From assembly GCF_028748185.1 (NCBI RefSeq), contig NZ_CP118164.1:5543814-5607813 (forward strand): a DNA stretch of 64,000 bases. Direction: 5' to 3'. Position 1 is the first letter of the stretch, and each line of letters starts with the position of its first letter. Of this stretch, positions 1-64,000 are shown one piece after another. This DNA comes from Bremerella sp. P1 (GTDB lineage Bacteria; Planctomycetota; Planctomycetia; Pirellulales; Pirellulaceae). Position numbers and translations under genes: made by a program. The notes beneath the pieces were generated by a model. The model saw only the letters and a list, made by a program, of their open reading frames with translations. It searched no databases and was not told the DNA's origin.

Positions 1-195
1 AATCTGGTCATTCGATCGGTTCCCGATTAGCCCGCACTGCAATTTTGGGAATTTCACCGGGTATCTATTAATTTTGTAGCCCATTCGCCTTATGATGGGC
101 TCACGGGCGATATCTCGGGCCATCTAGTGCGTGAGATACGCGAATACCGAACTCGTCCGACTTCCCACCGTAATCTCCCACCTCAAGGAACTCTC

Positions 196-1551
196 ATGAC
201 CAAATCCAGGCTCAATCGTCGTTCGTTCCTGAAGTCTTCCAGTGCCACCGCCGCCGCTGCGATCGCATTGGGGCCTGTCGTGCATGTCAGCGGACAAGAG
301 ACGTCGACAAGCGAGAAGCTGAACATCGGAATCATCGGCGCCGGCGGGCGGGGTGCTTCCAACACCGGCGGAGTCGCAGGCGAAAATATCTACTCCCTCT
401 GCGATACTAATCCAGAGGTTCTGGAAAAGACCAAGTCTCGTTACCCGCAAGCCAAGACATGCAGCGATTGGCGGGAAGTGATTGAAGACAAACAAGTCGA
501 TGCCGTCGTTATCAGCACGGCAGACCATCACCACGCATTGGCCTCGATCGCCGCGATGAAGGCCGGAAAACATGTCTACTGCGAGAAGCCTCTGGCACAC
601 ACGGTCGAAGAAGCCCGGCAGATGCAAAACGTTTACGCGGAGAAGAAGGGTTCTATTGCGACCCAAATGGGAACGCAGATTCACGCAACGGAGAACTATC
701 GACGCGTGGTGGAACTGATCGCCGCTGGGGCAATTGGCCCCGTCACCGAAGCGCATGTGTGGTGTAGCCGGACGATCAATCCGGTTCAGCCTGCTGTTCT
801 GCCGGAGCAGCCTATTCCCGAGGGTTTCAACTGGGATACCTGGCTAGGCCCTGCTGAGATGCGTCCTTACAACCAGGCGTACTGGAAGGGTGGCAACTTA
901 AACTGGAACCGCCGCTGGGAATTCGGCAACGGTGTGTTGGGCGACATGGGAAGTCACTTGATCGACTTGCCGTTCTGGGCATTGGGCCTGAAACACCCAA
1001 CGTCGATCGAGTCGGACGGACCTGAAGCAGATCCTGTCGCGTGTCCTCCCTGGCAGGTCGTCACCTGGCAACATCCAGCTCGCGAAGGCAACGCCAACTG
1101 GACCAAACCGACGAAAGTCGTGTGGTATCACGGCCCCGAAGGCATGAAACGCCGTAGCGACTATCTACAGCCCTTGGTAGGCGAGGATACGACGATCAGC
1201 AAGTGGGGCATCGGCGTTGCATTTATCGGCGAGCAGGGTGTTCTGGTAGCCGACTACGGCAAGCTGGTCCTGTCGCCGGGCGAAAAGTTCAAAGACTATG
1301 TGGCTCCAGAAAACCGCATCCCAAAGAGCCTGGGGCACCATGCCGAATGGCTTCATGCCGCGAAGACCGGCGGCGAGTCGCTTTGCAACTTCAACTACTC
1401 TGGTGCGTTGATCGAACACAATCTTCTCGGGAATGTAGCCCATCGGGCAGGCAAGAAGCTGGAGTGGGATGCTGAAAAGTTTCAGATTACCAACGCCCCC
1501 GAGGCTGCGAAGCTTCTCACAAAGTCGTATCGTGAAGGTTGGGCCATCTAG
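196..1551 (+). CDS. Tat-exported Gfo/Idh/MocA family oxidoreductase
   Basis: Predicted NAD(P)-dependent sugar or inositol-type dehydrogenase, exported folded. The N-terminus has a twin-arginine signal (RRSFLKS at residues 8-14) followed by an Ala-rich hydrophobic stretch. A Rossmann nucleotide-binding loop GAGGRG follows at about residue 48, and the family motif EKP sits at about residue 130 (CEKPLAH), where the Lys is the usual catalytic or binding residue. I chose the ATG at 196 over an upstream in-frame start near 127 because AAGGAA lies 7 nt before it and the Tat signal then begins at the terminus. Length (451 aa) is normal for exported planctomycete members. It is followed after 55 nt by the DUF1080 gene on the same strand, so they are probably co-transcribed. 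Substrate cannot be assigned. Confidence 0.9.
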   Translation: MTKSRLNRRSFLKSSSATAAAAIALGPVVHVSGQETSTSEKLNIGIIGAGGRGASNTGGVAGENIYSLCDTNPEVLEKTKSRYPQAKTCSDWREVIEDKQVDAVVISTADHHHALASIAAMKAGKHVYCEKPLAHTVEEARQMQNVYAEKKGSIATQMGTQIHATENYRRVVELIAAGAIGPVTEAHVWCSRTINPVQPAVLPEQPIPEGFNWDTWLGPAEMRPYNQAYWKGGNLNWNRRWEFGNGVLGDMGSHLIDLPFWALGLKHPTSIESDGPEADPVACPPWQVVTWQHPAREGNANWTKPTKVVWYHGPEGMKRRSDYLQPLVGEDTTISKWGIGVAFIGEQGVLVADYGKLVLSPGEKFKDYVAPENRIPKSLGHHAEWLHAAKTGGESLCNFNYSGALIEHNLLGNVAHRAGKKLEWDAEKFQITNAPEAAKLLTKSYREGWAI

Positions 1552-1606
1552 AGACGACACCTTGAAACGAACCAACAACTAACAAACCTAACTAAGGATT
1601 GAACGA

Positions 1607-2332
1607 ATGCAGATTCGACTGTTGAGCCTTGTCATAGCCGCAGTGTTGACCGCGGTTGGCGTGACCAACTTGCGTGCGGAAGAACCGGTTTCGAAGGCCT
1701 TCATCAATGGCGAAGGCCCTGGCTGGGTTGCCCTGGGCAAAGATGACTTCACGAAAGTCAATAGCAACGATGATACCTGGACGTTCCACGAGGACGGCCT
1801 GATCGAGTGCACCGGCAAGCCCACAAGCGTGACACGAAGCGTGAAGGAGTACACCAATTTCGAGTTGGTGTGTCAGTGGCGTCACTTGAAGGCAGCCGGC
1901 AACAGCGGCATTTTTGTCTGGACCATTCCTTCCTCGCTTGAGAAGTTGACTGGTCCAGGCCTACCACAAGGGATCGAAGTTCAGGTGCTCGATCTGGGTT
2001 ACAAAGAGCGATACGAGCAAGGTGGCAAGCGTAAGGCCGATTGGTTTACCTGTCATGGCGATGTCTTCCCGGTTGGCGCGGCCAAGATGACTCCATTTCC
2101 TCCCACCGCTCCCAACGGCGCACGCAGCTTCCCTTCCAAGGAGCTCAGCAAGGGAACCGGCGAGTGGAACCACTACTACGTCCGAGCCATCAACGGCGAA
2201 GTCCGCTTGTGGGTCAACGGCGAAGAGGTTTCCGGCGGTACCGGTTGCTCACCAGCGACCGGCTATCTTTGCCTGGAATCGGAAGGCTCGCCCGTCGAGT
2301 TCCGCGGTTTGAAGATCCGCGAGCTTCCCTAA
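1607..2332 (+). CDS. Secreted DUF1080 (3-keto-disaccharide hydrolase-like) protein
   Basis: A 241-residue protein with a cleavable signal peptide (hydrophobic to about residue 22, likely cut after LRA). The rest matches the DUF1080 / concanavalin-like jelly roll: the NSGIFVW stretch, the GIEVQVLD strand and the closing segment EFRGLKIRELP are typical. DUF1080 proteins are described as 3-keto-glycoside hydrolases or carbohydrate-binding modules, so pairing with the oxidoreductase just upstream fits an oxidise-then-cleave sugar route. That pathway link is inference. TAAGGA lies about 8 nt before the ATG. A strong hairpin terminator follows the gene. Confidence 0.88.
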   Translation: MQIRLLSLVIAAVLTAVGVTNLRAEEPVSKAFINGEGPGWVALGKDDFTKVNSNDDTWTFHEDGLIECTGKPTSVTRSVKEYTNFELVCQWRHLKAAGNSGIFVWTIPSSLEKLTGPGLPQGIEVQVLDLGYKERYEQGGKRKADWFTCHGDVFPVGAAKMTPFPPTAPNGARSFPSKELSKGTGEWNHYYVRAINGEVRLWVNGEEVSGGTGCSPATGYLCLESEGSPVEFRGLKIRELP

Positions 2333-2360
2333 GAAGTAACCCGACGAAAACCTAAATGAA

Positions 2361-2399
2361 AAAGGCCGTCCTTGCACTGGTGCAGGGACGGCCTTTGTT
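2361..2399. terminator. Rho-independent terminator between convergent genes
   Basis: A stem of 11 perfect pairs (AAAGGCCGTCC with GGACGGCCTTT), one T-G wobble and a further TGCA/TGCA helix around a CTGG loop, flanked by A-rich and T-rich sequence. It sits between the DUF1080 gene (+) and the HTH gene (-) and could end both transcripts. Confidence 0.85.
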
Positions 2400-2423
2400 A
2401 TTTGGTCGGTAACGCGTGAGACC

Positions 2424-3599
2424 TTAGACGGTCAAACGTCGCTGAATGGCCTTCGGGTCAATCGGAATGATCTTCGTAGTGGCCGAGTAATCGGCGACCA
2501 GTACGCTGCGGGCTTTCTTCTGCTTCTTCAGTTCGTACTGAATGACATAGGCACCAATCTGCGTCCCGTTGCCGGTGTAAACAGGCGGCCAGAACTCTTC
2601 CGGTCGGCTCGAGAGCGTCTTAGCCAACAGTCGCGTGCCACGTCCGGAGTAACCACCGAGCATCATTTCCAGACGCCCTTGCGATTCGTGATAGACGTAG
2701 ATCAGGTAGGCCGGTTCGTAAGTGGTTTCGTCCCACTTGCAACAACCCCAGCTGCCATCTTCTTTTTCGTAGTAGAAGCCTGGTGTTTCAGGAGCATAGC
2801 TCTTGGACAACTGATCGCCGCCGCAGCAGGAACCAGGGAACTGAGCGTTCTTCTCGCGGTGACGAAGGTAGATCGGAATGGCCCGTTGGCTCGGATCTTC
2901 GACTTCATCCTGGCTGATGAATGGCTCGGTATTGAAAGCACTCGCCAGTCCCAGTTCGATCACTGGGTTGCTACGAATACTTCCGAGGCTAATCAAAGCC
3001 TTGTCGCCGTCGACGGCTTGGAAGCTGGAATAGACTTCGTGGCCACGGCGATGGACTTCTTCGTCTTCAGCCTGACCAGGTGCCCAGACGAGTGTCTGGA
3101 AAAGGTCTTCCGGCTGAGGAATGGGCGTGTCTCGCATCATGTAGCCGTCGCCGCTAAGCGAGACCATGTCGCGAGGAATGTCTTGCTGGCGGTATTTGGC
3201 GGTGCCACCCAAGGTGGAAATGCCGGTGAGCAGTTGGCCTTGTAGGATCGTATCAGAAGCAACGACCCAGGCACCCTCGGCCCAATTTTCGTCGGCACGA
3301 ATCCCGAGGCACATCTCAACCCGCTTACGCCGGGCCAGCAGTTCCCAGAAGTTCTCTGGCTCGACGGCGAACAATGCGCCAGGCAGCTGATTGGCTTCTG
3401 CGTAGCCGTGCTTTATGAGGAAGTCACACACCTGGGCGAGCGCCGAAAGTGGGATGTACTTCGCTTCGTTCTTAAGCAGGGAGGAAACTTGATGGCGATC
3501 CAATCCAGTGAAGTCGCAGATCGCTTTAATGGTGCCAGGACGTTTCTTAGGGTCTGGCGAGTGATTTAGCAATTCTGCAAGGCGAAACGAGAATTTCAT
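2424..3599 (-). CDS. HTH-domain regulator with a large C-terminal domain
   Basis: A 391-residue protein. Residues about 22-65 look like a Cro/CI-type helix-turn-helix (TGLDRHQVSSLLKN), followed by a linker and about 300 residues that I do not recognise. That region contains paired cysteines (SCCGGD and WGCCKW) that could bind a metal or an Fe-S centre. No signal peptide or membrane segment is visible. GGAG lies 7 nt before the ATG. It is the last gene of the minus-strand block but is separated from the DUF58 gene by a 308-nt gap, so it probably has its own promoter. A DNA-binding role is inferred from the HTH only, and the target is unknown. Confidence 0.7.
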   Translation of the reverse strand: MKFSFRLAELLNHSPDPKKRPGTIKAICDFTGLDRHQVSSLLKNEAKYIPLSALAQVCDFLIKHGYAEANQLPGALFAVEPENFWELLARRKRVEMCLGIRADENWAEGAWVVASDTILQGQLLTGISTLGGTAKYRQQDIPRDMVSLSGDGYMMRDTPIPQPEDLFQTLVWAPGQAEDEEVHRRGHEVYSSFQAVDGDKALISLGSIRSNPVIELGLASAFNTEPFISQDEVEDPSQRAIPIYLRHREKNAQFPGSCCGGDQLSKSYAPETPGFYYEKEDGSWGCCKWDETTYEPAYLIYVYHESQGRLEMMLGGYSGRGTRLLAKTLSSRPEEFWPPVYTGNGTQIGAYVIQYELKKQKKARSVLVADYSATTKIIPIDPKAIQRRLTV

Positions 3600-3907
3600 C
3601 GTGATTCTCCGAGCGTTTTTATGCTCTACCTAATCTTAGAATTAACAGAGTAAAATCTTCCCCAGGAAGACAGCATCGCGTTTTCACACTTGCAAGCTTT
3701 CTCGGGACCGATGACGTTACCGCCAACGAGCATTACCTTAATGATGACTATCTTACCTTTGATGTCAACGTGACTTTCAGCACCCTTAGGCAAAAAGTCC
3801 CCGAAAGTACCCTTTGAGGGGCCGGGAATTCCCGTCGTACGGCTTAATTGCCCTAAAAACGGACGCTCGGAAGCGTAAGAAAAAGTTTCGAGAAAATTCG
3901 CCGTGAC
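3600..3907. other. Gene-free gap between DUF58 and HTH genes
   Basis: No convincing gene on either strand. It includes the Shine-Dalgarno and probably the promoter of the HTH gene at its left edge, an AT-rich patch around 3630-3660, and a perfect 12-nt palindrome CGGGAATTCCCG at 3823-3834 next to CCCC/GGGG arms. The palindrome could be part of a transcript end for the DUF58 gene or an operator, but neither is demonstrated. Confidence 0.5.
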
Positions 3908-4816
3908 TTAGATACGGCGGTTCTGCAGGCTTCGCTGGTTGAGGTATTCCCAGAAAATGGCTCCCGGGTTCTCCTTGGTGCATGCCAAGACATGATCGCA
4001 GTTGTTACGGGTGGCAATGTCCGCGAGTTCCTCATTGAACCGCCTGACTGCTTTCAGGTAGGCCGAGCGAATGTCTGCTGGCTGGGCAATTCTCTGGGCG
4101 TCGATCTCTAGCCCCACGAAGCGGGTCATGCCATCCAGGTTGAAGTTCAGCTCGTGATCATGGATGACCTGAACTAGCACTACGTCATGCTTATTGAAGC
4201 GAATACGCTGGATTGCGTTCTCGAGTGTCTCGAGGTCCCCAAAGAAGTCGCTGAAGATCATCACGATTTCGCGACGTGCCATCCGCTGGCTGAACTCGGA
4301 CAAGCAGGCATGCAAATCGGTGGTGTCATCGGCATCCGTTTCGTCGAGATGCTGCGACATCCGAATGATTTGGGGCAGGGCGTTGCTGGCCGGAATGTGC
4401 CCACGAATCTTGGTATCGAACGTCGTGAACGAAACCTTGTCCCCTTGGCGAACGATGCTATGGGCCAGGCTCACCGCCAGGCGCGAAGCAAAGAGCATCT
4501 TCTGGGTGGCTTCTTCGCCGTATCGCATCGACTTACTGATATCGAGCATCAAATGGCAGACAAAGTTCGTCTCCATTTCATACTGCTTGATAAAGTACTT
4601 GTCGCGCGTAAAGAAGACACGCCAGTCGATATGCTTCGGGTCGTCACCAGGGACATATTCGCGGTGTCCTGAGAACTCGACCGCAAACCCAGACGACGGC
4701 GACTTGTGCGCACCGGCCAGGTTTCCGCTTACCAGGCCCCGGGGTTCCAAAGAACGCCCGGAGAGTTGGCGGAGAAACTCGTAGTCGAGGTATCGGGATA
4801 GGACGCCGCTATTCAC
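3908..4816 (-). CDS. DUF58 domain protein (MoxR partner)
   Basis: Cytosolic DUF58 family protein of about 302 residues. It has the family signature region (EFSGHREYVPGDDPKHIDWR) and a VWA-like MIDAS segment DISKS at about residues 92-96, where Asp and two Ser would coordinate Mg2+. DUF58 proteins work with MoxR AAA ATPases, and the MoxR gene lies 30 nt upstream. Two in-frame GTG starts exist, at 4822 and 4816. I prefer 4816 because AAGG then lies 7 nt upstream, whereas it would be 1 nt from the other. Role (assembly or maturation of the VWA membrane proteins encoded upstream) is inferred from the family. Confidence 0.9.
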   Translation of the reverse strand: MNSGVLSRYLDYEFLRQLSGRSLEPRGLVSGNLAGAHKSPSSGFAVEFSGHREYVPGDDPKHIDWRVFFTRDKYFIKQYEMETNFVCHLMLDISKSMRYGEEATQKMLFASRLAVSLAHSIVRQGDKVSFTTFDTKIRGHIPASNALPQIIRMSQHLDETDADDTTDLHACLSEFSQRMARREIVMIFSDFFGDLETLENAIQRIRFNKHDVVLVQVIHDHELNFNLDGMTRFVGLEIDAQRIAQPADIRSAYLKAVRRFNEELADIATRNNCDHVLACTKENPGAIFWEYLNQRSLQNRRI

Positions 4817-4846
4817 TGGCACACCTTATCAAATGGGCTTAACAAC

Positions 4847-5878
4847 TTAGGCAGCCGGGCAGGCGTAGGTTTTCTCAGACGAGACTTCTTCCAACAGCAT
4901 TTCGATCAGCTTGTCGCTGGTGTAGCCGTTGGCTTGGGCCGAGTAGTTGGCCGCCAGTCGATGCCGCAGTGCCGGCTTCACCATCGCTTGCACGTCGCTG
5001 ATGCTCGCGTGGTAACGCCCGTACAGGATGGCTCGTGCTTTGGCGCAGGTTACCAAGGTCAAAAGACCACGCGGACCAGCACCCCAGGCGACCCATTGAT
5101 TGACAAAGGAAGGAGCTTCGGGCGCTCCTGGCCGAGTCGCCCGAATCAGTGCCCAGGCGTAACCCAACACTTGATCGCTGACCGGAACACGCTTCACGAG
5201 ATCTTGGAACTGAACGATCTGTTCGCCACTCATGCACGAGGAAATTTGTTCCTGGGCACCAGATGTCACGCGGCGGGCAATTTCCCATTCTTCTGCGCCG
5301 CTAGGGTAATCGACCCGAATATGCAGCAGGAAGCGGTCCAATTGGGCTTCCGGCATCGGGTAAGTACCTTCTTGTTCCAGCGGGTTTTGCGTGGCGAGCA
5401 CGAAGAAGGGGCTGGGAAGTTTGCGAATCGTTCCGCCGGCACTCACCTGGCGTTCCTGCATCGCTTCCAGCATAGCCGCTTGGGTCTTGGGAGGTGTACG
5501 GTTGATTTCGTCGGCCAGAATCAGGTTCGCGAAGATCGGGCCTTCGAGGAACTCATAGCGACGCTTCTTGGTTTCCAGGTCTTCCTGAATGATCTCGGTC
5601 CCGGTGATATCACTGGGCATCAAGTCAGGCGTGAACTGAATACGTTTGAAGCTCAGGTGCAAGGATTCGGCAAGCGAACTGACCAAAAGCGTCTTCGCCA
5701 GACCTGGCACACCTTCCAGCAGTGCGTGACCGCGAGCGAACATGGCGACGAGAACTTGCTCGATCACATCAGATTGGCCAACGATAACCTTGGCCAATTC
5801 GTCGCGAAGCTTGCCATAGGCGTTTTCGCATTCTTGGACGGCGGCGACGTCACTTTGGGAAATCGGATCGGATGCCAT
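4847..5878 (-). CDS. MoxR family AAA+ ATPase
   Basis: A 343-residue AAA+ ATPase. The Walker A loop GVPGLAKT is near residue 56 and Walker B LILADEINR near residue 120, followed by the sensor-like region FFVLATQNP and the lid. This matches the MoxR/RavA class that acts as a chaperone with VWA proteins. The ATG at 5878 is preferred over a TTG 15 nt upstream because GAGG at 5888-5891 is then 9 nt before the start. It lies 61 nt downstream of the 1,279-residue exported protein and just upstream of the DUF58 gene, the classical MoxR-DUF58-Bat arrangement. Specific client proteins are inferred from context. Confidence 0.94.
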   Translation of the reverse strand: MASDPISQSDVAAVQECENAYGKLRDELAKVIVGQSDVIEQVLVAMFARGHALLEGVPGLAKTLLVSSLAESLHLSFKRIQFTPDLMPSDITGTEIIQEDLETKKRRYEFLEGPIFANLILADEINRTPPKTQAAMLEAMQERQVSAGGTIRKLPSPFFVLATQNPLEQEGTYPMPEAQLDRFLLHIRVDYPSGAEEWEIARRVTSGAQEQISSCMSGEQIVQFQDLVKRVPVSDQVLGYAWALIRATRPGAPEAPSFVNQWVAWGAGPRGLLTLVTCAKARAILYGRYHASISDVQAMVKPALRHRLAANYSAQANGYTSDKLIEMLLEEVSSEKTYACPAA

Positions 5879-5939
5879 AACTAGGTGCCTCAAACTCGAA
5901 GGACGATGATTGATTTGAAGGGTTTAGGAGGAACGCCGT

Positions 5940-8900
5940 TTAGTCGACGTTCTCGAAGTAACGGCGAAGTCGCTCTTCGTAACCAGGCGGAGGTGAACGC
6001 CGCACACTGGCTCGAATCGATTGCTGGACGCCGGGTGGAAGTTTGGTGAACCACGGTTCTTTCTCAAACGAACGAGCCGCGGGGTTACTGTTGCTGGTTA
6101 CACCGGTCGAAGCACTTTCTCCCTCGTTGGCTTCTTTGCCGTCGGTGGCCTCGGTGGAAGTGCTGGCTTGGGAGTTGGATGGTTGACTGTTGGTGGGCTG
6201 ACCCTGCATTGCGTTCTGGGCCATTGCGTCGGTTGGGGACGCTGGCTGCGAAGCGTTGGGGTTGTCGAGCATTGCCGATGCCGGAGCTGCCATGCCCAGG
6301 GGATCGATCGAGGCGACCTCATTGCCTTCGGTTTGGCCATCGGCGATCAGTTCCGGCATTTGATCCCACAGCGACTCCATGACCTCGGCACCGGCCAATG
6401 CCTGAGCGGTGACCTGCGGGGTAGGCGAAACCATTGAGTTCCCCATCTCTGTTGACGGAGGTTGTCCTGGACTTCCTTGCGAAGGAGATTGCTGCGAAGC
6501 CATTTGGGAAGGACTACCACTTTGCGGAGGTTGGCTGCCGGGCATAGGCGAACCCTGCGAAGGCTGTGCCGGGCTACCCGACTCTTGACCTGCTTCCCCA
6601 GGTGGGCTGGCCTCTCCTGGCTGACCGGCAAGATCTCCTGGCTCAGGAGCACCCGCCGCATCAGCAGGCTCGCCCATGGCACCTTCGGCCGGTGCGTTGT
6701 TCATGGGTGACATAGGTACGGGAAGTCGCGATGCCGTATGCAGGGCTTCTCGCACGGGTTGGTTGGCGATCTGTCCTTGCTGAGCAGCATTGGCGGCAAG
6801 TTGTGTCGCCTGACGCTGGGAGTTGGCAAATTGCCGCATCGATTCGGCAAGTTGGGAGGCAATCGGGTTCTCACTGGCCTCAGAACCCGCTTCTCCCTCA
6901 CTCGCCGAATCGGCGGCGTTGTCAGCGACGTTTTCCCCGGTCTGCATTGGCTGCTCGCCTACAGAACCTTCCTCGCCGCCTTCTGATGATTCGCCCATGT
7001 TGCCTTCGGCTGCGGCAGCTTCGGCATTGTTGGCCATAAACTGCTCAGACAACTCTTGAATTCTCTCACTCGAATCTGCCAGGTTATCTAACAGATTCGC
7101 AATCTCCTCAGCCGCTCGTTTGTCGGCAGCGATCGGTTGACGACGACCGGCTAACTCGGCACGAGCTTGCTGTACCTGCTCTTGCATTTGCTGGGGTGTC
7201 GGTGTCGGTGCTTGAGCGTCGCCATTCATCGGGCTACTGCCCATCGGCGATTGAGCATCGCTTCCCATCGGGCTATCGCCCATGGGCGTTTGCGAGTCAC
7301 TTCCCATCGGGTTGTTACCCATGGGCGTTTGCGAATCGCCGTTCATCGGGCTGTCGCCCATCGGTGCTTGAGAGTCGCTACCCATGGGACTATCGCCCAT
7401 CGGTGTCTGGGAATCCGTACCCATCGGGCTATTTGCCATCGGGGATTGAGCATCGCCCGAATTCTCTGGCTGGTTGCCTGTCTCGCCGTTCATGGGTGAA
7501 CCGGAATCCTCCCCGGCGTTGGCCTGTTCAGCCGCGTTTCCTTCTTCGGCAGCATTGGCATCCGAGGAGGCTTCCTGATTGCCTTCTGGCTGTCCTGCAT
7601 TCATGGGCGAAGATTGTGGTCCCGCATCGTTCATGGCCAACTCGTTCTGACCTGCGGCGTTTTCGGGTTGTTTTCGCAGCCGGGCAGCGGCTTCGGGAGA
7701 AATCATGCCAGCCTCGTTCGCCAAGGCTTCCATTTGTGCCTGGGCCGCGGTGGGATCTTGCTGCTGGGGCATCGACCCCAACGCTTCGTCGACGTTGTCG
7801 ATTTGATCGAGCTGTTCGCCAGCTGTCTCTGCGAGCTGATTGGCTGCTTCCTTCGCTGCTTCGCGAAGTGCCTTGGCGGCCTCGGTCAGCTTCTGCTGAG
7901 CTTCCCGCGACTGGGTCTGAAGCTCTTGGGCCTGTTTGCCGGTCGCTTCGGGGGACTGTTGCGGCTTGGCCATTTGCTTGGCGGCGTCACTGGCCTTGTC
8001 GATCTGGTCTTGTGCTTGCTTCAGCGCATCTGCGGCTTGTGGAGCTGTATTTTCGGTGCCTTCGGCGACTCGGTTTGCCACGGCGGCGATGTCGCTTTGA
8101 GTCTCTGCCAACGCTTCCATGTCTTGGTTCTGGCCTTGCTCTGGATCGTTAGCAACCTTGGCGGCGTCGCGAGTGATCTCTTGCTGGGCGGCAGCGGCTC
8201 GATCAAGAGCTTCCGCTGCCCGGGCGAGTTCGCCGATCTTGGTCGCTAACTGCTGACGCTTGGCGTCGGCCAACGTCGAAGCGACGTTTTCCAGGGCCTG
8301 GCGTGTGGCGTCGGTGGCTTCTTCCTGGGCTTGGGCTGTCTCTTCCTGATTGTCGGAGGTTGCTTCTTCGGCAGCAGCCGCGGCTTCGTTGGCACTGGCT
8401 TTCGCTTCGGCGATCATTGGCTTGACGGAATCAGGAAGGTTCTCCGTATTTGCGGCTTCGTCTAACGCTTGCTTGGCTTCCTGCTGCATTTGAGCAACTG
8501 CGTCCGCGTTGTCGGGGTTCTTCTCGAACTGCTCTTCCGCGGCGGTTTGTTTCTCGAGTGCGTTTTCCAGATCCTGCTGGGCTTCTTCCAACGCGGCGAT
8601 CTGTTCTTCTCGCTCGTCGGCGCTGGCGATGTTCGGTGGGACGGCCTGCTCGATGAGTTGCTCTTTCAGCGTTTCCAGCTTCGCCAGCACCTCGTCTTGC
8701 TTCTCGACGGCGGCTTCCTGGTCGGCTTCAAACAACTCGGCGACTGCTTCGGCAGCGGCTTCGCTCGCTTCTTCTAACTGCTCAACGTTCTCAGGCTGGC
8801 TGGTCATCTCTTTGGCGAGCTCTTCCAGCTTCTTCTGAATCGATTCCTGCTTCTGCGAGAGTTCGTCCGCCTTCTCTGGAGTCAACTCTGACTTGCTGGT

Positions 8901-9779
8901 CTCTTCTTTGACGGTCTCCTGTTCGTCTTTCAGCTTCTCGATCTCGTTCATCGCCGATTCGAGGCTGTTGTCGGCCAGACCTTGCGCCTTTTGCAGGTCT
9001 TCGAGGATTCTGTAGAGAGCGGCAACGAACGCATCCTGATGGACACTGGCACCGGAATAGCGGCCTTCACGAATGCTGGTCAGAGCGCCTTGAGCTTCTT
9101 CCGAGGCGTTTTCCTCTTTCAGAATCTGTTGCCCGGCGATGGCCGAGTTCGCCAAGGAACCGCCCCAGCTACGCATGTCGAGAAGAGCTTCTTCCAGGTG
9201 ATGGAACATCATGATCGCGTCGGTTTGACGCGAGAGATTCGCCAGAGCAGCGGCGTCGCGCGATTCCATTGGAAGCTGCGGCAGACCTCGCGTCTGGGTC
9301 GAAACCGTTTCTTGAACGGCAATGAGTTCCCGCACTTGGGCATTCAAGCGGGCCAGTCGCATGCGGCGGTACAGTCGTTGGCGTTCGGCCATCAGCGTGA
9401 GCAGCACCTTGCGAACTTCGTCGCGTGCTTCGGTGATAGCCGTGACACGCTCTTTCCCTTGCACTTCCTGAGCCAGGATCAGTTTCTGGACGACGCCCTG
9501 CATCTCGTTGCTGATCAGTTCGTCCAGGTTTTCCCGCATTTGCAGGATGTCGTTATAGATGGGGACTTCGGTCAGTCCATTTTGTTTAAGCTGTGCCGCT
9601 TGCAGGTCAAGGACCTGCGAGACCAGTTGCCGCGTCAGGGCCTGGGCTTGCTGCTGGATGTATTGCTTTCGACGCAACTGGCTGACATCGGTGTCTTGCG
9701 CAGTCGCGACCGGTGGCAGCACCATGCTGGCCGTCATCACGAGGGAAAGAATCAAGCTGGCAAAAATCGAGCGTATCAT
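5940..9779 (-). CDS. Giant exported Ala/Gln/Glu-rich coiled-coil protein of the Bat operon
   Basis: A 1,279-residue protein with an N-terminal signal peptide (hydrophobic core about residues 5-25, probable cut after ATA). Residues about 30-250 are mixed helical. Residues about 255-680 are strongly Ala/Gln/Glu/Lys-rich with heptad character, suggesting a long coiled coil. A low-complexity zone follows, rich in Pro, Met, Ser, Asn and Gly, including six tandem 13-residue repeats (nucleotides 7209-7442). The C-terminal 45 residues are again ordered, with EPWFTKLPPGVQQSIRA and an Arg-rich PPPGYEERLRRYF. The start overlaps the stop of the DUF4175-like gene (ATGA), so translation is coupled. I do not know a function. 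A stalk or scaffold working with the membrane-anchored Bat proteins is a guess. No enzymatic motif is visible. Confidence 0.85.
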   Translation of the reverse strand: MIRSIFASLILSLVMTASMVLPPVATAQDTDVSQLRRKQYIQQQAQALTRQLVSQVLDLQAAQLKQNGLTEVPIYNDILQMRENLDELISNEMQGVVQKLILAQEVQGKERVTAITEARDEVRKVLLTLMAERQRLYRRMRLARLNAQVRELIAVQETVSTQTRGLPQLPMESRDAAALANLSRQTDAIMMFHHLEEALLDMRSWGGSLANSAIAGQQILKEENASEEAQGALTSIREGRYSGASVHQDAFVAALYRILEDLQKAQGLADNSLESAMNEIEKLKDEQETVKEETSKSELTPEKADELSQKQESIQKKLEELAKEMTSQPENVEQLEEASEAAAEAVAELFEADQEAAVEKQDEVLAKLETLKEQLIEQAVPPNIASADEREEQIAALEEAQQDLENALEKQTAAEEQFEKNPDNADAVAQMQQEAKQALDEAANTENLPDSVKPMIAEAKASANEAAAAAEEATSDNQEETAQAQEEATDATRQALENVASTLADAKRQQLATKIGELARAAEALDRAAAAQQEITRDAAKVANDPEQGQNQDMEALAETQSDIAAVANRVAEGTENTAPQAADALKQAQDQIDKASDAAKQMAKPQQSPEATGKQAQELQTQSREAQQKLTEAAKALREAAKEAANQLAETAGEQLDQIDNVDEALGSMPQQQDPTAAQAQMEALANEAGMISPEAAARLRKQPENAAGQNELAMNDAGPQSSPMNAGQPEGNQEASSDANAAEEGNAAEQANAGEDSGSPMNGETGNQPENSGDAQSPMANSPMGTDSQTPMGDSPMGSDSQAPMGDSPMNGDSQTPMGNNPMGSDSQTPMGDSPMGSDAQSPMGSSPMNGDAQAPTPTPQQMQEQVQQARAELAGRRQPIAADKRAAEEIANLLDNLADSSERIQELSEQFMANNAEAAAAEGNMGESSEGGEEGSVGEQPMQTGENVADNAADSASEGEAGSEASENPIASQLAESMRQFANSQRQATQLAANAAQQGQIANQPVREALHTASRLPVPMSPMNNAPAEGAMGEPADAAGAPEPGDLAGQPGEASPPGEAGQESGSPAQPSQGSPMPGSQPPQSGSPSQMASQQSPSQGSPGQPPSTEMGNSMVSPTPQVTAQALAGAEVMESLWDQMPELIADGQTEGNEVASIDPLGMAAPASAMLDNPNASQPASPTDAMAQNAMQGQPTNSQPSNSQASTSTEATDGKEANEGESASTGVTSNSNPAARSFEKEPWFTKLPPGVQQSIRASVRRSPPPGYEERLRRYFENVD
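7209..7442 (-). repeat. Six tandem 39-bp coding repeats
   Basis: Six head-to-tail units of exactly 39 nt, each encoding 13 residues of the form P-M-x-x-x-P-M-x-x-D-x-Q-x (for example PMGDSPMGSDSQA). Units differ mainly at third codon positions and at Gly/Asn, Asp/Asn and Ser/Ala positions. Isolated SPMN fragments occur on both sides. Such an array can expand or contract by slippage or recombination. Confidence 0.9.
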
Positions 9780-11449
9780 TGGGTTTCTCCCAAGCCTAAT
9801 TGCTGTTGGATCAACTCGCTCAGCATTTGTTCCGATTGCTTGTCGGCTTCCGCGATGGCAGCCAGTACCGTGCTCTCGTCACCAATCTCTAGGTTAATTG
9901 GATCGCTTTGCCCCGCCATTTCTTCCGCGTTGCCGCGGAAATCAGTAGCTCGAAGCGTCACTTCAACCCGATCGCCCACTTCCAGAGCCCAGGGGGACAG
10001 ATCGAGTGCGAATTCCCCTTCGGCCGTCTTCTGCGGAGGCTGATTCGCCGCGAAGCTCTTCAGGGGAACTTCCACCACGCGGGGAGCTGTCTGCCCGCGA
10101 TGAATCTTCAATTGAAACACCAGGTTCGCCAGGCCAAAGTCATCGGACGCTCGGTAGCGGACGACCGGCGACGCGGTTGCCAGGACAATGTGGTGGATCG
10201 TCTGCAGCGATGCGCTCGGGATTCGGTCAGGCACCACGCGAATCGTTCCCCGAATCGGTGATGCCGGGGACAGGCCATACTTGTCGATGGCATTGAGTTG
10301 GTAGGTGACCGTTTCCTGGATGTTGCTCAGTGATGCCTGTTGGTCGTCGAGACGCCAGGTGTTCTCCGAGTCTGCGACCGGCGACAGCTTGGTAACCGAT
10401 TGCGAAACACCACGCAAAAGCGTTAGCTCTGGGGCGTCCAGTTCGCGATCGGCGACAACTTTCAACGAGACGTCGCTTCCCGCCAACACAGCCATATGTG
10501 TGGAGGAAGAATTGCTGGCAAGCTGAATGTTCTTTGCATAGTCCGGCGGAGTCGCTGCGAGTTCAACCTTGAGGGCAGGCAGCGTGATGATCTCAATGTT
10601 GAGCACAGGGCTCACTGCATCGCCAGCGAATACCTGGTACTGGATTGGTTGAATGAGTCGCGGAATCGAATAGACGTACTCACCCGAGTCGTCATCGGTT
10701 GGATCCAGGGTGGCCGACGTCGCTTCTCCTTTTTCATCTTCCAGGGTCACTCGGCACGTCTTGGGAAGAACGCCGTCGCAAGCGATCGTCAGTTCGAGCC
10801 CGCTTCCATAACCGACGGGAATCGGCTGGGTGGGATCGCTCAAGTCGACCTCTTGTCCATTGACCGAGATGGAGGTGATCAATGTTTTTGTTGGATAGTT
10901 GACGTGAGCCAGGGTGAGACGCTCGAAGAACGCCGATACGTGCCGCGGCGCGAACACGCAGGCCGCGGCAAAAAACGCGGCAATCAAACCGACTGCGAAG
11001 AACCGGCTTCCAATGCGGTGCGACTGGAACCCTTCAAAAATATCGATTTCGTCTTTCAGCTCAGCGACATAGTCGACCACGGCTCCTTGCAATTCGGAAG
11101 AACCGATTGCCTGCCCTTGTTCAAACTGAATCGCCGCGACCAGGTCTCCGTCGATTCCGTGCGTATGTTCGACGGAGATCGCCGTGTCGATGATCGAAGC
11201 TCCCCAGCCGCGCAGGGCGGTCAGGGCCTGGCCAAGACCATAAGCGAGCACAGGTACGCTGACCAGCATCATCAGTCCGCGATGTAGCGGGCTTAGATTG
11301 AAGCCGAAGTCGAGCAGGAACCAGAGCAGCAGCGTGCCAGAGATCCAGAAGATAGACGAGGTCAGCATCAGACCGATGCGTACTCGGTCGCGAGCATTTC
11401 TCAGCCGACGTAATTGCGTTTTCAGACTGCCAAGTTTCGAGGTGCTCAT
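9776..11449 (-). CDS. DUF4175-like membrane protein of the Bat operon
   Basis: A 557-residue protein. Two close membrane helices lie near the N-terminus (about residues 25-45 and 55-75), a third near residue 145, and a long extracytoplasmic part with beta-rich segments follows. The layout resembles DUF4175 family proteins found beside BatA/VWA genes, but the match is by appearance only. The ATG at 11449 is chosen because it overlaps the stop of the preceding VWA gene by ATGA. An upstream in-frame start near 11530 would push 81 nt into that gene. At the other end its stop overlaps the next start, also by ATGA. The short downstream tail IQQQLGLGETQ is cytoplasmic or periplasmic depending on topology. 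Molecular role unknown. Confidence 0.82.
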   Translation of the reverse strand: MSTSKLGSLKTQLRRLRNARDRVRIGLMLTSSIFWISGTLLLWFLLDFGFNLSPLHRGLMMLVSVPVLAYGLGQALTALRGWGASIIDTAISVEHTHGIDGDLVAAIQFEQGQAIGSSELQGAVVDYVAELKDEIDIFEGFQSHRIGSRFFAVGLIAAFFAAACVFAPRHVSAFFERLTLAHVNYPTKTLITSISVNGQEVDLSDPTQPIPVGYGSGLELTIACDGVLPKTCRVTLEDEKGEATSATLDPTDDDSGEYVYSIPRLIQPIQYQVFAGDAVSPVLNIEIITLPALKVELAATPPDYAKNIQLASNSSSTHMAVLAGSDVSLKVVADRELDAPELTLLRGVSQSVTKLSPVADSENTWRLDDQQASLSNIQETVTYQLNAIDKYGLSPASPIRGTIRVVPDRIPSASLQTIHHIVLATASPVVRYRASDDFGLANLVFQLKIHRGQTAPRVVEVPLKSFAANQPPQKTAEGEFALDLSPWALEVGDRVEVTLRATDFRGNAEEMAGQSDPINLEIGDESTVLAAIAEADKQSEQMLSELIQQQLGLGETQ

Positions 11450-13920
11450 GCCAGGTTCGCTCGCTTTCGGGCAATCCATTCCGCCATCAATAGAGTCACC
11501 ACGACAATGAACCACAGCGGCGTTCCCCAAATCGGGAAGCTACGGGAAATTTCTTCAATGACAGGTTCCAGCTTGATATCGTCGACCAGCGTACCAGCGT
11601 CTTGAAGTTCGTACGACTTTCCGCCGGTCGAGGTGGCCATTGCCTTTTGAAGTGCCAGATTGCGAGCCGGATTCCGTTGTTCTGCCGTTGCCCCGACAAC
11701 ATCGAAGCGAATTTCGCTCGGCGAGCCGTTGATGGGGTCACTCACACGGGCCGTGAACCTTCCGGCTTCAAAGACAGGAACACGGGCCTCGAAGCGGCCT
11801 GGGCGTGACTCACTTAGTTGAATGAGCGAAGGCTGGACGCCGGGCTCGTCTCCTAAAAAGACTTGAGCCTGCAGGCCTTCGGCGGGGAGGTCGTCCATGG
11901 TCAGTGGGTCGAAATTCTCGTCATAGGCTTCGACGGTCAGCAATGCCCGATCGTCGACCTGATATTCAGGCTGATCCATCGAAAGGACAAACCGCTTCTG
12001 GCTACCCAAGGCATGGCTCAGGGCCAGACGAGAAATGATCTGCGACCAGAACTGCCGATAGTAGCGTTCGCCGTGGATTCGGCGAAGCCGCCACAATTCG
12101 TTGAAGCCGATGTAAATGACTTCGCCATTACCATACCGGCGGGTTGCGATCAGCGGCTGAGGAGTCTTGCCGTCGGCACACACGTCGGTCGGGTGTTGAG
12201 CCAAGACATTGGCCTGCGAGTGCACGCCGAGTACCGGCTGGTACCAGGGAAGCTCACCCAGGTTTTCCCAGGGTTGCAGCGGATCAACCGAGCCGCTATC
12301 GCCCAGTTGCATGATGTCGGCTTGCTTGCCAAGCGGCGTGATTTCCATACGGAAAGGCTGGGCAGCGCGGATGGCAAGGGAACGGTCAAGTTTCACCGGC
12401 AGCATGTCGGCGATCTCGGTGTTGATCAGTTCCGATGGTCCATTGTTGGGACCGGAGACAATCACCAGACCCCCACCGAACTGTCCGACGAATTGCTTGA
12501 GCATCCGCGAGAACCGCTCGTTCAATGCTTCCGAAGGGACGTCACCCAGGAAGATCACATCGTTGGCGAAGAACTCGCTACGCTGCGGGGTAAGCGTGGG
12601 CAGGAACATCTCGTTGGCCTGACGCACCTTGGGGTCGGCCGAACGCAGGAAGGTGCGGAAACCTTCCATGCCGACCAGTCGATCGCGATGGAAGACTTCC
12701 TTCACGAAACGCCATTCCCACGTCGGTTCATTCTCGATGAACGTCAAGCGGATGTAGTCATCGACGATGTTGACCGCTCGCGACGACTGGTTGTTCTGTT
12801 CGCTCACTTCCCCTGGTAGGACATCGACCGAGGCGGAAATCAGGAAGCGGCCTGACTGCTGGGGAATGAAGGGGAACTCGAGGTACTGAATCGACGTGTC
12901 GAAGACGGCCGTTTGCGTGCCGACGATAATGTCTTGCCCAGTTGCCTCGGCGACCGACTCGCCTTGCATCGGTCGAGCGGTGACGGTGACCTGAGCCGAT
13001 TCCCCTTCAGCACCCGATTGGCTGACGCGGACGGTGATGGTCGAGCGTTCTGCCTTCTTCATCTTTAGCGGCGGCTGAATCTCGACCTGCAAGTCACGCG
13101 TCGAGACGGCTCCGATCCCAATCGGATAAATCGGAACGCCCAGGCGATCGAGGGGAGTCGGATCGTTGTGTCCGCTGGAACCGAGAGGTGCTGTGCCTGA
13201 GTTGTGGGCGAAGTCACTGAACATGACCACGCCACCCAGACGACGCGACGACTGATTGCCCAGGTCGGTTACCAATTCACCGAGGGCAGTCACCTTACCG
13301 TTGGTTGTCAGTTCGGCGGCAACGGCTTGTGGCGAGGAAGGTTCATCATCGTTGCCGGCGCTGACGCGGCGCGCGACGCTGGTCGATTCGCCATCGAAGA
13401 CAAAATACTCGATCTCTAAGTCGTGCTTGTCCTGGAGTTGTTCGATCAGGTTGTTGTCAGTTTTCTCCAGGTAAGCTTTCACCCATTGCTGTCGCGTGAG
13501 GGCAGGGGGGGCGATTTCGCTGCCGGTGCCTTCAGTGCCCAGGGCTTTGGTCAGTGCCGCAAGCTCGTCTGGGCTAAGATTGTCGCGAATATTCATGCTC
13601 TCGGTGCCGTCGAACACGAGGTAAAGCACCGGCTTGAGCATACGGTTGGCGGTCAGGCGAACCGTTGGATCGGCCAACGTGATGACGAGCATCACCAGAA
13701 TCAGGGCCCGCGTCGCGGCTAGAGCAGCGGCCGGCAGAGTGCTGAGTCCACTTTGAATGCGAGTGTAGTACCAGACTGCGAAGCCAATCGCCGCGAGGCA
13801 GCCCACCAGCAGCCAGGTTGGGTCGGCTGCTGCCCAGGGCGCAGCGAACGAGAAGCTGACGCCATCGACTGATTCGACGTCGCTAATCCCGAGAAGCCAA
13901 CCTATTACTTTTGAAATCAT
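11446..13920 (-). CDS. VWA/glutamine-amidotransferase-like membrane protein
   Basis: An 824-residue protein with two N-terminal membrane helices (about residues 34-50 and 67-84) and one at the C-terminus (about 798-815). After the first helices comes a VWA-like strand with FDGTES at about residues 103-108. This resembles a MIDAS DxSxS, but the middle Ser is Thr. A central region (about 420-560) resembles the class I glutamine-amidotransferase-like fold seen in planctomycete proteins of this type, without a clear catalytic Cys. A beta-rich C-terminal part follows. It lies 10 nt downstream of the BatA-like gene and overlaps the next gene by ATGA. Probably an envelope component handled by the MoxR/DUF58 pair. 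The fold assignments are moderate, the function unknown. Confidence 0.82.
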   Translation of the reverse strand: MISKVIGWLLGISDVESVDGVSFSFAAPWAAADPTWLLVGCLAAIGFAVWYYTRIQSGLSTLPAAALAATRALILVMLVITLADPTVRLTANRMLKPVLYLVFDGTESMNIRDNLSPDELAALTKALGTEGTGSEIAPPALTRQQWVKAYLEKTDNNLIEQLQDKHDLEIEYFVFDGESTSVARRVSAGNDDEPSSPQAVAAELTTNGKVTALGELVTDLGNQSSRRLGGVVMFSDFAHNSGTAPLGSSGHNDPTPLDRLGVPIYPIGIGAVSTRDLQVEIQPPLKMKKAERSTITVRVSQSGAEGESAQVTVTARPMQGESVAEATGQDIIVGTQTAVFDTSIQYLEFPFIPQQSGRFLISASVDVLPGEVSEQNNQSSRAVNIVDDYIRLTFIENEPTWEWRFVKEVFHRDRLVGMEGFRTFLRSADPKVRQANEMFLPTLTPQRSEFFANDVIFLGDVPSEALNERFSRMLKQFVGQFGGGLVIVSGPNNGPSELINTEIADMLPVKLDRSLAIRAAQPFRMEITPLGKQADIMQLGDSGSVDPLQPWENLGELPWYQPVLGVHSQANVLAQHPTDVCADGKTPQPLIATRRYGNGEVIYIGFNELWRLRRIHGERYYRQFWSQIISRLALSHALGSQKRFVLSMDQPEYQVDDRALLTVEAYDENFDPLTMDDLPAEGLQAQVFLGDEPGVQPSLIQLSESRPGRFEARVPVFEAGRFTARVSDPINGSPSEIRFDVVGATAEQRNPARNLALQKAMATSTGGKSYELQDAGTLVDDIKLEPVIEEISRSFPIWGTPLWFIVVVTLLMAEWIARKRANLA

Positions 13921-13930
13921 TCCGTTTCAA

Positions 13931-16360
13931 TCACGATGAGGCCGAAGGGGCCGATTGCGCTCCCGAACGTCGATCGACGATCCAGGCCAACCACGACGGC
14001 ATCGCCGCCACGGTCATTTCGATGATAAGTAAAAAGATCACCAGCATGATCAACCACTGCCACCACGAATGGCCTGACATTGGGATGCCACTGCCGCCGA
14101 GCAGTTGAGAGCTGTCTTCCCAACGATACTGGGGCGGCAGATTAAGGCCGGCAAACTGTTCTTCATCAAGCCGCGACAATTGCGATTCCCAAGCCGTAGG
14201 GGTTCCACTGATGGGAATACGGAACTGCGCGCGTCCATCGGCGGTGTCTCCCGAGGCGTCATTCTGCTCTCGGTCCGACAACCAATAGACGCCAGCGGAA
14301 TCGAGGTTGTCGATCAGCACGCCGCGTGTTTCTTCGTTCAGGAAGCGTGGTGAGACCGAACTGACGATGCCACTGTCCGGGGCGATCAGTTGAATGTTGG
14401 AATCACCCACGCCTGGCGGAATTGGCAGCAAGGCCGTTTCGCCCACAGCGAAGTTGTACCGTTGGAACGTCGATGCCAGTTGATTTCGCAAGACGCGATC
14501 GAAGATCAAGACCGCGTTGGTGCTGGGCAAGGTTGACCACTCGGAACTGATGCCGGAACTGAAGAAGACAATCCGGCCTGATCCCACATGACGCTCGACG
14601 ACGAACTCAACGCCATTATCAAACTGGGCGATCGTGGTGGCCGGGATGTCGACTGCAGGGCTGTCACCGTCGTCCCCAGATCGCTCGATCGTCGAGACGG
14701 GTGGCGTCCAGGAGAGCCACTTGTTTTCCAGTGGAGGCAGGTTTCCGGCAGCATTTTTGTTGTCGAGTGATTCGCCTTCGTCCGTCGGTACAACCGTTTT
14801 GAAGAAGAGAGCATCGGTATAGAGGTCGATCAACTGTGTTTCCTCCAGGTCGGCCAGGCGGAAGTAGGAATGGTCGAGCAACCCTTTGCCGGAGATGCGG
14901 AACGGTTGGAGGTCGTCGGAAAACTCGCTCAGGCTCTGACCAACCGCGGCTGGCTCGAGCGGCTTGGGAAGAATGCCTTGCCCACCTTGCCAGGCAACAT
15001 CGTTCCACGCGTGCGGGTCAAAATCACCACCGGCAGCAATGGCGAGTTGCCCGCCCTGTTCGACGTACGAACGAAGCATGCTGACAAGTTCGACCGAAGG
15101 AGACTCGATACCGGCGACCACGGCCAGGCGAGCTTCGCGTAGTGCGGCCCGCAGTGGCTCCCCTTCCGCTTCACGCTGCGAGAGGTGAATCGGACGGATG
15201 AGGTGTTGTTCTTCGCGGCTTGATTCCGTCTGCGGGCACAGGAGTTGCCGCAGGACCCAGGTCTCGCCCAGACGCCCCAGCGCCGGCGACTCTTCGGTAT
15301 CGCTCCACTGGTCAATAAATACAACGGGCGTCGAAGCGACCAGTGGCACAACGAGCGAACGTGAATCATCCGCCGGCAGGGCATCCCCAGCAATCGAAAC
15401 GGTTAGAGGAATCGACGACATCCGGCTCGGGTCGACTTCCATCGCGTCGAAGACGTAATCAAACGCTAACGTCTGAACCGAATCGCCTTCCGGGAAGTCG
15501 GCGAACTTGGTCTCGACTTCGTTGTCGCGAACCTTGAACGAGATGGCGACATTCGATCGTGGCTCGTCCCCCTGGTAACGAACGCGGGCCACGATGCGGG
15601 TTGGCATGCCAACTTCAGCCATCCCGTCTGGCAAGCCGAATTCCTCAACCCAGGCATTGTTGGGCGTGCTGGAATCGGTACCAACCAGGATCACCGGCAT
15701 CTCTTCCTCAGGCGGATTGCCGCGAGCAAGACGTTGCCACTGCGATGCTTGTTGATCGCCAAAGACAACGACGTAGGGAGAGAGAGAAGGCGTCTGTTCA
15801 GCCAGACGGCGTGCTTGATTCAATGCGTGCGTCAGTTCGCCGGGGCCATCAGTGGCGACGATCTTGTCGATCGCGTCAGCGGCATCGGTGCGGGAAGTGA
15901 AGGGGTCGGTGATGCGTCGCGACTGAGCACCGCAAAGAGCCACGACCGAGATCTGGCTGGCGGAAGGAAGCTTTTCGAGAAACTGCTTGGCTTGTTCGCG
16001 CGATGTCTCGAAGGCCGAGCCGGAGATCGATTCGAGCGAGTTGCTCATGCTGTTATCGAGCACCAGGATCGCGTGCGGTGGTTTCGATGTGCCAGGCAGT
16101 GCCGAGTCTGAACTGGTGAAGTAGGGGCGAGCCAGGGCCAAGCCGAACAGCAGTAGCGCTAGGGCTCGCAAGGCCATCAGCAAGAGGTCACGAATTCGCA
16201 GCAGTCGTCGATTCGACTGCATCGCTTCGAGCAGGAAGTCCATCGCAGCCCAGTGGACTGTGCGATAGCGATTGCGATTCATCAAGTGAATCAGTGCGGG
16301 GCCGGCCATCATGGCGGCACCAGCAATCGCGAATCCAGAAGCTACGAAAAATGGGAACAT
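13931..16360 (-). CDS. BatA-domain VWA membrane protein
   Basis: An 809-residue protein beginning with the BatA N-terminal double-transmembrane module (helices at about residues 5-25 and 58-78, with the conserved HLMNRNRYRTVHWAAMDF between them). A VWA domain with MIDAS DNSMS at about 102-106 follows, then a long extracytoplasmic region and a C-terminal membrane helix near residue 780. Bat proteins are anchored VWA proteins that partner MoxR. AGG is about 5 nt before the ATG. The gap to the upstream terpene-cyclase-fold gene is 35 nt. Family assignment is firm; the biological process is not defined by the sequence. Confidence 0.9.
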   Translation of the reverse strand: MFPFFVASGFAIAGAAMMAGPALIHLMNRNRYRTVHWAAMDFLLEAMQSNRRLLRIRDLLLMALRALALLLFGLALARPYFTSSDSALPGTSKPPHAILVLDNSMSNSLESISGSAFETSREQAKQFLEKLPSASQISVVALCGAQSRRITDPFTSRTDAADAIDKIVATDGPGELTHALNQARRLAEQTPSLSPYVVVFGDQQASQWQRLARGNPPEEEMPVILVGTDSSTPNNAWVEEFGLPDGMAEVGMPTRIVARVRYQGDEPRSNVAISFKVRDNEVETKFADFPEGDSVQTLAFDYVFDAMEVDPSRMSSIPLTVSIAGDALPADDSRSLVVPLVASTPVVFIDQWSDTEESPALGRLGETWVLRQLLCPQTESSREEQHLIRPIHLSQREAEGEPLRAALREARLAVVAGIESPSVELVSMLRSYVEQGGQLAIAAGGDFDPHAWNDVAWQGGQGILPKPLEPAAVGQSLSEFSDDLQPFRISGKGLLDHSYFRLADLEETQLIDLYTDALFFKTVVPTDEGESLDNKNAAGNLPPLENKWLSWTPPVSTIERSGDDGDSPAVDIPATTIAQFDNGVEFVVERHVGSGRIVFFSSGISSEWSTLPSTNAVLIFDRVLRNQLASTFQRYNFAVGETALLPIPPGVGDSNIQLIAPDSGIVSSVSPRFLNEETRGVLIDNLDSAGVYWLSDREQNDASGDTADGRAQFRIPISGTPTAWESQLSRLDEEQFAGLNLPPQYRWEDSSQLLGGSGIPMSGHSWWQWLIMLVIFLLIIEMTVAAMPSWLAWIVDRRSGAQSAPSASS

Positions 16361-16395
16361 GAGGACCTGGTAGGGGTGCTATCGTGACTTAGTGA

Positions 16396-17538
16396 CTAGC
16401 GGCTGGCATCCTGCTGGAACGATTCGATTCGCCCTTCTTGCAGGATGGGCAAGTAGCGATTGGGCATCGCCAAGATGAAACACCCGACCGCCGTACCATA
16501 GAGGTCGCCTGGCATGTTGTTGACATGGGCGCCCGCGTGCCACATTCCATGATAGCGAAGATCTTCCGGTCGATTAAACTGCGACTCGATCACCGCATCG
16601 CGGAGCGTCGGGTAGGAACGTTTCCAGTCTTCGCCGCCGGTCTGATACAGGGCCTGACCGACGTAGTAGAGCGTGTAGGCATCGAACGGAAGACGCCCGT
16701 TGTTCTTGTTGCTCTTTTCTTTCAGCTTGGCAATTTCGGCGTGAATGACTTCCATGTTCTTGGCAATCCGCCAGTCATCGTATTGGCCAAACTCTTGCAG
16801 GCAAACAACGCCTGCGGCGGCCATGGCCAACGATGCCTTGCCACCGTGGCGCGTGTAGGTGAACTGCCCAGGGTACTTCTGTTGTTCGGCTTCGGATGCG
16901 TCGCGAGAAACGCCTTCGGGGCTGTAGTGTTCGCGGACACTCCCGATAGCCAGATCGACCACTTCCGGAGCGACTTCAATGCCGGTGTCCATCGCACTAC
17001 GTAGGGCCTTGGCCTGCATCACGGCCAGGCTTAGATCGTGCCCATTGTCTCGGCGGACAGCACGATAGTCCCAGCCGCCGTCTTCGGCCTGAGTGAACGC
17101 AATGAGCTTGAGTGCGCGATCCAAGACCTGGTTGATCCGCGTATCGTGCGTCATTCCGTGGGCTTGACCCAGGACAAACGTGGTGAGCCCGTGGTTGTAC
17201 ATGTCGCGTTGTGGATCGGCGACATTCAGTAGTCCCGAAGGACGAGGGCTGGAAAGGATTTTATTGATCGCTCGATCGAGCGGCTGGCCATATTTGCCAC
17301 GGCCAGGGGCATGACCGTCCGCCATAAATGCGAGAGCCCCCATGCCAATCAGGCCTAGATCGTCCGATTCCCAGTCCCCGTTGGGCCCCTGGTTTTCGGC
17401 CAGCCAATTCAAGCCACGTTCGAGTGCCTGCCGGCCTTCTGGAGTGACTTCCCACTCTCCTTCCGCCATCGCGTGCGAACTGCACACAGCGGTAAACGCC
17501 AGGAGGGTCGATAAGATCAAAGTACGGGAAAAGGACAT
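16396..17538 (-). CDS. Secreted prenyltransferase/squalene-cyclase-fold repeat protein
   Basis: A 380-residue protein with a signal peptide (cut probably after AMA, about residue 25). It contains repeated GGW/GDW-type motifs of the terpene cyclase / prenyltransferase alpha-toroid (NGDWESDDLGLIG, EDGGWDYR). The DxDD and other catalytic signatures of true squalene-hopene cyclases are not visible, so it is more likely a structural or binding toroid than a cyclase. It precedes the BatA-like gene by 35 nt in the same direction, and similar proteins are common in planctomycete Bat operons. A 194-nt gap upstream may hold a promoter. Confidence 0.8.
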   Translation of the reverse strand: MSFSRTLILSTLLAFTAVCSSHAMAEGEWEVTPEGRQALERGLNWLAENQGPNGDWESDDLGLIGMGALAFMADGHAPGRGKYGQPLDRAINKILSSPRPSGLLNVADPQRDMYNHGLTTFVLGQAHGMTHDTRINQVLDRALKLIAFTQAEDGGWDYRAVRRDNGHDLSLAVMQAKALRSAMDTGIEVAPEVVDLAIGSVREHYSPEGVSRDASEAEQQKYPGQFTYTRHGGKASLAMAAAGVVCLQEFGQYDDWRIAKNMEVIHAEIAKLKEKSNKNNGRLPFDAYTLYYVGQALYQTGGEDWKRSYPTLRDAVIESQFNRPEDLRYHGMWHAGAHVNNMPGDLYGTAVGCFILAMPNRYLPILQEGRIESFQQDASR

Positions 17539-17732
17539 AGCCTGGCCAAGGAAAAGGGGTGTGCCAGTAATTTCAGCCGCCTGCCGACCCTTGGTGAAAA
17601 GCCGTGCAAAGCGTCATCTCTGAAAAGCTATGCCCTGGGTAGCAGGATCGTTTCGCGAAAAATCGCCAGACGAGAAAATTTCTGAATAATTCGTACTGGG
17701 TCCGAACGATCGGTTACCAAGACTGCCGAGGT

Positions 17733-20700
17733 TTACTGGACCACCATCAGCTTACGTTCGTCCTTGTTTTGATCGTCGTTGAGCCAGAGAAACCACTTCT
17801 CAGGCCCATAAAAGAGGGGGCCGGCAGCTGGACGTTCCTCGCCCGAGATCTCCAGCGTCTGCAGTGGGCTGACTTCACCTGAGCCAGGATCGAGGCGAAC
17901 CACTTGGATCATCGGTTTTTGATCCTTTTCCGTTGGCCGCACGTGCGTAAGGCCAATCAGGCCGCTTTGGGTGCGGTGCCACGAGATCAGATTCTCGGGT
18001 TTGGCAACGGTGGAAGTGACTTTTCCGGAGTCTGCAGCCACCAGTAGCCATTGGTCAGGCTGTTCGACCAGCAGGGTCTCGTCGGCCAATAACTCGATGG
18101 ATTGCACGTCGGTGCCTGGCATCGTCCAGCGCAGCGTGCCCGTGGCAACGTCGAAGCACTCCAGGCGAAGCGTACCGGCATGGAACGAGATCGCCTGATT
18201 ACCGAGGATTTCGATGTCGCTCATCTGCTGGCCTGCCCAGCGAGAATCGGCTCGTTGTGGAAACGTCAGTTGCTTACGGACCCACTGGAGGTGTCCAGAG
18301 ATATCGCACGACGCCAGCACACCACCTAGATCAATCAACAGCTGTTCGCGATGGGCAACCACGTGGCCAATTCCACGGTCGAACCACGTATCACGAATGC
18401 GAAACAAGGGATGACTGTCGAGTATCTCACCGGTGGATAGATCGACCCGCGAGAGTCGCACTGCATACGTAGACTGCGAAACCTCGCGCAATGTCACAAT
18501 CAGAACGCGGCCTTGAACGGAAACCGGATCGGTGGCCAGGACCATTTGGTCGTCGAGGTTGGTCGCCCAGCGCTGGTCGCCCGTTTCGCGATCGAATCCA
18601 TACAGGGCAAACCCTTTTTCGTGCAGCATCCGCGTGACGACCATGTCGCCAACCAGCAGTGGGACGCAGTTTGCGTAAGGATAGGCGTGTGCCTTGCCGC
18701 GGTCTTTATCCTTTTCGGATCGCTTCCACAATTCTTTCTGATTCTTCAGATCGAGCTTCCATAGTTCGAATCGATTGCAGAGATAGGCGTGATCGCCGGA
18801 CGTCGTCATGCCCAGGGCCTTGCCGTGCCAATCAACACGTGAGTCTCGGACTGCGGTAGGGATTCGGTCTTGTTCGCGACCCCACGAACCCTTCAGGACG
18901 AAGTTGGTCGACTGAATCGAGGCTTTCTCTGGCCAGGCTGCATTGGCCGACGGATGGGTATCCGCCCCGGCGACTTCCTGCTGGGCAGCCTGGGTGCTGC
19001 GGATCACGGCAGTTTCGTTGACTAAGGAATTTGCCGAGAGCGTGGTCGATCCGATCGATATCGATCCGTTCGGTTCGGGCTGGTCGCCTGACGGCAGATG
19101 CCCGAGCATCAGCAGCCGAGCATCAATCTTGGACTTAAGCTCACCATCGGCCGAACGGGCAGCTTTGATGTAGTGCTGCAAGGAGGTAGCAAAGTCGCCG
19201 GCCGATGTTGCTTGATCGCCCAGCCACAGATGCGCTTCGGCAGCGGCCTGGGTATCGAAGAACTGGAGCGTTACCAATTCGACAATCTTGCGATCGCCAC
19301 GCTGAATCGCTGAATTCACACGCAACTGGGCCAGGTCTGCGTGTTCCTTTTCCATCTGAAGCTTGAGGGCTTCGTGATTTTGAACGGCCATTTGAATGGC
19401 CGCGGTCACCGAGAAAAGGTGATCGGGGTCACGGCCAGAAGGGGCCAGCCCTTCCGCCGCCGACTCAGGGATCTGAGTGATCAAACGACACGCGTCGGCG
19501 ATCGCATCACTTTCGAGCGCGGCATTCAGTTCGGCACTGATGTTGTACGCTTCCTTGCTGAGGTCCTCGACGAGCAACGTGGTTGATCGCCCTTCGGTCA
19601 GATAGTCGGTGTCTTGGTTGGCGCGATTGGAATGTCGTACGGCAATGCCGCCTGCCCAGTTGATGATGGGGAATTCGCTGCGCATTTTGCGAGAATCATA
19701 CACATAATAACGGCGCATCGTCTCGCAGGCGTCGAGGATGTCGTTCCAGCGTTCCTGTTGGATTGCCATCAGGATTTCGGCGTTGAATCGCTCTTGCGAA
19801 AAGTATCCCATGGGATCGCGATTCATCGTCGGCAGGTTGAGTAGCTCGCGACGAAAGGCGGCATAGTCTTGCCGATCAGGCGTGGGAAGCTGCTCTTCAA
19901 ACAGCTTGCCGAGTCGCTCTTCAGACCAACTGATGAAACGCTTCTCGTGATAGTCGAGCGGCCAGGTCCTGGTCAACGCGAGCATGTCCTTGATGACCTG
20001 CCGCTTCTCGGCATTGCCTGGGGCAGCCTGGATGGCTTCTTCGCAGAGAGTTGTCATGTGATCGTACGAAGAACTGGTGCAACTATAGCGACGCAGTCGC
20101 GTTGCCAGATCGGCTGGCAGCTTCGAGCCGTCCGGCAGGGTGAAAGGCTCGCTGGCGTAAGGAGATTCCCCCAGTTCTTTCCAACTGACCTGGTCGACCT
20201 TCTCCCAATGCTCTTTCGGGAATAATCGTGTGAGGCCCGGCAGCTCGCGTACCACCATCTTCTGGATCGTGAGGCGATGGTTCCCTTCGACCTTGGCCGC
20301 AGAAATACCAACGTGGTTGTAGGTTCCCTTGGTGTCGTTGTATTCGCCGGCAAGCAGCGCCCAGTGTTTGCCATCGAGACTGATCCAGCCGCGAATCTGA
20401 CCACCCCCGGCCAATAGGCGAACCCAAACATGATCACTTACCTGAGCTGCCGGGTGTTCCAGCGGTTGGCGGTCGACCTCGTGTCCCGAATCCCAGATGT
20501 ACGAGAACCGCGCGTACTGTTCGTCCGTTCTTCGGTTTTTGTTAAATACCAGGCCATCCTGGGGCGCAGGTACTTCCGCCGGTTGTCCCTCGGCGGGTTT
20601 CTTGCCTGGCTGCGTCAAGAACACGCCGTGCGATCGATCGACGCCGGTTAGTTCCAGCTCAACCAGGCGGATGCCGTAACCGGGGATGGGAACACAGGTC

Positions 20701-21986
20701 CAGCTGTGGGTCTCCGGGTTCTCGCTCACCAGGGAAAGCGTCCCGTCGGCGTTCTTTTCCAGTGAGGCTTGCTCGGCCAGCTTCGACTGCCACGGAAGAT
20801 CCGCCGTACGATCAATTGCGACTTGCTGTGGGTAGTCTGGCTGTGCCTCTGGTAGAGACTGAAGTGGCCAGAGGTTCATGCGGCGAATGATCGATTCGCC
20901 TTCAACGTAGATTCGATCGGGCACCGATGGCAACGGCGTGCGAATGACTTCCACATCGCCCCGGTAGAAGACCAGTTCACTCGTCGTGTCGTCAAAGAAG
21001 AACGATACCGGCCGATAGTGGCGGGCCGGGCCGCGATGCTCGCGATAGCCATCGTTGGCTTGCAGAAGCAAATTCTTCGGTTGGATACCATCGTCGCCGG
21101 CGGTCATGGCATAGGCATACCAGGGAGAGTAGTCATGCTGATGTCGGACGATAGTAACGCCTTGGTTACCGCAGTAGAAATGAAACCGCACGCGGTGGAT
21201 GTCGGACATTTCAAACCGCAGCGCCGCTTGCGTTGGTAGCTTCCCTTTCAGGCGAAACCAGCCCTTCATCCGCGTTTGGGGACGATCACCGTCGCGAAAC
21301 TCATGGACTTCCGACGGCAGTTTGTCGGAGGCCTTGGTTAGCCATGTGTCGAATTGCGAACGAGTCAGCGAATCGCGTTGACCTGCCTCGGGAAGCGACG
21401 TCAGGTGAGCGAACGTTAAGGGAGCCACATCAATCGGAATAAGGGCCTCTTCTTCGATCGGCGGCTCTGGCTCGCTAACGATTGGCTCGGCCGGCTGGTC
21501 TTCGATTACAACGGGATCGGTCGTTGGGCTTTCTTTGGAATTACCGGGCGTTGGCATCGGTGAGGCATCGGTCGTCTGCTCAGCAGGACGCTGTGAAGTT
21601 CCTGGCGTCGACGGTGCGTCCTGGGGCAAGGTGGAATCGTCGGTTACGGCGATGTCGTCCGGCGTTGCCCCGGCTTGAAGTTGATAGAAGACGCCAGCGC
21701 CGACACCGACGATCAGCACCAGGGCAATCGACAGGCTTACGATCCAACGGGAACCAGCGTTTTGACGCTGCTTACGCTGGATCACCTTTTGCACGAACTG
21801 ATCCGGCGTATCGCCAGAGGCTCCTAACGCGTCGACCAGGTGATGGTCCATCTGAAGACGTTCGGACAGGGCATCACGCAGGGCGGGCGATTCCGGCAAT
21901 CGCGCACGGAGCGTTTGAATCTGGTCCAGGGTGAGGTCATCGATCGGGCTCTCTTGCACGAGCACGATCAGGTCTTGGTCATTCAT
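17733..21986 (-). CDS. Single-pass membrane protein with C-terminal PQQ-like propeller, overlapping an ECF sigma gene
   Basis: A 1,417-residue protein. Residues 1-78 are a short cytoplasmic helical region, a single membrane helix is at about 81-101 (SIALVLIVGVGAGVFY), and a Pro/Thr-rich linker and about 1,300 extracytoplasmic residues follow. The middle contains jelly-roll or LamG-like and helical segments. The last about 330 residues have PQQ/beta-propeller repeats (LWKLDLKNQKELWKRS, GFDRETGDQRWATNL). The ATG at 21986 overlaps the end of the sigma factor gene by 8 nt; an upstream in-frame start at 22040 would increase the overlap. The topology and coupling suggest an anti-sigma-like or signalling partner of that sigma factor, but the zinc-binding anti-sigma motif is absent, so this is inference. 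Confidence 0.8.
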   Translation of the reverse strand: MNDQDLIVLVQESPIDDLTLDQIQTLRARLPESPALRDALSERLQMDHHLVDALGASGDTPDQFVQKVIQRKQRQNAGSRWIVSLSIALVLIVGVGAGVFYQLQAGATPDDIAVTDDSTLPQDAPSTPGTSQRPAEQTTDASPMPTPGNSKESPTTDPVVIEDQPAEPIVSEPEPPIEEEALIPIDVAPLTFAHLTSLPEAGQRDSLTRSQFDTWLTKASDKLPSEVHEFRDGDRPQTRMKGWFRLKGKLPTQAALRFEMSDIHRVRFHFYCGNQGVTIVRHQHDYSPWYAYAMTAGDDGIQPKNLLLQANDGYREHRGPARHYRPVSFFFDDTTSELVFYRGDVEVIRTPLPSVPDRIYVEGESIIRRMNLWPLQSLPEAQPDYPQQVAIDRTADLPWQSKLAEQASLEKNADGTLSLVSENPETHSWTCVPIPGYGIRLVELELTGVDRSHGVFLTQPGKKPAEGQPAEVPAPQDGLVFNKNRRTDEQYARFSYIWDSGHEVDRQPLEHPAAQVSDHVWVRLLAGGGQIRGWISLDGKHWALLAGEYNDTKGTYNHVGISAAKVEGNHRLTIQKMVVRELPGLTRLFPKEHWEKVDQVSWKELGESPYASEPFTLPDGSKLPADLATRLRRYSCTSSSYDHMTTLCEEAIQAAPGNAEKRQVIKDMLALTRTWPLDYHEKRFISWSEERLGKLFEEQLPTPDRQDYAAFRRELLNLPTMNRDPMGYFSQERFNAEILMAIQQERWNDILDACETMRRYYVYDSRKMRSEFPIINWAGGIAVRHSNRANQDTDYLTEGRSTTLLVEDLSKEAYNISAELNAALESDAIADACRLITQIPESAAEGLAPSGRDPDHLFSVTAAIQMAVQNHEALKLQMEKEHADLAQLRVNSAIQRGDRKIVELVTLQFFDTQAAAEAHLWLGDQATSAGDFATSLQHYIKAARSADGELKSKIDARLLMLGHLPSGDQPEPNGSISIGSTTLSANSLVNETAVIRSTQAAQQEVAGADTHPSANAAWPEKASIQSTNFVLKGSWGREQDRIPTAVRDSRVDWHGKALGMTTSGDHAYLCNRFELWKLDLKNQKELWKRSEKDKDRGKAHAYPYANCVPLLVGDMVVTRMLHEKGFALYGFDRETGDQRWATNLDDQMVLATDPVSVQGRVLIVTLREVSQSTYAVRLSRVDLSTGEILDSHPLFRIRDTWFDRGIGHVVAHREQLLIDLGGVLASCDISGHLQWVRKQLTFPQRADSRWAGQQMSDIEILGNQAISFHAGTLRLECFDVATGTLRWTMPGTDVQSIELLADETLLVEQPDQWLLVAADSGKVTSTVAKPENLISWHRTQSGLIGLTHVRPTEKDQKPMIQVVRLDPGSGEVSPLQTLEISGEERPAAGPLFYGPEKWFLWLNDDQNKDERKLMVVQ

Positions 21987-22674
21987 CCGAGGCGATCCGC
22001 GACTTTCGTGTGACGCATTCTTTGAGGGCTTGGCGGGCACGGAAAACGAGAAGCTTTACGGCCCCTTCGCTGCGACGCATCTTCTCCGCGATCTGAGCCA
22101 TTTTCAGGCGGGCGAAGTAGTGCATTTTCAGCGCTTCATGGGCCGAACTACCAAGGGTATCGATGCACGAATGAAGCCAACCGTGCACCGCTTTATAGTC
22201 GGAACTGTCGTCCTCGGTCAGGGCATCGAGTTCCAGGCAGAGTTCGGTCCACTCGACTTCCTTCCGCCGCTTGTTGCGGCGAATGTGCTCGCGTAAGACG
22301 TTTCGGGCAACACCCAATAGCCAGGGCCGAACTGGGACGTCGCCGCGAAAACGGACTTTGCCGGCCAGGCACCGGAGAAAGACTTCCTGGCACAGGTCGT
22401 CGGCATCGGTTGGATCGACCATCCGCGATCGGAGGTAACCAAAGACAAACCCTTGCTGACGTTGGACGAAGGTGCCCAATGCTTCGCGATCGTTGGACTG
22501 CAATGCCTGAATGAGTAGCGCGTCCTCTTCCGCCGCCTGAACGCGGTCGTACTGCACAAAGGCGGATTCGGTTTGGGACGCGACATCTTGTGCGTCAGAA
22601 ACCGTCTTTGTTGCGGAAGGGGGTAACGACATCGCGGAACTCGGTAGGACGTAAGCGGGCGTAGATCGAATCAC
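21979..22674 (-). CDS. ECF-type RNA polymerase sigma factor
   Basis: A sigma-70 family ECF factor of 231 residues (217 if the ATG at 22632 is used instead of the GTG at 22674). Region 2 is recognisable (DADDLCQEVFLRCL), and so is region 4, with the helix-turn-helix segment MAQIAEKMRRSEGAVKLLVFRARQAL. An N-terminal extension of about 45 residues is predicted disordered. No strong Shine-Dalgarno favours either start. The end overlaps the long PQQ-propeller membrane protein, so the two are probably co-translated. It may control the Bat-type block downstream, which is inference. Confidence 0.92.
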   Translation of the reverse strand: MIRSTPAYVLPSSAMSLPPSATKTVSDAQDVASQTESAFVQYDRVQAAEEDALLIQALQSNDREALGTFVQRQQGFVFGYLRSRMVDPTDADDLCQEVFLRCLAGKVRFRGDVPVRPWLLGVARNVLREHIRRNKRRKEVEWTELCLELDALTEDDSSDYKAVHGWLHSCIDTLGSSAHEALKMHYFARLKMAQIAEKMRRSEGAVKLLVFRARQALKECVTRKSRIASDE

Positions 22675-22796
22675 CGATCACTGGAGCGCTTCTCAGATGG
22701 ATAATCCAGTTAAGTGAGATGCGTTCAAGTCAATCATATAAGAACCGGGACAAATCCCGCAAATGATTCGTTGGATTCTTCCGTCAGGAATCAAAG

Positions 22797-22833
22797 AAAG
22801 CGGAGCCATCTAGGCGACGGCTCCGCTTTTTAT
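22797..22833 (-). terminator. Hairpin terminator after the second oxidoreductase gene
   Basis: An 11-bp perfect stem (AAAGCGGAGCC with GGCTCCGCTTT) around an 11-nt loop, with T-rich sequence on either side. It lies just past the stop of the minus-strand oxidoreductase gene and upstream of the sigma factor gene, separating the two transcripts. Confidence 0.8.
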
Positions 22834-22864
22834 TGTTGCAACAATCATTCCGCAAATAGGGAAC

Positions 22865-24217
22865 TTAGATCAGGTCAGCCCAACCTTCGCGGTACTTCGG
22901 CTTGATGATGTCGGCGACTTCCGGAGCGTTCTTAGCTTCCAGGTTCTTGGCATCCCATTCGATGACCTTACCCTTGCCCGATTCGCCCGTGGTCCAGACC
23001 GACAGGTTACCCAGCAGGATGGTTTCCGACAGCGGACCGGCGTAGTTCGGGAAGTTCGACATTGGCTCAGGACCACCCTTGATGCCGTCGACGAATTCCT
23101 TGAAGTGACCCGGCGAACGCGGAATCGATTCAGCCGGACCTTCGTAGTCCTTGTACTTTTCTTCCGGCAGCAAGTGGAACTTGGCACCGTAATCGTTTGG
23201 CGAGTAGATCTTGCCGGCGTCGCCGATCAAGAGGCTACCGCTGCTGGACAGCTTGCCGTTGTTCAGCGGCAGGTCCTTGGTCAGTTCCGGCGATGGCAGC
23301 TTACCACCGTCGTACCAGTACATGGTAACCGGAGCACGACCGTTGAGTTCTGGGAACTCGAACTTGATGACCGACCACTTCGGATAGGTTTGGCCATTGT
23401 GACCGGACGATTCGGCTTCGACCGAGACTGGGTCACGCAGGTTCAATGCCATGAAGGCCATGTTGAACGTATGGCAAGCCATGTCACCGAGAGCACCGGT
23501 ACCAAAGTCCCACCAACCACGCCACTTGAATGGGTGATAGGCGTCAGCGTATTCACGATAAGGAGCTGGGCCGATGAACATTTCCCAATCCAGGTGATCT
23601 GGAATCGGTTGTGCTTCTGGCTTGGCAACACCTTGTGGCCACACAGGACGGTTGGTCCAGACGTGAACTTCCTTCACGTTGCCGATACCACCACCTTGGA
23701 TGATTTCAGCTGCACGACGAACGCCACGTTCAGCCGTACCTTGGTTACCCATCTGAGTAACAACCTTGTTTTCCTTAGCGATTTCGCCCAGGCGACGTGC
23801 TTCCCAGATGCTGTGGGTCAGCGGCTTTTGGGTGAAGCAGTGCTTGCCCATGCTCATGGCCATAGCCGAAGCAGGAGCGTGCGAGTGGTCTGGCGTACTG
23901 ACGGTGACGGCGTCGACCTTGTCGCCCATTTCGGTCAGCATTTCACGGTAGTCGGTGTAGCTCTTGGCGTCGGGGAAGCGGACACCGGCCTGTTCCAGGC
24001 GTTCTTTGTCGATGTCGACGATCGCCACCATGTTGCCGGCGCGGCCAGCATCATTCGAGTCGCTCGAACCTTTACCACCGATACCGATACTGGCAAAGTT
24101 GATCTTCTCGTTAGGGGACTTCGTCTCTTGGGCCTGCACACCAGCAGCCGCCCAGAAGCCAGCACCGGCGGCAGCCGTCAGCTTCATGAAGTTACGACGA
24201 TTCTCGTTAGAACGCAT
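22865..24217 (-). CDS. Tat-exported Gfo/Idh/MocA family oxidoreductase
   Basis: A 450-residue exported oxidoreductase with a Tat-like signal (RRNFMKLTAAAGAGF, residues 8-22) and a Rossmann loop around GIGGKGSSDS. The family EKP motif is present as QKPLTHS, the variant usual in many planctomycete paralogues, with the Lys kept. The ATG at 24217 is chosen because GAGGAG lies about 9 nt upstream; an in-frame start 27 nt earlier would leave that Shine-Dalgarno inside the gene. It stands alone between two terminator/gap regions. It is a paralogue of the protein at 196-1551 but clearly diverged. Substrate unknown. Confidence 0.9.
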   Translation of the reverse strand: MRSNENRRNFMKLTAAAGAGFWAAAGVQAQETKSPNEKINFASIGIGGKGSSDSNDAGRAGNMVAIVDIDKERLEQAGVRFPDAKSYTDYREMLTEMGDKVDAVTVSTPDHSHAPASAMAMSMGKHCFTQKPLTHSIWEARRLGEIAKENKVVTQMGNQGTAERGVRRAAEIIQGGGIGNVKEVHVWTNRPVWPQGVAKPEAQPIPDHLDWEMFIGPAPYREYADAYHPFKWRGWWDFGTGALGDMACHTFNMAFMALNLRDPVSVEAESSGHNGQTYPKWSVIKFEFPELNGRAPVTMYWYDGGKLPSPELTKDLPLNNGKLSSSGSLLIGDAGKIYSPNDYGAKFHLLPEEKYKDYEGPAESIPRSPGHFKEFVDGIKGGPEPMSNFPNYAGPLSETILLGNLSVWTTGESGKGKVIEWDAKNLEAKNAPEVADIIKPKYREGWADLI

Positions 24218-24485
24218 GTACTTATTCTCCTCGTTGATTTGCAAATCAGTTGCTTCTGGCGGGCCTTGTGCTCAAGAAAGAATTACAAAGCGAGAAGGGC
24301 CGAAGAAGCGGTAATTGGCGAAAAAGGAATGGCTGGATGGGAAACTAAGGTGGCAGGATAGGTCGGCAATCTGACCGCGTCCGTACGAACAGAACGGCCC
24401 CTTAGCATGCCGCCTAAGTTGTCAACTTAGCGATTAGATAAGGTTTATGCAATCAAACCCGGCACAAAATTACAAGAATCTGGTC

Positions 24486-25844
24486 CTATTTTCCAATGCA
24501 AAATCGGGAGAAGATCACGTCCAGAATGTCATCGGTATAGACCGCGCCCACAACTTCAGAGAGCTGTCCAATAGCGTAACGGATCTCAGAAGCGATCAAT
24601 TCCTCGGACTGATAACCCGCGATACTCTCCAAACAGGTGGAAAGCGCCCCTAACGTTTCCTCGATCGCTCCCAGGCAGCGGATCGCTGAGCTGGGGACCA
24701 GGGCGTCCTCGGTTAATTCCAACTCCGTAAGTTTAGTCACAATGGCTTGTTGCAAAGTTTCAATGCCGGCTGCCGTCTTGGCGCTGGTTGCATACGAGGC
24801 GAATGCCGGACTGTTGGCGTCCGGCGAGTCGCATTTTGTAGCGACAACCAGGAGCTGGTCTGGCGGAATTCTCTGACTTAATTCACGATCCTGATCCGAC
24901 ATGCCAACACCGGCATCGACGCAGAGGATTCCGACGTCGCAATCTTCGGTGGCAAATCGGGTCTGATCCGCCATAAATTTTCGGATCTCATCACCATCCT
25001 CGAACGATTCGTGTCCGGCCGTATCGACCAATTCGAGTTCGATATTGTCCCAGTTCAGCTTGCGAGTGATGAAGTCGCGCGTCGTTCCTGAGATGGGCGA
25101 AGTAATCGCTTCGTCGGATCCGGCCAGGGCATTGAACAAGCTGCTTTTGCCAGCGTTGGGTAGACCCAGCAGCACTACCTTGGGTATCGACTGGTTGGTT
25201 GTCCGCGAACGAATCTGATCGCGCAGCTGCGCCAGCGAGTTCACGATGCTGGACACACGCTCCCGGAGTTCCTCCATCTCGATGAACTCGATGTCTTCTT
25301 CGACAAAGTCGAGACCTGCTTCCAACAGCGCTAACAGCTCGATCAAGTCATTGCGTGCGTTTTGCAGGGGACCCGACAGCCCGCCTGAGAGTTGTCGCAG
25401 CGCCGATTGAAATCGCTGCTCGCCGTGGGCGTCGATCACTCCAAGTACGGCTTCCGCCTGGGTGAGATCGAGTCGACCAGCCAGGAAGGCTCGCATCGTG
25501 AACTCGCCCGGTTGAGCGAGTCGTGCACCAGCGCGGCGCAAGCCAATCAGCACCAGGTCAGCGACTGCTCGGCTACCGAGCAGATGAATTTCAACCTGCG
25601 GCTGTTTCGTATAGCTGCGCGAGGTGGGCCAGATCCAGAAGTCGGCCGTCAGCGTTCGCTTGCCAGGTAGGCAGATCTCGCGCTGGACGACCTGCGAGCC
25701 GGTGACCGTGACCGCATCCGGCTCGCTTGTGATGCTCATCGCCAAGCGAACGGCATCTTCACCGCTCAGGCGAACGATCGACCTGCCACCGATTCCCGGC
25801 GCGGAAGAAATCGCGACGATCGTTTGTTCCAGGTCCATAGCCAT
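24486..25844 (-). CDS. mnmE: tRNA uridine-5-carboxymethylaminomethyl modification GTPase MnmE
   Basis: A 452-residue GTPase that, with MnmG, modifies the wobble uridine of certain tRNAs. The N-terminal folate-binding domain starts with TIVAISSAPGIGGRSIVRLSG. The helical domain is interrupted by the G domain, with P-loop GLPNAGKSS at about 227-235, the G2/K-loop region SPISGTTRD, DTAGHE as G3 and TKCD as G4. The C-terminus is CIGK, the catalytic Cys motif. GAGGA lies 6 nt before the ATG. It lies 18 nt downstream of yidC, which reflects the widespread yidC-mnmE neighbourhood, although no jag gene is present between them. Confidence 0.97.
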   Translation of the reverse strand: MAMDLEQTIVAISSAPGIGGRSIVRLSGEDAVRLAMSITSEPDAVTVTGSQVVQREICLPGKRTLTADFWIWPTSRSYTKQPQVEIHLLGSRAVADLVLIGLRRAGARLAQPGEFTMRAFLAGRLDLTQAEAVLGVIDAHGEQRFQSALRQLSGGLSGPLQNARNDLIELLALLEAGLDFVEEDIEFIEMEELRERVSSIVNSLAQLRDQIRSRTTNQSIPKVVLLGLPNAGKSSLFNALAGSDEAITSPISGTTRDFITRKLNWDNIELELVDTAGHESFEDGDEIRKFMADQTRFATEDCDVGILCVDAGVGMSDQDRELSQRIPPDQLLVVATKCDSPDANSPAFASYATSAKTAAGIETLQQAIVTKLTELELTEDALVPSSAIRCLGAIEETLGALSTCLESIAGYQSEELIASEIRYAIGQLSEVVGAVYTDDILDVIFSRFCIGK

Positions 25845-25862
25845 GCAGCGTCCTCAAGGTCG

Positions 25863-28199
25863 CTACTTTTTCTTCTTCGCCTGGCGGACTTTCGGCTGCT
25901 TGATCTCTTCCTTCTTGGCCTCGACCACCACGGGGATGTTCTTCGGCTTGGGAAGCAGCTTCCGTTCGACGATACCCCAGATGCTGGAGGTGATGAAGTA
26001 GATACACAGACCCGACGGGACTTTAAAGAACATGACACCCATGAAGATCATCATGATGGTCATGATTCGCTGCTGCATCGCTTGTTGTTCGTCTTGCGGT
26101 GGAGGCATGAACAGCTTCTGCTGCACCAGGAACAACGAAACGGTCACCAGCGGCAAGATGTTGAGGTAAGGACCCAAGCTCGGGAAGCCGGTTGGACGCG
26201 AGAGGAACTCAGGCATCCAGTTCGCCCAGTACATCAATTGGTCAGGAGCGGCCAGGTTCGAACACCATGCCAGGCCAGGAATCAGCGGCGCTTGTCGCAG
26301 TTGGAAGTCGACCGCGAGTGCCCGGTAAAGTCCCAGGAAGATCGGCAACTGGATGAACATCATCAAGCAACCGCCCACGGGGTTGAAGTTGTGCTTCTTG
26401 AACAGTTCTTGCTGGGCTTTGAGGCGTCCTTCGGGGTCGTCCTTGTATTGGTCGCTGATGCGTTTGATTTCCGGAGCAAGAGCCTGCTGGATCTGCATGT
26501 TCTTGGCCTGCTTGCGGCTGATCGGGTGCATCGCACCACGCACCATCAGCGTCAGCACGATGATCGCCAGCCCATAACTTCCCAAGACCGAGTACAGCCC
26601 ATGCAGCACGACCAACAGGATCGAGGAGACTGGGCTGAACCAACCGTAGTACTCGACTTTGCCGAGGCCATAATGCTTCAGCACGTCGGTCTTCTTCGGC
26701 CCGGCAAAGATACGGAACTTCTGGTTAACCGTTTCGCCGCCGCCGATCGGATAGGCACGGCTTTGCAGGGTGAACGTGCAGTCCGTTTTGGGTTCGTACG
26801 ATTCATCAATCGGAGCGATCGGAGCTGCGGTTGCCTCGGCCAGGTCGATGGAGGTCGAGCTGTTTTCGTGGTCCAGCAGCAACGAGCTGTTGAAGTACTG
26901 GGCATCGACGCCGGCATACTTCGTTTTGACGTTGGTGTCTAAGTTGTAAAGCGGCGTCTGCGGATCGGCCCCTTCCTTTTGGGCCTGCTCGACCATGTCG
27001 TACACGGTGAACAAGCGGTAGTCGCTGCCGTCTTCTGATTCCCACGTCACGTCGCGGATACCAGCGGTTCCAAAGCCGTGGCTGATCTTGTGGGCGTACC
27101 ACCAACCTTCCAGCGGAAGTCCCGTCGGACCAAGCTGCTTGTAGGCGACGCTGAGTGCCTCTTCCGATTCGTTATGAATCTCCAATTCGTAGTCGATATG
27201 AAAGCCTTCCGCGTCGGTCATCTCTTCGGTGACCTTGGTCAGCTTGAACTTCTTGACCAGGCGAAGCTTTCGGTTGTCGCCCAGCTGCTTGAGGTCGCTG
27301 GGGAACAGGGTCATCTCGAAGTGGACTTCATCTTCGGAAACCTGCGTTGCCTTCCAGTTGCCATCGATCAGCGAAGGAAGCCCTTTGATTTCGGCCAGGC
27401 TTTTATATTCGGCCGATGCTTCCCGCGCGGTGAGGGAGCCAACCTGAGCGAGCGTTGTCAGATACGCTGGTGGGTGAAGGAATTCCTGCGGCAGGCCGTT
27501 GGGGCCGGTGACGGTCGAAACGTCCGGCTTGATGACTTCGATTGGGTGTTTGCGAAGCGTCACAGTGAAAGCAATCTTTTGAGGTGCTTCCCCTTCGGTC
27601 GCCGAAGGACGCTCGACGGTGACTTGGATCTCGCCGCGCGGTTTCGTGGCCCGCATGGCTTCTTTGAAGCTGTTGATATCGGTGATCGGTTGATCGTTAA
27701 TCGAGACGATCGTATCGCCAACTTTCAGACCACCCTCAACCCCTTCGGTCTTGGCCACGGCTTGAGCGGCTGGTGTGCCAGGGCCAATGACGTGGACCTT
27801 CACGCCGTTGCCGTCGGTTTCGTCGAAGGCCAGCTGACCGAGGTAGCCACCATCGTCGTCGTGCTCGTAGCTTTGGTAGTTGGGATTGCTGAGTTCAACA
27901 CGGTGAACCGAAGCCCCCTTCGAATCGAGCGTCACCAACATGCGGTATCCGTCTTCCGGATTGACCGAACCGAGCGTCGCGAACTGACGGTCGTGGGTGA
28001 CCTTATCTTCTTCTGCCGGGGCATCGTCTGCATCGCCGGGCTGGCCTTCCTTGGGCGTGTTCGCATCGGGATCGACCTCGACAATATCCTCGCGAGCATC
28101 TTCCGGCTTTTCCTCCGGCTTGTTCATGTTGCTCAGGAGATTGAAAGTCAGCAGCAGCGAAGCGGCAAGAAAGATGAACGTGATGTGGCGCCGTTCCAC
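25863..28199 (-). CDS. yidC: Membrane protein insertase YidC with an inserted PDZ domain
   Basis: A 778-residue insertase starting at GTG (AAGGA 9 nt upstream). It has an N-terminal membrane helix (about residues 5-23) and an acidic linker. A PDZ-like domain (about 132-216) includes GGLKVGDTIVSINDQPI, and the YidC periplasmic beta domain follows. The Oxa1/YidC core begins near residue 520 with FSPVSSILLVVLHGL, keeps the membrane Arg in MVRGAMHPISRKQ and has the NPVGGCLMMFIQLPIFLGLY segment. It ends in a Lys-rich tail that is typical for ribosome contact. Function is insertion and folding of inner membrane proteins with or without SecYEG. The PDZ insertion is unlike the proteobacterial protein. 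Confidence 0.95.
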   Translation of the reverse strand: MERRHITFIFLAASLLLTFNLLSNMNKPEEKPEDAREDIVEVDPDANTPKEGQPGDADDAPAEEDKVTHDRQFATLGSVNPEDGYRMLVTLDSKGASVHRVELSNPNYQSYEHDDDGGYLGQLAFDETDGNGVKVHVIGPGTPAAQAVAKTEGVEGGLKVGDTIVSINDQPITDINSFKEAMRATKPRGEIQVTVERPSATEGEAPQKIAFTVTLRKHPIEVIKPDVSTVTGPNGLPQEFLHPPAYLTTLAQVGSLTAREASAEYKSLAEIKGLPSLIDGNWKATQVSEDEVHFEMTLFPSDLKQLGDNRKLRLVKKFKLTKVTEEMTDAEGFHIDYELEIHNESEEALSVAYKQLGPTGLPLEGWWYAHKISHGFGTAGIRDVTWESEDGSDYRLFTVYDMVEQAQKEGADPQTPLYNLDTNVKTKYAGVDAQYFNSSLLLDHENSSTSIDLAEATAAPIAPIDESYEPKTDCTFTLQSRAYPIGGGETVNQKFRIFAGPKKTDVLKHYGLGKVEYYGWFSPVSSILLVVLHGLYSVLGSYGLAIIVLTLMVRGAMHPISRKQAKNMQIQQALAPEIKRISDQYKDDPEGRLKAQQELFKKHNFNPVGGCLMMFIQLPIFLGLYRALAVDFQLRQAPLIPGLAWCSNLAAPDQLMYWANWMPEFLSRPTGFPSLGPYLNILPLVTVSLFLVQQKLFMPPPQDEQQAMQQRIMTIMMIFMGVMFFKVPSGLCIYFITSSIWGIVERKLLPKPKNIPVVVEAKKEEIKQPKVRQAKKKK

Positions 28200-28456
28200 G
28201 AGCGAAAGTCCTTGAGATGAAAACCAAAATGAATCTACCGAGTCATTCGGAAATGACAGGGAGGCGATGACAACCCGGTGGATCTGGAGCCAAAGAGCTA
28301 GACTACCGCCTTATGGGGGAGGTCCGGGGTGTCGACCAATCCGCCCTATTCTCGCCTTTAAGTGCGTTCTTGGAAACGCCACAAGGCTTGTTCGCTGGCA
28401 GATACGCGACATTTGCCGAAAAACGGGTGAGTTAGGCAATATATCGCGAAAAGAAA

Positions 28457-29206
28457 TCAGTGTCCCTCATAGAGACGTTCGCCTTGCGAGTCGTCCAACT
28501 CGTCGATGCCGCGGATTTTTTCCGCTACCGTATCGATCGAATACTCAACACGGCGGAATTGGACCGTTTTTTCGTCCACAATCACGTAGCAACTACGCGG
28601 ATCGCCGTCGCGCGGTTGGCCCACGCTACCGACGTTGATCATCGCTTTGTCGCCGTTGAAGTGATACGTGCTCTTATCAAAGTCGGACGGGCTCATGAAC
28701 TGGGCCGACTCATAAAACACGCCAGGGACGTGCGTATGACCTTGAAAACAAACATTCGGCACCAGCGCGAAGATCTTCTCCAGCTTCTTGGGATTGTAGA
28801 TGTCTTCCGGGAAGACATACTCGCACAGCGGGTTTCGGGCAGATCCATGCACGAATAGGCGATTGCCTTCGCTGTGTGTTCGCGGCAAGCCACACAAATA
28901 GTGCCAACGGCTGAGGGTCGAGTCCTGGTCTTCGCCACTTTCCAGCTGCTTGCGGGTCCAGAAGATTGCCTGTTCGGCACCGTGGCTGAAACCTTCAGGA
29001 TCAAACAGGGCAGCCTGATCGTGGTTGCCCAAGATACACAGATCGAACGTGCGAACGATGTCGACGCATTCGCGTGGGTTCGGCCCATAGCCGACCACAT
29101 CGCCCAGGCAAAAAATACGATCGACAGATTGCGACTCAATATCTTTCAGAACGGCCTGAAGGGCATCGAGGTTGCCATGGATGTCGCTGACAACTGCAGT
29201 TTTCAT
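28457..29206 (-). CDS. YfcE/MJ0936-type metallophosphoesterase
   Basis: A 249-residue calcineurin-fold phosphoesterase. All metal-binding motifs are present: DIHGN at residues 8-12, GDVVGYGPNP, GNHDQA and GHTHVPG. No signal peptide, so cytosolic. Its neighbour 54 nt upstream encodes a close paralogue with the same motifs in the same order, so the pair arose by tandem duplication. The family acts on phosphodiesters or phosphoprotein and nucleotide substrates; none can be assigned here. Upstream Shine-Dalgarno is weak (GAGAC). Confidence 0.88.
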   Translation of the reverse strand: MKTAVVSDIHGNLDALQAVLKDIESQSVDRIFCLGDVVGYGPNPRECVDIVRTFDLCILGNHDQAALFDPEGFSHGAEQAIFWTRKQLESGEDQDSTLSRWHYLCGLPRTHSEGNRLFVHGSARNPLCEYVFPEDIYNPKKLEKIFALVPNVCFQGHTHVPGVFYESAQFMSPSDFDKSTYHFNGDKAMINVGSVGQPRDGDPRSCYVIVDEKTVQFRRVEYSIDTVAEKIRGIDELDDSQGERLYEGH

Positions 29207-29260
29207 CGTTGTCTCGATCTTGCTGAATGCTGATTCGCCAAGCGAGCAGGCCGAATGTCT

Positions 29261-30013
29261 TTATCGGCCGTCTCGCAGCCGGTCACCCAGCATGTTGTCT
29301 AACTGAGGCGTGTCGTAGATCTTCTTGGCCGTAACCTCGGGATCGTATTCAACGCGACGGAACACGATCGAATCATCCGAGAGAATTACGTAGCACGACC
29401 GCGGGTCGCCGTCGCGCGGCTGGCCCACGCTACCGACATTGAACAATGCCTTCTCGTCGCCGAAGCGGTACTCGTGATCGCATTCGTCCGGGCCGAAAAA
29501 CTCGAGGCTCGGTGTAAACACGCCAGGAATGTGCGTATGGCCTTGGAAGCTGAACTGCTCGACGCGCTCGAACAGGTTTTCCATCTTCCGCTGGTTGTAA
29601 ACGTCTTCCGGGAAGACGTATTCGTTTGTTGGATCACGCGGCGAACCGTGCACGTACAAGCGATTCGGCTCCACGTGCGTTCGCGGAAGTTCTCCCAAGA
29701 AATCCCACCGCTCGTTCACGGCGGCAGCACCGCCGGACGAATTGTCGATCTGATCGCGCGTCCACAGAATGGCGCGGAATGCGACGGGGTTAAAACCTTC
29801 CGGGTCGAACAAGGCCGCCTGATCGTGGTTGCCCAAGAGGCACATGGCGCACTTGCGGCGAACCATGTCCAGGCACTCGACCGGGTTGGGGCCATAGCCA
29901 ATGACATCACCCAAGCAATAAATCTCGCTGATTCCTTGCTGGCGAATGTCATCCAAGACCGCGTTTAAGGCTTCCAAATTACCGTGGATGTCGCTGATGA
30001 GGGCACGTTTCAC
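29261..30013 (-). CDS. YfcE/MJ0936-type metallophosphoesterase, tandem paralogue
   Basis: A 250-residue paralogue of the next gene downstream, with the same motif set ([29 protein letters not shown]) and the same closing pattern of strands. The start is GTG, with AAAGG about 9 nt upstream. A 54-nt spacer to the paralogue suggests one transcript. Divergence is well above synonymous level, so the duplication is not recent. Confidence 0.88.
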
Positions 30014-30342
30014 GCCCGACTACCTTTCCGATTTTCAAGGACTGGAGTCGATCCCGCCACTGGAAAGCAAAACATTCGGGTTTTGCCGCAGCACGGGTCA
30101 GTTTCTAGGGAAGCCGTCGCAACCTGATATAGGATATAAATTTAGGTGGCAGGTCTTCGGCGGTCAAGATAACCCAAGGACAATGCTGGCAGTCCTCGAT
30201 GATTGCCCGTGAAGTGCCTGCCAACTCGATTGCTTGACCGACATCAGGTAAGATCGGCGAAATTAACGTTCGGTCGCCAATCCATTCTCTCTATGGTAAT
30301 CCGCGATCGGCCCCATCCCCACCAGGTTCAGGAATTCACCCT
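30014..30342. other. Divergent intergenic region between metallophosphoesterase and tsaB
   Basis: No credible gene. It must carry the promoters for both the minus-strand phosphoesterase pair and tsaB. An AT-rich stretch around 30127-30142 (GATATAGGATATAAAT) could be a -10 type element for either strand. I cannot assign promoters with confidence. Confidence 0.4.
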
Positions 30343-31026
30343 TTGAAGACGCTCGCTATCGATACCTCAACCCGGCAAAGCTCGCTCGCCTTGTTTCAGG
30401 GGAACGATTTGGTGGCATCGCAGTGGCTTGATCCGACCTTGCCCACCACCCAGGCCATCACGCCGCTACTCGCGGAGCTGGTCGACGAGGCAGGTTGGAA
30501 GCCGACCGAGCTTCAGCTGGTGATCGCTGCCCAGGGGCCCGGTTCCTTTACGGGTCTTCGCATCGGCGTAATGACTGCCAAGACAATTGCTTACGTCTCG
30601 GGGGCAACGACCGTTGGTGTGAATACTTTGAGGGCCATTGCCCACCGCTGCGACGACAACGTCTCGCGTCTGCACGTGGTCATGGACGCCCAGCGGAAGC
30701 AGTTCTTTCACGCCGCGTATGACCGCGACGACGCCGGTAATTACGTCGAAGTGCAGTCCACGCAAATCGTGGATGACAAAGAGTTTCTGGCATCGCTGAA
30801 CGCTGGCGAGTCGATTACCGGGCCGGGGCTGAAGAATAAGCTCTCGTTGGTGCCGGAAGGGGTTCGCGTGGTCGACGAAAATGAATGGGCCCCCACCGCT
30901 GAAGCAGTCGGACGTGTCGGAATTACCGACTTCCTGGCTGGCCGTTTCGATGATTTCTGGTCGTTGAACCCCAACTACTACCGCAAAAGCGCAGCCGAGG
31001 AAAAGCTGGAAAGCGAAGCCTCTTAG
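30343..31026 (+). CDS. tsaB: tRNA threonylcarbamoyladenosine biosynthesis protein TsaB
   Basis: A 227-residue ASKHA-fold protein of the t6A synthesis complex, which scaffolds TsaD and TsaE. The N-terminus has LAIDTSTRQSSLAL (phosphate-1-like loop) and the family signature GPGSFTGLRIG at about residues 66-76. The start codon is TTG, with CAGGAA about 8 nt upstream; no ATG or GTG would retain the first beta strand. It is convergent with hemL, leaving only 16 nt between stops. Confidence 0.94.
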   Translation: MKTLAIDTSTRQSSLALFQGNDLVASQWLDPTLPTTQAITPLLAELVDEAGWKPTELQLVIAAQGPGSFTGLRIGVMTAKTIAYVSGATTVGVNTLRAIAHRCDDNVSRLHVVMDAQRKQFFHAAYDRDDAGNYVEVQSTQIVDDKEFLASLNAGESITGPGLKNKLSLVPEGVRVVDENEWAPTAEAVGRVGITDFLAGRFDDFWSLNPNYYRKSAAEEKLESEAS

Positions 31027-31042
31027 TTCGTCTGGCAGGAAG

Positions 31043-32332
31043 CTACTTCTTCAGAGCGACGAGCGCTTCCTTCGCGGCGTCGATCGTCTTGGCGATATCC
31101 TCATCGCTGTGAGCCGCCGAGACAAACAGCGCCTCGTACTGGCTACACGGCAAGTAAACGCCACGCTCGATCATCTCCCAGAAGAACTTTCCATAGCGGG
31201 CCGTGTCGCACTTGGCGGCGTCATCCCAACTGAGGACTGGCTCGTTGTGGAAGAACAGGGTCAGCATGCTGCCGACTCGACCGGTAACCGTCGGTACGCC
31301 AGCTTCGGCAGCGGCAGCCGTAAAGCCTTCTTCCAACAGCTTGGTGTTCGAGTCGAGCTTCGCGTAGGGGTCGGTATCCTTCAAGGTTTGCAGCGTGGCG
31401 ATCCCGGCGGCAGTCGCCAAAGGATTACCGCTGAGGGTACCGGCCTGGAAGATTTCGCCGGCTGGCAGGATGTGCCCCATGATATCGGCGCGACCGCCGT
31501 AAGCCCCAATCGGCAGCCCGCCGCCGACAATCTTGCCAAGCGTCGTCAGGTCCGGCGTAATGCCAAACAGCTGCTGAGCACCCCCCATCGCGACGCGGAA
31601 GCCGGTCATCACTTCGTCCATGATCATCACCGCGCCGTAATGATCGCAGTGCTCGCGGATCTTCTCCAAAAAGCCTGGTGCCGGTGGCACGCAGCCCATG
31701 TTGCCGACGACTGGTTCAAAGATCACCCCGGCGATCTCGTCCTGGTGATGTGAGAAGAGCTGATCGAGGGCTTCAATATCGTTGTACGGCAGAACGATCG
31801 TGTCCTGGGCGGTCCCTGGCGTCACGCCGGGCGAGTTCGGCACGCCCAGGGTCGCTGCCGCGCTACCGGCTGCTACCAGTAGGCTATCGACGTGTCCGTG
31901 ATAGTTGCCGCTGAACTTGACGATCTTATGCCTGCCCGTGAAACCGCGAGCCAGGCGAATGGCGCTCATGGTCGCTTCGGTTCCACTGTTGACCAGGCGA
32001 ACCTGTTCGACCGACGGGACCAGCTCGATGATCAGCTCGGCCAGCCCGTTCTCGCGTTCGGTCGGAGCCCCAAAGCTGGTCCCCTGATCGACCGCGGCGT
32101 GCAAGGCTTCGCGAACCGCCGGGTGCAGATGCCCCAGAATCATCGGTCCCCATGACCCGATGTAGTCGATGTACTGGTTGCCATCGACATCAAACAGGTA
32201 AGCCCCTTCGCCCCGCTCGAAGACGATGGGCTCGCCACCGACCGCCCCGAAAGCCCGAGCCGGCGAATTCACCCCACCCGGCATCAAATGCTTGGCTCGA
32301 GCAAAAACTTCATGGCTCTTGGTGCGTGACAT
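31043..32332 (-). CDS. hemL: Glutamate-1-semialdehyde 2,1-aminomutase
   Basis: A 429-residue PLP-dependent enzyme converting glutamate-1-semialdehyde to 5-aminolevulinate in the C5 heme pathway. Fold-type I aminotransferase features are clear: NSGTEATMSAIRLAR, MIMDEVMTGFR and the Schiff-base Lys in TTLGKIVGGGLPIGAYGG (K267). Length matches the family. AGGAA lies 8 nt before the ATG. It is downstream of the interrupted DUF6585-like gene on the same strand, 164 nt apart, and there is no functional link I can see. Confidence 0.97.
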   Translation of the reverse strand: MSRTKSHEVFARAKHLMPGGVNSPARAFGAVGGEPIVFERGEGAYLFDVDGNQYIDYIGSWGPMILGHLHPAVREALHAAVDQGTSFGAPTERENGLAELIIELVPSVEQVRLVNSGTEATMSAIRLARGFTGRHKIVKFSGNYHGHVDSLLVAAGSAAATLGVPNSPGVTPGTAQDTIVLPYNDIEALDQLFSHHQDEIAGVIFEPVVGNMGCVPPAPGFLEKIREHCDHYGAVMIMDEVMTGFRVAMGGAQQLFGITPDLTTLGKIVGGGLPIGAYGGRADIMGHILPAGEIFQAGTLSGNPLATAAGIATLQTLKDTDPYAKLDSNTKLLEEGFTAAAAEAGVPTVTGRVGSMLTLFFHNEPVLSWDDAAKCDTARYGKFFWEMIERGVYLPCSQYEALFVSAAHSDEDIAKTIDAAKEALVALKK

Positions 32333-32496
32333 GGGTTGGGTTCCTGTGGCTGAAGGTCTTGGGTGAGGTGCTCCCTATGTTTTAGCAGAGAGAAGGGCAG
32401 GGGGATAACCCTTGCCGAGGAAAGGGTTTGCCAAAGGGAACCTTCCGACACAAAACCGGTGCCATGCCGACGTCTCACGCTGTCGCGGCGTTTCCC

Positions 32497-33288
32497 TTAG
32501 AAACTGAGGCGATCAGAGTGGTAGTTGTTTCCCCGGCCCGTGTTGGGCGACAGCGGGTCCGCTTGGGGTTTGGGCTTGGTCGCCAGCTTTTCGATCACTT
32601 CCAAAACGGGGAAGAGATTGGGCGTGCCGAAATCGATCTCGGCGATCTTCTTGTTCCGCCCCTTGTCCTTGAAGATGAAGACCGACTTGACCATGATGTG
32701 GATCGGCTCGATCTCGACATCGGAGAAACGCACCAGGCCGTTTTTGGTGACCAGCCCGCCTTGCTCGAGCGAGATCTTATCGGTCCACTGAAAACGATGC
32801 CCGGCGGCGAGCGTCTTAAGGATCCGCTCGGCCAGGTAGTCGGTCATGCGAATGTGAAACTCTTCGATGGTCTGATCCGACCAAAACGCCAGCTAGGTGA
32901 AATCGATCGCCTTCTTGCTACTGAGCGCCGGCTGGAAAACCATGCGGGTCGTCGTGCCCCAGTAGATACCATTGGCATGGCGTTCGGTGGCCTCGTACAC
33001 GTACGACCGAATCTCACGAAAGTGAAGCTCCTTCTGGCCAAGCACGATCCCTTGCTCGTACAGCCGCATGATCCACATCGCACACCAGAACAAATAGCCG
33101 GCGATACCAATCAAGATCGGGCTGAAGACCCACAGCGACTTGACGAGCAGATCGTCCGTCTCGACCAGCAGCCCTGATGCCAGGGCCGCGGCAAGACCAA
33201 TCAGCCCCAGGCCAGCGACGATCAACGCCGGACGCGGCCCCAGTTGTTTAACAAGTTCGCCATATTGTTCAGGCTGCGATTGCGACAC
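32497..33288 (-). pseudogene. DUF6585-like membrane protein gene interrupted by one in-frame TAG
   Basis: Two open pieces, 33288-32896 and 32892-32497, lie in the same frame and are separated only by a TAG at 32893-32895; no frameshift is needed. The first piece has two membrane helices and a PH-like start (MRLYEQGIVL). The second, beginning LAFWSDQTIEEFHIR, continues the domain with the strands expected for DUF6585 proteins (RFQWTDKISLEQGGL). I favour GTG at 33288 as start, since GAAGGA precedes it by 6 nt; an ATG at 33366 is possible. The break could be a recent nonsense mutation, a sequencing error or a suppressed stop. The second piece has an ATG at 32847 but no good ribosome binding site. 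Confidence 0.7.
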
Positions 33289-33460
33289 GTTCTTTCCTTC
33301 GGCACACGGTTGTTCATTCAAAAGCAAATGCGGCCCCAGCATAGATACGCGACCAACGGTGGGCAAACAAAGAGTGGGATTAATAATTGAGAACTGCCGG
33401 TTTTATGCTTGGCAGGAAGGTTGTATCGGTCTGATAGAGGGCGTGGCAAACTGGCATATA

Positions 33461-33496
33461 AAAGAAAAACCCTGCCCACGATTACGTGAGCAGGGC
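33461..33496 (-). terminator. Rho-independent terminator of the first lipoprotein gene
   Basis: On the minus strand, GCAGGG...CCCTGC arms with an inner CACG/CGTG helix and ATTA loop are followed by TTTTTCTTT. It follows the lipoprotein gene that ends at 33536. Confidence 0.85.
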
Positions 33497-33535
33497 ATTA
33501 AATTGGAAAGTCAATTAGGCAACGCGCGGCCAAGT

Positions 33536-33940
33536 CTACTTCTTCAAATCAAAATCAAACGTCACCGCCTCATCGCCCACTTCAACCTCCAGCTCCGAGT
33601 TGCTGTTGTACTTTGCGGGCAGATATTGCTTTTGGGCTTGGGAGCCCGTTTCGTCGGCGGCTCCGACGGGTTTGTGGGCGTAGATGCGGACTTCTTTGGT
33701 TCCGCGGGTGACCATCGCGCTGTACTTGCCTTGCTCGATGAAGACCGACGTTTCCGAGCCGTTCTGGCGATCTTCGGCCGAGGTGAATTGGATTTCGCCG
33801 GCGGAGATTGGTTTGCCGTTGTAGGTGACCTGGCCGGTGACTTCCACGGTCGGGGCGAAGCGGTCGTCGCCTCCGCTGTTGCAGCCGGCAACGAGGGCTA
33901 CCAGGGCAACGGCCAATAGGTTTAGGGGACTGTTCAGCAT
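33536..33940 (-). CDS. Small carboxypeptidase-regulatory-like lipoprotein (pair 1)
   Basis: A 134-residue lipoprotein. The signal ends in a lipobox VAGC at about residue 20, followed by a single beta-sandwich of the carboxypeptidase regulatory / transthyretin type (VTGQVTYNGKPISAGEIQF). These proteins regularly follow DUF1559 genes in planctomycetes; here the DUF1559 gene is 98 nt upstream on the same strand. Role unknown; an envelope-anchored partner of the pseudopilin-like protein is inference. Confidence 0.85.
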   Translation of the reverse strand: MLNSPLNLLAVALVALVAGCNSGGDDRFAPTVEVTGQVTYNGKPISAGEIQFTSAEDRQNGSETSVFIEQGKYSAMVTRGTKEVRIYAHKPVGAADETGSQAQKQYLPAKYNSNSELEVEVGDEAVTFDFDLKK

Positions 33941-34038
33941 CGTAAGTTTCTCTTCTTCGTTCCGGAAAGATGGGCAGGAAAACCTCAGCCGCCGGCGCGG
34001 GTGCCGTGCGGCTGAGATGTTGTCAGCGTCGCAGGCGA

Positions 34039-35082
34039 TTAGAATTCGCCGAGAACGTTTCCGTCGTAACGCACCGACAGGTTACCGAGCGTGACGTTGT
34101 CGACCGTTTCACTCAGGAAACGAACCGAACCGTCGGTCAGCAGAACCATCACGCCGCCTGGGTGGGCCGAGGTCAGCGGGACATTCGCGCCACCGCTGGA
34201 GTAGCCACTTTCGATCCGCACGCCGGACGAAGCCGTGCCGGAGAAGACCTGCGATTTGCCAGGATTGATTTTGTATCGGATCGTCGAAAGGCTGAACTGA
34301 CGTGCCTGGCCCGAGTTCGGAACGGTCGTCGAGGTATCCGGCCCGCGGCTACCCATGTGAAACCCGTGACGAGCACTAGGACGGTAGTCGAACTTCGTCG
34401 AGGTGTCCTTGTACAGCCAGTCGGAAATCTCACCCACAATCATCGTGTTCGACGTACCATCGGTCACGTCGGCAAAACGCGTTTGCGAGTTGAAGTGCAG
34501 CACACCGTTGATCGTTGCCGCGCCGTAATAGCTGGACGAGAAGAACTGATCGACGCCTTGCGGTGCCGTGATCGAACCAAACCCGTTGACCGCACCGGAG
34601 ATGCCCACGTAGTCGGCGATCATCGTCTTCGGCGCAAACGCGGCCACGCGCGGCAGCGGGGACGAAGGACACGCATACACCTCGAAGACAGGCGTCTCGC
34701 CGGCACCATTGCCAATTGCATTTTGAATGGCCGTCGAGTTGTAACCATTGCCTTGGGTCAACTTGGCATTCTCGAATGCATTGCCCAGTTCCAGAAACGG
34801 CATGATGTAACCCAACCACGAAGTGCCCCACTCCGGCGAAGTGCGGGTACCGAACGGCTGCATGTCGTTCGCCGCACCTGGGGGAAGACGATTGTATGTG
34901 TCGTGGAAGTTGTGGAGGCCAAGCCCTTGCTGCTTGAGGTTGTTCGAGCACTGCATACGGCGAGCGGCTTCACGCGCTTGCTGCACGGCAGGCAGCAGCA
35001 ACGCGATCAAGATGCCAATGATGGCAATCACAACAAGAAGTTCGACCAGGGTAAAGGCCGAGCGGGGATGCTTAACGGTCAT
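34039..35082 (-). CDS. DUF1559 prepilin-type protein (pair 1)
   Basis: A 347-residue protein with a type IV prepilin-like N-terminus: a short basic leader, then [20 protein letters not shown], cleaved and N-methylated at Phe in this class. The helix runs into the invariant [18 protein letters not shown] and the DUF1559 (SBP_bac_10) globular domain with [16 protein letters not shown] near the end. AGGA lies 7 nt before the ATG. These are abundant planctomycete proteins thought to form pseudopilus-like or surface structures; the exact job is unknown. Co-oriented with the lipoprotein gene downstream. Confidence 0.95.
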
Positions 35083-35380
35083 GTCTGTTCCTACAAAAGA
35101 TAAATCGAAAATGGCACCATTTCAGAATGGCTGAGAAGCGTCTCTGCGACCGGCTGTGGGGCAGGCGATGGCAGGTCAGGTGCACGATGTAGGTGTTAGA
35201 TATTCTAAAGTGATTTCCCGGTATATTATTTCGTGGTGGACAGCTTGTCAAGGGCGTCTTCTATTGCGTAAAAGCGGCAAGAGATGCCTAGGCCGGGGCA
35301 GATTCGGGACTTAGTGGCGGTGGCAACTCGGGCGGCATGCAGGAAACCGCAGCCACGAACTCGGCGATCGAAGTAGCGAG

Positions 35381-35902
35381 CTATTTGCCCGGAAGCAAGG
35401 GAGCGGCCTGCTCAACCTTCGGCAAGGTCTTGTCGGCAAGATGCTTGTTGGGTGGGAGATCGACGCCGCGGCGCATCAGCGCCAACTCGATACGAAGGCG
35501 TTCCATGCTCACTGTGGTGAGTTCTAGTTGAGACGACCGACCGGCTTCAACGAGACTCAGCGTGACTGCTTCGAGCGAGCGGATGACTTCCAGCATTTCT
35601 GAAAGCAACGCCACCTCTTCTTCCTCGTTGGCCGCCGATTCCATTTGAGCTTTGAGAGCTGCGATGTTGATTTCACAAACGTCGGAAAACGAAATCACGC
35701 CGCTTTCGTAATGCTTCTTGGCCACCTCAACCGACATCATCGCGTTGTTGCGTAGTTCCTGACGTTTGGTTTGGTAGGCCTCGTTGGGGACGAACGCCGG
35801 TTTTGCGCCATCGGACGGTGCCTGGTTAGCATTCTGGCCGCACGCCATGTTCGCTCCTACAATCATCAACAACCCAAAGTAGGAGATCGTTTTCACTGAC
35901 AT
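35381..35902 (-). CDS. Secreted helical TolC-like short protein
   Basis: A 173-residue exported protein with an N-terminal hydrophobic signal ending near GANMACGQ (Cys not in a good lipobox, so lipidation is doubtful). The body is helical with a repeating pattern like half of a TolC/outer-membrane-factor hairpin: HYESGVISFSDVCEINIAAL, then SLVEAGRSSQLELTTVSMER. It is far too short for a TolC protomer (about 430 residues). Similar short single-repeat proteins occur in planctomycetes, so this is likely a complete gene of that kind rather than a fragment. No efflux partner genes are adjacent. Confidence 0.7.
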   Translation of the reverse strand: MSVKTISYFGLLMIVGANMACGQNANQAPSDGAKPAFVPNEAYQTKRQELRNNAMMSVEVAKKHYESGVISFSDVCEINIAALKAQMESAANEEEEVALLSEMLEVIRSLEAVTLSLVEAGRSSQLELTTVSMERLRIELALMRRGVDLPPNKHLADKTLPKVEQAAPLLPGK

Positions 35903-36136
35903 GATGGATGCTCTCCAACCGTGATAAGACGCAAAGCTCGTAAGCGGATTTGGGGTAAAACGCTCTCTTGATCATAGCCGTCCAAGATGGAAGCTTCCAT
36001 CAAATTCGACCTACCGCGCGATCCCAAGAAGAATTCTGCTGCGCGCACTATCTTGGTGAAGCGCCTGGCTCATAAACTACAAGCTCAACGGTCAATCAAG
36101 TCTTCCTTTCACCCCCTTACGAGTTCACAGAGCACC

Positions 36137-36916
36137 ATGTCAACCAATCACGCACAACCCGATCAACGCGGCACGCGTTCGACCGAGCGCAAGCCCCAGG
36201 TTGTCGTGCGCGCTGGCAAAACCTTTCTGTGCTCGTCCTGCGGAACACTGGTAGAAGTGCCGGCAGATGTCGTCGGCCAGTTGGTGGTGGCAGTCGATTC
36301 TTCGCCGCAGGAAGCGCCTGCCGAACCATCGGTTGCCGACGAGCAGCCACCCCAGGTTGAGCCTGATCCGACCGTTACGCCAGCGAAGTCATCTTCGTGC
36401 AAAGACTCGCCGCGGCCTTCTCATGCGCCGAAGCATCGGCCGCAGCGGCCGTCTGCACCGAAGAAGTCCCACCTGATCGGCGAGATGATCGATGGACTCA
36501 AGGTCCCCAGTGCTAAGCAACTCGATCGCGCGCTGGCCTGGGTTTCGTTTCACCTGAAAGTGCTCGACCGGCAAGGGACGGAAAAGAACCGGCTGCGGAA
36601 ACTGCTAAAGAAACAAAAGCAGCGGCTCGTTCTGCGTACGACCGACATCCATGAAACGCGACCACGCTGCGCGAAGAAACGAGCGGAAAGCAACGCACCT
36701 GCAGCGAGGGCTCGCGGACTTACGAAAACGTCTCCCACGCAATCACGACGTGGTCGCGTTGGGGATGTGAAGCAAATTCAGGCTTGCGCGAACACGGGCA
36801 TGACATCTAGAGGGAAGCGGCGAAGGGCTTCGGCGGAGAACACCAGGCGTGTGATGAGCCGACGTGCCCAATCTGGCCGCGCGAGAAGCAGCACAGGACG
36901 CGGGCCTCCTGGTTGA
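36137..36916 (+). CDS. Basic protein with a CxxC zinc-knuckle and helical domain
   Basis: A 259-residue, Arg/Lys- and Pro-rich protein. Residues about 25-40 have FLCSSCGTLVEVP, half of a zinc ribbon, followed by a Pro/Ser linker and a confident helical segment (PSAKQLDRALAWVSFHL). The last about 70 residues are low-complexity Arg-rich. In a shifted frame (+1, ATG at 36652) a plausible alternative tail ends at a stop near 36770, so a frameshift near 36650 is possible. Start at 36137 is chosen over 35987 because the protein looks typical only after it; the Shine-Dalgarno is poor. Function unknown. Confidence 0.5.
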   Translation: MSTNHAQPDQRGTRSTERKPQVVVRAGKTFLCSSCGTLVEVPADVVGQLVVAVDSSPQEAPAEPSVADEQPPQVEPDPTVTPAKSSSCKDSPRPSHAPKHRPQRPSAPKKSHLIGEMIDGLKVPSAKQLDRALAWVSFHLKVLDRQGTEKNRLRKLLKKQKQRLVLRTTDIHETRPRCAKKRAESNAPAARARGLTKTSPTQSRRGRVGDVKQIQACANTGMTSRGKRRRASAENTRRVMSRRAQSGRARSSTGRGPPG

Positions 36917-37176
36917 ACCGGCCGACGGGCTTGCTTACTTAGTTCATTTACCGCTGCGACGGTCGTGGTTTCTGCTCCGCGATACGCGGCTCCATCCTGC
37001 GCGAACTTCGCCGCCGCAGGGGGGCTCGTGCGTGTTCCAGTGGTAACAAATATTTCGCTCATTATACGCAATCCAAGTGGTGTCGTCGGGCGGCTCTATC
37101 TAGACTGTTTCAGGCATCAGCGACTGACACTGCTGCAATACAACTTGTATGCCCATGCGACAACGGAGGGAATTCC

Positions 37177-40100
37177 GTGAAGACATTGAACACGTTCACT
37201 CCTTTGGCCCGACCTTACTCTCGGAAACGAACAAGACCCAACGTGGTTCACAGAGTCGAGCAGTTGGAAGTCCGCGCGATGCTGGCTGCGGACGTGCTTG
37301 GCGAAGTGCGTGTCACGTCGACCGAGTTGCTGGGTTCGAGTTTTGCGGACTTGTCTGGTTTGACGACCTCCTTCACGCTGACCGAAGAGGCGACTTTGCG
37401 TCTGGAGTCAACGCTGAACTTGAGCACCAACTCCAACAGCGACTTTGGCGGCAAAGTCCGTTTTGCCATCAATGGCACCGGCGAAACTACTGTCGCCGAG
37501 TTCAGTAACCCGTACGTGTTGCCGACACTCTCCGGCGACACTGGCGACACCAGCGTACTTGTCGATCCGCCACCCGCTAAGACATCCGAAAGTGACGCAG
37601 GGACAACCCACGATCACACCGTCAATGTTCCGGCATTTTCAGCAGATGCTCACAGCCATAGCTTTAGCTTGGCCCCGCAGAGTTCGATACGCAATTGGAG
37701 CGTCGATGCCAGGCAGTGGGTAACGCTGGGACCGGGCAGCTACACCATCACGGTTCAGGCTGAGGTTGATGATGCGGTGTTGCTGGATGGCTTGCAGAAA
37801 TTGACTGTCACGCGGTTCGCGTCAGGTCCTGTTCCCGATGTGAGCGACATCGAAAGGTACAGGACTATAAACCATCTTTTGGGCAGCGGATTCACTGAGA
37901 TCGGGAACGTTAGTCAATCGGTCACGCTGACAGAGGAAACATCTATCTACCTCAATTCGAATATCAAATTTCTTACATCACCCAACAATAGCTTCTCGGG
38001 AGAAATTCGCTTCACGGTCGATGGCGTCGCTGAAGCGACCGCCGCTACATTTGACAATCCTTTTCTTTTGCCGTCCCTTTCCGGCATTACCAATACGGTT
38101 TCCGCTACGGTCAATCCCCCGCTGACAACGACTTCGGATGCCGGAATTCCCAGTCATAACCACGCGATTAACATTGGTAACTTCAGTACGACCTCGCACA
38201 GTCACTCTGTGGATGTCGCTCCAGTCGACTCCGATAGAAAATTTAATGTCAACGCGAGTGACTGGATCACCCTGGGCCCTGGTACATATGATCTATCTCT
38301 TGAAATCAAGGCCAACGAGGATGTCTCTATCGACGGCTTCGTTTCGCTAACCCACGCGGCGTTCTCGCCGCAAGCGATTCCAGGGCTTACGTACGATGAG
38401 GTCGATACAACGGCTAACGGCAATGTGGCCGCGACGTTTGCCGATGTGCCTGGATTGTCGAGTTCGTTTGTTTTGACCGAAGAGACGCTTGTCAGTCTCA
38501 ATTCGCAGCTGAGCATGGCCACAATCTCCAATAGCAACTTCGCAGGGCAGGTTCGTTTTGCAGTCAACGGGAACGGCGAAGCGAACTCGGCTATCTTTGG
38601 TAATCCGTATCAATTGCCGGCTCTTACGGGGACTACCAGTAGTGAAACGTTCAGCGTCGATCCGCCGGTCGTGCCGACTTCAAAGGATGGAGCCGACGCC
38701 GGTCACACACACATGGTCGATATTGCTGAGTTCCAAAGCAATCCTCATGCCCATTTGGTAACGGTGAGCCCGTCGACGTCGCGCCGCACGTGGAATGTGG
38801 ATGCGGTCGACTGGATCCTCCTGGGCCCTGGTTCTTACACGGTAACTGTTCAGGCCCAGACCAACGGCACGGTCGTTTTCGATGACGAGCAATCGCTGGA
38901 CGTGGTGATGATTCCGACCAATTCTCCTCCGTTTCCTTCGATTGACTCGGTCAGCACGCTGCGATTCGTGGCGAATGAGATCACCGTTGATGCTTCCGCG
39001 ACCGATGCGAACGAAGCATCGGATCAACTTGAATATCAATATCGAGTTTACGTCGACGGCGAGGTAACACCCAGTTTCGAGGATAGCGGCACCGACATGA
39101 CGCAGTTCAAGTTCACGCCGACCGCTGCGGGCAGCTATCGAATCGAACTTACCGTTGTCGATTCGCTTGGTGCCTACGGCGTCGTCGAGCAGACCATTTC
39201 GGTGGAAGCCGCATCGAAACTGGATCTGATTTTCTCCAAGCAGCCCTACGTGGTTGGTGATGTTGATCCGGACGGAATTCCTGACGAGCCCGATGTCTTC
39301 CACGAATGGGAAGACGCCAGGGCACACCTGTGGATTACGATCGAAGGCGATCTGCCACAAGGGACGATGGATCTCTGGGTCGTCACGACGTTTCCTGACT
39401 CGTGGTTTGACGATCAGCCCGTTGTCGAATCTGTGCTCACAGCTGGCAAGGGTATCTCAAGAAGCGGACCGTCTTTGGGAGTTCTTTTCTACGACCTGGA
39501 TCTGTCGGGCTATCAAGTAGGCGACCGCGTCCTGTTGGCTACCCTTCTGTTTCTTCCTGATATTACCGATGGTGTAGGGATTCCGATCAGCGGCAACGGC
39601 GCTTACGAAATGCCAACCACGGATCATGGCGTTGGTCTGTTTTTAGCCTTGGATGAGAAAACCAACCAAGCGTTCCCATTCACGGAGCAAGCTGCCGGCG
39701 AGTTTGTTCCTGTGATTTACGATGCGGACGACAACGGCCAAGTGGGAATCGGTGATTTCAGCCAGTTCGTCTCGCAATTCGGTAAGGTGCCAAGCGTCGC
39801 CAATCCCGACGCCTATCTATTCGACTTCGATCGAAGTGGAAAGGTGGGCCTTTCTGACTTTACCGAATTCGTTCGGTATTTCGGCCTTCAGAAACCCTCG
39901 GGCACCCGGGTAGTGGAGATGCCAGGACTGACGACCGAGCTTCCTCCAGCCGCAAAATCACTGCCGCTGGAAGGCGAGTCGGTGGACAGCGTGGATGCGT
40001 TAATTACAGAACTTCCGATTACGCCTGATGATTTTGTGGCAAGCTCCATTACCGGAAGTTTCGCCAGCCGGCAAACGATCAGCTATGGACCGGTGGAATC

Positions 40101-40248
40101 AAGCGAGATGGATGCCCCTTCATTGATCCTGGAGCTCAATCTCGACCCTCGCCTGATCGATACGTTGGTTGCCTGCGACTACGTATCTGAGAATGAGGAG
40201 GACGATGAACTGGAGGACATTGAAGAGTTGCTCGAGTTCGTCGAGTAG
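37177..40248 (+). CDS. Planctomycete surface protein with three HxH-x11-HxH domains, PKD-like domain and dockerin repeats
   Basis: A 1,023-residue protein with GTG start and GGAGGG 6 nt upstream. The N-terminus carries the planctomycete extracellular motif VEQLEVRAMLAADV (about 27-40). It is followed by three copies of a beta-rich domain (about 51-214, 233-396 and 417-579), each with four His spaced as HxH-x11-HxH (H145/147/159/161, H327/329/341/343, H510/512/524/526). A PKD/cadherin-like domain spans about 585-678, and a further domain about 685-845. Two EF-hand/dockerin-type calcium loops are at 849-861 and 883-895 (DADDNGQVGIGDF and DFDRSGKVGLSDF), and the tail is acidic. Exported and probably cell-surface. 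The His set suggests metal binding; function unknown. Confidence 0.88.
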   Translation: MKTLNTFTPLARPYSRKRTRPNVVHRVEQLEVRAMLAADVLGEVRVTSTELLGSSFADLSGLTTSFTLTEEATLRLESTLNLSTNSNSDFGGKVRFAINGTGETTVAEFSNPYVLPTLSGDTGDTSVLVDPPPAKTSESDAGTTHDHTVNVPAFSADAHSHSFSLAPQSSIRNWSVDARQWVTLGPGSYTITVQAEVDDAVLLDGLQKLTVTRFASGPVPDVSDIERYRTINHLLGSGFTEIGNVSQSVTLTEETSIYLNSNIKFLTSPNNSFSGEIRFTVDGVAEATAATFDNPFLLPSLSGITNTVSATVNPPLTTTSDAGIPSHNHAINIGNFSTTSHSHSVDVAPVDSDRKFNVNASDWITLGPGTYDLSLEIKANEDVSIDGFVSLTHAAFSPQAIPGLTYDEVDTTANGNVAATFADVPGLSSSFVLTEETLVSLNSQLSMATISNSNFAGQVRFAVNGNGEANSAIFGNPYQLPALTGTTSSETFSVDPPVVPTSKDGADAGHTHMVDIAEFQSNPHAHLVTVSPSTSRRTWNVDAVDWILLGPGSYTVTVQAQTNGTVVFDDEQSLDVVMIPTNSPPFPSIDSVSTLRFVANEITVDASATDANEASDQLEYQYRVYVDGEVTPSFEDSGTDMTQFKFTPTAAGSYRIELTVVDSLGAYGVVEQTISVEAASKLDLIFSKQPYVVGDVDPDGIPDEPDVFHEWEDARAHLWITIEGDLPQGTMDLWVVTTFPDSWFDDQPVVESVLTAGKGISRSGPSLGVLFYDLDLSGYQVGDRVLLATLLFLPDITDGVGIPISGNGAYEMPTTDHGVGLFLALDEKTNQAFPFTEQAAGEFVPVIYDADDNGQVGIGDFSQFVSQFGKVPSVANPDAYLFDFDRSGKVGLSDFTEFVRYFGLQKPSGTRVVEMPGLTTELPPAAKSLPLEGESVDSVDALITELPITPDDFVASSITGSFASRQTISYGPVESSEMDAPSLILELNLDPRLIDTLVACDYVSENEEDDELEDIEELLEFVE
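37327..38913 (+). repeat. Three-copy domain repeat within the surface protein gene
   Basis: Three about 490-nt segments (about 37327-37818, 37873-38364, 38425-38913), separated by short linkers, encode homologous domains. Shared marks in each copy are a TEE triplet, an NPY/NPF motif, the paired HxH motifs and LGPGSYT/LGPGTY. Nucleotide identity between copies looks low, so this is an old duplication. Confidence 0.85.
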
Positions 40249-40276
40249 CTCGAAAGCGATGTTCGCATCAGCTTGG

Positions 40277-41308
40277 CTACACTTGGCTGAGATCAAGCTC
40301 GAGCGGGTGCCCGCGCAGCCAGAGGTTTTCGAGCCAGTTCATGCTGTCGGTAATCGAGCAATTGCCTTCGGGAATCGCAAGTTCCCAGTGATGGATCGCC
40401 GGGCGGACGATCACGTAGTTCAGCGTGCTGTGGATAAGCACCATGTCGGCGACCGTTTCCAGTTGCTCGTCGTCCAGGGTGTACTCTTCACGGTATCCGC
40501 GCACCAAAACGGCCAGGCATTCGCCGGCTCGCTTAGGCGATGCATCGGGCACGCTGATCGTGGGAAAGTAATACCGGGCAAACAGCAGCGTGGCGAAATC
40601 CATCGTACGCCAGCCGTAGCAGCCGAGGTCGAAATCGATGATCTCGATCTTGCCGGCGTCGACCAGAAAGTTGCCGGCGTGAATATCGCGATGCACCAGG
40701 CCGTAGTGCCGCGGCTGCTGGTGACGCTGACGAATCTTGTTCAAGAACGACTTCATCACGTGGACGACTTCCGCGTTGTAGGCCGGAAGCAGGGGATCGG
40801 GGAAGTGGGTCTCCTCGACGTCATACCACTGCTTGCGATCCTTGTCCGGGGGCAGATGGAACTCATCGGAGAGACGATGGATACGACCAATCTGCCGGCC
40901 CAGTTCCAGCAGCAGATCATCATTCCACTCGTTGACGGAGTTCTTGTGCAGGTGCTTACCCGGGAAACGCTCGAAGCAGGCGACGTGCAGTACGGCATCG
41001 TCGCGCTCGATCGTTTCCAGCAGTTCGCCGCGCCGCGAGGGAATCGGATGCGTGACTGTGCAGCCGTTTTTGCGCAGATGAGCCAGCCACAGGAGCTCGC
41101 CCAACAGTTCGGCCTCGCTGCGGATCGCTCCGTCGGAGATCCGCACGATCACCGGAGCCCCTTCACGAGTTTCGCTGCCATAGACGTGATTGATCCCGTC
41201 GCGAATCAACTCCGTCTTTTCCAGCACCAGGCCCCAGTGATCGACGCACTGCGCCAGCGCGTCATGGTAGGCAGACGAATCATCGACAGGCAAATGATTA
41301 GGATCCAC
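40277..41308 (-). CDS. APH/choline-kinase-like phosphotransferase
   Basis: A 343-residue kinase-fold protein. The catalytic loop LVHRDIHAGN (H206, D208, N213) and the metal-binding IDFDLG (about D225/D227) are intact, and the small-lobe VIVRIS strand is recognisable. This is the APH superfamily, with homoserine kinase II / SrkA-like layout. The start is GTG with AGGAG 6 nt upstream. It could phosphorylate a small molecule or a protein Ser/Thr; the substrate cannot be read from sequence. It is convergent with the surface protein gene, 28 nt apart. Confidence 0.85.
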   Translation of the reverse strand: MDPNHLPVDDSSAYHDALAQCVDHWGLVLEKTELIRDGINHVYGSETREGAPVIVRISDGAIRSEAELLGELLWLAHLRKNGCTVTHPIPSRRGELLETIERDDAVLHVACFERFPGKHLHKNSVNEWNDDLLLELGRQIGRIHRLSDEFHLPPDKDRKQWYDVEETHFPDPLLPAYNAEVVHVMKSFLNKIRQRHQQPRHYGLVHRDIHAGNFLVDAGKIEIIDFDLGCYGWRTMDFATLLFARYYFPTISVPDASPKRAGECLAVLVRGYREEYTLDDEQLETVADMVLIHSTLNYVIVRPAIHHWELAIPEGNCSITDSMNWLENLWLRGHPLELDLSQV

Positions 41309-41570
41309 AGATCGCTCCTGGCTGTCTGCGTGGTTGGCCGGTTATGGGGTGACCACGATGATAAGGAAATGCCATGGACGTGAACAGGTTTTGAAGCGGA
41401 CTTACCTATTTTGGGTATCAATAAGCACACCAAGCCGTTAAAATCCGTCCTACGCTTTTCAGTTGAAACCTTGTTCGATCTTCATTTACATACCGTCGCG
41501 ATCTGCACCATGCCTGCGTGGGCGGCGATTGCGGGGGAGGATCCCCTTTCTCAAATGGCTAGGAGTGCCC

Positions 41571-42518
41571 ATGGCTAGCGTTTCGCGTGTGCCGCTGCGA
41601 CAGGAAAGACCGCCTGGGGCTGTGCCCTCGAAAATCTGGTGGCCCTATGCGATTGGGATCGGCGGGATGCATTTGCTGGCGCTATTGGCACTTTGGCCAT
41701 GGCTTTTCAGTTGGTCCGGCGTGGCCGCCGTGCTGATCGGACATCACCTGTTCGGCATGCTGGGCATGACGGTCGGGTACCACCGTTTGCTGACGCATCG
41801 CAGTTTTCAGTGCCCGCGTTGGCTTGAGCGGACGCTCGCCATCTTGGGTGTGTGCTGCTTGCAAGATACGCCCGCTCGCTGGGTTGCTACGCACCGGCTG
41901 CATCATCAGCACTCGGATCAGGCGCATGATCCTCATAGCCCGCTGGTCAATTTTATGTGGGGGCAGATGGGTTGGCTGATGGTGAACAACCGCGACGTCA
42001 ACCGACTTTCGCATTTGGAAAAGTACGCCAAGGATTTGATGCGCGATCCGTTTTACATGTGGCTGGAACGTTCGCACCATGGGCTGCTGGTTTTCGGAAT
42101 CCACGTGGTCGCGATCTTCGCCCTGGGGGCCGGCATCGGCTGGCTGTCTGGCGGTGGACCTACTGAGGTGCTGCGAATGGGGCTGAGCCTACTGGTTTGG
42201 GGTGTCGCCGTGCGAACGGTCTTTGTGTGGCACGTTACCTGGGCGGTGAACTCGCTGACGCACCTCTGGGGTTATCAAACGTACGCGACCAGCGACAACA
42301 GCCGCAACAACTGGCTGGTCGGACTGCTGGCCCACGGAGAAGGATGGCACAACAATCACCATGCCCTGCCAACCGCCGCAGCCCATGGGCGGAGGTGGTG
42401 GGAGTTCGATTTGTCGTACCGCGTGATCTGCTTCTGGGAACGCATCGGACTGGCATGGAATGTCGCGCGTCCCGAGCTCCGCGGCCAGCATCACCTAGCC
42501 GTAGATAACGGCGAGTAG
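41571..42518 (+). CDS. Acyl-CoA-type fatty acid desaturase
   Basis: A 315-residue membrane di-iron desaturase. The three histidine boxes are intact: HRLLTH (H71-H76), HRLHH (H108-H112) and HGEGWHNNHH near residue 260. Several hydrophobic spans flank them, as in the delta-9 acyl-CoA desaturase family. The ATG at 41571 is preferred because AGGAG lies 5 nt upstream; a longer in-frame version from 41463 would lack this. Acts in the membrane to introduce a double bond into acyl chains, probably tuning fluidity. Confidence 0.93.
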   Translation: MASVSRVPLRQERPPGAVPSKIWWPYAIGIGGMHLLALLALWPWLFSWSGVAAVLIGHHLFGMLGMTVGYHRLLTHRSFQCPRWLERTLAILGVCCLQDTPARWVATHRLHHQHSDQAHDPHSPLVNFMWGQMGWLMVNNRDVNRLSHLEKYAKDLMRDPFYMWLERSHHGLLVFGIHVVAIFALGAGIGWLSGGGPTEVLRMGLSLLVWGVAVRTVFVWHVTWAVNSLTHLWGYQTYATSDNSRNNWLVGLLAHGEGWHNNHHALPTAAAHGRRWWEFDLSYRVICFWERIGLAWNVARPELRGQHHLAVDNGE

Positions 42519-42731
42519 CTGGGTTTCAGCACGCTAGTCACGAGAATGACAGATTAGTGCATTTGGGAATTGACGCTCCCCCAGTCAATAAGCGATATTT
42601 GAGGGGTGATGTGCAGGCTGTGTGGCTGATTTGGCAAATGGAATGTTTGCCCGCTTTGGTAGATCTGATTGTGAACGATCGCAATCGCTGAAGTTGTTTA
42701 AGCCACCATCATCGTGGAGTATGAGATTCTC

Positions 42732-43778
42732 ATGGCAGTCTATATTGTTAAGCCCGGTGATTCCTTATCGGCCATCGCTGCAAAACATGGGATCGCATCT
42801 TGGCAGGTTCTTTACAACCATCCCTCGAACGCCGCGTTCCGTACTCTTCGTCCAAATCCAAATCTCATTCATCCGGGCGACAAGATCAACATCCCTGGAA
42901 GTCCTGGTTCACAGCCAGCAACAAACACTCCGATACCGGCGGCAGAGCAACCCAAATATGCTATGGCCATCATCGACGGTACTGGCCCGGGAGAAGATGC
43001 GAAATACATTCCAAGCATGAAGTACTCGTTCTGTCGGCAACTTGGCGATGCATTGGAGCCAATCAATCTTGGAAAATACTGGAGAGGCCCAGGGCCGGCC
43101 GGGTTCGAAGTCGAGGGGCTGGCTCAAAGTGCCTATGAGTACCTGCTTGGTGTCCACCGTTCAAACCCCTCAACGCGACTGATGCTCGCTGGTTATAGCC
43201 GAGGGGCCTCTGCTGCGATTTTGGCTGCGGAGCATTTGGAGAAAAACGGCAACATTCCGGTGGATTCGCTATTCCTATTCGACGCGGTCGCGCGACACAC
43301 AATTTCGGGAGGCGAGGTAATTCCGGCAAATGTTCAGTTCAGCCGTCACGTACGACGGGACTTGCAGGCAACCCTTGTCATCAAATACGAGGGGTCATTC
43401 TCGGATGCAGAGATCAAGGGAGTTAGCCTGACCAATTCATCAAATCCAATGCGGCCGACGTTTGGAAACACGGGCCTGACATGGAGAGGAAACGGTGACC
43501 ACCTGCCGGCAGTCCCTTTCGCTGGCTCGCACGGAGCACTTGGTGGAGTTGGATGGAGTTTTGTAACTGAGGACCCTATGTGCCAAGTGCGTGTCGCATC
43601 GTACATGAATGCTCAGTTGGCGGCACGAAAAGTTTGGCACAACTTGCAGTCCTATCGTCCTGACCCTACAAGGCGGAAACTTCCGGGGCCTAACGAATTT
43701 GCGTTCGGGATGACGCTCAATGCCCTGCTGCTGATGAAGCATCGATTCGACGTGAAAAAAGCAGGACAAGTTCCCTAA
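42732..43778 (+). CDS. LysM-domain alpha/beta hydrolase related to DUF2235/Tle lipases
   Basis: A 348-residue protein. Residues 2-55 form a LysM peptidoglycan-binding module (VYIVKPGDSLSAIAAKHG, with NLIHPGDKINIPG), then a short linker and an alpha/beta hydrolase. The nucleophile motif is GYSRGAS (S156) rather than GxSxG with small residues. An FDAVA strand supplies an Asp (D184), and SHGALGGVGW supplies the His (H267), the arrangement seen in DUF2235 and Tle1-type phospholipase effectors. No signal peptide is visible. GGAG lies 12 nt before the ATG; a GTG start at 42714 is possible. No T6SS genes are nearby. Enzyme activity is inference. Confidence 0.75.
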   Translation: MAVYIVKPGDSLSAIAAKHGIASWQVLYNHPSNAAFRTLRPNPNLIHPGDKINIPGSPGSQPATNTPIPAAEQPKYAMAIIDGTGPGEDAKYIPSMKYSFCRQLGDALEPINLGKYWRGPGPAGFEVEGLAQSAYEYLLGVHRSNPSTRLMLAGYSRGASAAILAAEHLEKNGNIPVDSLFLFDAVARHTISGGEVIPANVQFSRHVRRDLQATLVIKYEGSFSDAEIKGVSLTNSSNPMRPTFGNTGLTWRGNGDHLPAVPFAGSHGALGGVGWSFVTEDPMCQVRVASYMNAQLAARKVWHNLQSYRPDPTRRKLPGPNEFAFGMTLNALLLMKHRFDVKKAGQVP

Positions 43779-44071
43779 TGGTCGACACGACTTTGGAACT
43801 CCAAAGTTCTTTCTCCGGACGGTATCGATAGCAGCCGCGGCGGGTGGCAGTTGCCATGCTTTGAATCGCGGCAACGCCCAGCAGTTTGATGTCAACAAAG
43901 AATCGGGAACTTCGCGCCGACTTTACAACGCGGACTTGCGTTGCCGATTTCCGGCAAGTTTCAGGCACCCCCACCATTTGTGGCATAGGCTAGTAATGAC
44001 CTACGAGTTTCACCTGTTGCCTGGGTGAGCGGGTCATTCTTTTCCGACTCTCATCAAATCGGAGCCTGCCA

Positions 44072-44677
44072 ATGGGTGCTATCCGTTCGCTGGTCGTATG
44101 TAGTTTGGTATGGGTAGGTCTGAGCACGGTCGTCCGAGCGGACGAAGTGAGGAACTGGGGCGACGTGCGAGGGAATCAGGTTCCCGGCGCACTGGTGGAT
44201 GTGACGGCCGATCAAATGGTCGTGCTGCTGGTCGATGGGGCAGAAGTTTCGATTCCGCTGAAGGTCTTCTCTGAGGGCGATCAGAAGTACCTTCGCGAGC
44301 AGATGCCAGAAAAGGTGAAGCAAGCCCATGCCGAGGCCACTTCCAGCGAAGCACTAACGCAGCAAGAGCAGGCGAAAGAGGTGGCAAGCCAAGAGCTCAC
44401 CGGTGCCGACTTATACCAACCACCGAGCACCAATCAGAACATCCATTATTTCTGCACGAACTGCGATGGGGACCTTTCCGCGAGTATCGGGGTGGGGGAT
44501 CACTGCCCTCATTGCGACATCCTGATCGAGTACGAAGAAGACGAACACGGCAACGTCGTGAAAGGGACAAAAGAACTTCCCTGGTGGGGACGCCTGGTCG
44601 CACGCATCGCGACGTTCGTCGTCATCTTCGTGGTGAGCACGGCCTGGAAGTTTCGCCGTCTGATTCCGTTTGGGTAA
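44072..44677 (+). CDS. Secreted or anchored SHD1-domain protein with zinc ribbon
   Basis: A 201-residue protein with a signal peptide (cut after VRA, about residue 23). An SHD1-like domain (about 27-75) follows, with the typical GALVDVTADQMVVLL and IPLKVFSEGDQKYL. Next come a charged linker and a zinc ribbon C128xxC131...C145xxC148, and a C-terminal membrane helix (about 173-192) ends in a basic tail. SHD1 domains are abundant in planctomycetes and their partners unknown. GGAG lies 8 nt before the ATG. Lone gene. Confidence 0.75.
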   Translation: MGAIRSLVVCSLVWVGLSTVVRADEVRNWGDVRGNQVPGALVDVTADQMVVLLVDGAEVSIPLKVFSEGDQKYLREQMPEKVKQAHAEATSSEALTQQEQAKEVASQELTGADLYQPPSTNQNIHYFCTNCDGDLSASIGVGDHCPHCDILIEYEEDEHGNVVKGTKELPWWGRLVARIATFVVIFVVSTAWKFRRLIPFG

Positions 44678-44691
44678 TCTTCACCGCCATG

Positions 44692-44729
44692 AAAAAAGGT
44701 CAGGCTTCCAGCGAAGGAAACCTGACCTT
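44692..44729 (-). terminator. Rho-independent terminator of the CCNNC-protein gene
   Basis: Minus-strand hairpin AAGGTCAGG/CCTGACCTT with an inner TTCC/GGAA helix, followed by TTTTTT. It lies 29 nt past the stop of the gene ending at 44758. Confidence 0.85.
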
Positions 44730-44757
44730 GGCAGATGTCAGTAAGCGAGAAGCGATG

Positions 44758-45216
44758 TTACTTCGCTTCGGCGACTTCGAAGCCGGCCTTTTCCCATGCT
44801 TTTTCACCGAACAAGGCGGTCAGCTGTTCTTCGCCTTCGAGGCCTTCGGCTTTGCCTTTGCAGTTGTTGCAGCAGAATTTCACGGTAGCGCCGTTGACCG
44901 TCAGTTCGGTCTTCATCGGGCCGCCCGTGAATGGGCAATGTGCCTGCTTGGCTTGCTTGGTGGCGACCAATTGCTGGTTGGCCTTGGCCATGACGGTTTC
45001 GTCTTTGGCATCCAGCTTCTTCGCGAAGCCTTTCGGGCAGTTGTTGCAGCAGAAGAAGACTTTGCCGCCTTTGTAGTCAAGCGACTTATCGGCCTTGGCA
45101 GCGGCCTTTGGGTTCATAATGCACTTGACCCCTTCGAGGTCAATTTCGGCCGCGACGAGGGACACCGTCGCCACAGCAAGAAGAGCGAGTCCGGCTACGA
45201 GAAAACGAGCTTTCAT
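44758..45216 (-). CDS. Exported double CCNNC (YHS/TRASH-like) metal-binding protein
   Basis: A 152-residue protein with a signal peptide (cut about residue 23, after VAA). Two repeated modules follow: C32...C56-C57-N-N-C60 and C94...C115-C116-N-N-C119, each preceded by a short beta strand (GGKVFFCCNNC, GATVKFCCNNC). This resembles YHS/TRASH heavy-metal domains in duplicate. It is likely a periplasmic metal sensor, store or chaperone, metal unknown. The ATG at 45216 begins the signal peptide; an upstream in-frame extension lacks signal character. Flanked by its own terminator. Confidence 0.8.
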   Translation of the reverse strand: MKARFLVAGLALLAVATVSLVAAEIDLEGVKCIMNPKAAAKADKSLDYKGGKVFFCCNNCPKGFAKKLDAKDETVMAKANQQLVATKQAKQAHCPFTGGPMKTELTVNGATVKFCCNNCKGKAEGLEGEEQLTALFGEKAWEKAGFEVAEAK

Positions 45217-45456
45217 CGGAAAGAACCTTTCACAGGAGGGATTAGTTGGCAGATCAGAAATTCGGCGATTCCTGGTATTATCAACATTGCAAATAGGGCG
45301 AGTCAAGAAAAAATGGGGGATTTTGGCGGTTGGGTGATACTATTGTGCTGACAAAAAGTAAGCCGGTTCACGCTCCAGCTTTCGAACGTCACCGCGAAAT
45401 GATAGCGTCGGTAACATCACGGCAAGCGGGAATGCAAATCAGGATTCGAGCGAACG

Positions 45457-46374
45457 ATGCCCAAAAGAACCATGACCCGCTGGAATCCCGTTCAGCTTGA
45501 CTTCGTTGAGGTCGACGGGCTGCCGTCGATATTTCGCCTGCAACGCTTCGCGGCTGGTCCACCGGTGAGCTTCGACGACGAAGACCGGCTCGATCGCATC
45601 ACCGAAGTTGCCCAGCAACTAGTCGATGCCGATACCTCGCTCGACGTCCAAGGCGGCAAAGTCGCCAAGTTAAAACCAGGAGAAGATTGGCCGCCGTTGG
45701 CCTGCACCTTTGCCACGCACTCGCTGGACGCATGGGCCAATCGCATGGTGTTCACCTGCGAGGAGGTTGATCTCACCCTCGCGACCACTATGCACCAGCT
45801 TGGCCAGGCAGGCGACCTGAGCCTGGTGCTGCCTGACACGGTTGGCATTTTCCAAGAGTCTTCCACGCAAACGATCCCCGGACTCTGGCAGCAGCAGATG
45901 AACGTGAAGGTTCTTGATTCGCCGAAAGACGTGTTGGCATTGCTGAAGAAGAGTGACAAGGAACAACGCCAAGGAAGACCTCCCCGGGCGAAGAAACGCT
46001 TCGGAGATCGTCACTGCGAGATCCCTGGCCTTTGGCCGCAGCGAGCCTGTGCGTATTTCATCGAACTGTCAGCCGACGAAAGCCCACTCGATCTGTTCGA
46101 GGCCTTCACGAAGTTTGATCAGGCATGGGGAAAAGTGAACTCGGACGCGGGAAGAGTCGTGGTTTCCAGGACAACCTGGACCTTGGAAACGCCCACGGGC
46201 GATCGCTATGGCGCCGTTAACTGGGCAGGACAAAACGCCCTGGCTATGCTAAAGGACTTTGCCAGCAAGCACGACAAACAGCATGGCTACGTGAGCAACT
46301 TCTCGATGCTGGTTGTTGCGGGTGACACCTCGTATGAAATTCCCGCGTGCCAGCTATCGGAAATGAAAGGATGA
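45457..46374 (+). CDS. Conserved hypothetical protein
   Basis: A 305-residue soluble protein of mixed alpha/beta character, with no signal peptide, membrane segment or motif I recognise. It begins with a Trp/Pro-containing strand (TRWNPVQLDFVEVDG) and has a mid-protein basic segment (KEQRQGRPPRAKKRFGDRH) that may be a loop. It is convergent with the esterase gene downstream (53-nt gap). It is a real gene by length and by the lack of a competing frame; function not assigned. Confidence 0.65.
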   Translation: MPKRTMTRWNPVQLDFVEVDGLPSIFRLQRFAAGPPVSFDDEDRLDRITEVAQQLVDADTSLDVQGGKVAKLKPGEDWPPLACTFATHSLDAWANRMVFTCEEVDLTLATTMHQLGQAGDLSLVLPDTVGIFQESSTQTIPGLWQQQMNVKVLDSPKDVLALLKKSDKEQRQGRPPRAKKRFGDRHCEIPGLWPQRACAYFIELSADESPLDLFEAFTKFDQAWGKVNSDAGRVVVSRTTWTLETPTGDRYGAVNWAGQNALAMLKDFASKHDKQHGYVSNFSMLVVAGDTSYEIPACQLSEMKG

Positions 46375-46427
46375 CGACAGTCGCTCCCGTTCACTGACGC
46401 GTGCCACTGACTTCCTCGACCGCGAAT

Positions 46428-47261
46428 CTAAGTGCCAGCAAGGCCAAGCTGGTTTTTCAGGAATGCCAGCATCAATCCACTGGTCTTCTCATGATACTTA
46501 CCCAGGTTGTGGCTGGTGTCTTCCAGGATGACCACGCGATGCTCAATGTCGAGTTCATCGAATATGGCTTTCAGCGGCTTGAACGCATCGGGACGGTCTT
46601 GATCGCCGTTGATGGTCAGCAGGGAGTATTGGTTCGCTTTCAGCTTGTCGGCGTTTTGCTTAGCGACAGCCAACAGTGGGCTGTCTTCGCCGCTGCCTCG
46701 GAAGGCCAACGCACCACCCCAGCTGCCAGCGGCACAGAAGAGGTCCGGGTGGTTGAGCGATAGGTGCACCGAGCCGGCGCCTCCCATCGAGAACCCGCAG
46801 ACGACGCGCCCCGATGGCTTGGCTTGGGTCGGATAGTCTTGGTCGATCTGGGGAATCAGTTCGTCGACGATCATCTTCTCGGCGTCCCCTCGATAGCCAC
46901 TCATGCCGCCGTTAGGAAACACGCAGATCGCCGCGGGGAACTTGCCACCGCGGATCGCTCCGGCGACTTGCGAGGCGAAGCCTGCGGCGTCGGACCTTTC
47001 GCTCCCGCCGGCACCATGCAGGAAGTAAACCACCGGGTAACGCGTCTCGCCGCTGGTATCCATTTCGGGCGGTGTCCAAACGACGTAACCGACCTCGTGT
47101 CCGAGCGACTTGCTTTCGAGCACTTTGTGCACCAGGCCTGGCATCTTCGGGATGTCGGGGTTCACCCATTTCACCTCGCGACGCGGACGCTGGGCCACCG
47201 CGAAAGAGGTCATGCCAATGGCCAATAACAGGGCGAGCGCCGAGATCGATCGGGCAGTCAT
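46428..47261 (-). CDS. Secreted esterase (alpha/beta hydrolase, D-type esterase family)
   Basis: A 277-residue secreted hydrolase with a signal peptide (hydrophobic to about residue 22, cut after AVA). The oxyanion region FLHGAGGSE, nucleophile GFSMGG (S158) and a late His in DTSHNLGKYH are all present, matching the esterase-D / feruloyl esterase class. Other planctomycete copies carry the same strand order. AGG is about 12 nt before the ATG. Likely cleaves ester-linked groups on polysaccharides; substrate unproven. Confidence 0.85.
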   Translation of the reverse strand: MTARSISALALLLAIGMTSFAVAQRPRREVKWVNPDIPKMPGLVHKVLESKSLGHEVGYVVWTPPEMDTSGETRYPVVYFLHGAGGSERSDAAGFASQVAGAIRGGKFPAAICVFPNGGMSGYRGDAEKMIVDELIPQIDQDYPTQAKPSGRVVCGFSMGGAGSVHLSLNHPDLFCAAGSWGGALAFRGSGEDSPLLAVAKQNADKLKANQYSLLTINGDQDRPDAFKPLKAIFDELDIEHRVVILEDTSHNLGKYHEKTSGLMLAFLKNQLGLAGT

Positions 47262-47542
47262 AGCAGATCACCTAAGTAGGAAGAGCAGGAGGGAAACGAG
47301 GAGGATCCGACACGTTAACTGTTACGAGAAAACGGAACAATCCTGACAAAAAACTTATTCAGGTTCCACCAACGACTATGGGGAATCTTCTAAATCCCAG
47401 CTGAAAACTGTTGGTTTTCGAACGATGGGTACGTTATAAGATTTCCAGCCCTGCGAAGTGTTGCTTCCAACCCTCCGTCGGTCCGGTCCTCCTCGCCTCT
47501 TTTCCAGCCCTTGTCTCTACCTTCACCAACTCAGGAGTCAAC

Positions 47543-49513
47543 GTGAAACCAGTCACTTTGCGTCAGCGGCTTCGATACCAATTCGATACCTTCATCTCTA
47601 AAGGAGGCGGTTCAATCTTCGTGAGCCTGGTGGTCGTCTTCCTGGTGCTGTTTGCCTTACTCGCCGGGCTGCGGGGCCTGAGCATGTTGATCGAACCGTC
47701 TGGCGTTTCGCACGAAACACACGATTCGTTTCTCGGCCAGGTTTACATCATCTTCCTGGAGTTGACCGACCCGGGGAATATGAACCAGGACAAGTTCTCG
47801 TCGCCCCTGATCAAGATATCAGGTGTCTTGGCTGGCCTGGCCGGCGTGATCATTCTGTCGATGCTGATCGCATTCATCACTACGGCGCTCGATCAGAAAC
47901 TGGCCGAACTCCGCAAAGGCTTTTCCCGCGTCATCGAAGACGACCACACGCTGATCCTGGGTTGGAATCATCGCGTGCCGGAGATCCTCCGTGAACTGGT
48001 GATCGCCAACGAAAGCGAAAGTGATGCCTGCGTGGTGATTCTGGCCGATGTCCCTAAGGAAGAGATGGACGACTTCCTCAGTGTGAACGTCACTGATCGC
48101 CGCACGACCCGCATCGTCACCCGTAGCGGTAAACCTTCGGCGAAGCTCAACCTCGAGATGGTTTCGCTGTCGACCAGTAAAAGTGTCGTGGTGCTGGCCT
48201 CGTGCCCGGAAGCGGCCACCGACGCGGAGAAAGCGGCCAGCGATATTCGCACGATCAAAACGATTCTCGGCGTGATGGCCTCGCGCGATGAGAACGAACA
48301 CGAAGAACTGAACATCGTGGCCGAGCTGTTCTTCGAGCGGAGCCGCAACATTGCCGAAGACATCTCGTCCGAGGTTACGGCAATCGACGGGCAAGAGATT
48401 TTGGCCAAGCTGCTAGTGCAGACGAGCCGTTCGCTGGGGCTGAGCGTTGTGTATGCCGAGATGCTGTCGTTCGACGGTTGCGAGCTTTACTTCCACCAGG
48501 CCCCGTGGAACGGTATCACGTTTGGCCAGGTAATGTATCACTTCCCCGATGGCGTACCGATTGGCCTGCGGCATGTCGACGGCACGGTGGTGATCAATCC
48601 TGAAGCCAGCATGGTGCTCGGCGAAGAGGACGACATTCTGATTCTGGCTGAAGACGATTCGACGATCGAGTTTGTCAAAGACGCGGTCGCCAAGCCCAAC
48701 GGGCTGAAGCTGGCCGACGGCAAGAAGAGCGAGCAGACGGTTGAACGCGAACTGCTGATCGGCTGGAACGAGAAGCTGCCGCTGATCGTTCGCGAATATG
48801 CCGACTACGTTCAGCCTGGCTCGCAGATCGATATCATGCTTCGCGAGCCGAACGATGCAATTCAAGAAAAGGTCGTGCAACTGGATGCCGAACTCGAACA
48901 TATGACCGTTCGCCTGATCGAGTCGAACCCGACGGATATTCCTTCGCTGACGGCGCTGCAGCCGTTTCACTACGACAACATCATCATCCTGAGTTCCGGT
49001 GATGTTGAAGCCGACTCGGAAACCTCCGACTCCGAGACGATCGTCATCTTGATTCTGCTGCGGAAGATCTTCTCGGAAGCTGGGGATGGCATCGACACGA
49101 GCAAGACCAAGATCATTACCGAGGTGATGGACTCCGACAATCAGGAGCTGGTCGCCAGGGCAGGGGTGCACGACTTCATCATCTCGAACCGCTTCGTCAG
49201 CACGATCCTGGCCCAGATCAGCGAAGAGGCCAGCATCAAGGCTGTGTATGACGACCTGTTCTCCGAGGATGGTTCCGAGATCTACCTGAAGCCAGCCCGA
49301 CTCTACTTCGATTCGTTCCCGGTGGAAGTCACCTTCGCCGACATGATGGATATCGCCCAGCAGCGCCAGGAAGTATGCATTGGCGTGAAAGTTCAGGCGT
49401 TAGAAAACAACATGAACCAGAACTTCGGCGTGAAGCTGATCCCTGAAAAGAACACGAAGTGGACCTTAAATGCGGAAGACCGCCTGGTGGTGGTTTCGGA
49501 GGATGAGACTTAA
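47543..49513 (+). CDS. CASTOR/POLLUX-type ion channel with two RCK-like domains
   Basis: A 656-residue membrane channel. Two N-terminal membrane helices (about 24-45 and 90-115) flank a pore segment with LELTDPGNM, similar to the ADAGNHA filter region of plant CASTOR/POLLUX. Two cytoplasmic NAD-like RCK domains follow: one begins near 134 (LILGWNHRVPEILREL), the second near 405 (ELLIGWNEKLPLIVRE). GTG at 47543 is the start, since AGGAG lies 5 nt upstream; an ATG at 47411 would add 44 residues with no domain. Bacterial members conduct cations and may be Ca2+- or ligand-gated. Gating is inferred from the family. Confidence 0.88.
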   Translation: MKPVTLRQRLRYQFDTFISKGGGSIFVSLVVVFLVLFALLAGLRGLSMLIEPSGVSHETHDSFLGQVYIIFLELTDPGNMNQDKFSSPLIKISGVLAGLAGVIILSMLIAFITTALDQKLAELRKGFSRVIEDDHTLILGWNHRVPEILRELVIANESESDACVVILADVPKEEMDDFLSVNVTDRRTTRIVTRSGKPSAKLNLEMVSLSTSKSVVVLASCPEAATDAEKAASDIRTIKTILGVMASRDENEHEELNIVAELFFERSRNIAEDISSEVTAIDGQEILAKLLVQTSRSLGLSVVYAEMLSFDGCELYFHQAPWNGITFGQVMYHFPDGVPIGLRHVDGTVVINPEASMVLGEEDDILILAEDDSTIEFVKDAVAKPNGLKLADGKKSEQTVERELLIGWNEKLPLIVREYADYVQPGSQIDIMLREPNDAIQEKVVQLDAELEHMTVRLIESNPTDIPSLTALQPFHYDNIIILSSGDVEADSETSDSETIVILILLRKIFSEAGDGIDTSKTKIITEVMDSDNQELVARAGVHDFIISNRFVSTILAQISEEASIKAVYDDLFSEDGSEIYLKPARLYFDSFPVEVTFADMMDIAQQRQEVCIGVKVQALENNMNQNFGVKLIPEKNTKWTLNAEDRLVVVSEDET

Positions 49514-49582
49514 CGCGAAGCTAGTTGATAGACTGGACTACCTTTGACAATGCTTCGATAGATACCCGAAGGAACCAATTGC

Positions 49583-50059
49583 ATGATGCACCCCGCTACA
49601 ATTCGTCCTGCCACCGAAGGTACTCGTGTTGCCGTCGTGGGCGATCTTTACCGCTACCTGGCCACCGGCGACGAAACGGGCGGGGCGTACGCGACGATGG
49701 ACGCGACCGTTCCGCCTGGCGGTGGTCCACCGCCGCACGTTCATAGCCGGGAAGAAGAGTCGTTCTTCGTACTCGAAGGAGAGATCACGTTTCGTTTGGA
49801 AGACGAAACGATCGTCGCCGGCCCCAACACGTTTGTGAACATCCCCATCGGCGCCCTGCATAGTTTCAAGAACGAAAGCGACCAGCCTGCCCGGATGCTG
49901 CTAACGGTCGCCCCGGCCGGCCTGGAAAAGATGTTCCTGGACGTGGGCAAGGTACTGACCAGCCCCGACGAGCAGCCGCAGCCACCAACGGAAGAAGAGA
50001 TTCGCAAGCTATTGGCAGTGGCGCCCAGCTATGGGGTTGAGATTCGTTTGCCGCATTAG
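49583..50059 (+). CDS. Cupin domain protein
   Basis: A 158-residue single-domain cupin. The conserved metal-binding box is present (PPHVHSREEESFFVLEGE; two His and Glu), with the second box around ALHSFKNES contributing a His. AAGGAA lies 8 nt before the ATG. It is 69 nt downstream of the channel gene and 36 nt upstream of a small membrane protein, so these may form a short transcript. Could be a sugar-binding or oxygenase-like protein; no further assignment. Confidence 0.8.
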   Translation: MMHPATIRPATEGTRVAVVGDLYRYLATGDETGGAYATMDATVPPGGGPPPHVHSREEESFFVLEGEITFRLEDETIVAGPNTFVNIPIGALHSFKNESDQPARMLLTVAPAGLEKMFLDVGKVLTSPDEQPQPPTEEEIRKLLAVAPSYGVEIRLPH

Positions 50060-50095
50060 CTGACGAAATTGGACGAAGTACGTAGACTGAAATGC

Positions 50096-50425
50096 ATGCT
50101 GATTCTGCTACTGATCTTCGTGACCGCGTTGTTCTTCGCGCCAGTGCTTTTGAAGAAGCTGGGCGAATTGGTCGTGGTCGTCATCATGCTGCATTTTCTT
50201 ATCCTGTTCGCGGCTCCGGGAGATGGCGGGCGATGGGGCAGCTTGGCCCTGTTCCTACTGGGATGCTTCGATTGCGGACTCTGGTTGTTTCGGCGTGAAC
50301 TCTCCGTTGTAGTTCGGAGAGATGATGGTAACGGCTTGGTCACAAGATTGGGGATCGTTCTCGCGCCCATTGCGATTGCGTTCGTCACGACGGTCGTGCT
50401 TACCGTCTTTGAGACGCGCCAATAA
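50096..50425 (+). CDS. Small multi-pass membrane protein, hypothetical
   Basis: A 109-residue protein with about four hydrophobic helices (about 1-16, 23-38, 46-62, 82-102) and no recognised motif. The ATG at 50096 is preferred over TTG at 50069, though the Shine-Dalgarno is weak for both. It follows the cupin gene by 36 nt. Function unknown. Confidence 0.55.
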   Translation: MLILLLIFVTALFFAPVLLKKLGELVVVVIMLHFLILFAAPGDGGRWGSLALFLLGCFDCGLWLFRRELSVVVRRDDGNGLVTRLGIVLAPIAIAFVTTVVLTVFETRQ

Positions 50426-50537
50426 GATTCCTACGGGTTTTGCCGTAATTCTTTTGCCAAAATTGGGTATCGCCTGCAGCAAGTCGGTAGGCTGGCAGCA
50501 GGCCAGTCGATTTCCCCCTTACTTTCTTGCGTACAAA

Positions 50538-51038
50538 ATGGTGCTCTTCATGGTGAATCAACGAAGCATGGTGTCTTGTCTGGCGATCGTTTGCCTGGCT
50601 CTTTGCGTCTCATTGGCGGTTGCTCGCGGGCCTAAGAAGCAGGGGGGACAACAGCGTGGTGCCGCCGACGCGAACAATGGCGTTCAACAGGCAGCAGGCG
50701 TGGCGAACGGCAATGCCCAGCGTGGTAACGGGATGGGTGGCAACATGGTGGGGCAGCAGAACATGCCGACCATCGAACAGCTCGCCCAGGCGTTGCTCAC
50801 TCAGTACGACGCCGACGGCAGCAATGCCTTGGATCAAGCAGAGTTGCAGTTGGCCTTGGAAGGCCTGCGGCAGATGATGATGCAACAGCAAGCGGCCGCC
50901 GCGAATGCGCAGCGGCAACAGATGGGCGCCATGATGCAGCAGGATCAAAACGCGATGCCTGCTGTCGGCCGTGGTCCTGGCGGGCCCGCAGGCGGTCGCG
51001 GAGGCCAGGGTGGCCAAGCGGGACGCGGCGGTCGCTAA
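50538..51038 (+). CDS. Secreted Gln/Gly-rich protein with one EF-hand
   Basis: A 166-residue protein with a signal peptide (cut about after AVA). A low-complexity Asn/Gln/Gly region leads to one EF-hand-like loop DADGSNALDQAEL, and a further Gln/Met-rich and GRGG-rich tail follows. The EF-hand looks able to bind Ca2+ (D1, D3, S5, E12 pattern). ATG at 50538 or 50550 is possible; neither has a clear Shine-Dalgarno. Function unknown. Confidence 0.65.
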   Translation: MVLFMVNQRSMVSCLAIVCLALCVSLAVARGPKKQGGQQRGAADANNGVQQAAGVANGNAQRGNGMGGNMVGQQNMPTIEQLAQALLTQYDADGSNALDQAELQLALEGLRQMMMQQQAAAANAQRQQMGAMMQQDQNAMPAVGRGPGGPAGGRGGQGGQAGRGGR

Positions 51039-51056
51039 ATCGCCCAGCGCAAAGAA

Positions 51057-51082
51057 ATAGGCTGGGTTTTGGTCCAGCCTAT
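51057..51082. terminator. Bidirectional terminator between convergent genes
   Basis: Stem TAGGCTGG/CCAGCCTA around GTTTTGGT, with TTTCTTT on the minus side. It lies between the EF-hand protein gene (+) and lipoprotein pair 2 (-). Confidence 0.7.
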
Positions 51083-51105
51083 ATAACATCAAGCGTCGAC
51101 TTCGA

Positions 51106-51507
51106 TTACTTGGTTGTCAGATCGAAGTCGAACTTGTTCTCGCCGGAAGTGACGGTTGCTTTTAGCTCTGACTGCTTGTTGTACTGGGAGGGAACGCGCA
51201 CAACGGTTCCATCGTCGAGCGATTCACCCCCAGCGATGCGAACGATATAGTCGCCCAGGGGAGCCCCGGTCTTGTAGCCTGGATACACCAGGGAGTAACT
51301 CCCGTCTGGCTGGGTGTAGCCGGTGGCGGTCGTTCGATCGGTCGTATCGCCGGTCGGCTCAAAGTTGACTTCGAGACCGGAGATGGGCTTGCCATCCAGC
51401 GTGACGACGCCTTGGACCGGAGCCATCGAGCCGCCGGAGCAACCAACAAGACACGTCAAAATCGTAAGCAGGGCTAGTGTGGAAGCAGTGTGAAACTGCA
51501 GACGCAT
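51106..51507 (-). CDS. Small carboxypeptidase-regulatory-like lipoprotein (pair 2)
   Basis: A 133-residue lipoprotein with lipobox LVGC near residue 23 and one beta-sandwich domain beginning VQGVVTLDGKPISGLEV. AAGGA is 8 nt before the ATG. It lies 99 nt downstream of the DUF1559 gene of pair 2 on the same strand, the same arrangement as pair 1. Confidence 0.85.
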   Translation of the reverse strand: MRLQFHTASTLALLTILTCLVGCSGGSMAPVQGVVTLDGKPISGLEVNFEPTGDTTDRTTATGYTQPDGSYSLVYPGYKTGAPLGDYIVRIAGGESLDDGTVVRVPSQYNKQSELKATVTSGENKFDFDLTTK

Positions 51508-51606
51508 GATCAGGTCCTTGAGATAGGAGCTACCAGAGCGACAACACGCAGGGTTCGTGTTGTCGCTTGGATTGCAAAAAGAATAGAAACAACGATTCAG
51601 ACTGGC

Positions 51607-52521
51607 TTAGAAGGGCGCTTCGAAGGGGGTACCATCGTTGCGGAGGCTAAGCGGCTTCAAGACGTTGTTCTTGTCGGTCGTTTCGGGAACAAAGTGGACC
51701 GAAGCATCCGCGGTGAGCGACATCACGCCACCAGGGTGCAGGCTTGACCAGCCTTTGCCGGCATTCTGTGGCTGACCGGCGGCGGCATAGTCGAAGTTCA
51801 TCGTAAACGCCGCGCGGAAGACCGTACGAAGTGTCGACTCATTGCCAAAGCTGTCGTTCTTACCAGCCCCGAGCCAGGTTGCGGCCCGTCCCTTGGGGTA
51901 CTCACGCTCGGCGACGAGCAGCGTGTTGCTGGTCCCGTCGGTAATGTCCGAGAAGTTGAGGAAGCTGTTGCCCCACAGCAGACCGCCGGCATCGAGGTTC
52001 TTAACAGGATAGTTGGGCGTGTTGCTCCAGCCAGCACAGCCGACGTAGTTAGCCACGGCAACGTCAAAATGATCGGTGCCGCTGAACTTCTGACTTTGGG
52101 CAAGTTCGGGGGCAGCGTCCGAAGGACAGATGTAGGCCTCGATTCGCTGTTGCAGCAAGGCCTTATCCGCGGCTGTGGCACTGCTGTTGTAGCGGTTGTA
52201 CAGCGGTGTGTTGCCTGGGTCGAGTTGATCGTAAAAGTTCTGCTGTTCGATGAAGGGGAGAATGGCCACGGCCCAGCCGTAATTGCACTTGCCATTTCCA
52301 CCGCGATAAAGCCAACCGGCTGGCATGGCGCCATAGGTATCGTGGTAGTTGTGCAGTGCCAGGCCAATCTGCTTCATGTTGTTGCTGCACTGCATCCGGC
52401 GAGCGGCCTCTCGGGCTTGCTGGACGGCTGGCAGTAACAAGGCAATCAGAACGCCGATAATCGCGATGACCACCAGCAACTCGACAAGGGTAAAACCTCG
52501 GTTCATAAACTTCGCGCGCAT
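51607..52521 (-). CDS. DUF1559 prepilin-type protein (pair 2)
   Basis: A 304-residue DUF1559 protein with the prepilin helix ([19 protein letters not shown]) and [18 protein letters not shown]. The C-terminus has HPGGVMSLTADASVHF, the family marker. It starts at ATG 52521 (GGAA 6 nt upstream); a second Met at residue 6 is closer to the usual leader length. Probable co-transcription with the lipoprotein downstream. Confidence 0.93.
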   Translation of the reverse strand: MRAKFMNRGFTLVELLVVIAIIGVLIALLLPAVQQAREAARRMQCSNNMKQIGLALHNYHDTYGAMPAGWLYRGGNGKCNYGWAVAILPFIEQQNFYDQLDPGNTPLYNRYNSSATAADKALLQQRIEAYICPSDAAPELAQSQKFSGTDHFDVAVANYVGCAGWSNTPNYPVKNLDAGGLLWGNSFLNFSDITDGTSNTLLVAEREYPKGRAATWLGAGKNDSFGNESTLRTVFRAAFTMNFDYAAAGQPQNAGKGWSSLHPGGVMSLTADASVHFVPETTDKNNVLKPLSLRNDGTPFEAPF

Positions 52522-53115
52522 AGTGTTTCCAACGAAAGAGTAGAACGGAAAAGAAAAGAAAACTCAAAATCACTGACTTTTAGGCTAACAATGGCCTTGG
52601 AGACAGTCAACGGACGTTTTCACGCGAAATCATGCTGCAAGGGAAAAGAAAATGCCCGTAACTATGCACGAGTGGCAATGTGGTGCGTAAAAAAACTCAT
52701 GAGTACGTCAAATACTACTCAGTGGGGGATTCGTCGTTAGCCTCGCTCGCTACAGAACTTGGGCCGATAGCGAACTCGAAAGCACTTGGTGCTGATGCTC
52801 AACGGGCTGATCGGCCAGATTTATGTGTCATTTTCCGCAAAAAATATGGCAGCTCGTTACTAAATAATCGTTAGGGAACTCACGGCTATTGAGTATGATC
52901 GCCTGCCGGTGGGTGCCGCGTCATGGCACAAAGAAGTACCATGACCCCTGTTTCCTGTTGTCGAAGTCGCAGGTTCTTGGGACTGCGTTAGGTGATCTCG
53001 CAGGCTGTCCCCTCGATAGCGCACTCGAGTTACCTGGCAAACGTGCTTGTAGAAACGGAGATCCGTTGCTTCTTGACGAAGGTGAGCTGTAGCCTCGTAC
53101 GATCCGGAGTGGTAA
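52522..53115. other. Gene-free region upstream of DUF1559 pair 2
   Basis: No convincing gene on either strand; two short open frames of about 65 codons look like chance. The most notable structure is an inverted repeat, GTCATGG (52920-52926) with CCATGAC (52939-52945), next to a competing pair GTGCC/GGCAC. The promoter of the DUF1559 gene must lie at its left side. The region could be a decayed gene, but I find no homology mark. Confidence 0.5.
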
Positions 53116-53721
53116 TCATTCCGTGGTGTTGTCTTCGCTTGGTACCTGCTGGCTCCAGTTCATGACGGCTTCGATGAACTGATCGCGGTCGGTATCGGTC
53201 GAGAATGCGTGCCGGGGGACGACGACGGCGACGTCGGCCTGGATGAACACGTGCGTTTCCGTTACGTGGACGCAATTCACAACGTTCCATTTTCTGGTGG
53301 TGGAACCCTGTGGACTCTCGATCGTGAAGCCATCCATGGAGGCCGTCAGTGTTCGGTGTCCGAGGAAATCCTTGTCCTTCTCGCTGAGGCCGTCCCTCGA
53401 GAGTCTCTTAATCAGCTTCTTACCGAACTCGCTACGTTTGCTTCTAAAAACGACGAACGTCACCACGACGCCGCCAATCGCGCCGTAGAAATAGAGCCAG
53501 TACAGCATCGGGTCCCATGTGAGGCCAGCGGCCCAAACGATAAGACGGAAGACACCTACGACGGCGAGCCCGATGATCGCACCGAGAATGAGAACGAACA
53601 GGTTGAAAACCCGGGAGTGCTGCATCAGTCGGGCAACGAAGTTCGCGTGCCAGAAATTCTTCCAGGCAGTTACGTCTTCGGAGGTCAATTCATAATTCAG
53701 TTCAAACGTCGATGGCGTCAT
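53116..53721 (-). CDS. YcxB-like membrane protein
   Basis: A 201-residue protein with two adjacent membrane helices near residues 40-60 and 70-95, then a C-terminal beta-rich domain (LTASMDGFTIESPQGSTTRKW) of the YcxB/PH-like type. This order (helix pair, then beta domain) is characteristic. ATG 53721 is used; a GTG 9 nt upstream is an alternative. It is also on the minus strand, 64 nt upstream of the start of a lipoprotein-like gene. Function unknown. Confidence 0.7.
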   Translation of the reverse strand: MTPSTFELNYELTSEDVTAWKNFWHANFVARLMQHSRVFNLFVLILGAIIGLAVVGVFRLIVWAAGLTWDPMLYWLYFYGAIGGVVVTFVVFRSKRSEFGKKLIKRLSRDGLSEKDKDFLGHRTLTASMDGFTIESPQGSTTRKWNVVNCVHVTETHVFIQADVAVVVPRHAFSTDTDRDQFIEAVMNWSQQVPSEDNTTE

Positions 53722-53785
53722 CTTGGGCACTTTCTACGATTTGATGACCGGACAGCGAACTGGCTATTCAAAGAGTGGCTCCGTG

Positions 53786-54217
53786 CTACTCCGCCTGATT
53801 TAATTCATCAAGAATCGCACTGATCTGTTTCTCAGCAGTATCAAAGTCAAAGTCATCCGATAACTGGATCACCTTCTTCTCTTCATCATCCTGCAGCACA
53901 ATCAACTGCCCCTTCAAATCGGGAATCGCATGCGCGCGGCCATCGAAATAGACTTCCTGTGTTGTGAAGCTCAATTGGGTCTTTGAGTAAATATCGAATT
54001 TCGACGGCCTGATGGTGGCCAACGCGAAGCTGTAGCCGGAGTTTCTTTCGTGGAAAAACTCCAGCATGGCATGATAAGGATCGCCGATCATGCTCTTGTT
54101 GATGTGTTGATATTTCTCGACAAGCGATTGGCGTTTGACGCACGACATGCAGAGCATCGAGATACCGGCGCAAATCAGCAAGGTCCAGCCACGCAATGCA
54201 CGACTCTGGATGTTCAT
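53786..54217 (-). CDS. Putative lipoprotein, hypothetical
   Basis: A 143-residue protein beginning MNIQSRALRG with a hydrophobic core ending LCMSC, a plausible lipobox (MSC) near residue 26, then a soluble alpha/beta domain. A longer start at 54271 has a closer AGG but gives an unusually long signal. No recognised domain. It may be transcribed with the YcxB-like gene. Confidence 0.55.
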   Translation of the reverse strand: MNIQSRALRGWTLLICAGISMLCMSCVKRQSLVEKYQHINKSMIGDPYHAMLEFFHERNSGYSFALATIRPSKFDIYSKTQLSFTTQEVYFDGRAHAIPDLKGQLIVLQDDEEKKVIQLSDDFDFDTAEKQISAILDELNQAE

Positions 54218-54480
54218 GGGGCTCGCTGTGAAAAAGAAGTCGGTCGAAACAATCGTTGCTGTAGGCTTCATGCCCTGGATTCGTCTCAGCATATACCAAG
54301 CCGAGCGTCGTTTCCTTATCTCCCCAGCAGATTGTCATCGTTAAGACTCAATTTGCATACGATCCCTTTTGATCGCTCCACGTTTTCAGGCATAAACCAG
54401 TCGCTGGCAATTGCAGACGCGTCCACGGTTGGGTTATTTTCCGAGACGGTAGTTCTTGGCTGAAATGGATAGAACCTGTA

Positions 54481-56076
54481 ATGCAATCAACACAACCGAT
54501 CGCTTGTAACCATCGCCTGTACGCACTGGCAGTGGTGGCTGCTGTTCTTTTCGCCGGCGTGGCCGCGGCAGAAGAGAAAACCCGCACGTTCGTGAACCCA
54601 GTTTATGCCGGGCAAGACCCTTACATCATGGTGGGGCCGGATGGGGCCTATTATCAGGCTGCCAGTATTCGTGACGATCGTGGCATTCGCGTTTATCGCA
54701 GCGAGTCGCTCACCGATCGCGGGATTCACCGCGACGTTTTCTCTGCTCCGGACGAAGGCCCCTATCGCGCTCAGTGGTGGGCCCCCGAGATCCACTACTT
54801 GGATGGCAGTTGGTACATCTATACCTGTGCCGACGACGGCGACAACGCCAAGCATCGCGTCGTTGTGCTGAAAGCCGACAGCGATGATCCGCTTGGTTCG
54901 TACTCGATCGCTGCGGAACTTGATACGCCTGCCTGGGCGATCGATGCGACCATTGCGACCTTCGGCAACGGCCGGCGCTACTGCATCTGGTCAGGCTGGC
55001 CGGTCGGTACCGATCCTGATTCCACGCAGCACCTGTTCATTTCCGAGATGGAGTCTCCCACAAAGCTCATCGGCGACGTGGTTGACCTTTCGACGAAGAT
55101 GTACCCCTGGGAAACGGCTGGCCGCCCGGCCGGGCTCAATGAAGGCGCCCAGGTGCTGCGCCGCAATGGCAAGACCATGATCATTTACGCTGCCAGCGGA
55201 TCGTGGACGCCTGACTATTGCTTTGGGCTGATGACACTGGAAGGAGATGACCCGCTGGATGCGTCCGCTTGGAAGAAGCAGGACAAACCGTGGTTCTCTC
55301 GGGCGAACGAAGTTTACGGACCTGGACATGGCTGCCTGGTGGCTTCACCCGATGGCACCGAGGACTGGCTGGCGTTTCACAGCTCGATCGATGCGAAGGG
55401 TTCGTGGAACCGCTGCATCAGCTTGAAGAAAGTGACCTGGAATGAAGCTGGCATGCCGGAAGCAGGCCAGCCGGCTGCTTGGGGTGAGCCGCTTTCGCGG
55501 CCTTCAGGCGAGGCCAAACTAAAACAGGGCGTTGCGGTCGACGATGGCTTCGCTTCGCCTGATGCCTGGGAAGAGCTGCACTTCTTCAACGGGCGGACAC
55601 TTCGATTTCGAGACGGAGTTTGCGAGCTTCGTGCAGACGCCGATCGGCGCTTTGGTGATAAGATCTTGCTTCGCGGCTATACATACGACAACTTCGTTTT
55701 GAAAACGCAAATTCAGATCGAACGAGGCAAAGGCGCAGCAGGCGTGATCTTTCGCGTCCAGAACGCAGGCATCGGACGAAACAATTTCCAAGGCTACGTG
55801 GCCAACATCACCACCAGCGGTGACTTGGTTCTGGCGCGATGCGATGGCAACAGGATCACACCTCTGGCCAAAGCGCCAATCGATGTTGCTATGGGCCAGT
55901 GGCATGACCTGAGTGTTGCAGCGGATGGAAGCGAGCTGAAGGTTTACATCACGGACATGAAGAACCCCAAGCTCACCGTCGTTGATAAAACGTTTGCGGC
56001 AGGAAAGCTGGGCGTTCGTGGTGACGACGTACGCGTCGAGTTTCGCCAGCTTTCCATCGAGCCGATAACGCCGTAG
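54481..56076 (+). CDS. Secreted GH43-family glycosidase with C-terminal concanavalin-like domain
   Basis: A 531-residue exported enzyme. The signal peptide cuts after AAA near residue 30. The five-bladed propeller of glycoside hydrolase family 43 shows the catalytic set D46 (AGQDPYIM), D155 (WAIDATIAT) and E221 (LNEGAQVL). From about residue 370 there is a beta-jelly-roll similar to DUF1080/LamG domains (GVIFRVQNAGIGRNNF). Acts on arabinan or xylan side chains in the family; exact substrate not known. The Shine-Dalgarno is weak. Its stop is directly adjacent to the stop of the convergent DinB gene. Confidence 0.88.
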   Translation: MQSTQPIACNHRLYALAVVAAVLFAGVAAAEEKTRTFVNPVYAGQDPYIMVGPDGAYYQAASIRDDRGIRVYRSESLTDRGIHRDVFSAPDEGPYRAQWWAPEIHYLDGSWYIYTCADDGDNAKHRVVVLKADSDDPLGSYSIAAELDTPAWAIDATIATFGNGRRYCIWSGWPVGTDPDSTQHLFISEMESPTKLIGDVVDLSTKMYPWETAGRPAGLNEGAQVLRRNGKTMIIYAASGSWTPDYCFGLMTLEGDDPLDASAWKKQDKPWFSRANEVYGPGHGCLVASPDGTEDWLAFHSSIDAKGSWNRCISLKKVTWNEAGMPEAGQPAAWGEPLSRPSGEAKLKQGVAVDDGFASPDAWEELHFFNGRTLRFRDGVCELRADADRRFGDKILLRGYTYDNFVLKTQIQIERGKGAAGVIFRVQNAGIGRNNFQGYVANITTSGDLVLARCDGNRITPLAKAPIDVAMGQWHDLSVAADGSELKVYITDMKNPKLTVVDKTFAAGKLGVRGDDVRVEFRQLSIEPITP

Positions 56077-56565
56077 TTAGAACAGCGGAGCGAAGCCTGC
56101 TTCGCGGCGGCAACTCGATAGCTGAGCCAGGTGAAAGCCGAAGTGGTTGGTTAGCAGCAGCGTGATGACATCCCCGACGTTTTGAATCGGCGAGCCATCG
56201 AAAAGGCCGATACCATGCGGTTGGGCAAGAAGCTCAGGCGTTGCGTCTTCGAGAGCCATCTTCTGCAACTGCGTATAAGCACTGGTGACGGCATCGATCA
56301 GTGTTTGCTTCGTGAGCCCTGTCTCGACCGGGACTTCGCCGGAGCTGCCGGGTGCGAACAGCGGCATCCAATCGGGGTGCGTTAGTGATCCGCCCAGTGC
56401 TTGCACACCCATCTCGCCAGTCAGTGCCAAGTGCCCCATCACCCACACTGGTAAATGCTGGTGACCGGCTGCCGGCTGGTAGAGGGCCGCATCGGGAACG
56501 TCAGCCGCAATCTTCTGAAAACCGGCGAGTTGGAATTGATTGATAGCAACGGCGCTGGTCAGCAT
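56077..56565 (-). CDS. DinB family protein
   Basis: A 162-residue four-helix protein of the DinB/YfiT superfamily. Metal-binding His residues fit the pattern: VWVMGHLALTGE near residue 45 and TNHFGFHLAQL near residue 140. Likely a metal-dependent thiol transferase or similar; no pathway is suggested by neighbours. It is convergent with the GH43 gene without any spacer. Confidence 0.8.
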   Translation of the reverse strand: MLTSAVAINQFQLAGFQKIAADVPDAALYQPAAGHQHLPVWVMGHLALTGEMGVQALGGSLTHPDWMPLFAPGSSGEVPVETGLTKQTLIDAVTSAYTQLQKMALEDATPELLAQPHGIGLFDGSPIQNVGDVITLLLTNHFGFHLAQLSSCRREAGFAPLF

Positions 56566-56744
56566 GGGTGGTCTCCGCGTGATGTGGGATGTTGTGGAGC
56601 CGAGCAGGTAGCCTGGCGTTGGGCACTAAGATGACACATTGCCGAGAAGGTTACGACATTTTTATTCGCGGCTCACCGTTGTCAGGGCTATCTTTAAGGC
56701 AAGTCTCACCAGCGACATTATCGCGAATCGGCATGGGAGCATCG

Positions 56745-58271
56745 ATGGCCACTTATCGTTCGCTGCAACAATTACTTAGTTCGGCACTGGAAGCCTCGTC
56801 GGGAAAGGTAGCTCTGAGGTCGCGCGAGCGTGAGCTGAGCTACGCGGAACTAGATCACGGCATTCAAATGGTTGCGGCAGGGCTTCACGCGCTGGGGATC
56901 ACCAAGGGGGATCGTGTGGCCTGGTATCTGCCCAATTGTGTTGAGGCGGTGTTCGTCACCATGGCCTGCTATCGCATCGGAGCGATCGCGGTACCGCTCA
57001 ATTATCGTTACGTGGCCGAGGAAGTCGAAGATGTCGTTGCCCGCACCCAGGCCAGACTGCTGGTTTATGCCGGGGAAAAGGCCGACACGGTGGCGCCCGT
57101 CATTCAGGCAAAAGACATTGTATCGGTGGTCGTGGGGGATGAAGCCGAACGGTCCAGGGCGTTTGCCTCGCTGCTTACCGCCGGTACGATTGCCGAGCCT
57201 ACGCCTGTGGCCGCGGACGATCCCGCGCTGATCCTGTTTACTTCGGGCAGTACCGGGCATCCCAAGGGAGTCATGCATTCGCACGAAGGGGTCTATAGCG
57301 CGATTGATCAATCACGAAAGCTATTCGACTTTCAAGCAAAGGATGTTGTTCTGGTCGGCAAGTCGATCAGTCACGCTGGTGGCTTGCAAACGCAGATGCT
57401 GCCTGCCCTGTTAGCCGGTAGCAAGGTGCTTCTCGAAATGAAGCCGACGCCTGCCCGAGCAGTCGAGGCGATCACCAAGTACGGCGTAACCGAGTACGGT
57501 CTACTTGCCAGTGACCTACTCGATTTCATTGAGTACCTGGAACAAGAGCAGCACAGGTTGCCCACCTTGAACAACGCTATTGGCTCTGGCGATAGCGTGC
57601 CGGCCGACCTGCATCATCGCTTTCGTGACCTTTTGGGGTGGGAAGTGATGGAAGGGGCTGGCATGACTGAAGTGGGTTGCTACTACTCTGCCAATCCTCG
57701 TTACGGAACCCGCAAGTGGGGATCGCTTGGTGTTCCCACACCAGGAACCCAGTTGCGGATTGTTAACGAAGATGGCACTGACTGCGAAGCTGGGCAACAC
57801 GGCGAGATCGTCCTGAAGATGAAGTCGGCCACCATCGGGTATTGGAACGATGACAACGCAACGCACGCACTCTTTCGCGACGGCTGGCTGCATACCGGCG
57901 ATCTGGGCTATGAAGATGCGGAAGGGTATGTGTGGTTTGTGGGCCGCAAGAAGTTGATGATCATCCGTCGCGGATCGAACATCGCACCTGCCGAAGTCGA
58001 GAACGTCCTCGACGAGCACCCGCTGGTGCATGCTTCGATTGTGGTCGGCGTGCGTGATCCGCACGACGGTCAAGTTCCGGTTGCCTGCGTTGCTTTAGCC
58101 GAAGGAGCCGGTGCTGATTCGGAAGCAGCGATTCGAGATTTCGTGCGGCAACATCTTGCTGCCTACAAGAACCCGGTCCACTACCTCTTTCTTGACGCAT
58201 TGCCGCGAACGGGGACCGGTAAGTTTGATCGGCATACGCTGATGGAACGTGCCGAACGAACGTTTGGCTAG
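56745..58271 (+). CDS. AMP-binding enzyme (acyl-CoA synthetase-like)
   Basis: A 508-residue adenylate-forming enzyme. The phosphate-binding loop FTSGSTGHPKGV is intact, as are EGAGMTEVG (A5-type), the WLHTGDLGYEDAEGYVWFVGR motif and the catalytic Lys region RTGTGKFDR at the C-terminus. This matches acyl-CoA synthetases class I. ATG 56745 is chosen because GGGAG lies 5 nt upstream; the open frame extends back to 56589 without domain content. Substrate (fatty, aryl or other acid) unknown. Confidence 0.9.
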   Translation: MATYRSLQQLLSSALEASSGKVALRSRERELSYAELDHGIQMVAAGLHALGITKGDRVAWYLPNCVEAVFVTMACYRIGAIAVPLNYRYVAEEVEDVVARTQARLLVYAGEKADTVAPVIQAKDIVSVVVGDEAERSRAFASLLTAGTIAEPTPVAADDPALILFTSGSTGHPKGVMHSHEGVYSAIDQSRKLFDFQAKDVVLVGKSISHAGGLQTQMLPALLAGSKVLLEMKPTPARAVEAITKYGVTEYGLLASDLLDFIEYLEQEQHRLPTLNNAIGSGDSVPADLHHRFRDLLGWEVMEGAGMTEVGCYYSANPRYGTRKWGSLGVPTPGTQLRIVNEDGTDCEAGQHGEIVLKMKSATIGYWNDDNATHALFRDGWLHTGDLGYEDAEGYVWFVGRKKLMIIRRGSNIAPAEVENVLDEHPLVHASIVVGVRDPHDGQVPVACVALAEGAGADSEAAIRDFVRQHLAAYKNPVHYLFLDALPRTGTGKFDRHTLMERAERTFG

Positions 58272-58732
58272 GCCGCTACGTGTCTGTAGCTGTATTAGAG
58301 ATGCTGTGCTTGTGGGTGGATGCTGTATAGCCTTGTGGGGTTGCATTCGATTGAGTTGTTTTCCTGTTCCATTAGGGTGGTGTATGGGCATTCGAGAAAA
58401 TGTCCAGTGTGCAAGTGGTGATTTTATATCACCCTGAGAATAGGGAATAAAATGGCCCAGCAACTGCGAAACAACTCTTAATAGCCCGTAGCGGCAGCGT
58501 TAGGTCCATTGAGATTTATTTGCGCTATTGTTAGAATAATTTCGTTGCTCTTCTTTCCTTTTCGTCGGTGTATAGCACGATTCTGGCGTGCTTCGTCTTG
58601 AGTTGTATTAGTAGCTTTGATGAAGCAGTTCCCTCTCCCAGCCTTTTCCGTCTGTCGCTTGCGAATCATACATTCCTATCCTGCTCGGTTATGCCCCACT
58701 GCTCATGACCGGCCAACCATCGAGGTATCTTT
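58272..58732. other. Gene-free region before DUF1559 pair 3
   Basis: No gene. A small hairpin GGTGAT-TTTAT-ATCACC is at 58417-58433, and an AT-rich zone around 58500-58550 might hold a promoter. GAGGT at 58721-58725 is the ribosome binding site for the DUF1559 gene. Confidence 0.5.
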
Positions 58733-59701
58733 ATGAACAGAAAACGTGGCTTTACGCTGGTGGAATTGCTGGTGGTCATTGCGATCATTGGCGTTCTCAT
58801 CGCGTTGCTGTTGCCTGCCGTTCAACAGGCCCGAGAAGCTGCTCGCCGCATGAGCTGCTCGAACAATATGAAGCAGACCGGCTTGGCGCTTCATAACTAT
58901 CACGACACCTATCGTGTCTTGCCTCCGCAAGCCGCCAAGGGTGGTCACAGTGCGAACTGGTGGGTGTTTCTGTTGCCGTTCTGCGAGCAGGGAAATGCTT
59001 ACGATCGCTTGTTAGTTGATGGCGGTGGTTTTTGGATGGGTTCGACCTCGACCGCGGCTTTAAACAACAAAGACGTCTTGGATGGTTTTGCACCTGATTA
59101 CATGGTTTGTCCTTCCTCGCCGATGCCTACGTTCCTGAACAAGGCCAACTCGAATGGGGCGACCGACCAGATCGAACCTTCTTACGTGGCCATTGCCGGA
59201 TCGAACAATCACTCGTCGACCGACAACTCGACTAATGGTGGCAACTCGCCGATCTCGGGCGGTGGCATGATCATTCGCGTTCGAGCACTCAATATGTCGG
59301 CATGCACCGATGGAACGTCGAACACGATCATCGTTGGCGAACAAGGCGACTACGTGGTTAACTCGAGTGGCACGAAGTACGACACCCGTGCTTCGCACAA
59401 CGATGGTGGCTGGCAAGGCACCAACGGTCTCCAGGAAGTGAAAGGCAACGGCAGTGTCGTCGATCCGGCCAATCGTTGCTGGAACGAAACGACCATCATC
59501 GGCGGCCTGGGAGTCCGGATCTATGACGGAACGACCATGGGGATCAACAAATGCAATACGCCGATCATCTCGGCACATCCCGGCGGTGTCATGGCTCTGG
59601 GGCTGGACGGCCACGTGAACTTCCTTGCGGAAACGATCGATGTCCAAACTTGGAAAAACATGGTGGATCGCGATGACGGCAATGTTATCTCGCTGCCTTA
59701 A
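58733..59701 (+). CDS. DUF1559 prepilin-type protein (pair 3)
   Basis: A 322-residue DUF1559 protein. It begins [17 protein letters not shown], has [18 protein letters not shown] and ends with HPGGVMALGLDGHVNF. GAGGT is 7 nt before the ATG. A strong hairpin terminator follows it, but the lipoprotein gene lies just beyond, so the two are either partly read through or separately expressed. Confidence 0.94.
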   Translation: MNRKRGFTLVELLVVIAIIGVLIALLLPAVQQAREAARRMSCSNNMKQTGLALHNYHDTYRVLPPQAAKGGHSANWWVFLLPFCEQGNAYDRLLVDGGGFWMGSTSTAALNNKDVLDGFAPDYMVCPSSPMPTFLNKANSNGATDQIEPSYVAIAGSNNHSSTDNSTNGGNSPISGGGMIIRVRALNMSACTDGTSNTIIVGEQGDYVVNSSGTKYDTRASHNDGGWQGTNGLQEVKGNGSVVDPANRCWNETTIIGGLGVRIYDGTTMGINKCNTPIISAHPGGVMALGLDGHVNFLAETIDVQTWKNMVDRDDGNVISLP

Positions 59702-59723
59702 TTCCAATTCCTCGTGAAACTCC

Positions 59724-59770
59724 AGTAAAGCCGCCGCCGGCACCCATTCAGGCGGCGGCTTTTACTTTTT
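59724..59770 (+). terminator. Rho-independent terminator after DUF1559 pair 3
   Basis: A 12-bp GC-rich stem AAAGCCGCCGCC/GGCGGCGGCTTT with a 12-nt loop, then TTACTTTTT. It sits between the DUF1559 gene and its lipoprotein, so termination is probably partial or the lipoprotein has its own promoter. Confidence 0.85.
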
Positions 59771-59805
59771 CATGCTGCAAACACCTCTGTCAGGATTAAT
59801 GAGCC

Positions 59806-60219
59806 ATGAATTCGTCTTTGAAGCTATCATTCGCCGTTGTCTTGGGTTTGGCGCTCTTCGGATGCAACAAGAATGAAGACTTGGGAACCATCCATGGAAC
59901 CGTCACTTACGATGGCGCCCCGGTTACCGAAGGGACTATCTCTTTTCGTGGGGAAGAAAGCGGGCTGAGCGTCAGTGACGAACTTGACGCGGAAGGGAAG
60001 TTTGAAGTGACCGCCGCTGGTGGAATTCCGCCAGGAACGTACAAGGCGTTTATCGTGCCGCCGGAAGTAGAGGTTTCGATTGGTCCGGATGTCGCTCCGG
60101 TTCTCAAACCGAAGGACATGCCCAACGTTCCCAAGGAGTATCGCAGCATTCGTACGACGCCACTGACGGCGGAAGTATCGATCGGCGATAACGAAGTCAA
60201 CTTCGAGCTCAAGAAGTAA
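59806..60219 (+). CDS. Small carboxypeptidase-regulatory-like lipoprotein (pair 3)
   Basis: A 137-residue lipoprotein with lipobox LFGC near residue 20 and a beta-sandwich starting IHGTVTYDGAPVTEGTIS. It is downstream of the DUF1559 gene like pairs 1 and 2, but here with a terminator in between. AGGA lies 11 nt before the ATG. Confidence 0.85.
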   Translation: MNSSLKLSFAVVLGLALFGCNKNEDLGTIHGTVTYDGAPVTEGTISFRGEESGLSVSDELDAEGKFEVTAAGGIPPGTYKAFIVPPEVEVSIGPDVAPVLKPKDMPNVPKEYRSIRTTPLTAEVSIGDNEVNFELKK

Positions 60220-60252
60220 CTTGGTCTGTCTACCAGACCACCGCCCACATCC

Positions 60253-60281
60253 TACGATGCATCAATCACCGATGCATCGTA
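60253..60281. other. Perfect 11-bp hairpin between convergent genes
   Basis: TACGATGCATC and GATGCATCGTA pair perfectly around AATCACC. There is no T-run on either strand, so it is a possible factor-independent mRNA end or a processing site rather than a classical terminator. Confidence 0.55.
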
Positions 60282-61424
60282 TTAAAAGACAAATGAAAGT
60301 AGCAGCACGGCCACGAGGAACAGGGGATAGACGGCACGCGACCAGGCCTGTAAACGCTCAGCAACTTTTTTGCGATCATGATTGAGAAGGTAGTTGTCGG
60401 CTACGGTATGAAGCAGGCCGAGAAACACGATCATGGTCGACAGAAGAATGAATCGATCCATCCGCGTTACGTACGATACCCGCGGTAAGAGCATCGTGAT
60501 CGCAAACATGTACGCCACGAGGGTTAGGAACGCGGAGGTCGAAATACCGATGTTGGTGCCGGCTTGATCCAGTGATATCCAGCGTGGAAGCCAGGACATG
60601 ATGACGATCAGACAGAGTGGGATGATCACCTTCAGCAGGTAGTACATCGTCAGCCGAACGACTTCGATCTTGAGTTCGTACCCGGCAACGCCTTGGTCCA
60701 GTGCACCTGGCGTATATGGCTTCGGTGATGCCTCGAAAGAATCGACCTTGAAATCAGGGAGCGAGAACTGTTCGGCAATCGCAGAATCGGCACCTGAATC
60801 AAATGTATAGGGCACAATCGCGACGTCTTCTTCCGAGAGGCCTGCGGCAGCCAAATGAATGGAAAGCACCTGCCGATCAAAGGGGAAATCCTGTAGCTTC
60901 AGCGGCTGTGAGAAACGCCCCCAAACCTTTTGACGAAGGGTTACCGTTCCGTCCGGTTGGATTTCAGCCGAGTCAGGATACGACTTCCAGGCCATCTGTT
61001 GGCCGACGATTGTCAGCCGGGGATTCCACACTTCGGTCAGGGAACAAACTCTCGGGCCGGGGCCAGGGTGCTCCAAAAATGGATTCTGCCACTGCGCAAT
61101 GTAGTAGACGCTGGCGGCAAAGTTCTGATCGGCCGAGTTCACCTCATCGACGTCGATCACGAACACACCGACCTTTACCTCGGTTGGTTCGCCCCACACT
61201 GTGGGCCGAGATAGTTCCGGGGGTGGTGCTTGAACCGGGGCCACTGGCGTATCTTGATTAACCGCCGCCCCTTGGTCGCTCGGAGCTGTGACCGAGGTTG
61301 CCGTTTGGTCTGGGCTGGGTGGGGATAAAGCATCCTGGGCTGCCGCTATCGAACCAAGGCAAAGTGAGGCAAATACGCCAAGTATCAGCCGCACGTGAAA
61401 CGACCCATGCCATGCCGAGAACAT
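60282..61424 (-). CDS. ELIC-like pentameric ligand-gated ion channel
   Basis: A 380-residue channel subunit of the Cys-loop / pLGIC superfamily. It has a signal peptide (cut about residue 29, after AAA) and a Pro/Gln-rich stretch. The beta-sandwich ligand-binding domain (about 80-255) contains the signature QDFPFDRQ (179-185), without Cys-loop cysteines as in bacterial homologues. The transmembrane helices are M1 (about 260-281, containing Pro), M2 (about 295-313, with [19 protein letters not shown], very like ELIC), M3 (about 322-342) and M4 (about 362-380). GAGGT is 8 nt before the ATG. Ion selectivity cannot be read directly; the ligand is unknown. Confidence 0.92.
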
Positions 61425-61747
61425 TGGTTGGACCTCGCGTTAGAATCCGAGCTTGGAGACCTCCTGCGGGCGGGCACTAAGGTGACTCAACGTGCCCAGA
61501 CGAATGCAACCTTGCTACTCGTATTCTATTTTATGGATGTGACCCTAACTATTTAAATCTTGAGATTTCGATGGGGAACAGGGGGTTAGCCGCCGTCACT
61601 TTCGTGAAAGAGTCACTCCTTTTTCTAGATCGCCAAATCGGCAAACACTTCGCCGCCCGATGTCGCCGACCGTTGATGATTCTGCCATGGGCGGTTAAAA
61701 CCATGGATTCGATCTGGAAGACTGGAATCGCTATAGCAGCAGGCAGA
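61425..61747. other. Divergent intergenic region between pLGIC and truB
   Basis: No separate gene. The truB frame is open from about 61571 but has no domain before 61748. Must contain promoters for both genes; an AT-rich stretch around 61520-61560 is a candidate zone. Confidence 0.4.
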
Positions 61748-62626
61748 ATGCACGGAATTCTGAATCTCAATAAACCGGCCGGCAAGACATCACGTGATGT
61801 GGTTAACATCATCCAGCGATTGGTGCGCCCAGCCAAGACAGGGCACGCCGGCACGTTGGATCCGCTGGCGACCGGAGTGCTGGTTTGTCCGGTGGGTCAC
61901 GGTACGAAGCTGATCGAGTTCATTCAGCGAATGCCCAAGACGTACGAGGTGTGCTTTCTGCTGGGACGGCAAAGCGATACCGAGGATATCGAAGGCGATG
62001 TGCAGCTGCTCGACGATCCTCCTCAGCCCTCACGCGACCAGGTCGAAGCCGTGCTGCCCATGTATCTGGGAACAATTCAGCAAGTGCCCCCGGCCTTCTC
62101 GGCGTTGAAAGTCGCGGGCAAGAGGGCCTACGATTTGGCTCGCCAGGGAAAGGAAGTGGAACTGGCCAGCCGCGAGATCGAAGTCTACGCGATCGAGATC
62201 CTGGCGTACGACTATCCGGAACTCCGGATGCGTATCAAGTGCGGCAGTGGTACGTATATTCGTTCGTTGGGACGCGACATCGCGCGAGACCTGAGGACCG
62301 AGGCGATCATGTCCGAGCTAGTCCGCACGGCGATCGGCAGTTTTGAAATCGCGGACGCCTTTCAGCCAGACGATCAGTTAAGTCGCGGGAAGTTGGCCGC
62401 TTCGCTGCAGCCAACCTCGTTGGCGGTCTCGCAACTGCCCCACGCAACGGTGAGCCAGGAAGAGATCCTCCGGCTGGCCCAGGGGAAGTTGATCGAAGTC
62501 TCGGTGCCTGCGGCTGCAGAGGAAGTCGCCGCGATGACCACCGCTGGCGAACTGGTCGCGGTGCTTGTGCCTGGCAAAGAGGGCGGGTGGCGGACGATTC
62601 GCAACTTTGCCAACGACTACCTGTAA
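61748..62626 (+). CDS. truB: tRNA pseudouridine55 synthase TruB
   Basis: A 292-residue pseudouridine synthase acting on U55 in the T loop of tRNAs. The catalytic motif GHAGTLDPLATGVL (D38) is at the expected place, with QVPPAFSALKVAGKRAYDLAR and the GTYIRSLGRDIA motif downstream. ATG at 61748 gives the family length and N-terminus (MHGILNLNKPAGKTS); AGG lies 5 nt before it. The upstream open frame lacks homology. The ftsK-like gene follows. Confidence 0.95.
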   Translation: MHGILNLNKPAGKTSRDVVNIIQRLVRPAKTGHAGTLDPLATGVLVCPVGHGTKLIEFIQRMPKTYEVCFLLGRQSDTEDIEGDVQLLDDPPQPSRDQVEAVLPMYLGTIQQVPPAFSALKVAGKRAYDLARQGKEVELASREIEVYAIEILAYDYPELRMRIKCGSGTYIRSLGRDIARDLRTEAIMSELVRTAIGSFEIADAFQPDDQLSRGKLAASLQPTSLAVSQLPHATVSQEEILRLAQGKLIEVSVPAAAEEVAAMTTAGELVAVLVPGKEGGWRTIRNFANDYL

Positions 62627-62804
62627 CGACTGTATCGAAAGTGCGGCACGTTTCGGATCTGAGCGTTAGCGAATCGCGCTTATGGCCGAAAAACGAACTG
62701 CGGCCTCATCGCTAGCAGTGCCGAAGGAGGAAAGTGGAGCGCTGTAACGCGAGTGTGAGCTCGGGTCAGTTGCTATCGATCTCCCCAGTTTCCCGGCACC
62801 GTGC

Positions 62805-64000
62805 ATGTTCGAAGAACGAAGTATCCAGCGAGACTTGATCGCCATTGGATTGTCTGCGTTGACAATCTTCTTGGCGTTGTCGCTGCTGTCGTATCGCCCG
62901 GATGATGCCATCGGCGAGCTGCCTGCTCCATTCTCTGCGATCTATCAGCCTGATCAGGTCGCGTATCCACAACCGCACCAGGTGCACAATCTGTGTGGTG
63001 GCGTTGGAGCGCTGGCAGCTGATTTTCTACTAGTGACCCTGGGAGTCGGGGCTTACTTCGCTGTGGTCAGCATGGCCGCGTTCGATGTCATTCTATTGAT
63101 GCGGAAAGAAATCACGTCACCAGCTGCCCGTCTGATTGGCTGGCTAATGACCTTGATGGGCATTACCACGCTGGTAACGATCGTTGCTCCCGGTGCTTCG
63201 CCTGGTCCAATCAGTAGCTCCGGCGGACGGCTGGGCCTGATCGGTCAGCAATTCTTGAGCGAGCACTTCGCAACGACCGGGGCGGTGATTCTGTGCCTGG
63301 CGGTAACAGCGTGTGGTCTGCTGCTGTGTACCGAGTACGAGCTGGTTCGTCTCACGGTGTGGAGCTTCCTGAAAGCCAAGGAAAAGACACAAGCCGGAGC
63401 GGCTGCCTGGAAGACGCGTCGCGAGCGTCTGAAGGAAGAACGCAAGGCAAAGCTATTGGCCGAATTTGGCCTGGATGGTGAAGAGGGAGAATACGAAGAA
63501 GAGGACGTCGAATACGACGAACAGGGCGTCCGTATCAAGATCGGTGGTCGTCAGATCAAGACCGACGTCGACGAAGAGATTCCGTTTGAAGATGGCGAAG
63601 AGGTCTTCGAAGAGGAAGCTGCCGGCGACGAAGAGGAATACGAGGAAGAGGAGTACGAAGAGGAAGAAGAGATCGACGAAGAAGTCGAAGAGGAACTCGG
63701 CGAAGAAGAAGCGGACGAGGAAGTCCCCATCACGCGCGTCGAAAAGCCGGAAGAAACGGCGCTGTCGGTCAAGAACCGCAACAGCAAGAAGCAGCAGCAG
63801 GACGATGCCCGCAAGAACGTGATGAGCGAGCTCGACAATGCTGCCAATGGCCAGACCAATCCCAAGAACTACGAGCTACCTCCGATCGAGCTGTTGATCG
63901 AGAGCGACGACTTCTCGTTCGACGAGCAGGAACGCGAAGTCCGCAAGAAGGCCAAGGTCCTGGAGAAGACGTTCCTCAACTTCGGCTTCAATGTGAAGGT
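62805..64000 (+). CDS. ftsK: FtsK/SpoIIIE family DNA translocase, 5' part
   Basis: The frame is open from ATG 62805 to the window edge (at least 398 residues), truncated at the 3' end. It has about four N-terminal membrane helices (about 10-28, 70-92, 105-125, 150-170), then a charged region. A strikingly acidic linker (about 225-315) is built of Glu/Asp clusters. The C-terminal part begins as LPPIELLIESDDFSFDEQE, leading to VRKKAKVLEKTFLNFGFNVKV, the start of the translocase module seen in this family. The motor domain lies beyond the window. Function: chromosome translocation at division. The Shine-Dalgarno is not clear. Confidence 0.88.
   Translation, partial: MFEERSIQRDLIAIGLSALTIFLALSLLSYRPDDAIGELPAPFSAIYQPDQVAYPQPHQVHNLCGGVGALAADFLLVTLGVGAYFAVVSMAAFDVILLMRKEITSPAARLIGWLMTLMGITTLVTIVAPGASPGPISSSGGRLGLIGQQFLSEHFATTGAVILCLAVTACGLLLCTEYELVRLTVWSFLKAKEKTQAGAAAWKTRRERLKEERKAKLLAEFGLDGEEGEYEEEDVEYDEQGVRIKIGGRQIKTDVDEEIPFEDGEEVFEEEAAGDEEEYEEEEYEEEEEIDEEVEEELGEEEADEEVPITRVEKPEETALSVKNRNSKKQQQDDARKNVMSELDNAANGQTNPKNYELPPIELLIESDDFSFDEQEREVRKKAKVLEKTFLNFGFNVK

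Follow-up and report, generated by a model that had tools for sequence, protein, structure and literature searches.

A 1,023-residue protein of the planctomycete Bremerella sp. P1 carries three tandem copies of a domain, and each copy contains an HxH-x11-HxH histidine element that matches the needle of the phage T4 tail-fiber protein gp37 in spacing and, less clearly, in local sequence. We tentatively propose, at just short of an even chance, that the protein folds within one chain into a TNF-like trimer, where the HxH pairs of the three copies make up two six-histidine metal sites. The gene lies in a 64,000-nucleotide stretch of DNA, called here the window, to which all coordinates refer (Table 1).

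Table 1. Features of the three-copy protein and its gene, in window coordinates.
Feature	Residues	Window position	Strand	Basis
GGAGG, ribosome-binding-like site, 7 bases upstream of the GTG start codon		37165..37169	+	read in sequence
Whole open reading frame, probably secreted planctomycete-type protein	1,023 aa, GTG start	37177..40248	+	
Planc_extracel, weak match	25-40		+	Pfam E 0.05, below cut-off
Copy 1, TNF/C1q-like sandwich with HxH needle insert	52-215	37330..37821	+	alignment of copies, copy model
Copy 1, first HxH = HDH	145-147	37609..37617	+	sequence
Copy 1, second HxH = HSH	159-161	37651..37659	+	sequence
Copy 2	235-397	37879..38367	+	alignment of copies
Copy 2, first HxH = HNH	327-329	38155..38163	+	sequence
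Copy 2, second HxH = HSH	341-343	38197..38205	+	sequence
Copy 3	417-580	38425..38916	+	alignment of copies
Copy 3, first HxH = HTH	510-512	38704..38712	+	sequence
Copy 3, second HxH = HAH	524-526	38746..38754	+	sequence
Ig/PKD-like domain (Y_Y_Y, PF07495)	615-676	39019..39204	+	Pfam E 4.5e-11, above cut-off
Two EF-hand/dockerin-like calcium loops	847-903	39715..39885	+	EF-hand models E 0.014-0.036, below cut-offs

With untrimmed bounds at residues 41-225, 226-405 and 406-590, the copies are 38% (69/180, copies 1 and 2), 44% (81/183, copies 1 and 3) and 37% (67/180, copies 2 and 3) identical, and after trimming they align over 164 columns. This confirms an earlier note on this DNA, which had described three divergent copies of a roughly 164-residue domain, each with HxH-x11-HxH. 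The element is found in 3/3 copies, and the HxH motifs account for 12 of the protein's 18 histidines. The needle alignment has 36 gap-free columns. The three window copies agree in 8 of these, and 7 stay invariant when the two copies of genome G580 (93% identical) are added, which brings the known needle-bearing copies to five; all four histidines belong to both sets of invariant columns. The chance that four histidines would fall in 8 invariant columns of 36 is C(8,4)/C(36,4) = 0.0012, a post hoc figure obtained on related copies. The same note had held that the histidine set is kept while much of the rest differs, and this is borne out, the histidines being present in 5/5 needle-bearing copies while 29/36 gap-free needle columns vary. 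Free variation of these positions among homologues, which had been named as a refutation, was not seen; the histidines are absent, as a block, only where the needle is absent.

The three copies (residues 41-590) are followed by the Y_Y_Y/PKD-like domain and then by the two EF-hand/dockerin-like loops. A weak planctomycete export motif at the N-terminus suggests that the protein is probably secreted. The notion of a surface protein with dockerin-type calcium loops is plausible but weak, given the sub-threshold Planc_extracel and EF-hand matches and the fact that the Pfam scan listed no Dockerin model for this protein. A profile of the copies finds just these three in the genome. The C-terminal portion of the protein, residue 549 onward (window 38821-40248), is related to sequences at 8 further sites in the genome, several of them in very long frames, and all 8 own-genome matches of the whole protein begin at query residue 549 or later. 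A Pfam family was assigned to 7/10 neighboring open reading frames (aminotransferase, DUF1559, APH, desaturase, LysM/thioesterase, esterase and Castor/Pollux-type) and to none of the remaining 3/10, and the same scan gave no phage family among the ten. At window 47411-49513 (+), a Castor/Pollux ion-channel domain (E 2.8e-26) lies in the middle of the encoded protein.

Relatives of the copies are few. Profile searches matched 2/392 genomes of the phylum at E <= 0.001 (the own genome, G000, and G183, the latter a chance match on inspection), 6/296 of the order at E <= 0.01 and 19/241 of the family at E <= 0.1, the own genome being included in both of the latter. Only G000, G580 and G505 were accepted as real after inspection of the family matches. 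The other weak genome matches were judged by eye to be chance, being histidine-kinase-like, esterase or unrelated repeat frames or having stops inside; 14 weak loci were inspected on both strands, and one family match (G489, contig 384, E 0.074) lies outside this inspection. Among eight other species of the window's genus, seven gave no match; the sole match, in G692, has internal stops and was put down to chance. Needle-bearing copies were thus seen in only 2/241 family genomes and, in all genomes searched, in just this one and G580, which carries two copies, each with the layout HxH-37-HxH-x11-HxH, in a frame open for over 5,300 codons.

Genome G505 has three sandwich copies with no HxH and no needle. 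Comparison by hhalign of the profile of these copies (A5) with that of the needle-bearing copies (A2) gave E 1.8e-11, and in a small local search the G505 profile matched the window protein with a whole-protein E of 7e-16. In a search of the family, this profile matched 3/240 genomes (G505, G580 and G776), the own genome not being matched at E <= 0.001. G776 carries three needle-free copies in a 4,871-codon frame, without HxH in the copies, whose identities of 97, 74 and 73% therefore indicate a separate, recent triplication. A survey of the class with all 11 copies as query listed 5/397 genomes (G000, G505, G580, G1091 and G870), G776 not among them; G1091 has one copy, truncated by a contig end, and G870 a single needle-free copy that matches weakly (E 3e-4; locus L061), in surroundings that look phage-tail-like by eye. 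Complete arrays are present in four genes, with 3, 3, 3 and 2 copies. The needle is a removable insert; the needle-free G505 and G776 keep the sandwich. In G580 (locus L021, minus strand), the two copies differ at 1/246 bases in the needle and at 19/366 in the flanking sandwich, which suggests a recent conversion of the needle stretch. At L021 and at L060 (G1091), the domain is preceded by a similar stretch ending '...GAGQLVQGT.NAFDGLNRLQV', as if one kind of host domain had received it in both.

No curated Pfam or NCBIfam model scored above its cut-off over any window copy when the whole protein and the single copies were searched, the best E-values for single copies being 0.017 in Pfam (5 members) and 0.0088 in NCBIfam (11 members). 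PDB sequence searches with the window copies, and also with the copy from G580, returned no family. The NCBIfam model TIGR03769 matched, below threshold, the last strands of copy 3 (W..LGPGSYTVTVQA; residues 551-570, window 38827-38886) with E 2.2e-5 on the whole protein and 1/11 single copies with E 0.059; it was set aside as the family of the copies, since it aligns past the HxH motifs. By the spacing rule that holds for the HxH of cupins, the spacing here is too short, and a cupin-type motif was therefore set aside as well. Scans of genome and viral contigs found no true relative of the copies, and the absence in the genome contigs counts little, because the same scan missed G580; tblastn against phages found no true relative either.

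A model of copy 1, built from the three window copies, has a pLDDT of 70 and a pTM of 0.61, with pLDDT 43-61 in the needle region (residues 61-120). Among the matches listed, its high-probability Foldseek hits in the PDB are mostly of the TNF family (4-1BBL, CD40L, TNF-alpha), with probabilities reaching 1.00, E-values of 0.03-0.2 and, at a probability of at least 0.7, TM-scores of about 0.33-0.45; 0/821 PDB matches reached E <= 0.001. Other PDB hits were a phage phi812 spike domain (probability 0.91) and a TNF-like bacterial lectin, and phage tail proteins and proteins with a C1q domain were among the viral structure matches, 1/990 of which reached E <= 0.001. Against PDB sequences, the 11-copy profile gave weak matches to insulin-receptor chains as the best (E 0.012, taken as chance), and no TNF-like protein came out best. 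A prediction of all three copies from the single sequence reached a pLDDT of 40 and gave no usable model. On a moderate model and a modest similarity, the sandwich of one copy appears to resemble TNF-family domains most. The unit that had been taken for one undescribed domain is probably better read as a sandwich of TNF/C1q type into which a needle is inserted: the copies stand, while the motif is not new, as HxH-x11-HxH is already known from gp37.

T4 gp37 has HxH-x11-HxH at two places, 915/929 and 966/980; the gaps between the HxH motifs of its needle are 29, 11, 34, 11, 6 and 6 residues, and its first motif lies 138 residues upstream. Pairwise BLAST against gp37 (1,026 residues) aligned the G580 copy with residues 923-987 (E 2e-4), copy 1 with 955-1006 (E 0.002) and copy 2 with 966-987 (E 0.019); copy 3 was compared by Smith-Waterman only. 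In the latter comparison, copies 1, 2, 3 and the G580 copy scored 54, 58, 40 and 78 against gp37, versus 29, 30, 37 and 31 against the control gp34, and the gp37 score was matched by 0, 1, 21 and 0 of 1000 shuffles, respectively, so that the match of copy 3 is weak on both counts. Profiles did not single out gp37 at the level of the whole protein, the E-values for gp34 and gp37 being 0.1 and 0.14 with profile A1 and 0.0094 and 2 with A2; the best single stretch for A1, unlike A2, was the gp37 needle (0.0092). In PHROGs, which provides no cut-offs, a tail-fiber model covers the needle of the G580 copy (E 6.4e-4), and the best matches of the single window copies are 0.029 for copy 1 (unknown function), 0.066 for copy 2 ('tail protein') and nothing for copy 3.

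Among the matches listed, counted as distinct peptides, the fiber-like share of GxHxH pairs in viral contigs was 56/123 at spacing 11, compared with 7/103 at spacing 10 and 9/115 at spacing 12; at least 120, at least 120 and at least 118 loci were counted in these scans, so the fractions and not the totals are compared, and 'fiber-like' is a criterion of our own, set after the matches were viewed. The layout HxH-(25..60)-HxH-x11-HxH, to which G580 conforms with 37 residues, was present in 35/55 distinct fiber-like viral open reading frames from the 11-residue scan (among the matches listed), a set fetched by the 11-residue pattern that cannot itself show that 11 is favored. The head segment between the down and up HxH, 37 residues long in G580, is absent from the window copies, which may act like a needle yet would represent an incomplete gp37 tip. 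Judged by motif identity, the assignment of the histidine element to the needle element of phage fibers is well supported, and for G580 origin by descent is likelier than convergence. The comparison with gp37 in the earlier note has thus proved a good lead, and metal coordination by the HxH motifs is plausible because spacing, local sequence and the head-and-needle layout of G580 match gp37. One viral open reading frame (L113, 2-1102, -) was rejected as a relative, hhalign of its last 200 residues giving no kinship and scans returning itself or nothing; it has a PHROGs minor tail protein match (residues 19-106) and a dense HxH cluster, followed by a C-terminal stretch that was judged by eye to resemble a sandwich.

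In the reading that we favor, one loop of each of the three tandem sandwich domains would bear the needle, and the three copies of one chain would fold into a single-chain pseudo-trimer, because such sandwiches normally trimerize. TNF-like proteins are described as usually trimeric (PMC12914763), and a stable trimer within a single chain has been engineered by connecting three TNF units through short linkers (PMC5529482). The three first HxH pairs would form one six-histidine octahedral site on the axis and the three second pairs another about 14 residues further along; three copies with two HxH each would therefore give exactly two such sites, both holding Fe(II) (or Zn), like gp37 and the R-pyocin fiber. 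In R-pyocin fibers, octahedral iron is reported to be held by six histidines from three copies of one HxH, and gp37 and phage spikes likewise use this motif, across three chains, to bind iron (PMC6116203); the gp37 needle holds seven irons in line, and changing H929 or H931 to alanine led to loss of plaque formation (PMC6957217). The role of iron in the folding of fibers is presented as a hypothesis without experimental data (PMC6116203). In the window protein, the metal would pin a rigid needle to the knob, and the pinned needle might serve as an adhesive or recognition tip, projected by the Ig-like and calcium-loop domains. Three-copy arrays in 3/4 complete genes accord with a trimer, four genes being few, and the two copies of G580, not three, count against a single-chain one.

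Trimers might instead form between chains, each copy being its own trimeric bead with two six-histidine sites, which would make the protein a rod with six metals. Phage fibers and TNF-like proteins are known to trimerize between chains (PMC6116203, PMC12914763), the two copies of G580 would be unable to close a trimer alone, and L061 offers a single needle-free domain in its phage-tail-like region. We nevertheless consider this arrangement somewhat less likely: it leaves unexplained both the occurrence of exactly three copies in three of the four complete arrays, a small number, and the separate triplication in G776. The idea that the four histidines of one copy form the metal site, which the earlier note implied, calls for revision, as a gp37-type site requires three chains or copies. 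If every copy instead held a single Zn or Cu of its own through its four histidines on hairpin arms, with no trimer, the presence of four invariant histidines within 17 residues of each copy would find a simple place; the spacing and, less clearly, the flanks, however, are those of phage fibers, where HxH pairs bind metal over three chains (PMC6116203), and the G580 copies have three HxH, one of them 37 residues off, so that such a site seems improbable. Still less probable is that the histidines bind no metal and are either relics or structural parts of a segment that came from a phage. The rarity of needle-bearing copies in the family would suit such a relic, but the histidines are kept in all five copies, against variation in most gap-free needle columns. 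As for the single-chain trimer, its fullest form, a natural one whose three needles make two stacked six-histidine iron sites and so a cellular version of the phage metal center, is possible, with a chance somewhat below even.

With T4 gp37, the copies share the HxH-x11-HxH spacing and, in G580, the HxH-head-HxH-x11-HxH order, and their flanks are similar, weakly so in copy 3; they differ in that the element is inserted thrice in the sandwich domains of one chain, in a cellular protein, and in that the window copies are without the head and the first HxH. The HxH motif is likewise shared with the Shaft of R-type pyocin fibers and with phage spikes, but the six histidines of the pyocin fiber come from three separate chains (PMC6116203), whereas here one chain would supply them all through its three copies. 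The MAT fibers of Bdellovibrio have TNF-like tips in a surface context and assemble between chains, the term HxH occurring 0 times in the paper (PMC10769870). The TNF-like lectin PLTL of Photorhabdus belongs to a sugar-binding context and forms a hexamer of TNF-like trimers, also inter-chain (PMC12914763), and matched the copy 1 model with a low Foldseek probability (0.21-0.25). Mussel HcC1qDC6 is an animal protein with three C1q domains in tandem in one chain, and in its description the word trimer is absent and no intrachain trimer is claimed (PMC5519582); three TNF domains in one chain are also found in the engineered single-chain TNF (PMC5529482). Among the papers searched, none dealt with planctomycetes and an HxH motif together, and no such protein was among the matches listed for tandem or single-chain C1q/TNF in bacteria or for phage-derived planctomycete surface proteins. 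We know of no metal needle in the mussel protein or in engineered TNF, and to our knowledge the six-histidine iron center is known only from homotrimeric phage and pyocin fibers and spikes. The parts are known, and their combination appears to be new.

Here the gp37-type iron needle would appear as a portable insert, built by a cell into one of its own proteins. Should the copies fold as one trimer, each of the six HxH motifs could be changed alone, which is not possible in a homotrimeric fiber. Were this true, the symmetric Fe(His)6 site would become genetically separable, and the role of the buried iron, as discussed for phage and pyocin fibers (PMC6116203), would be directly testable.
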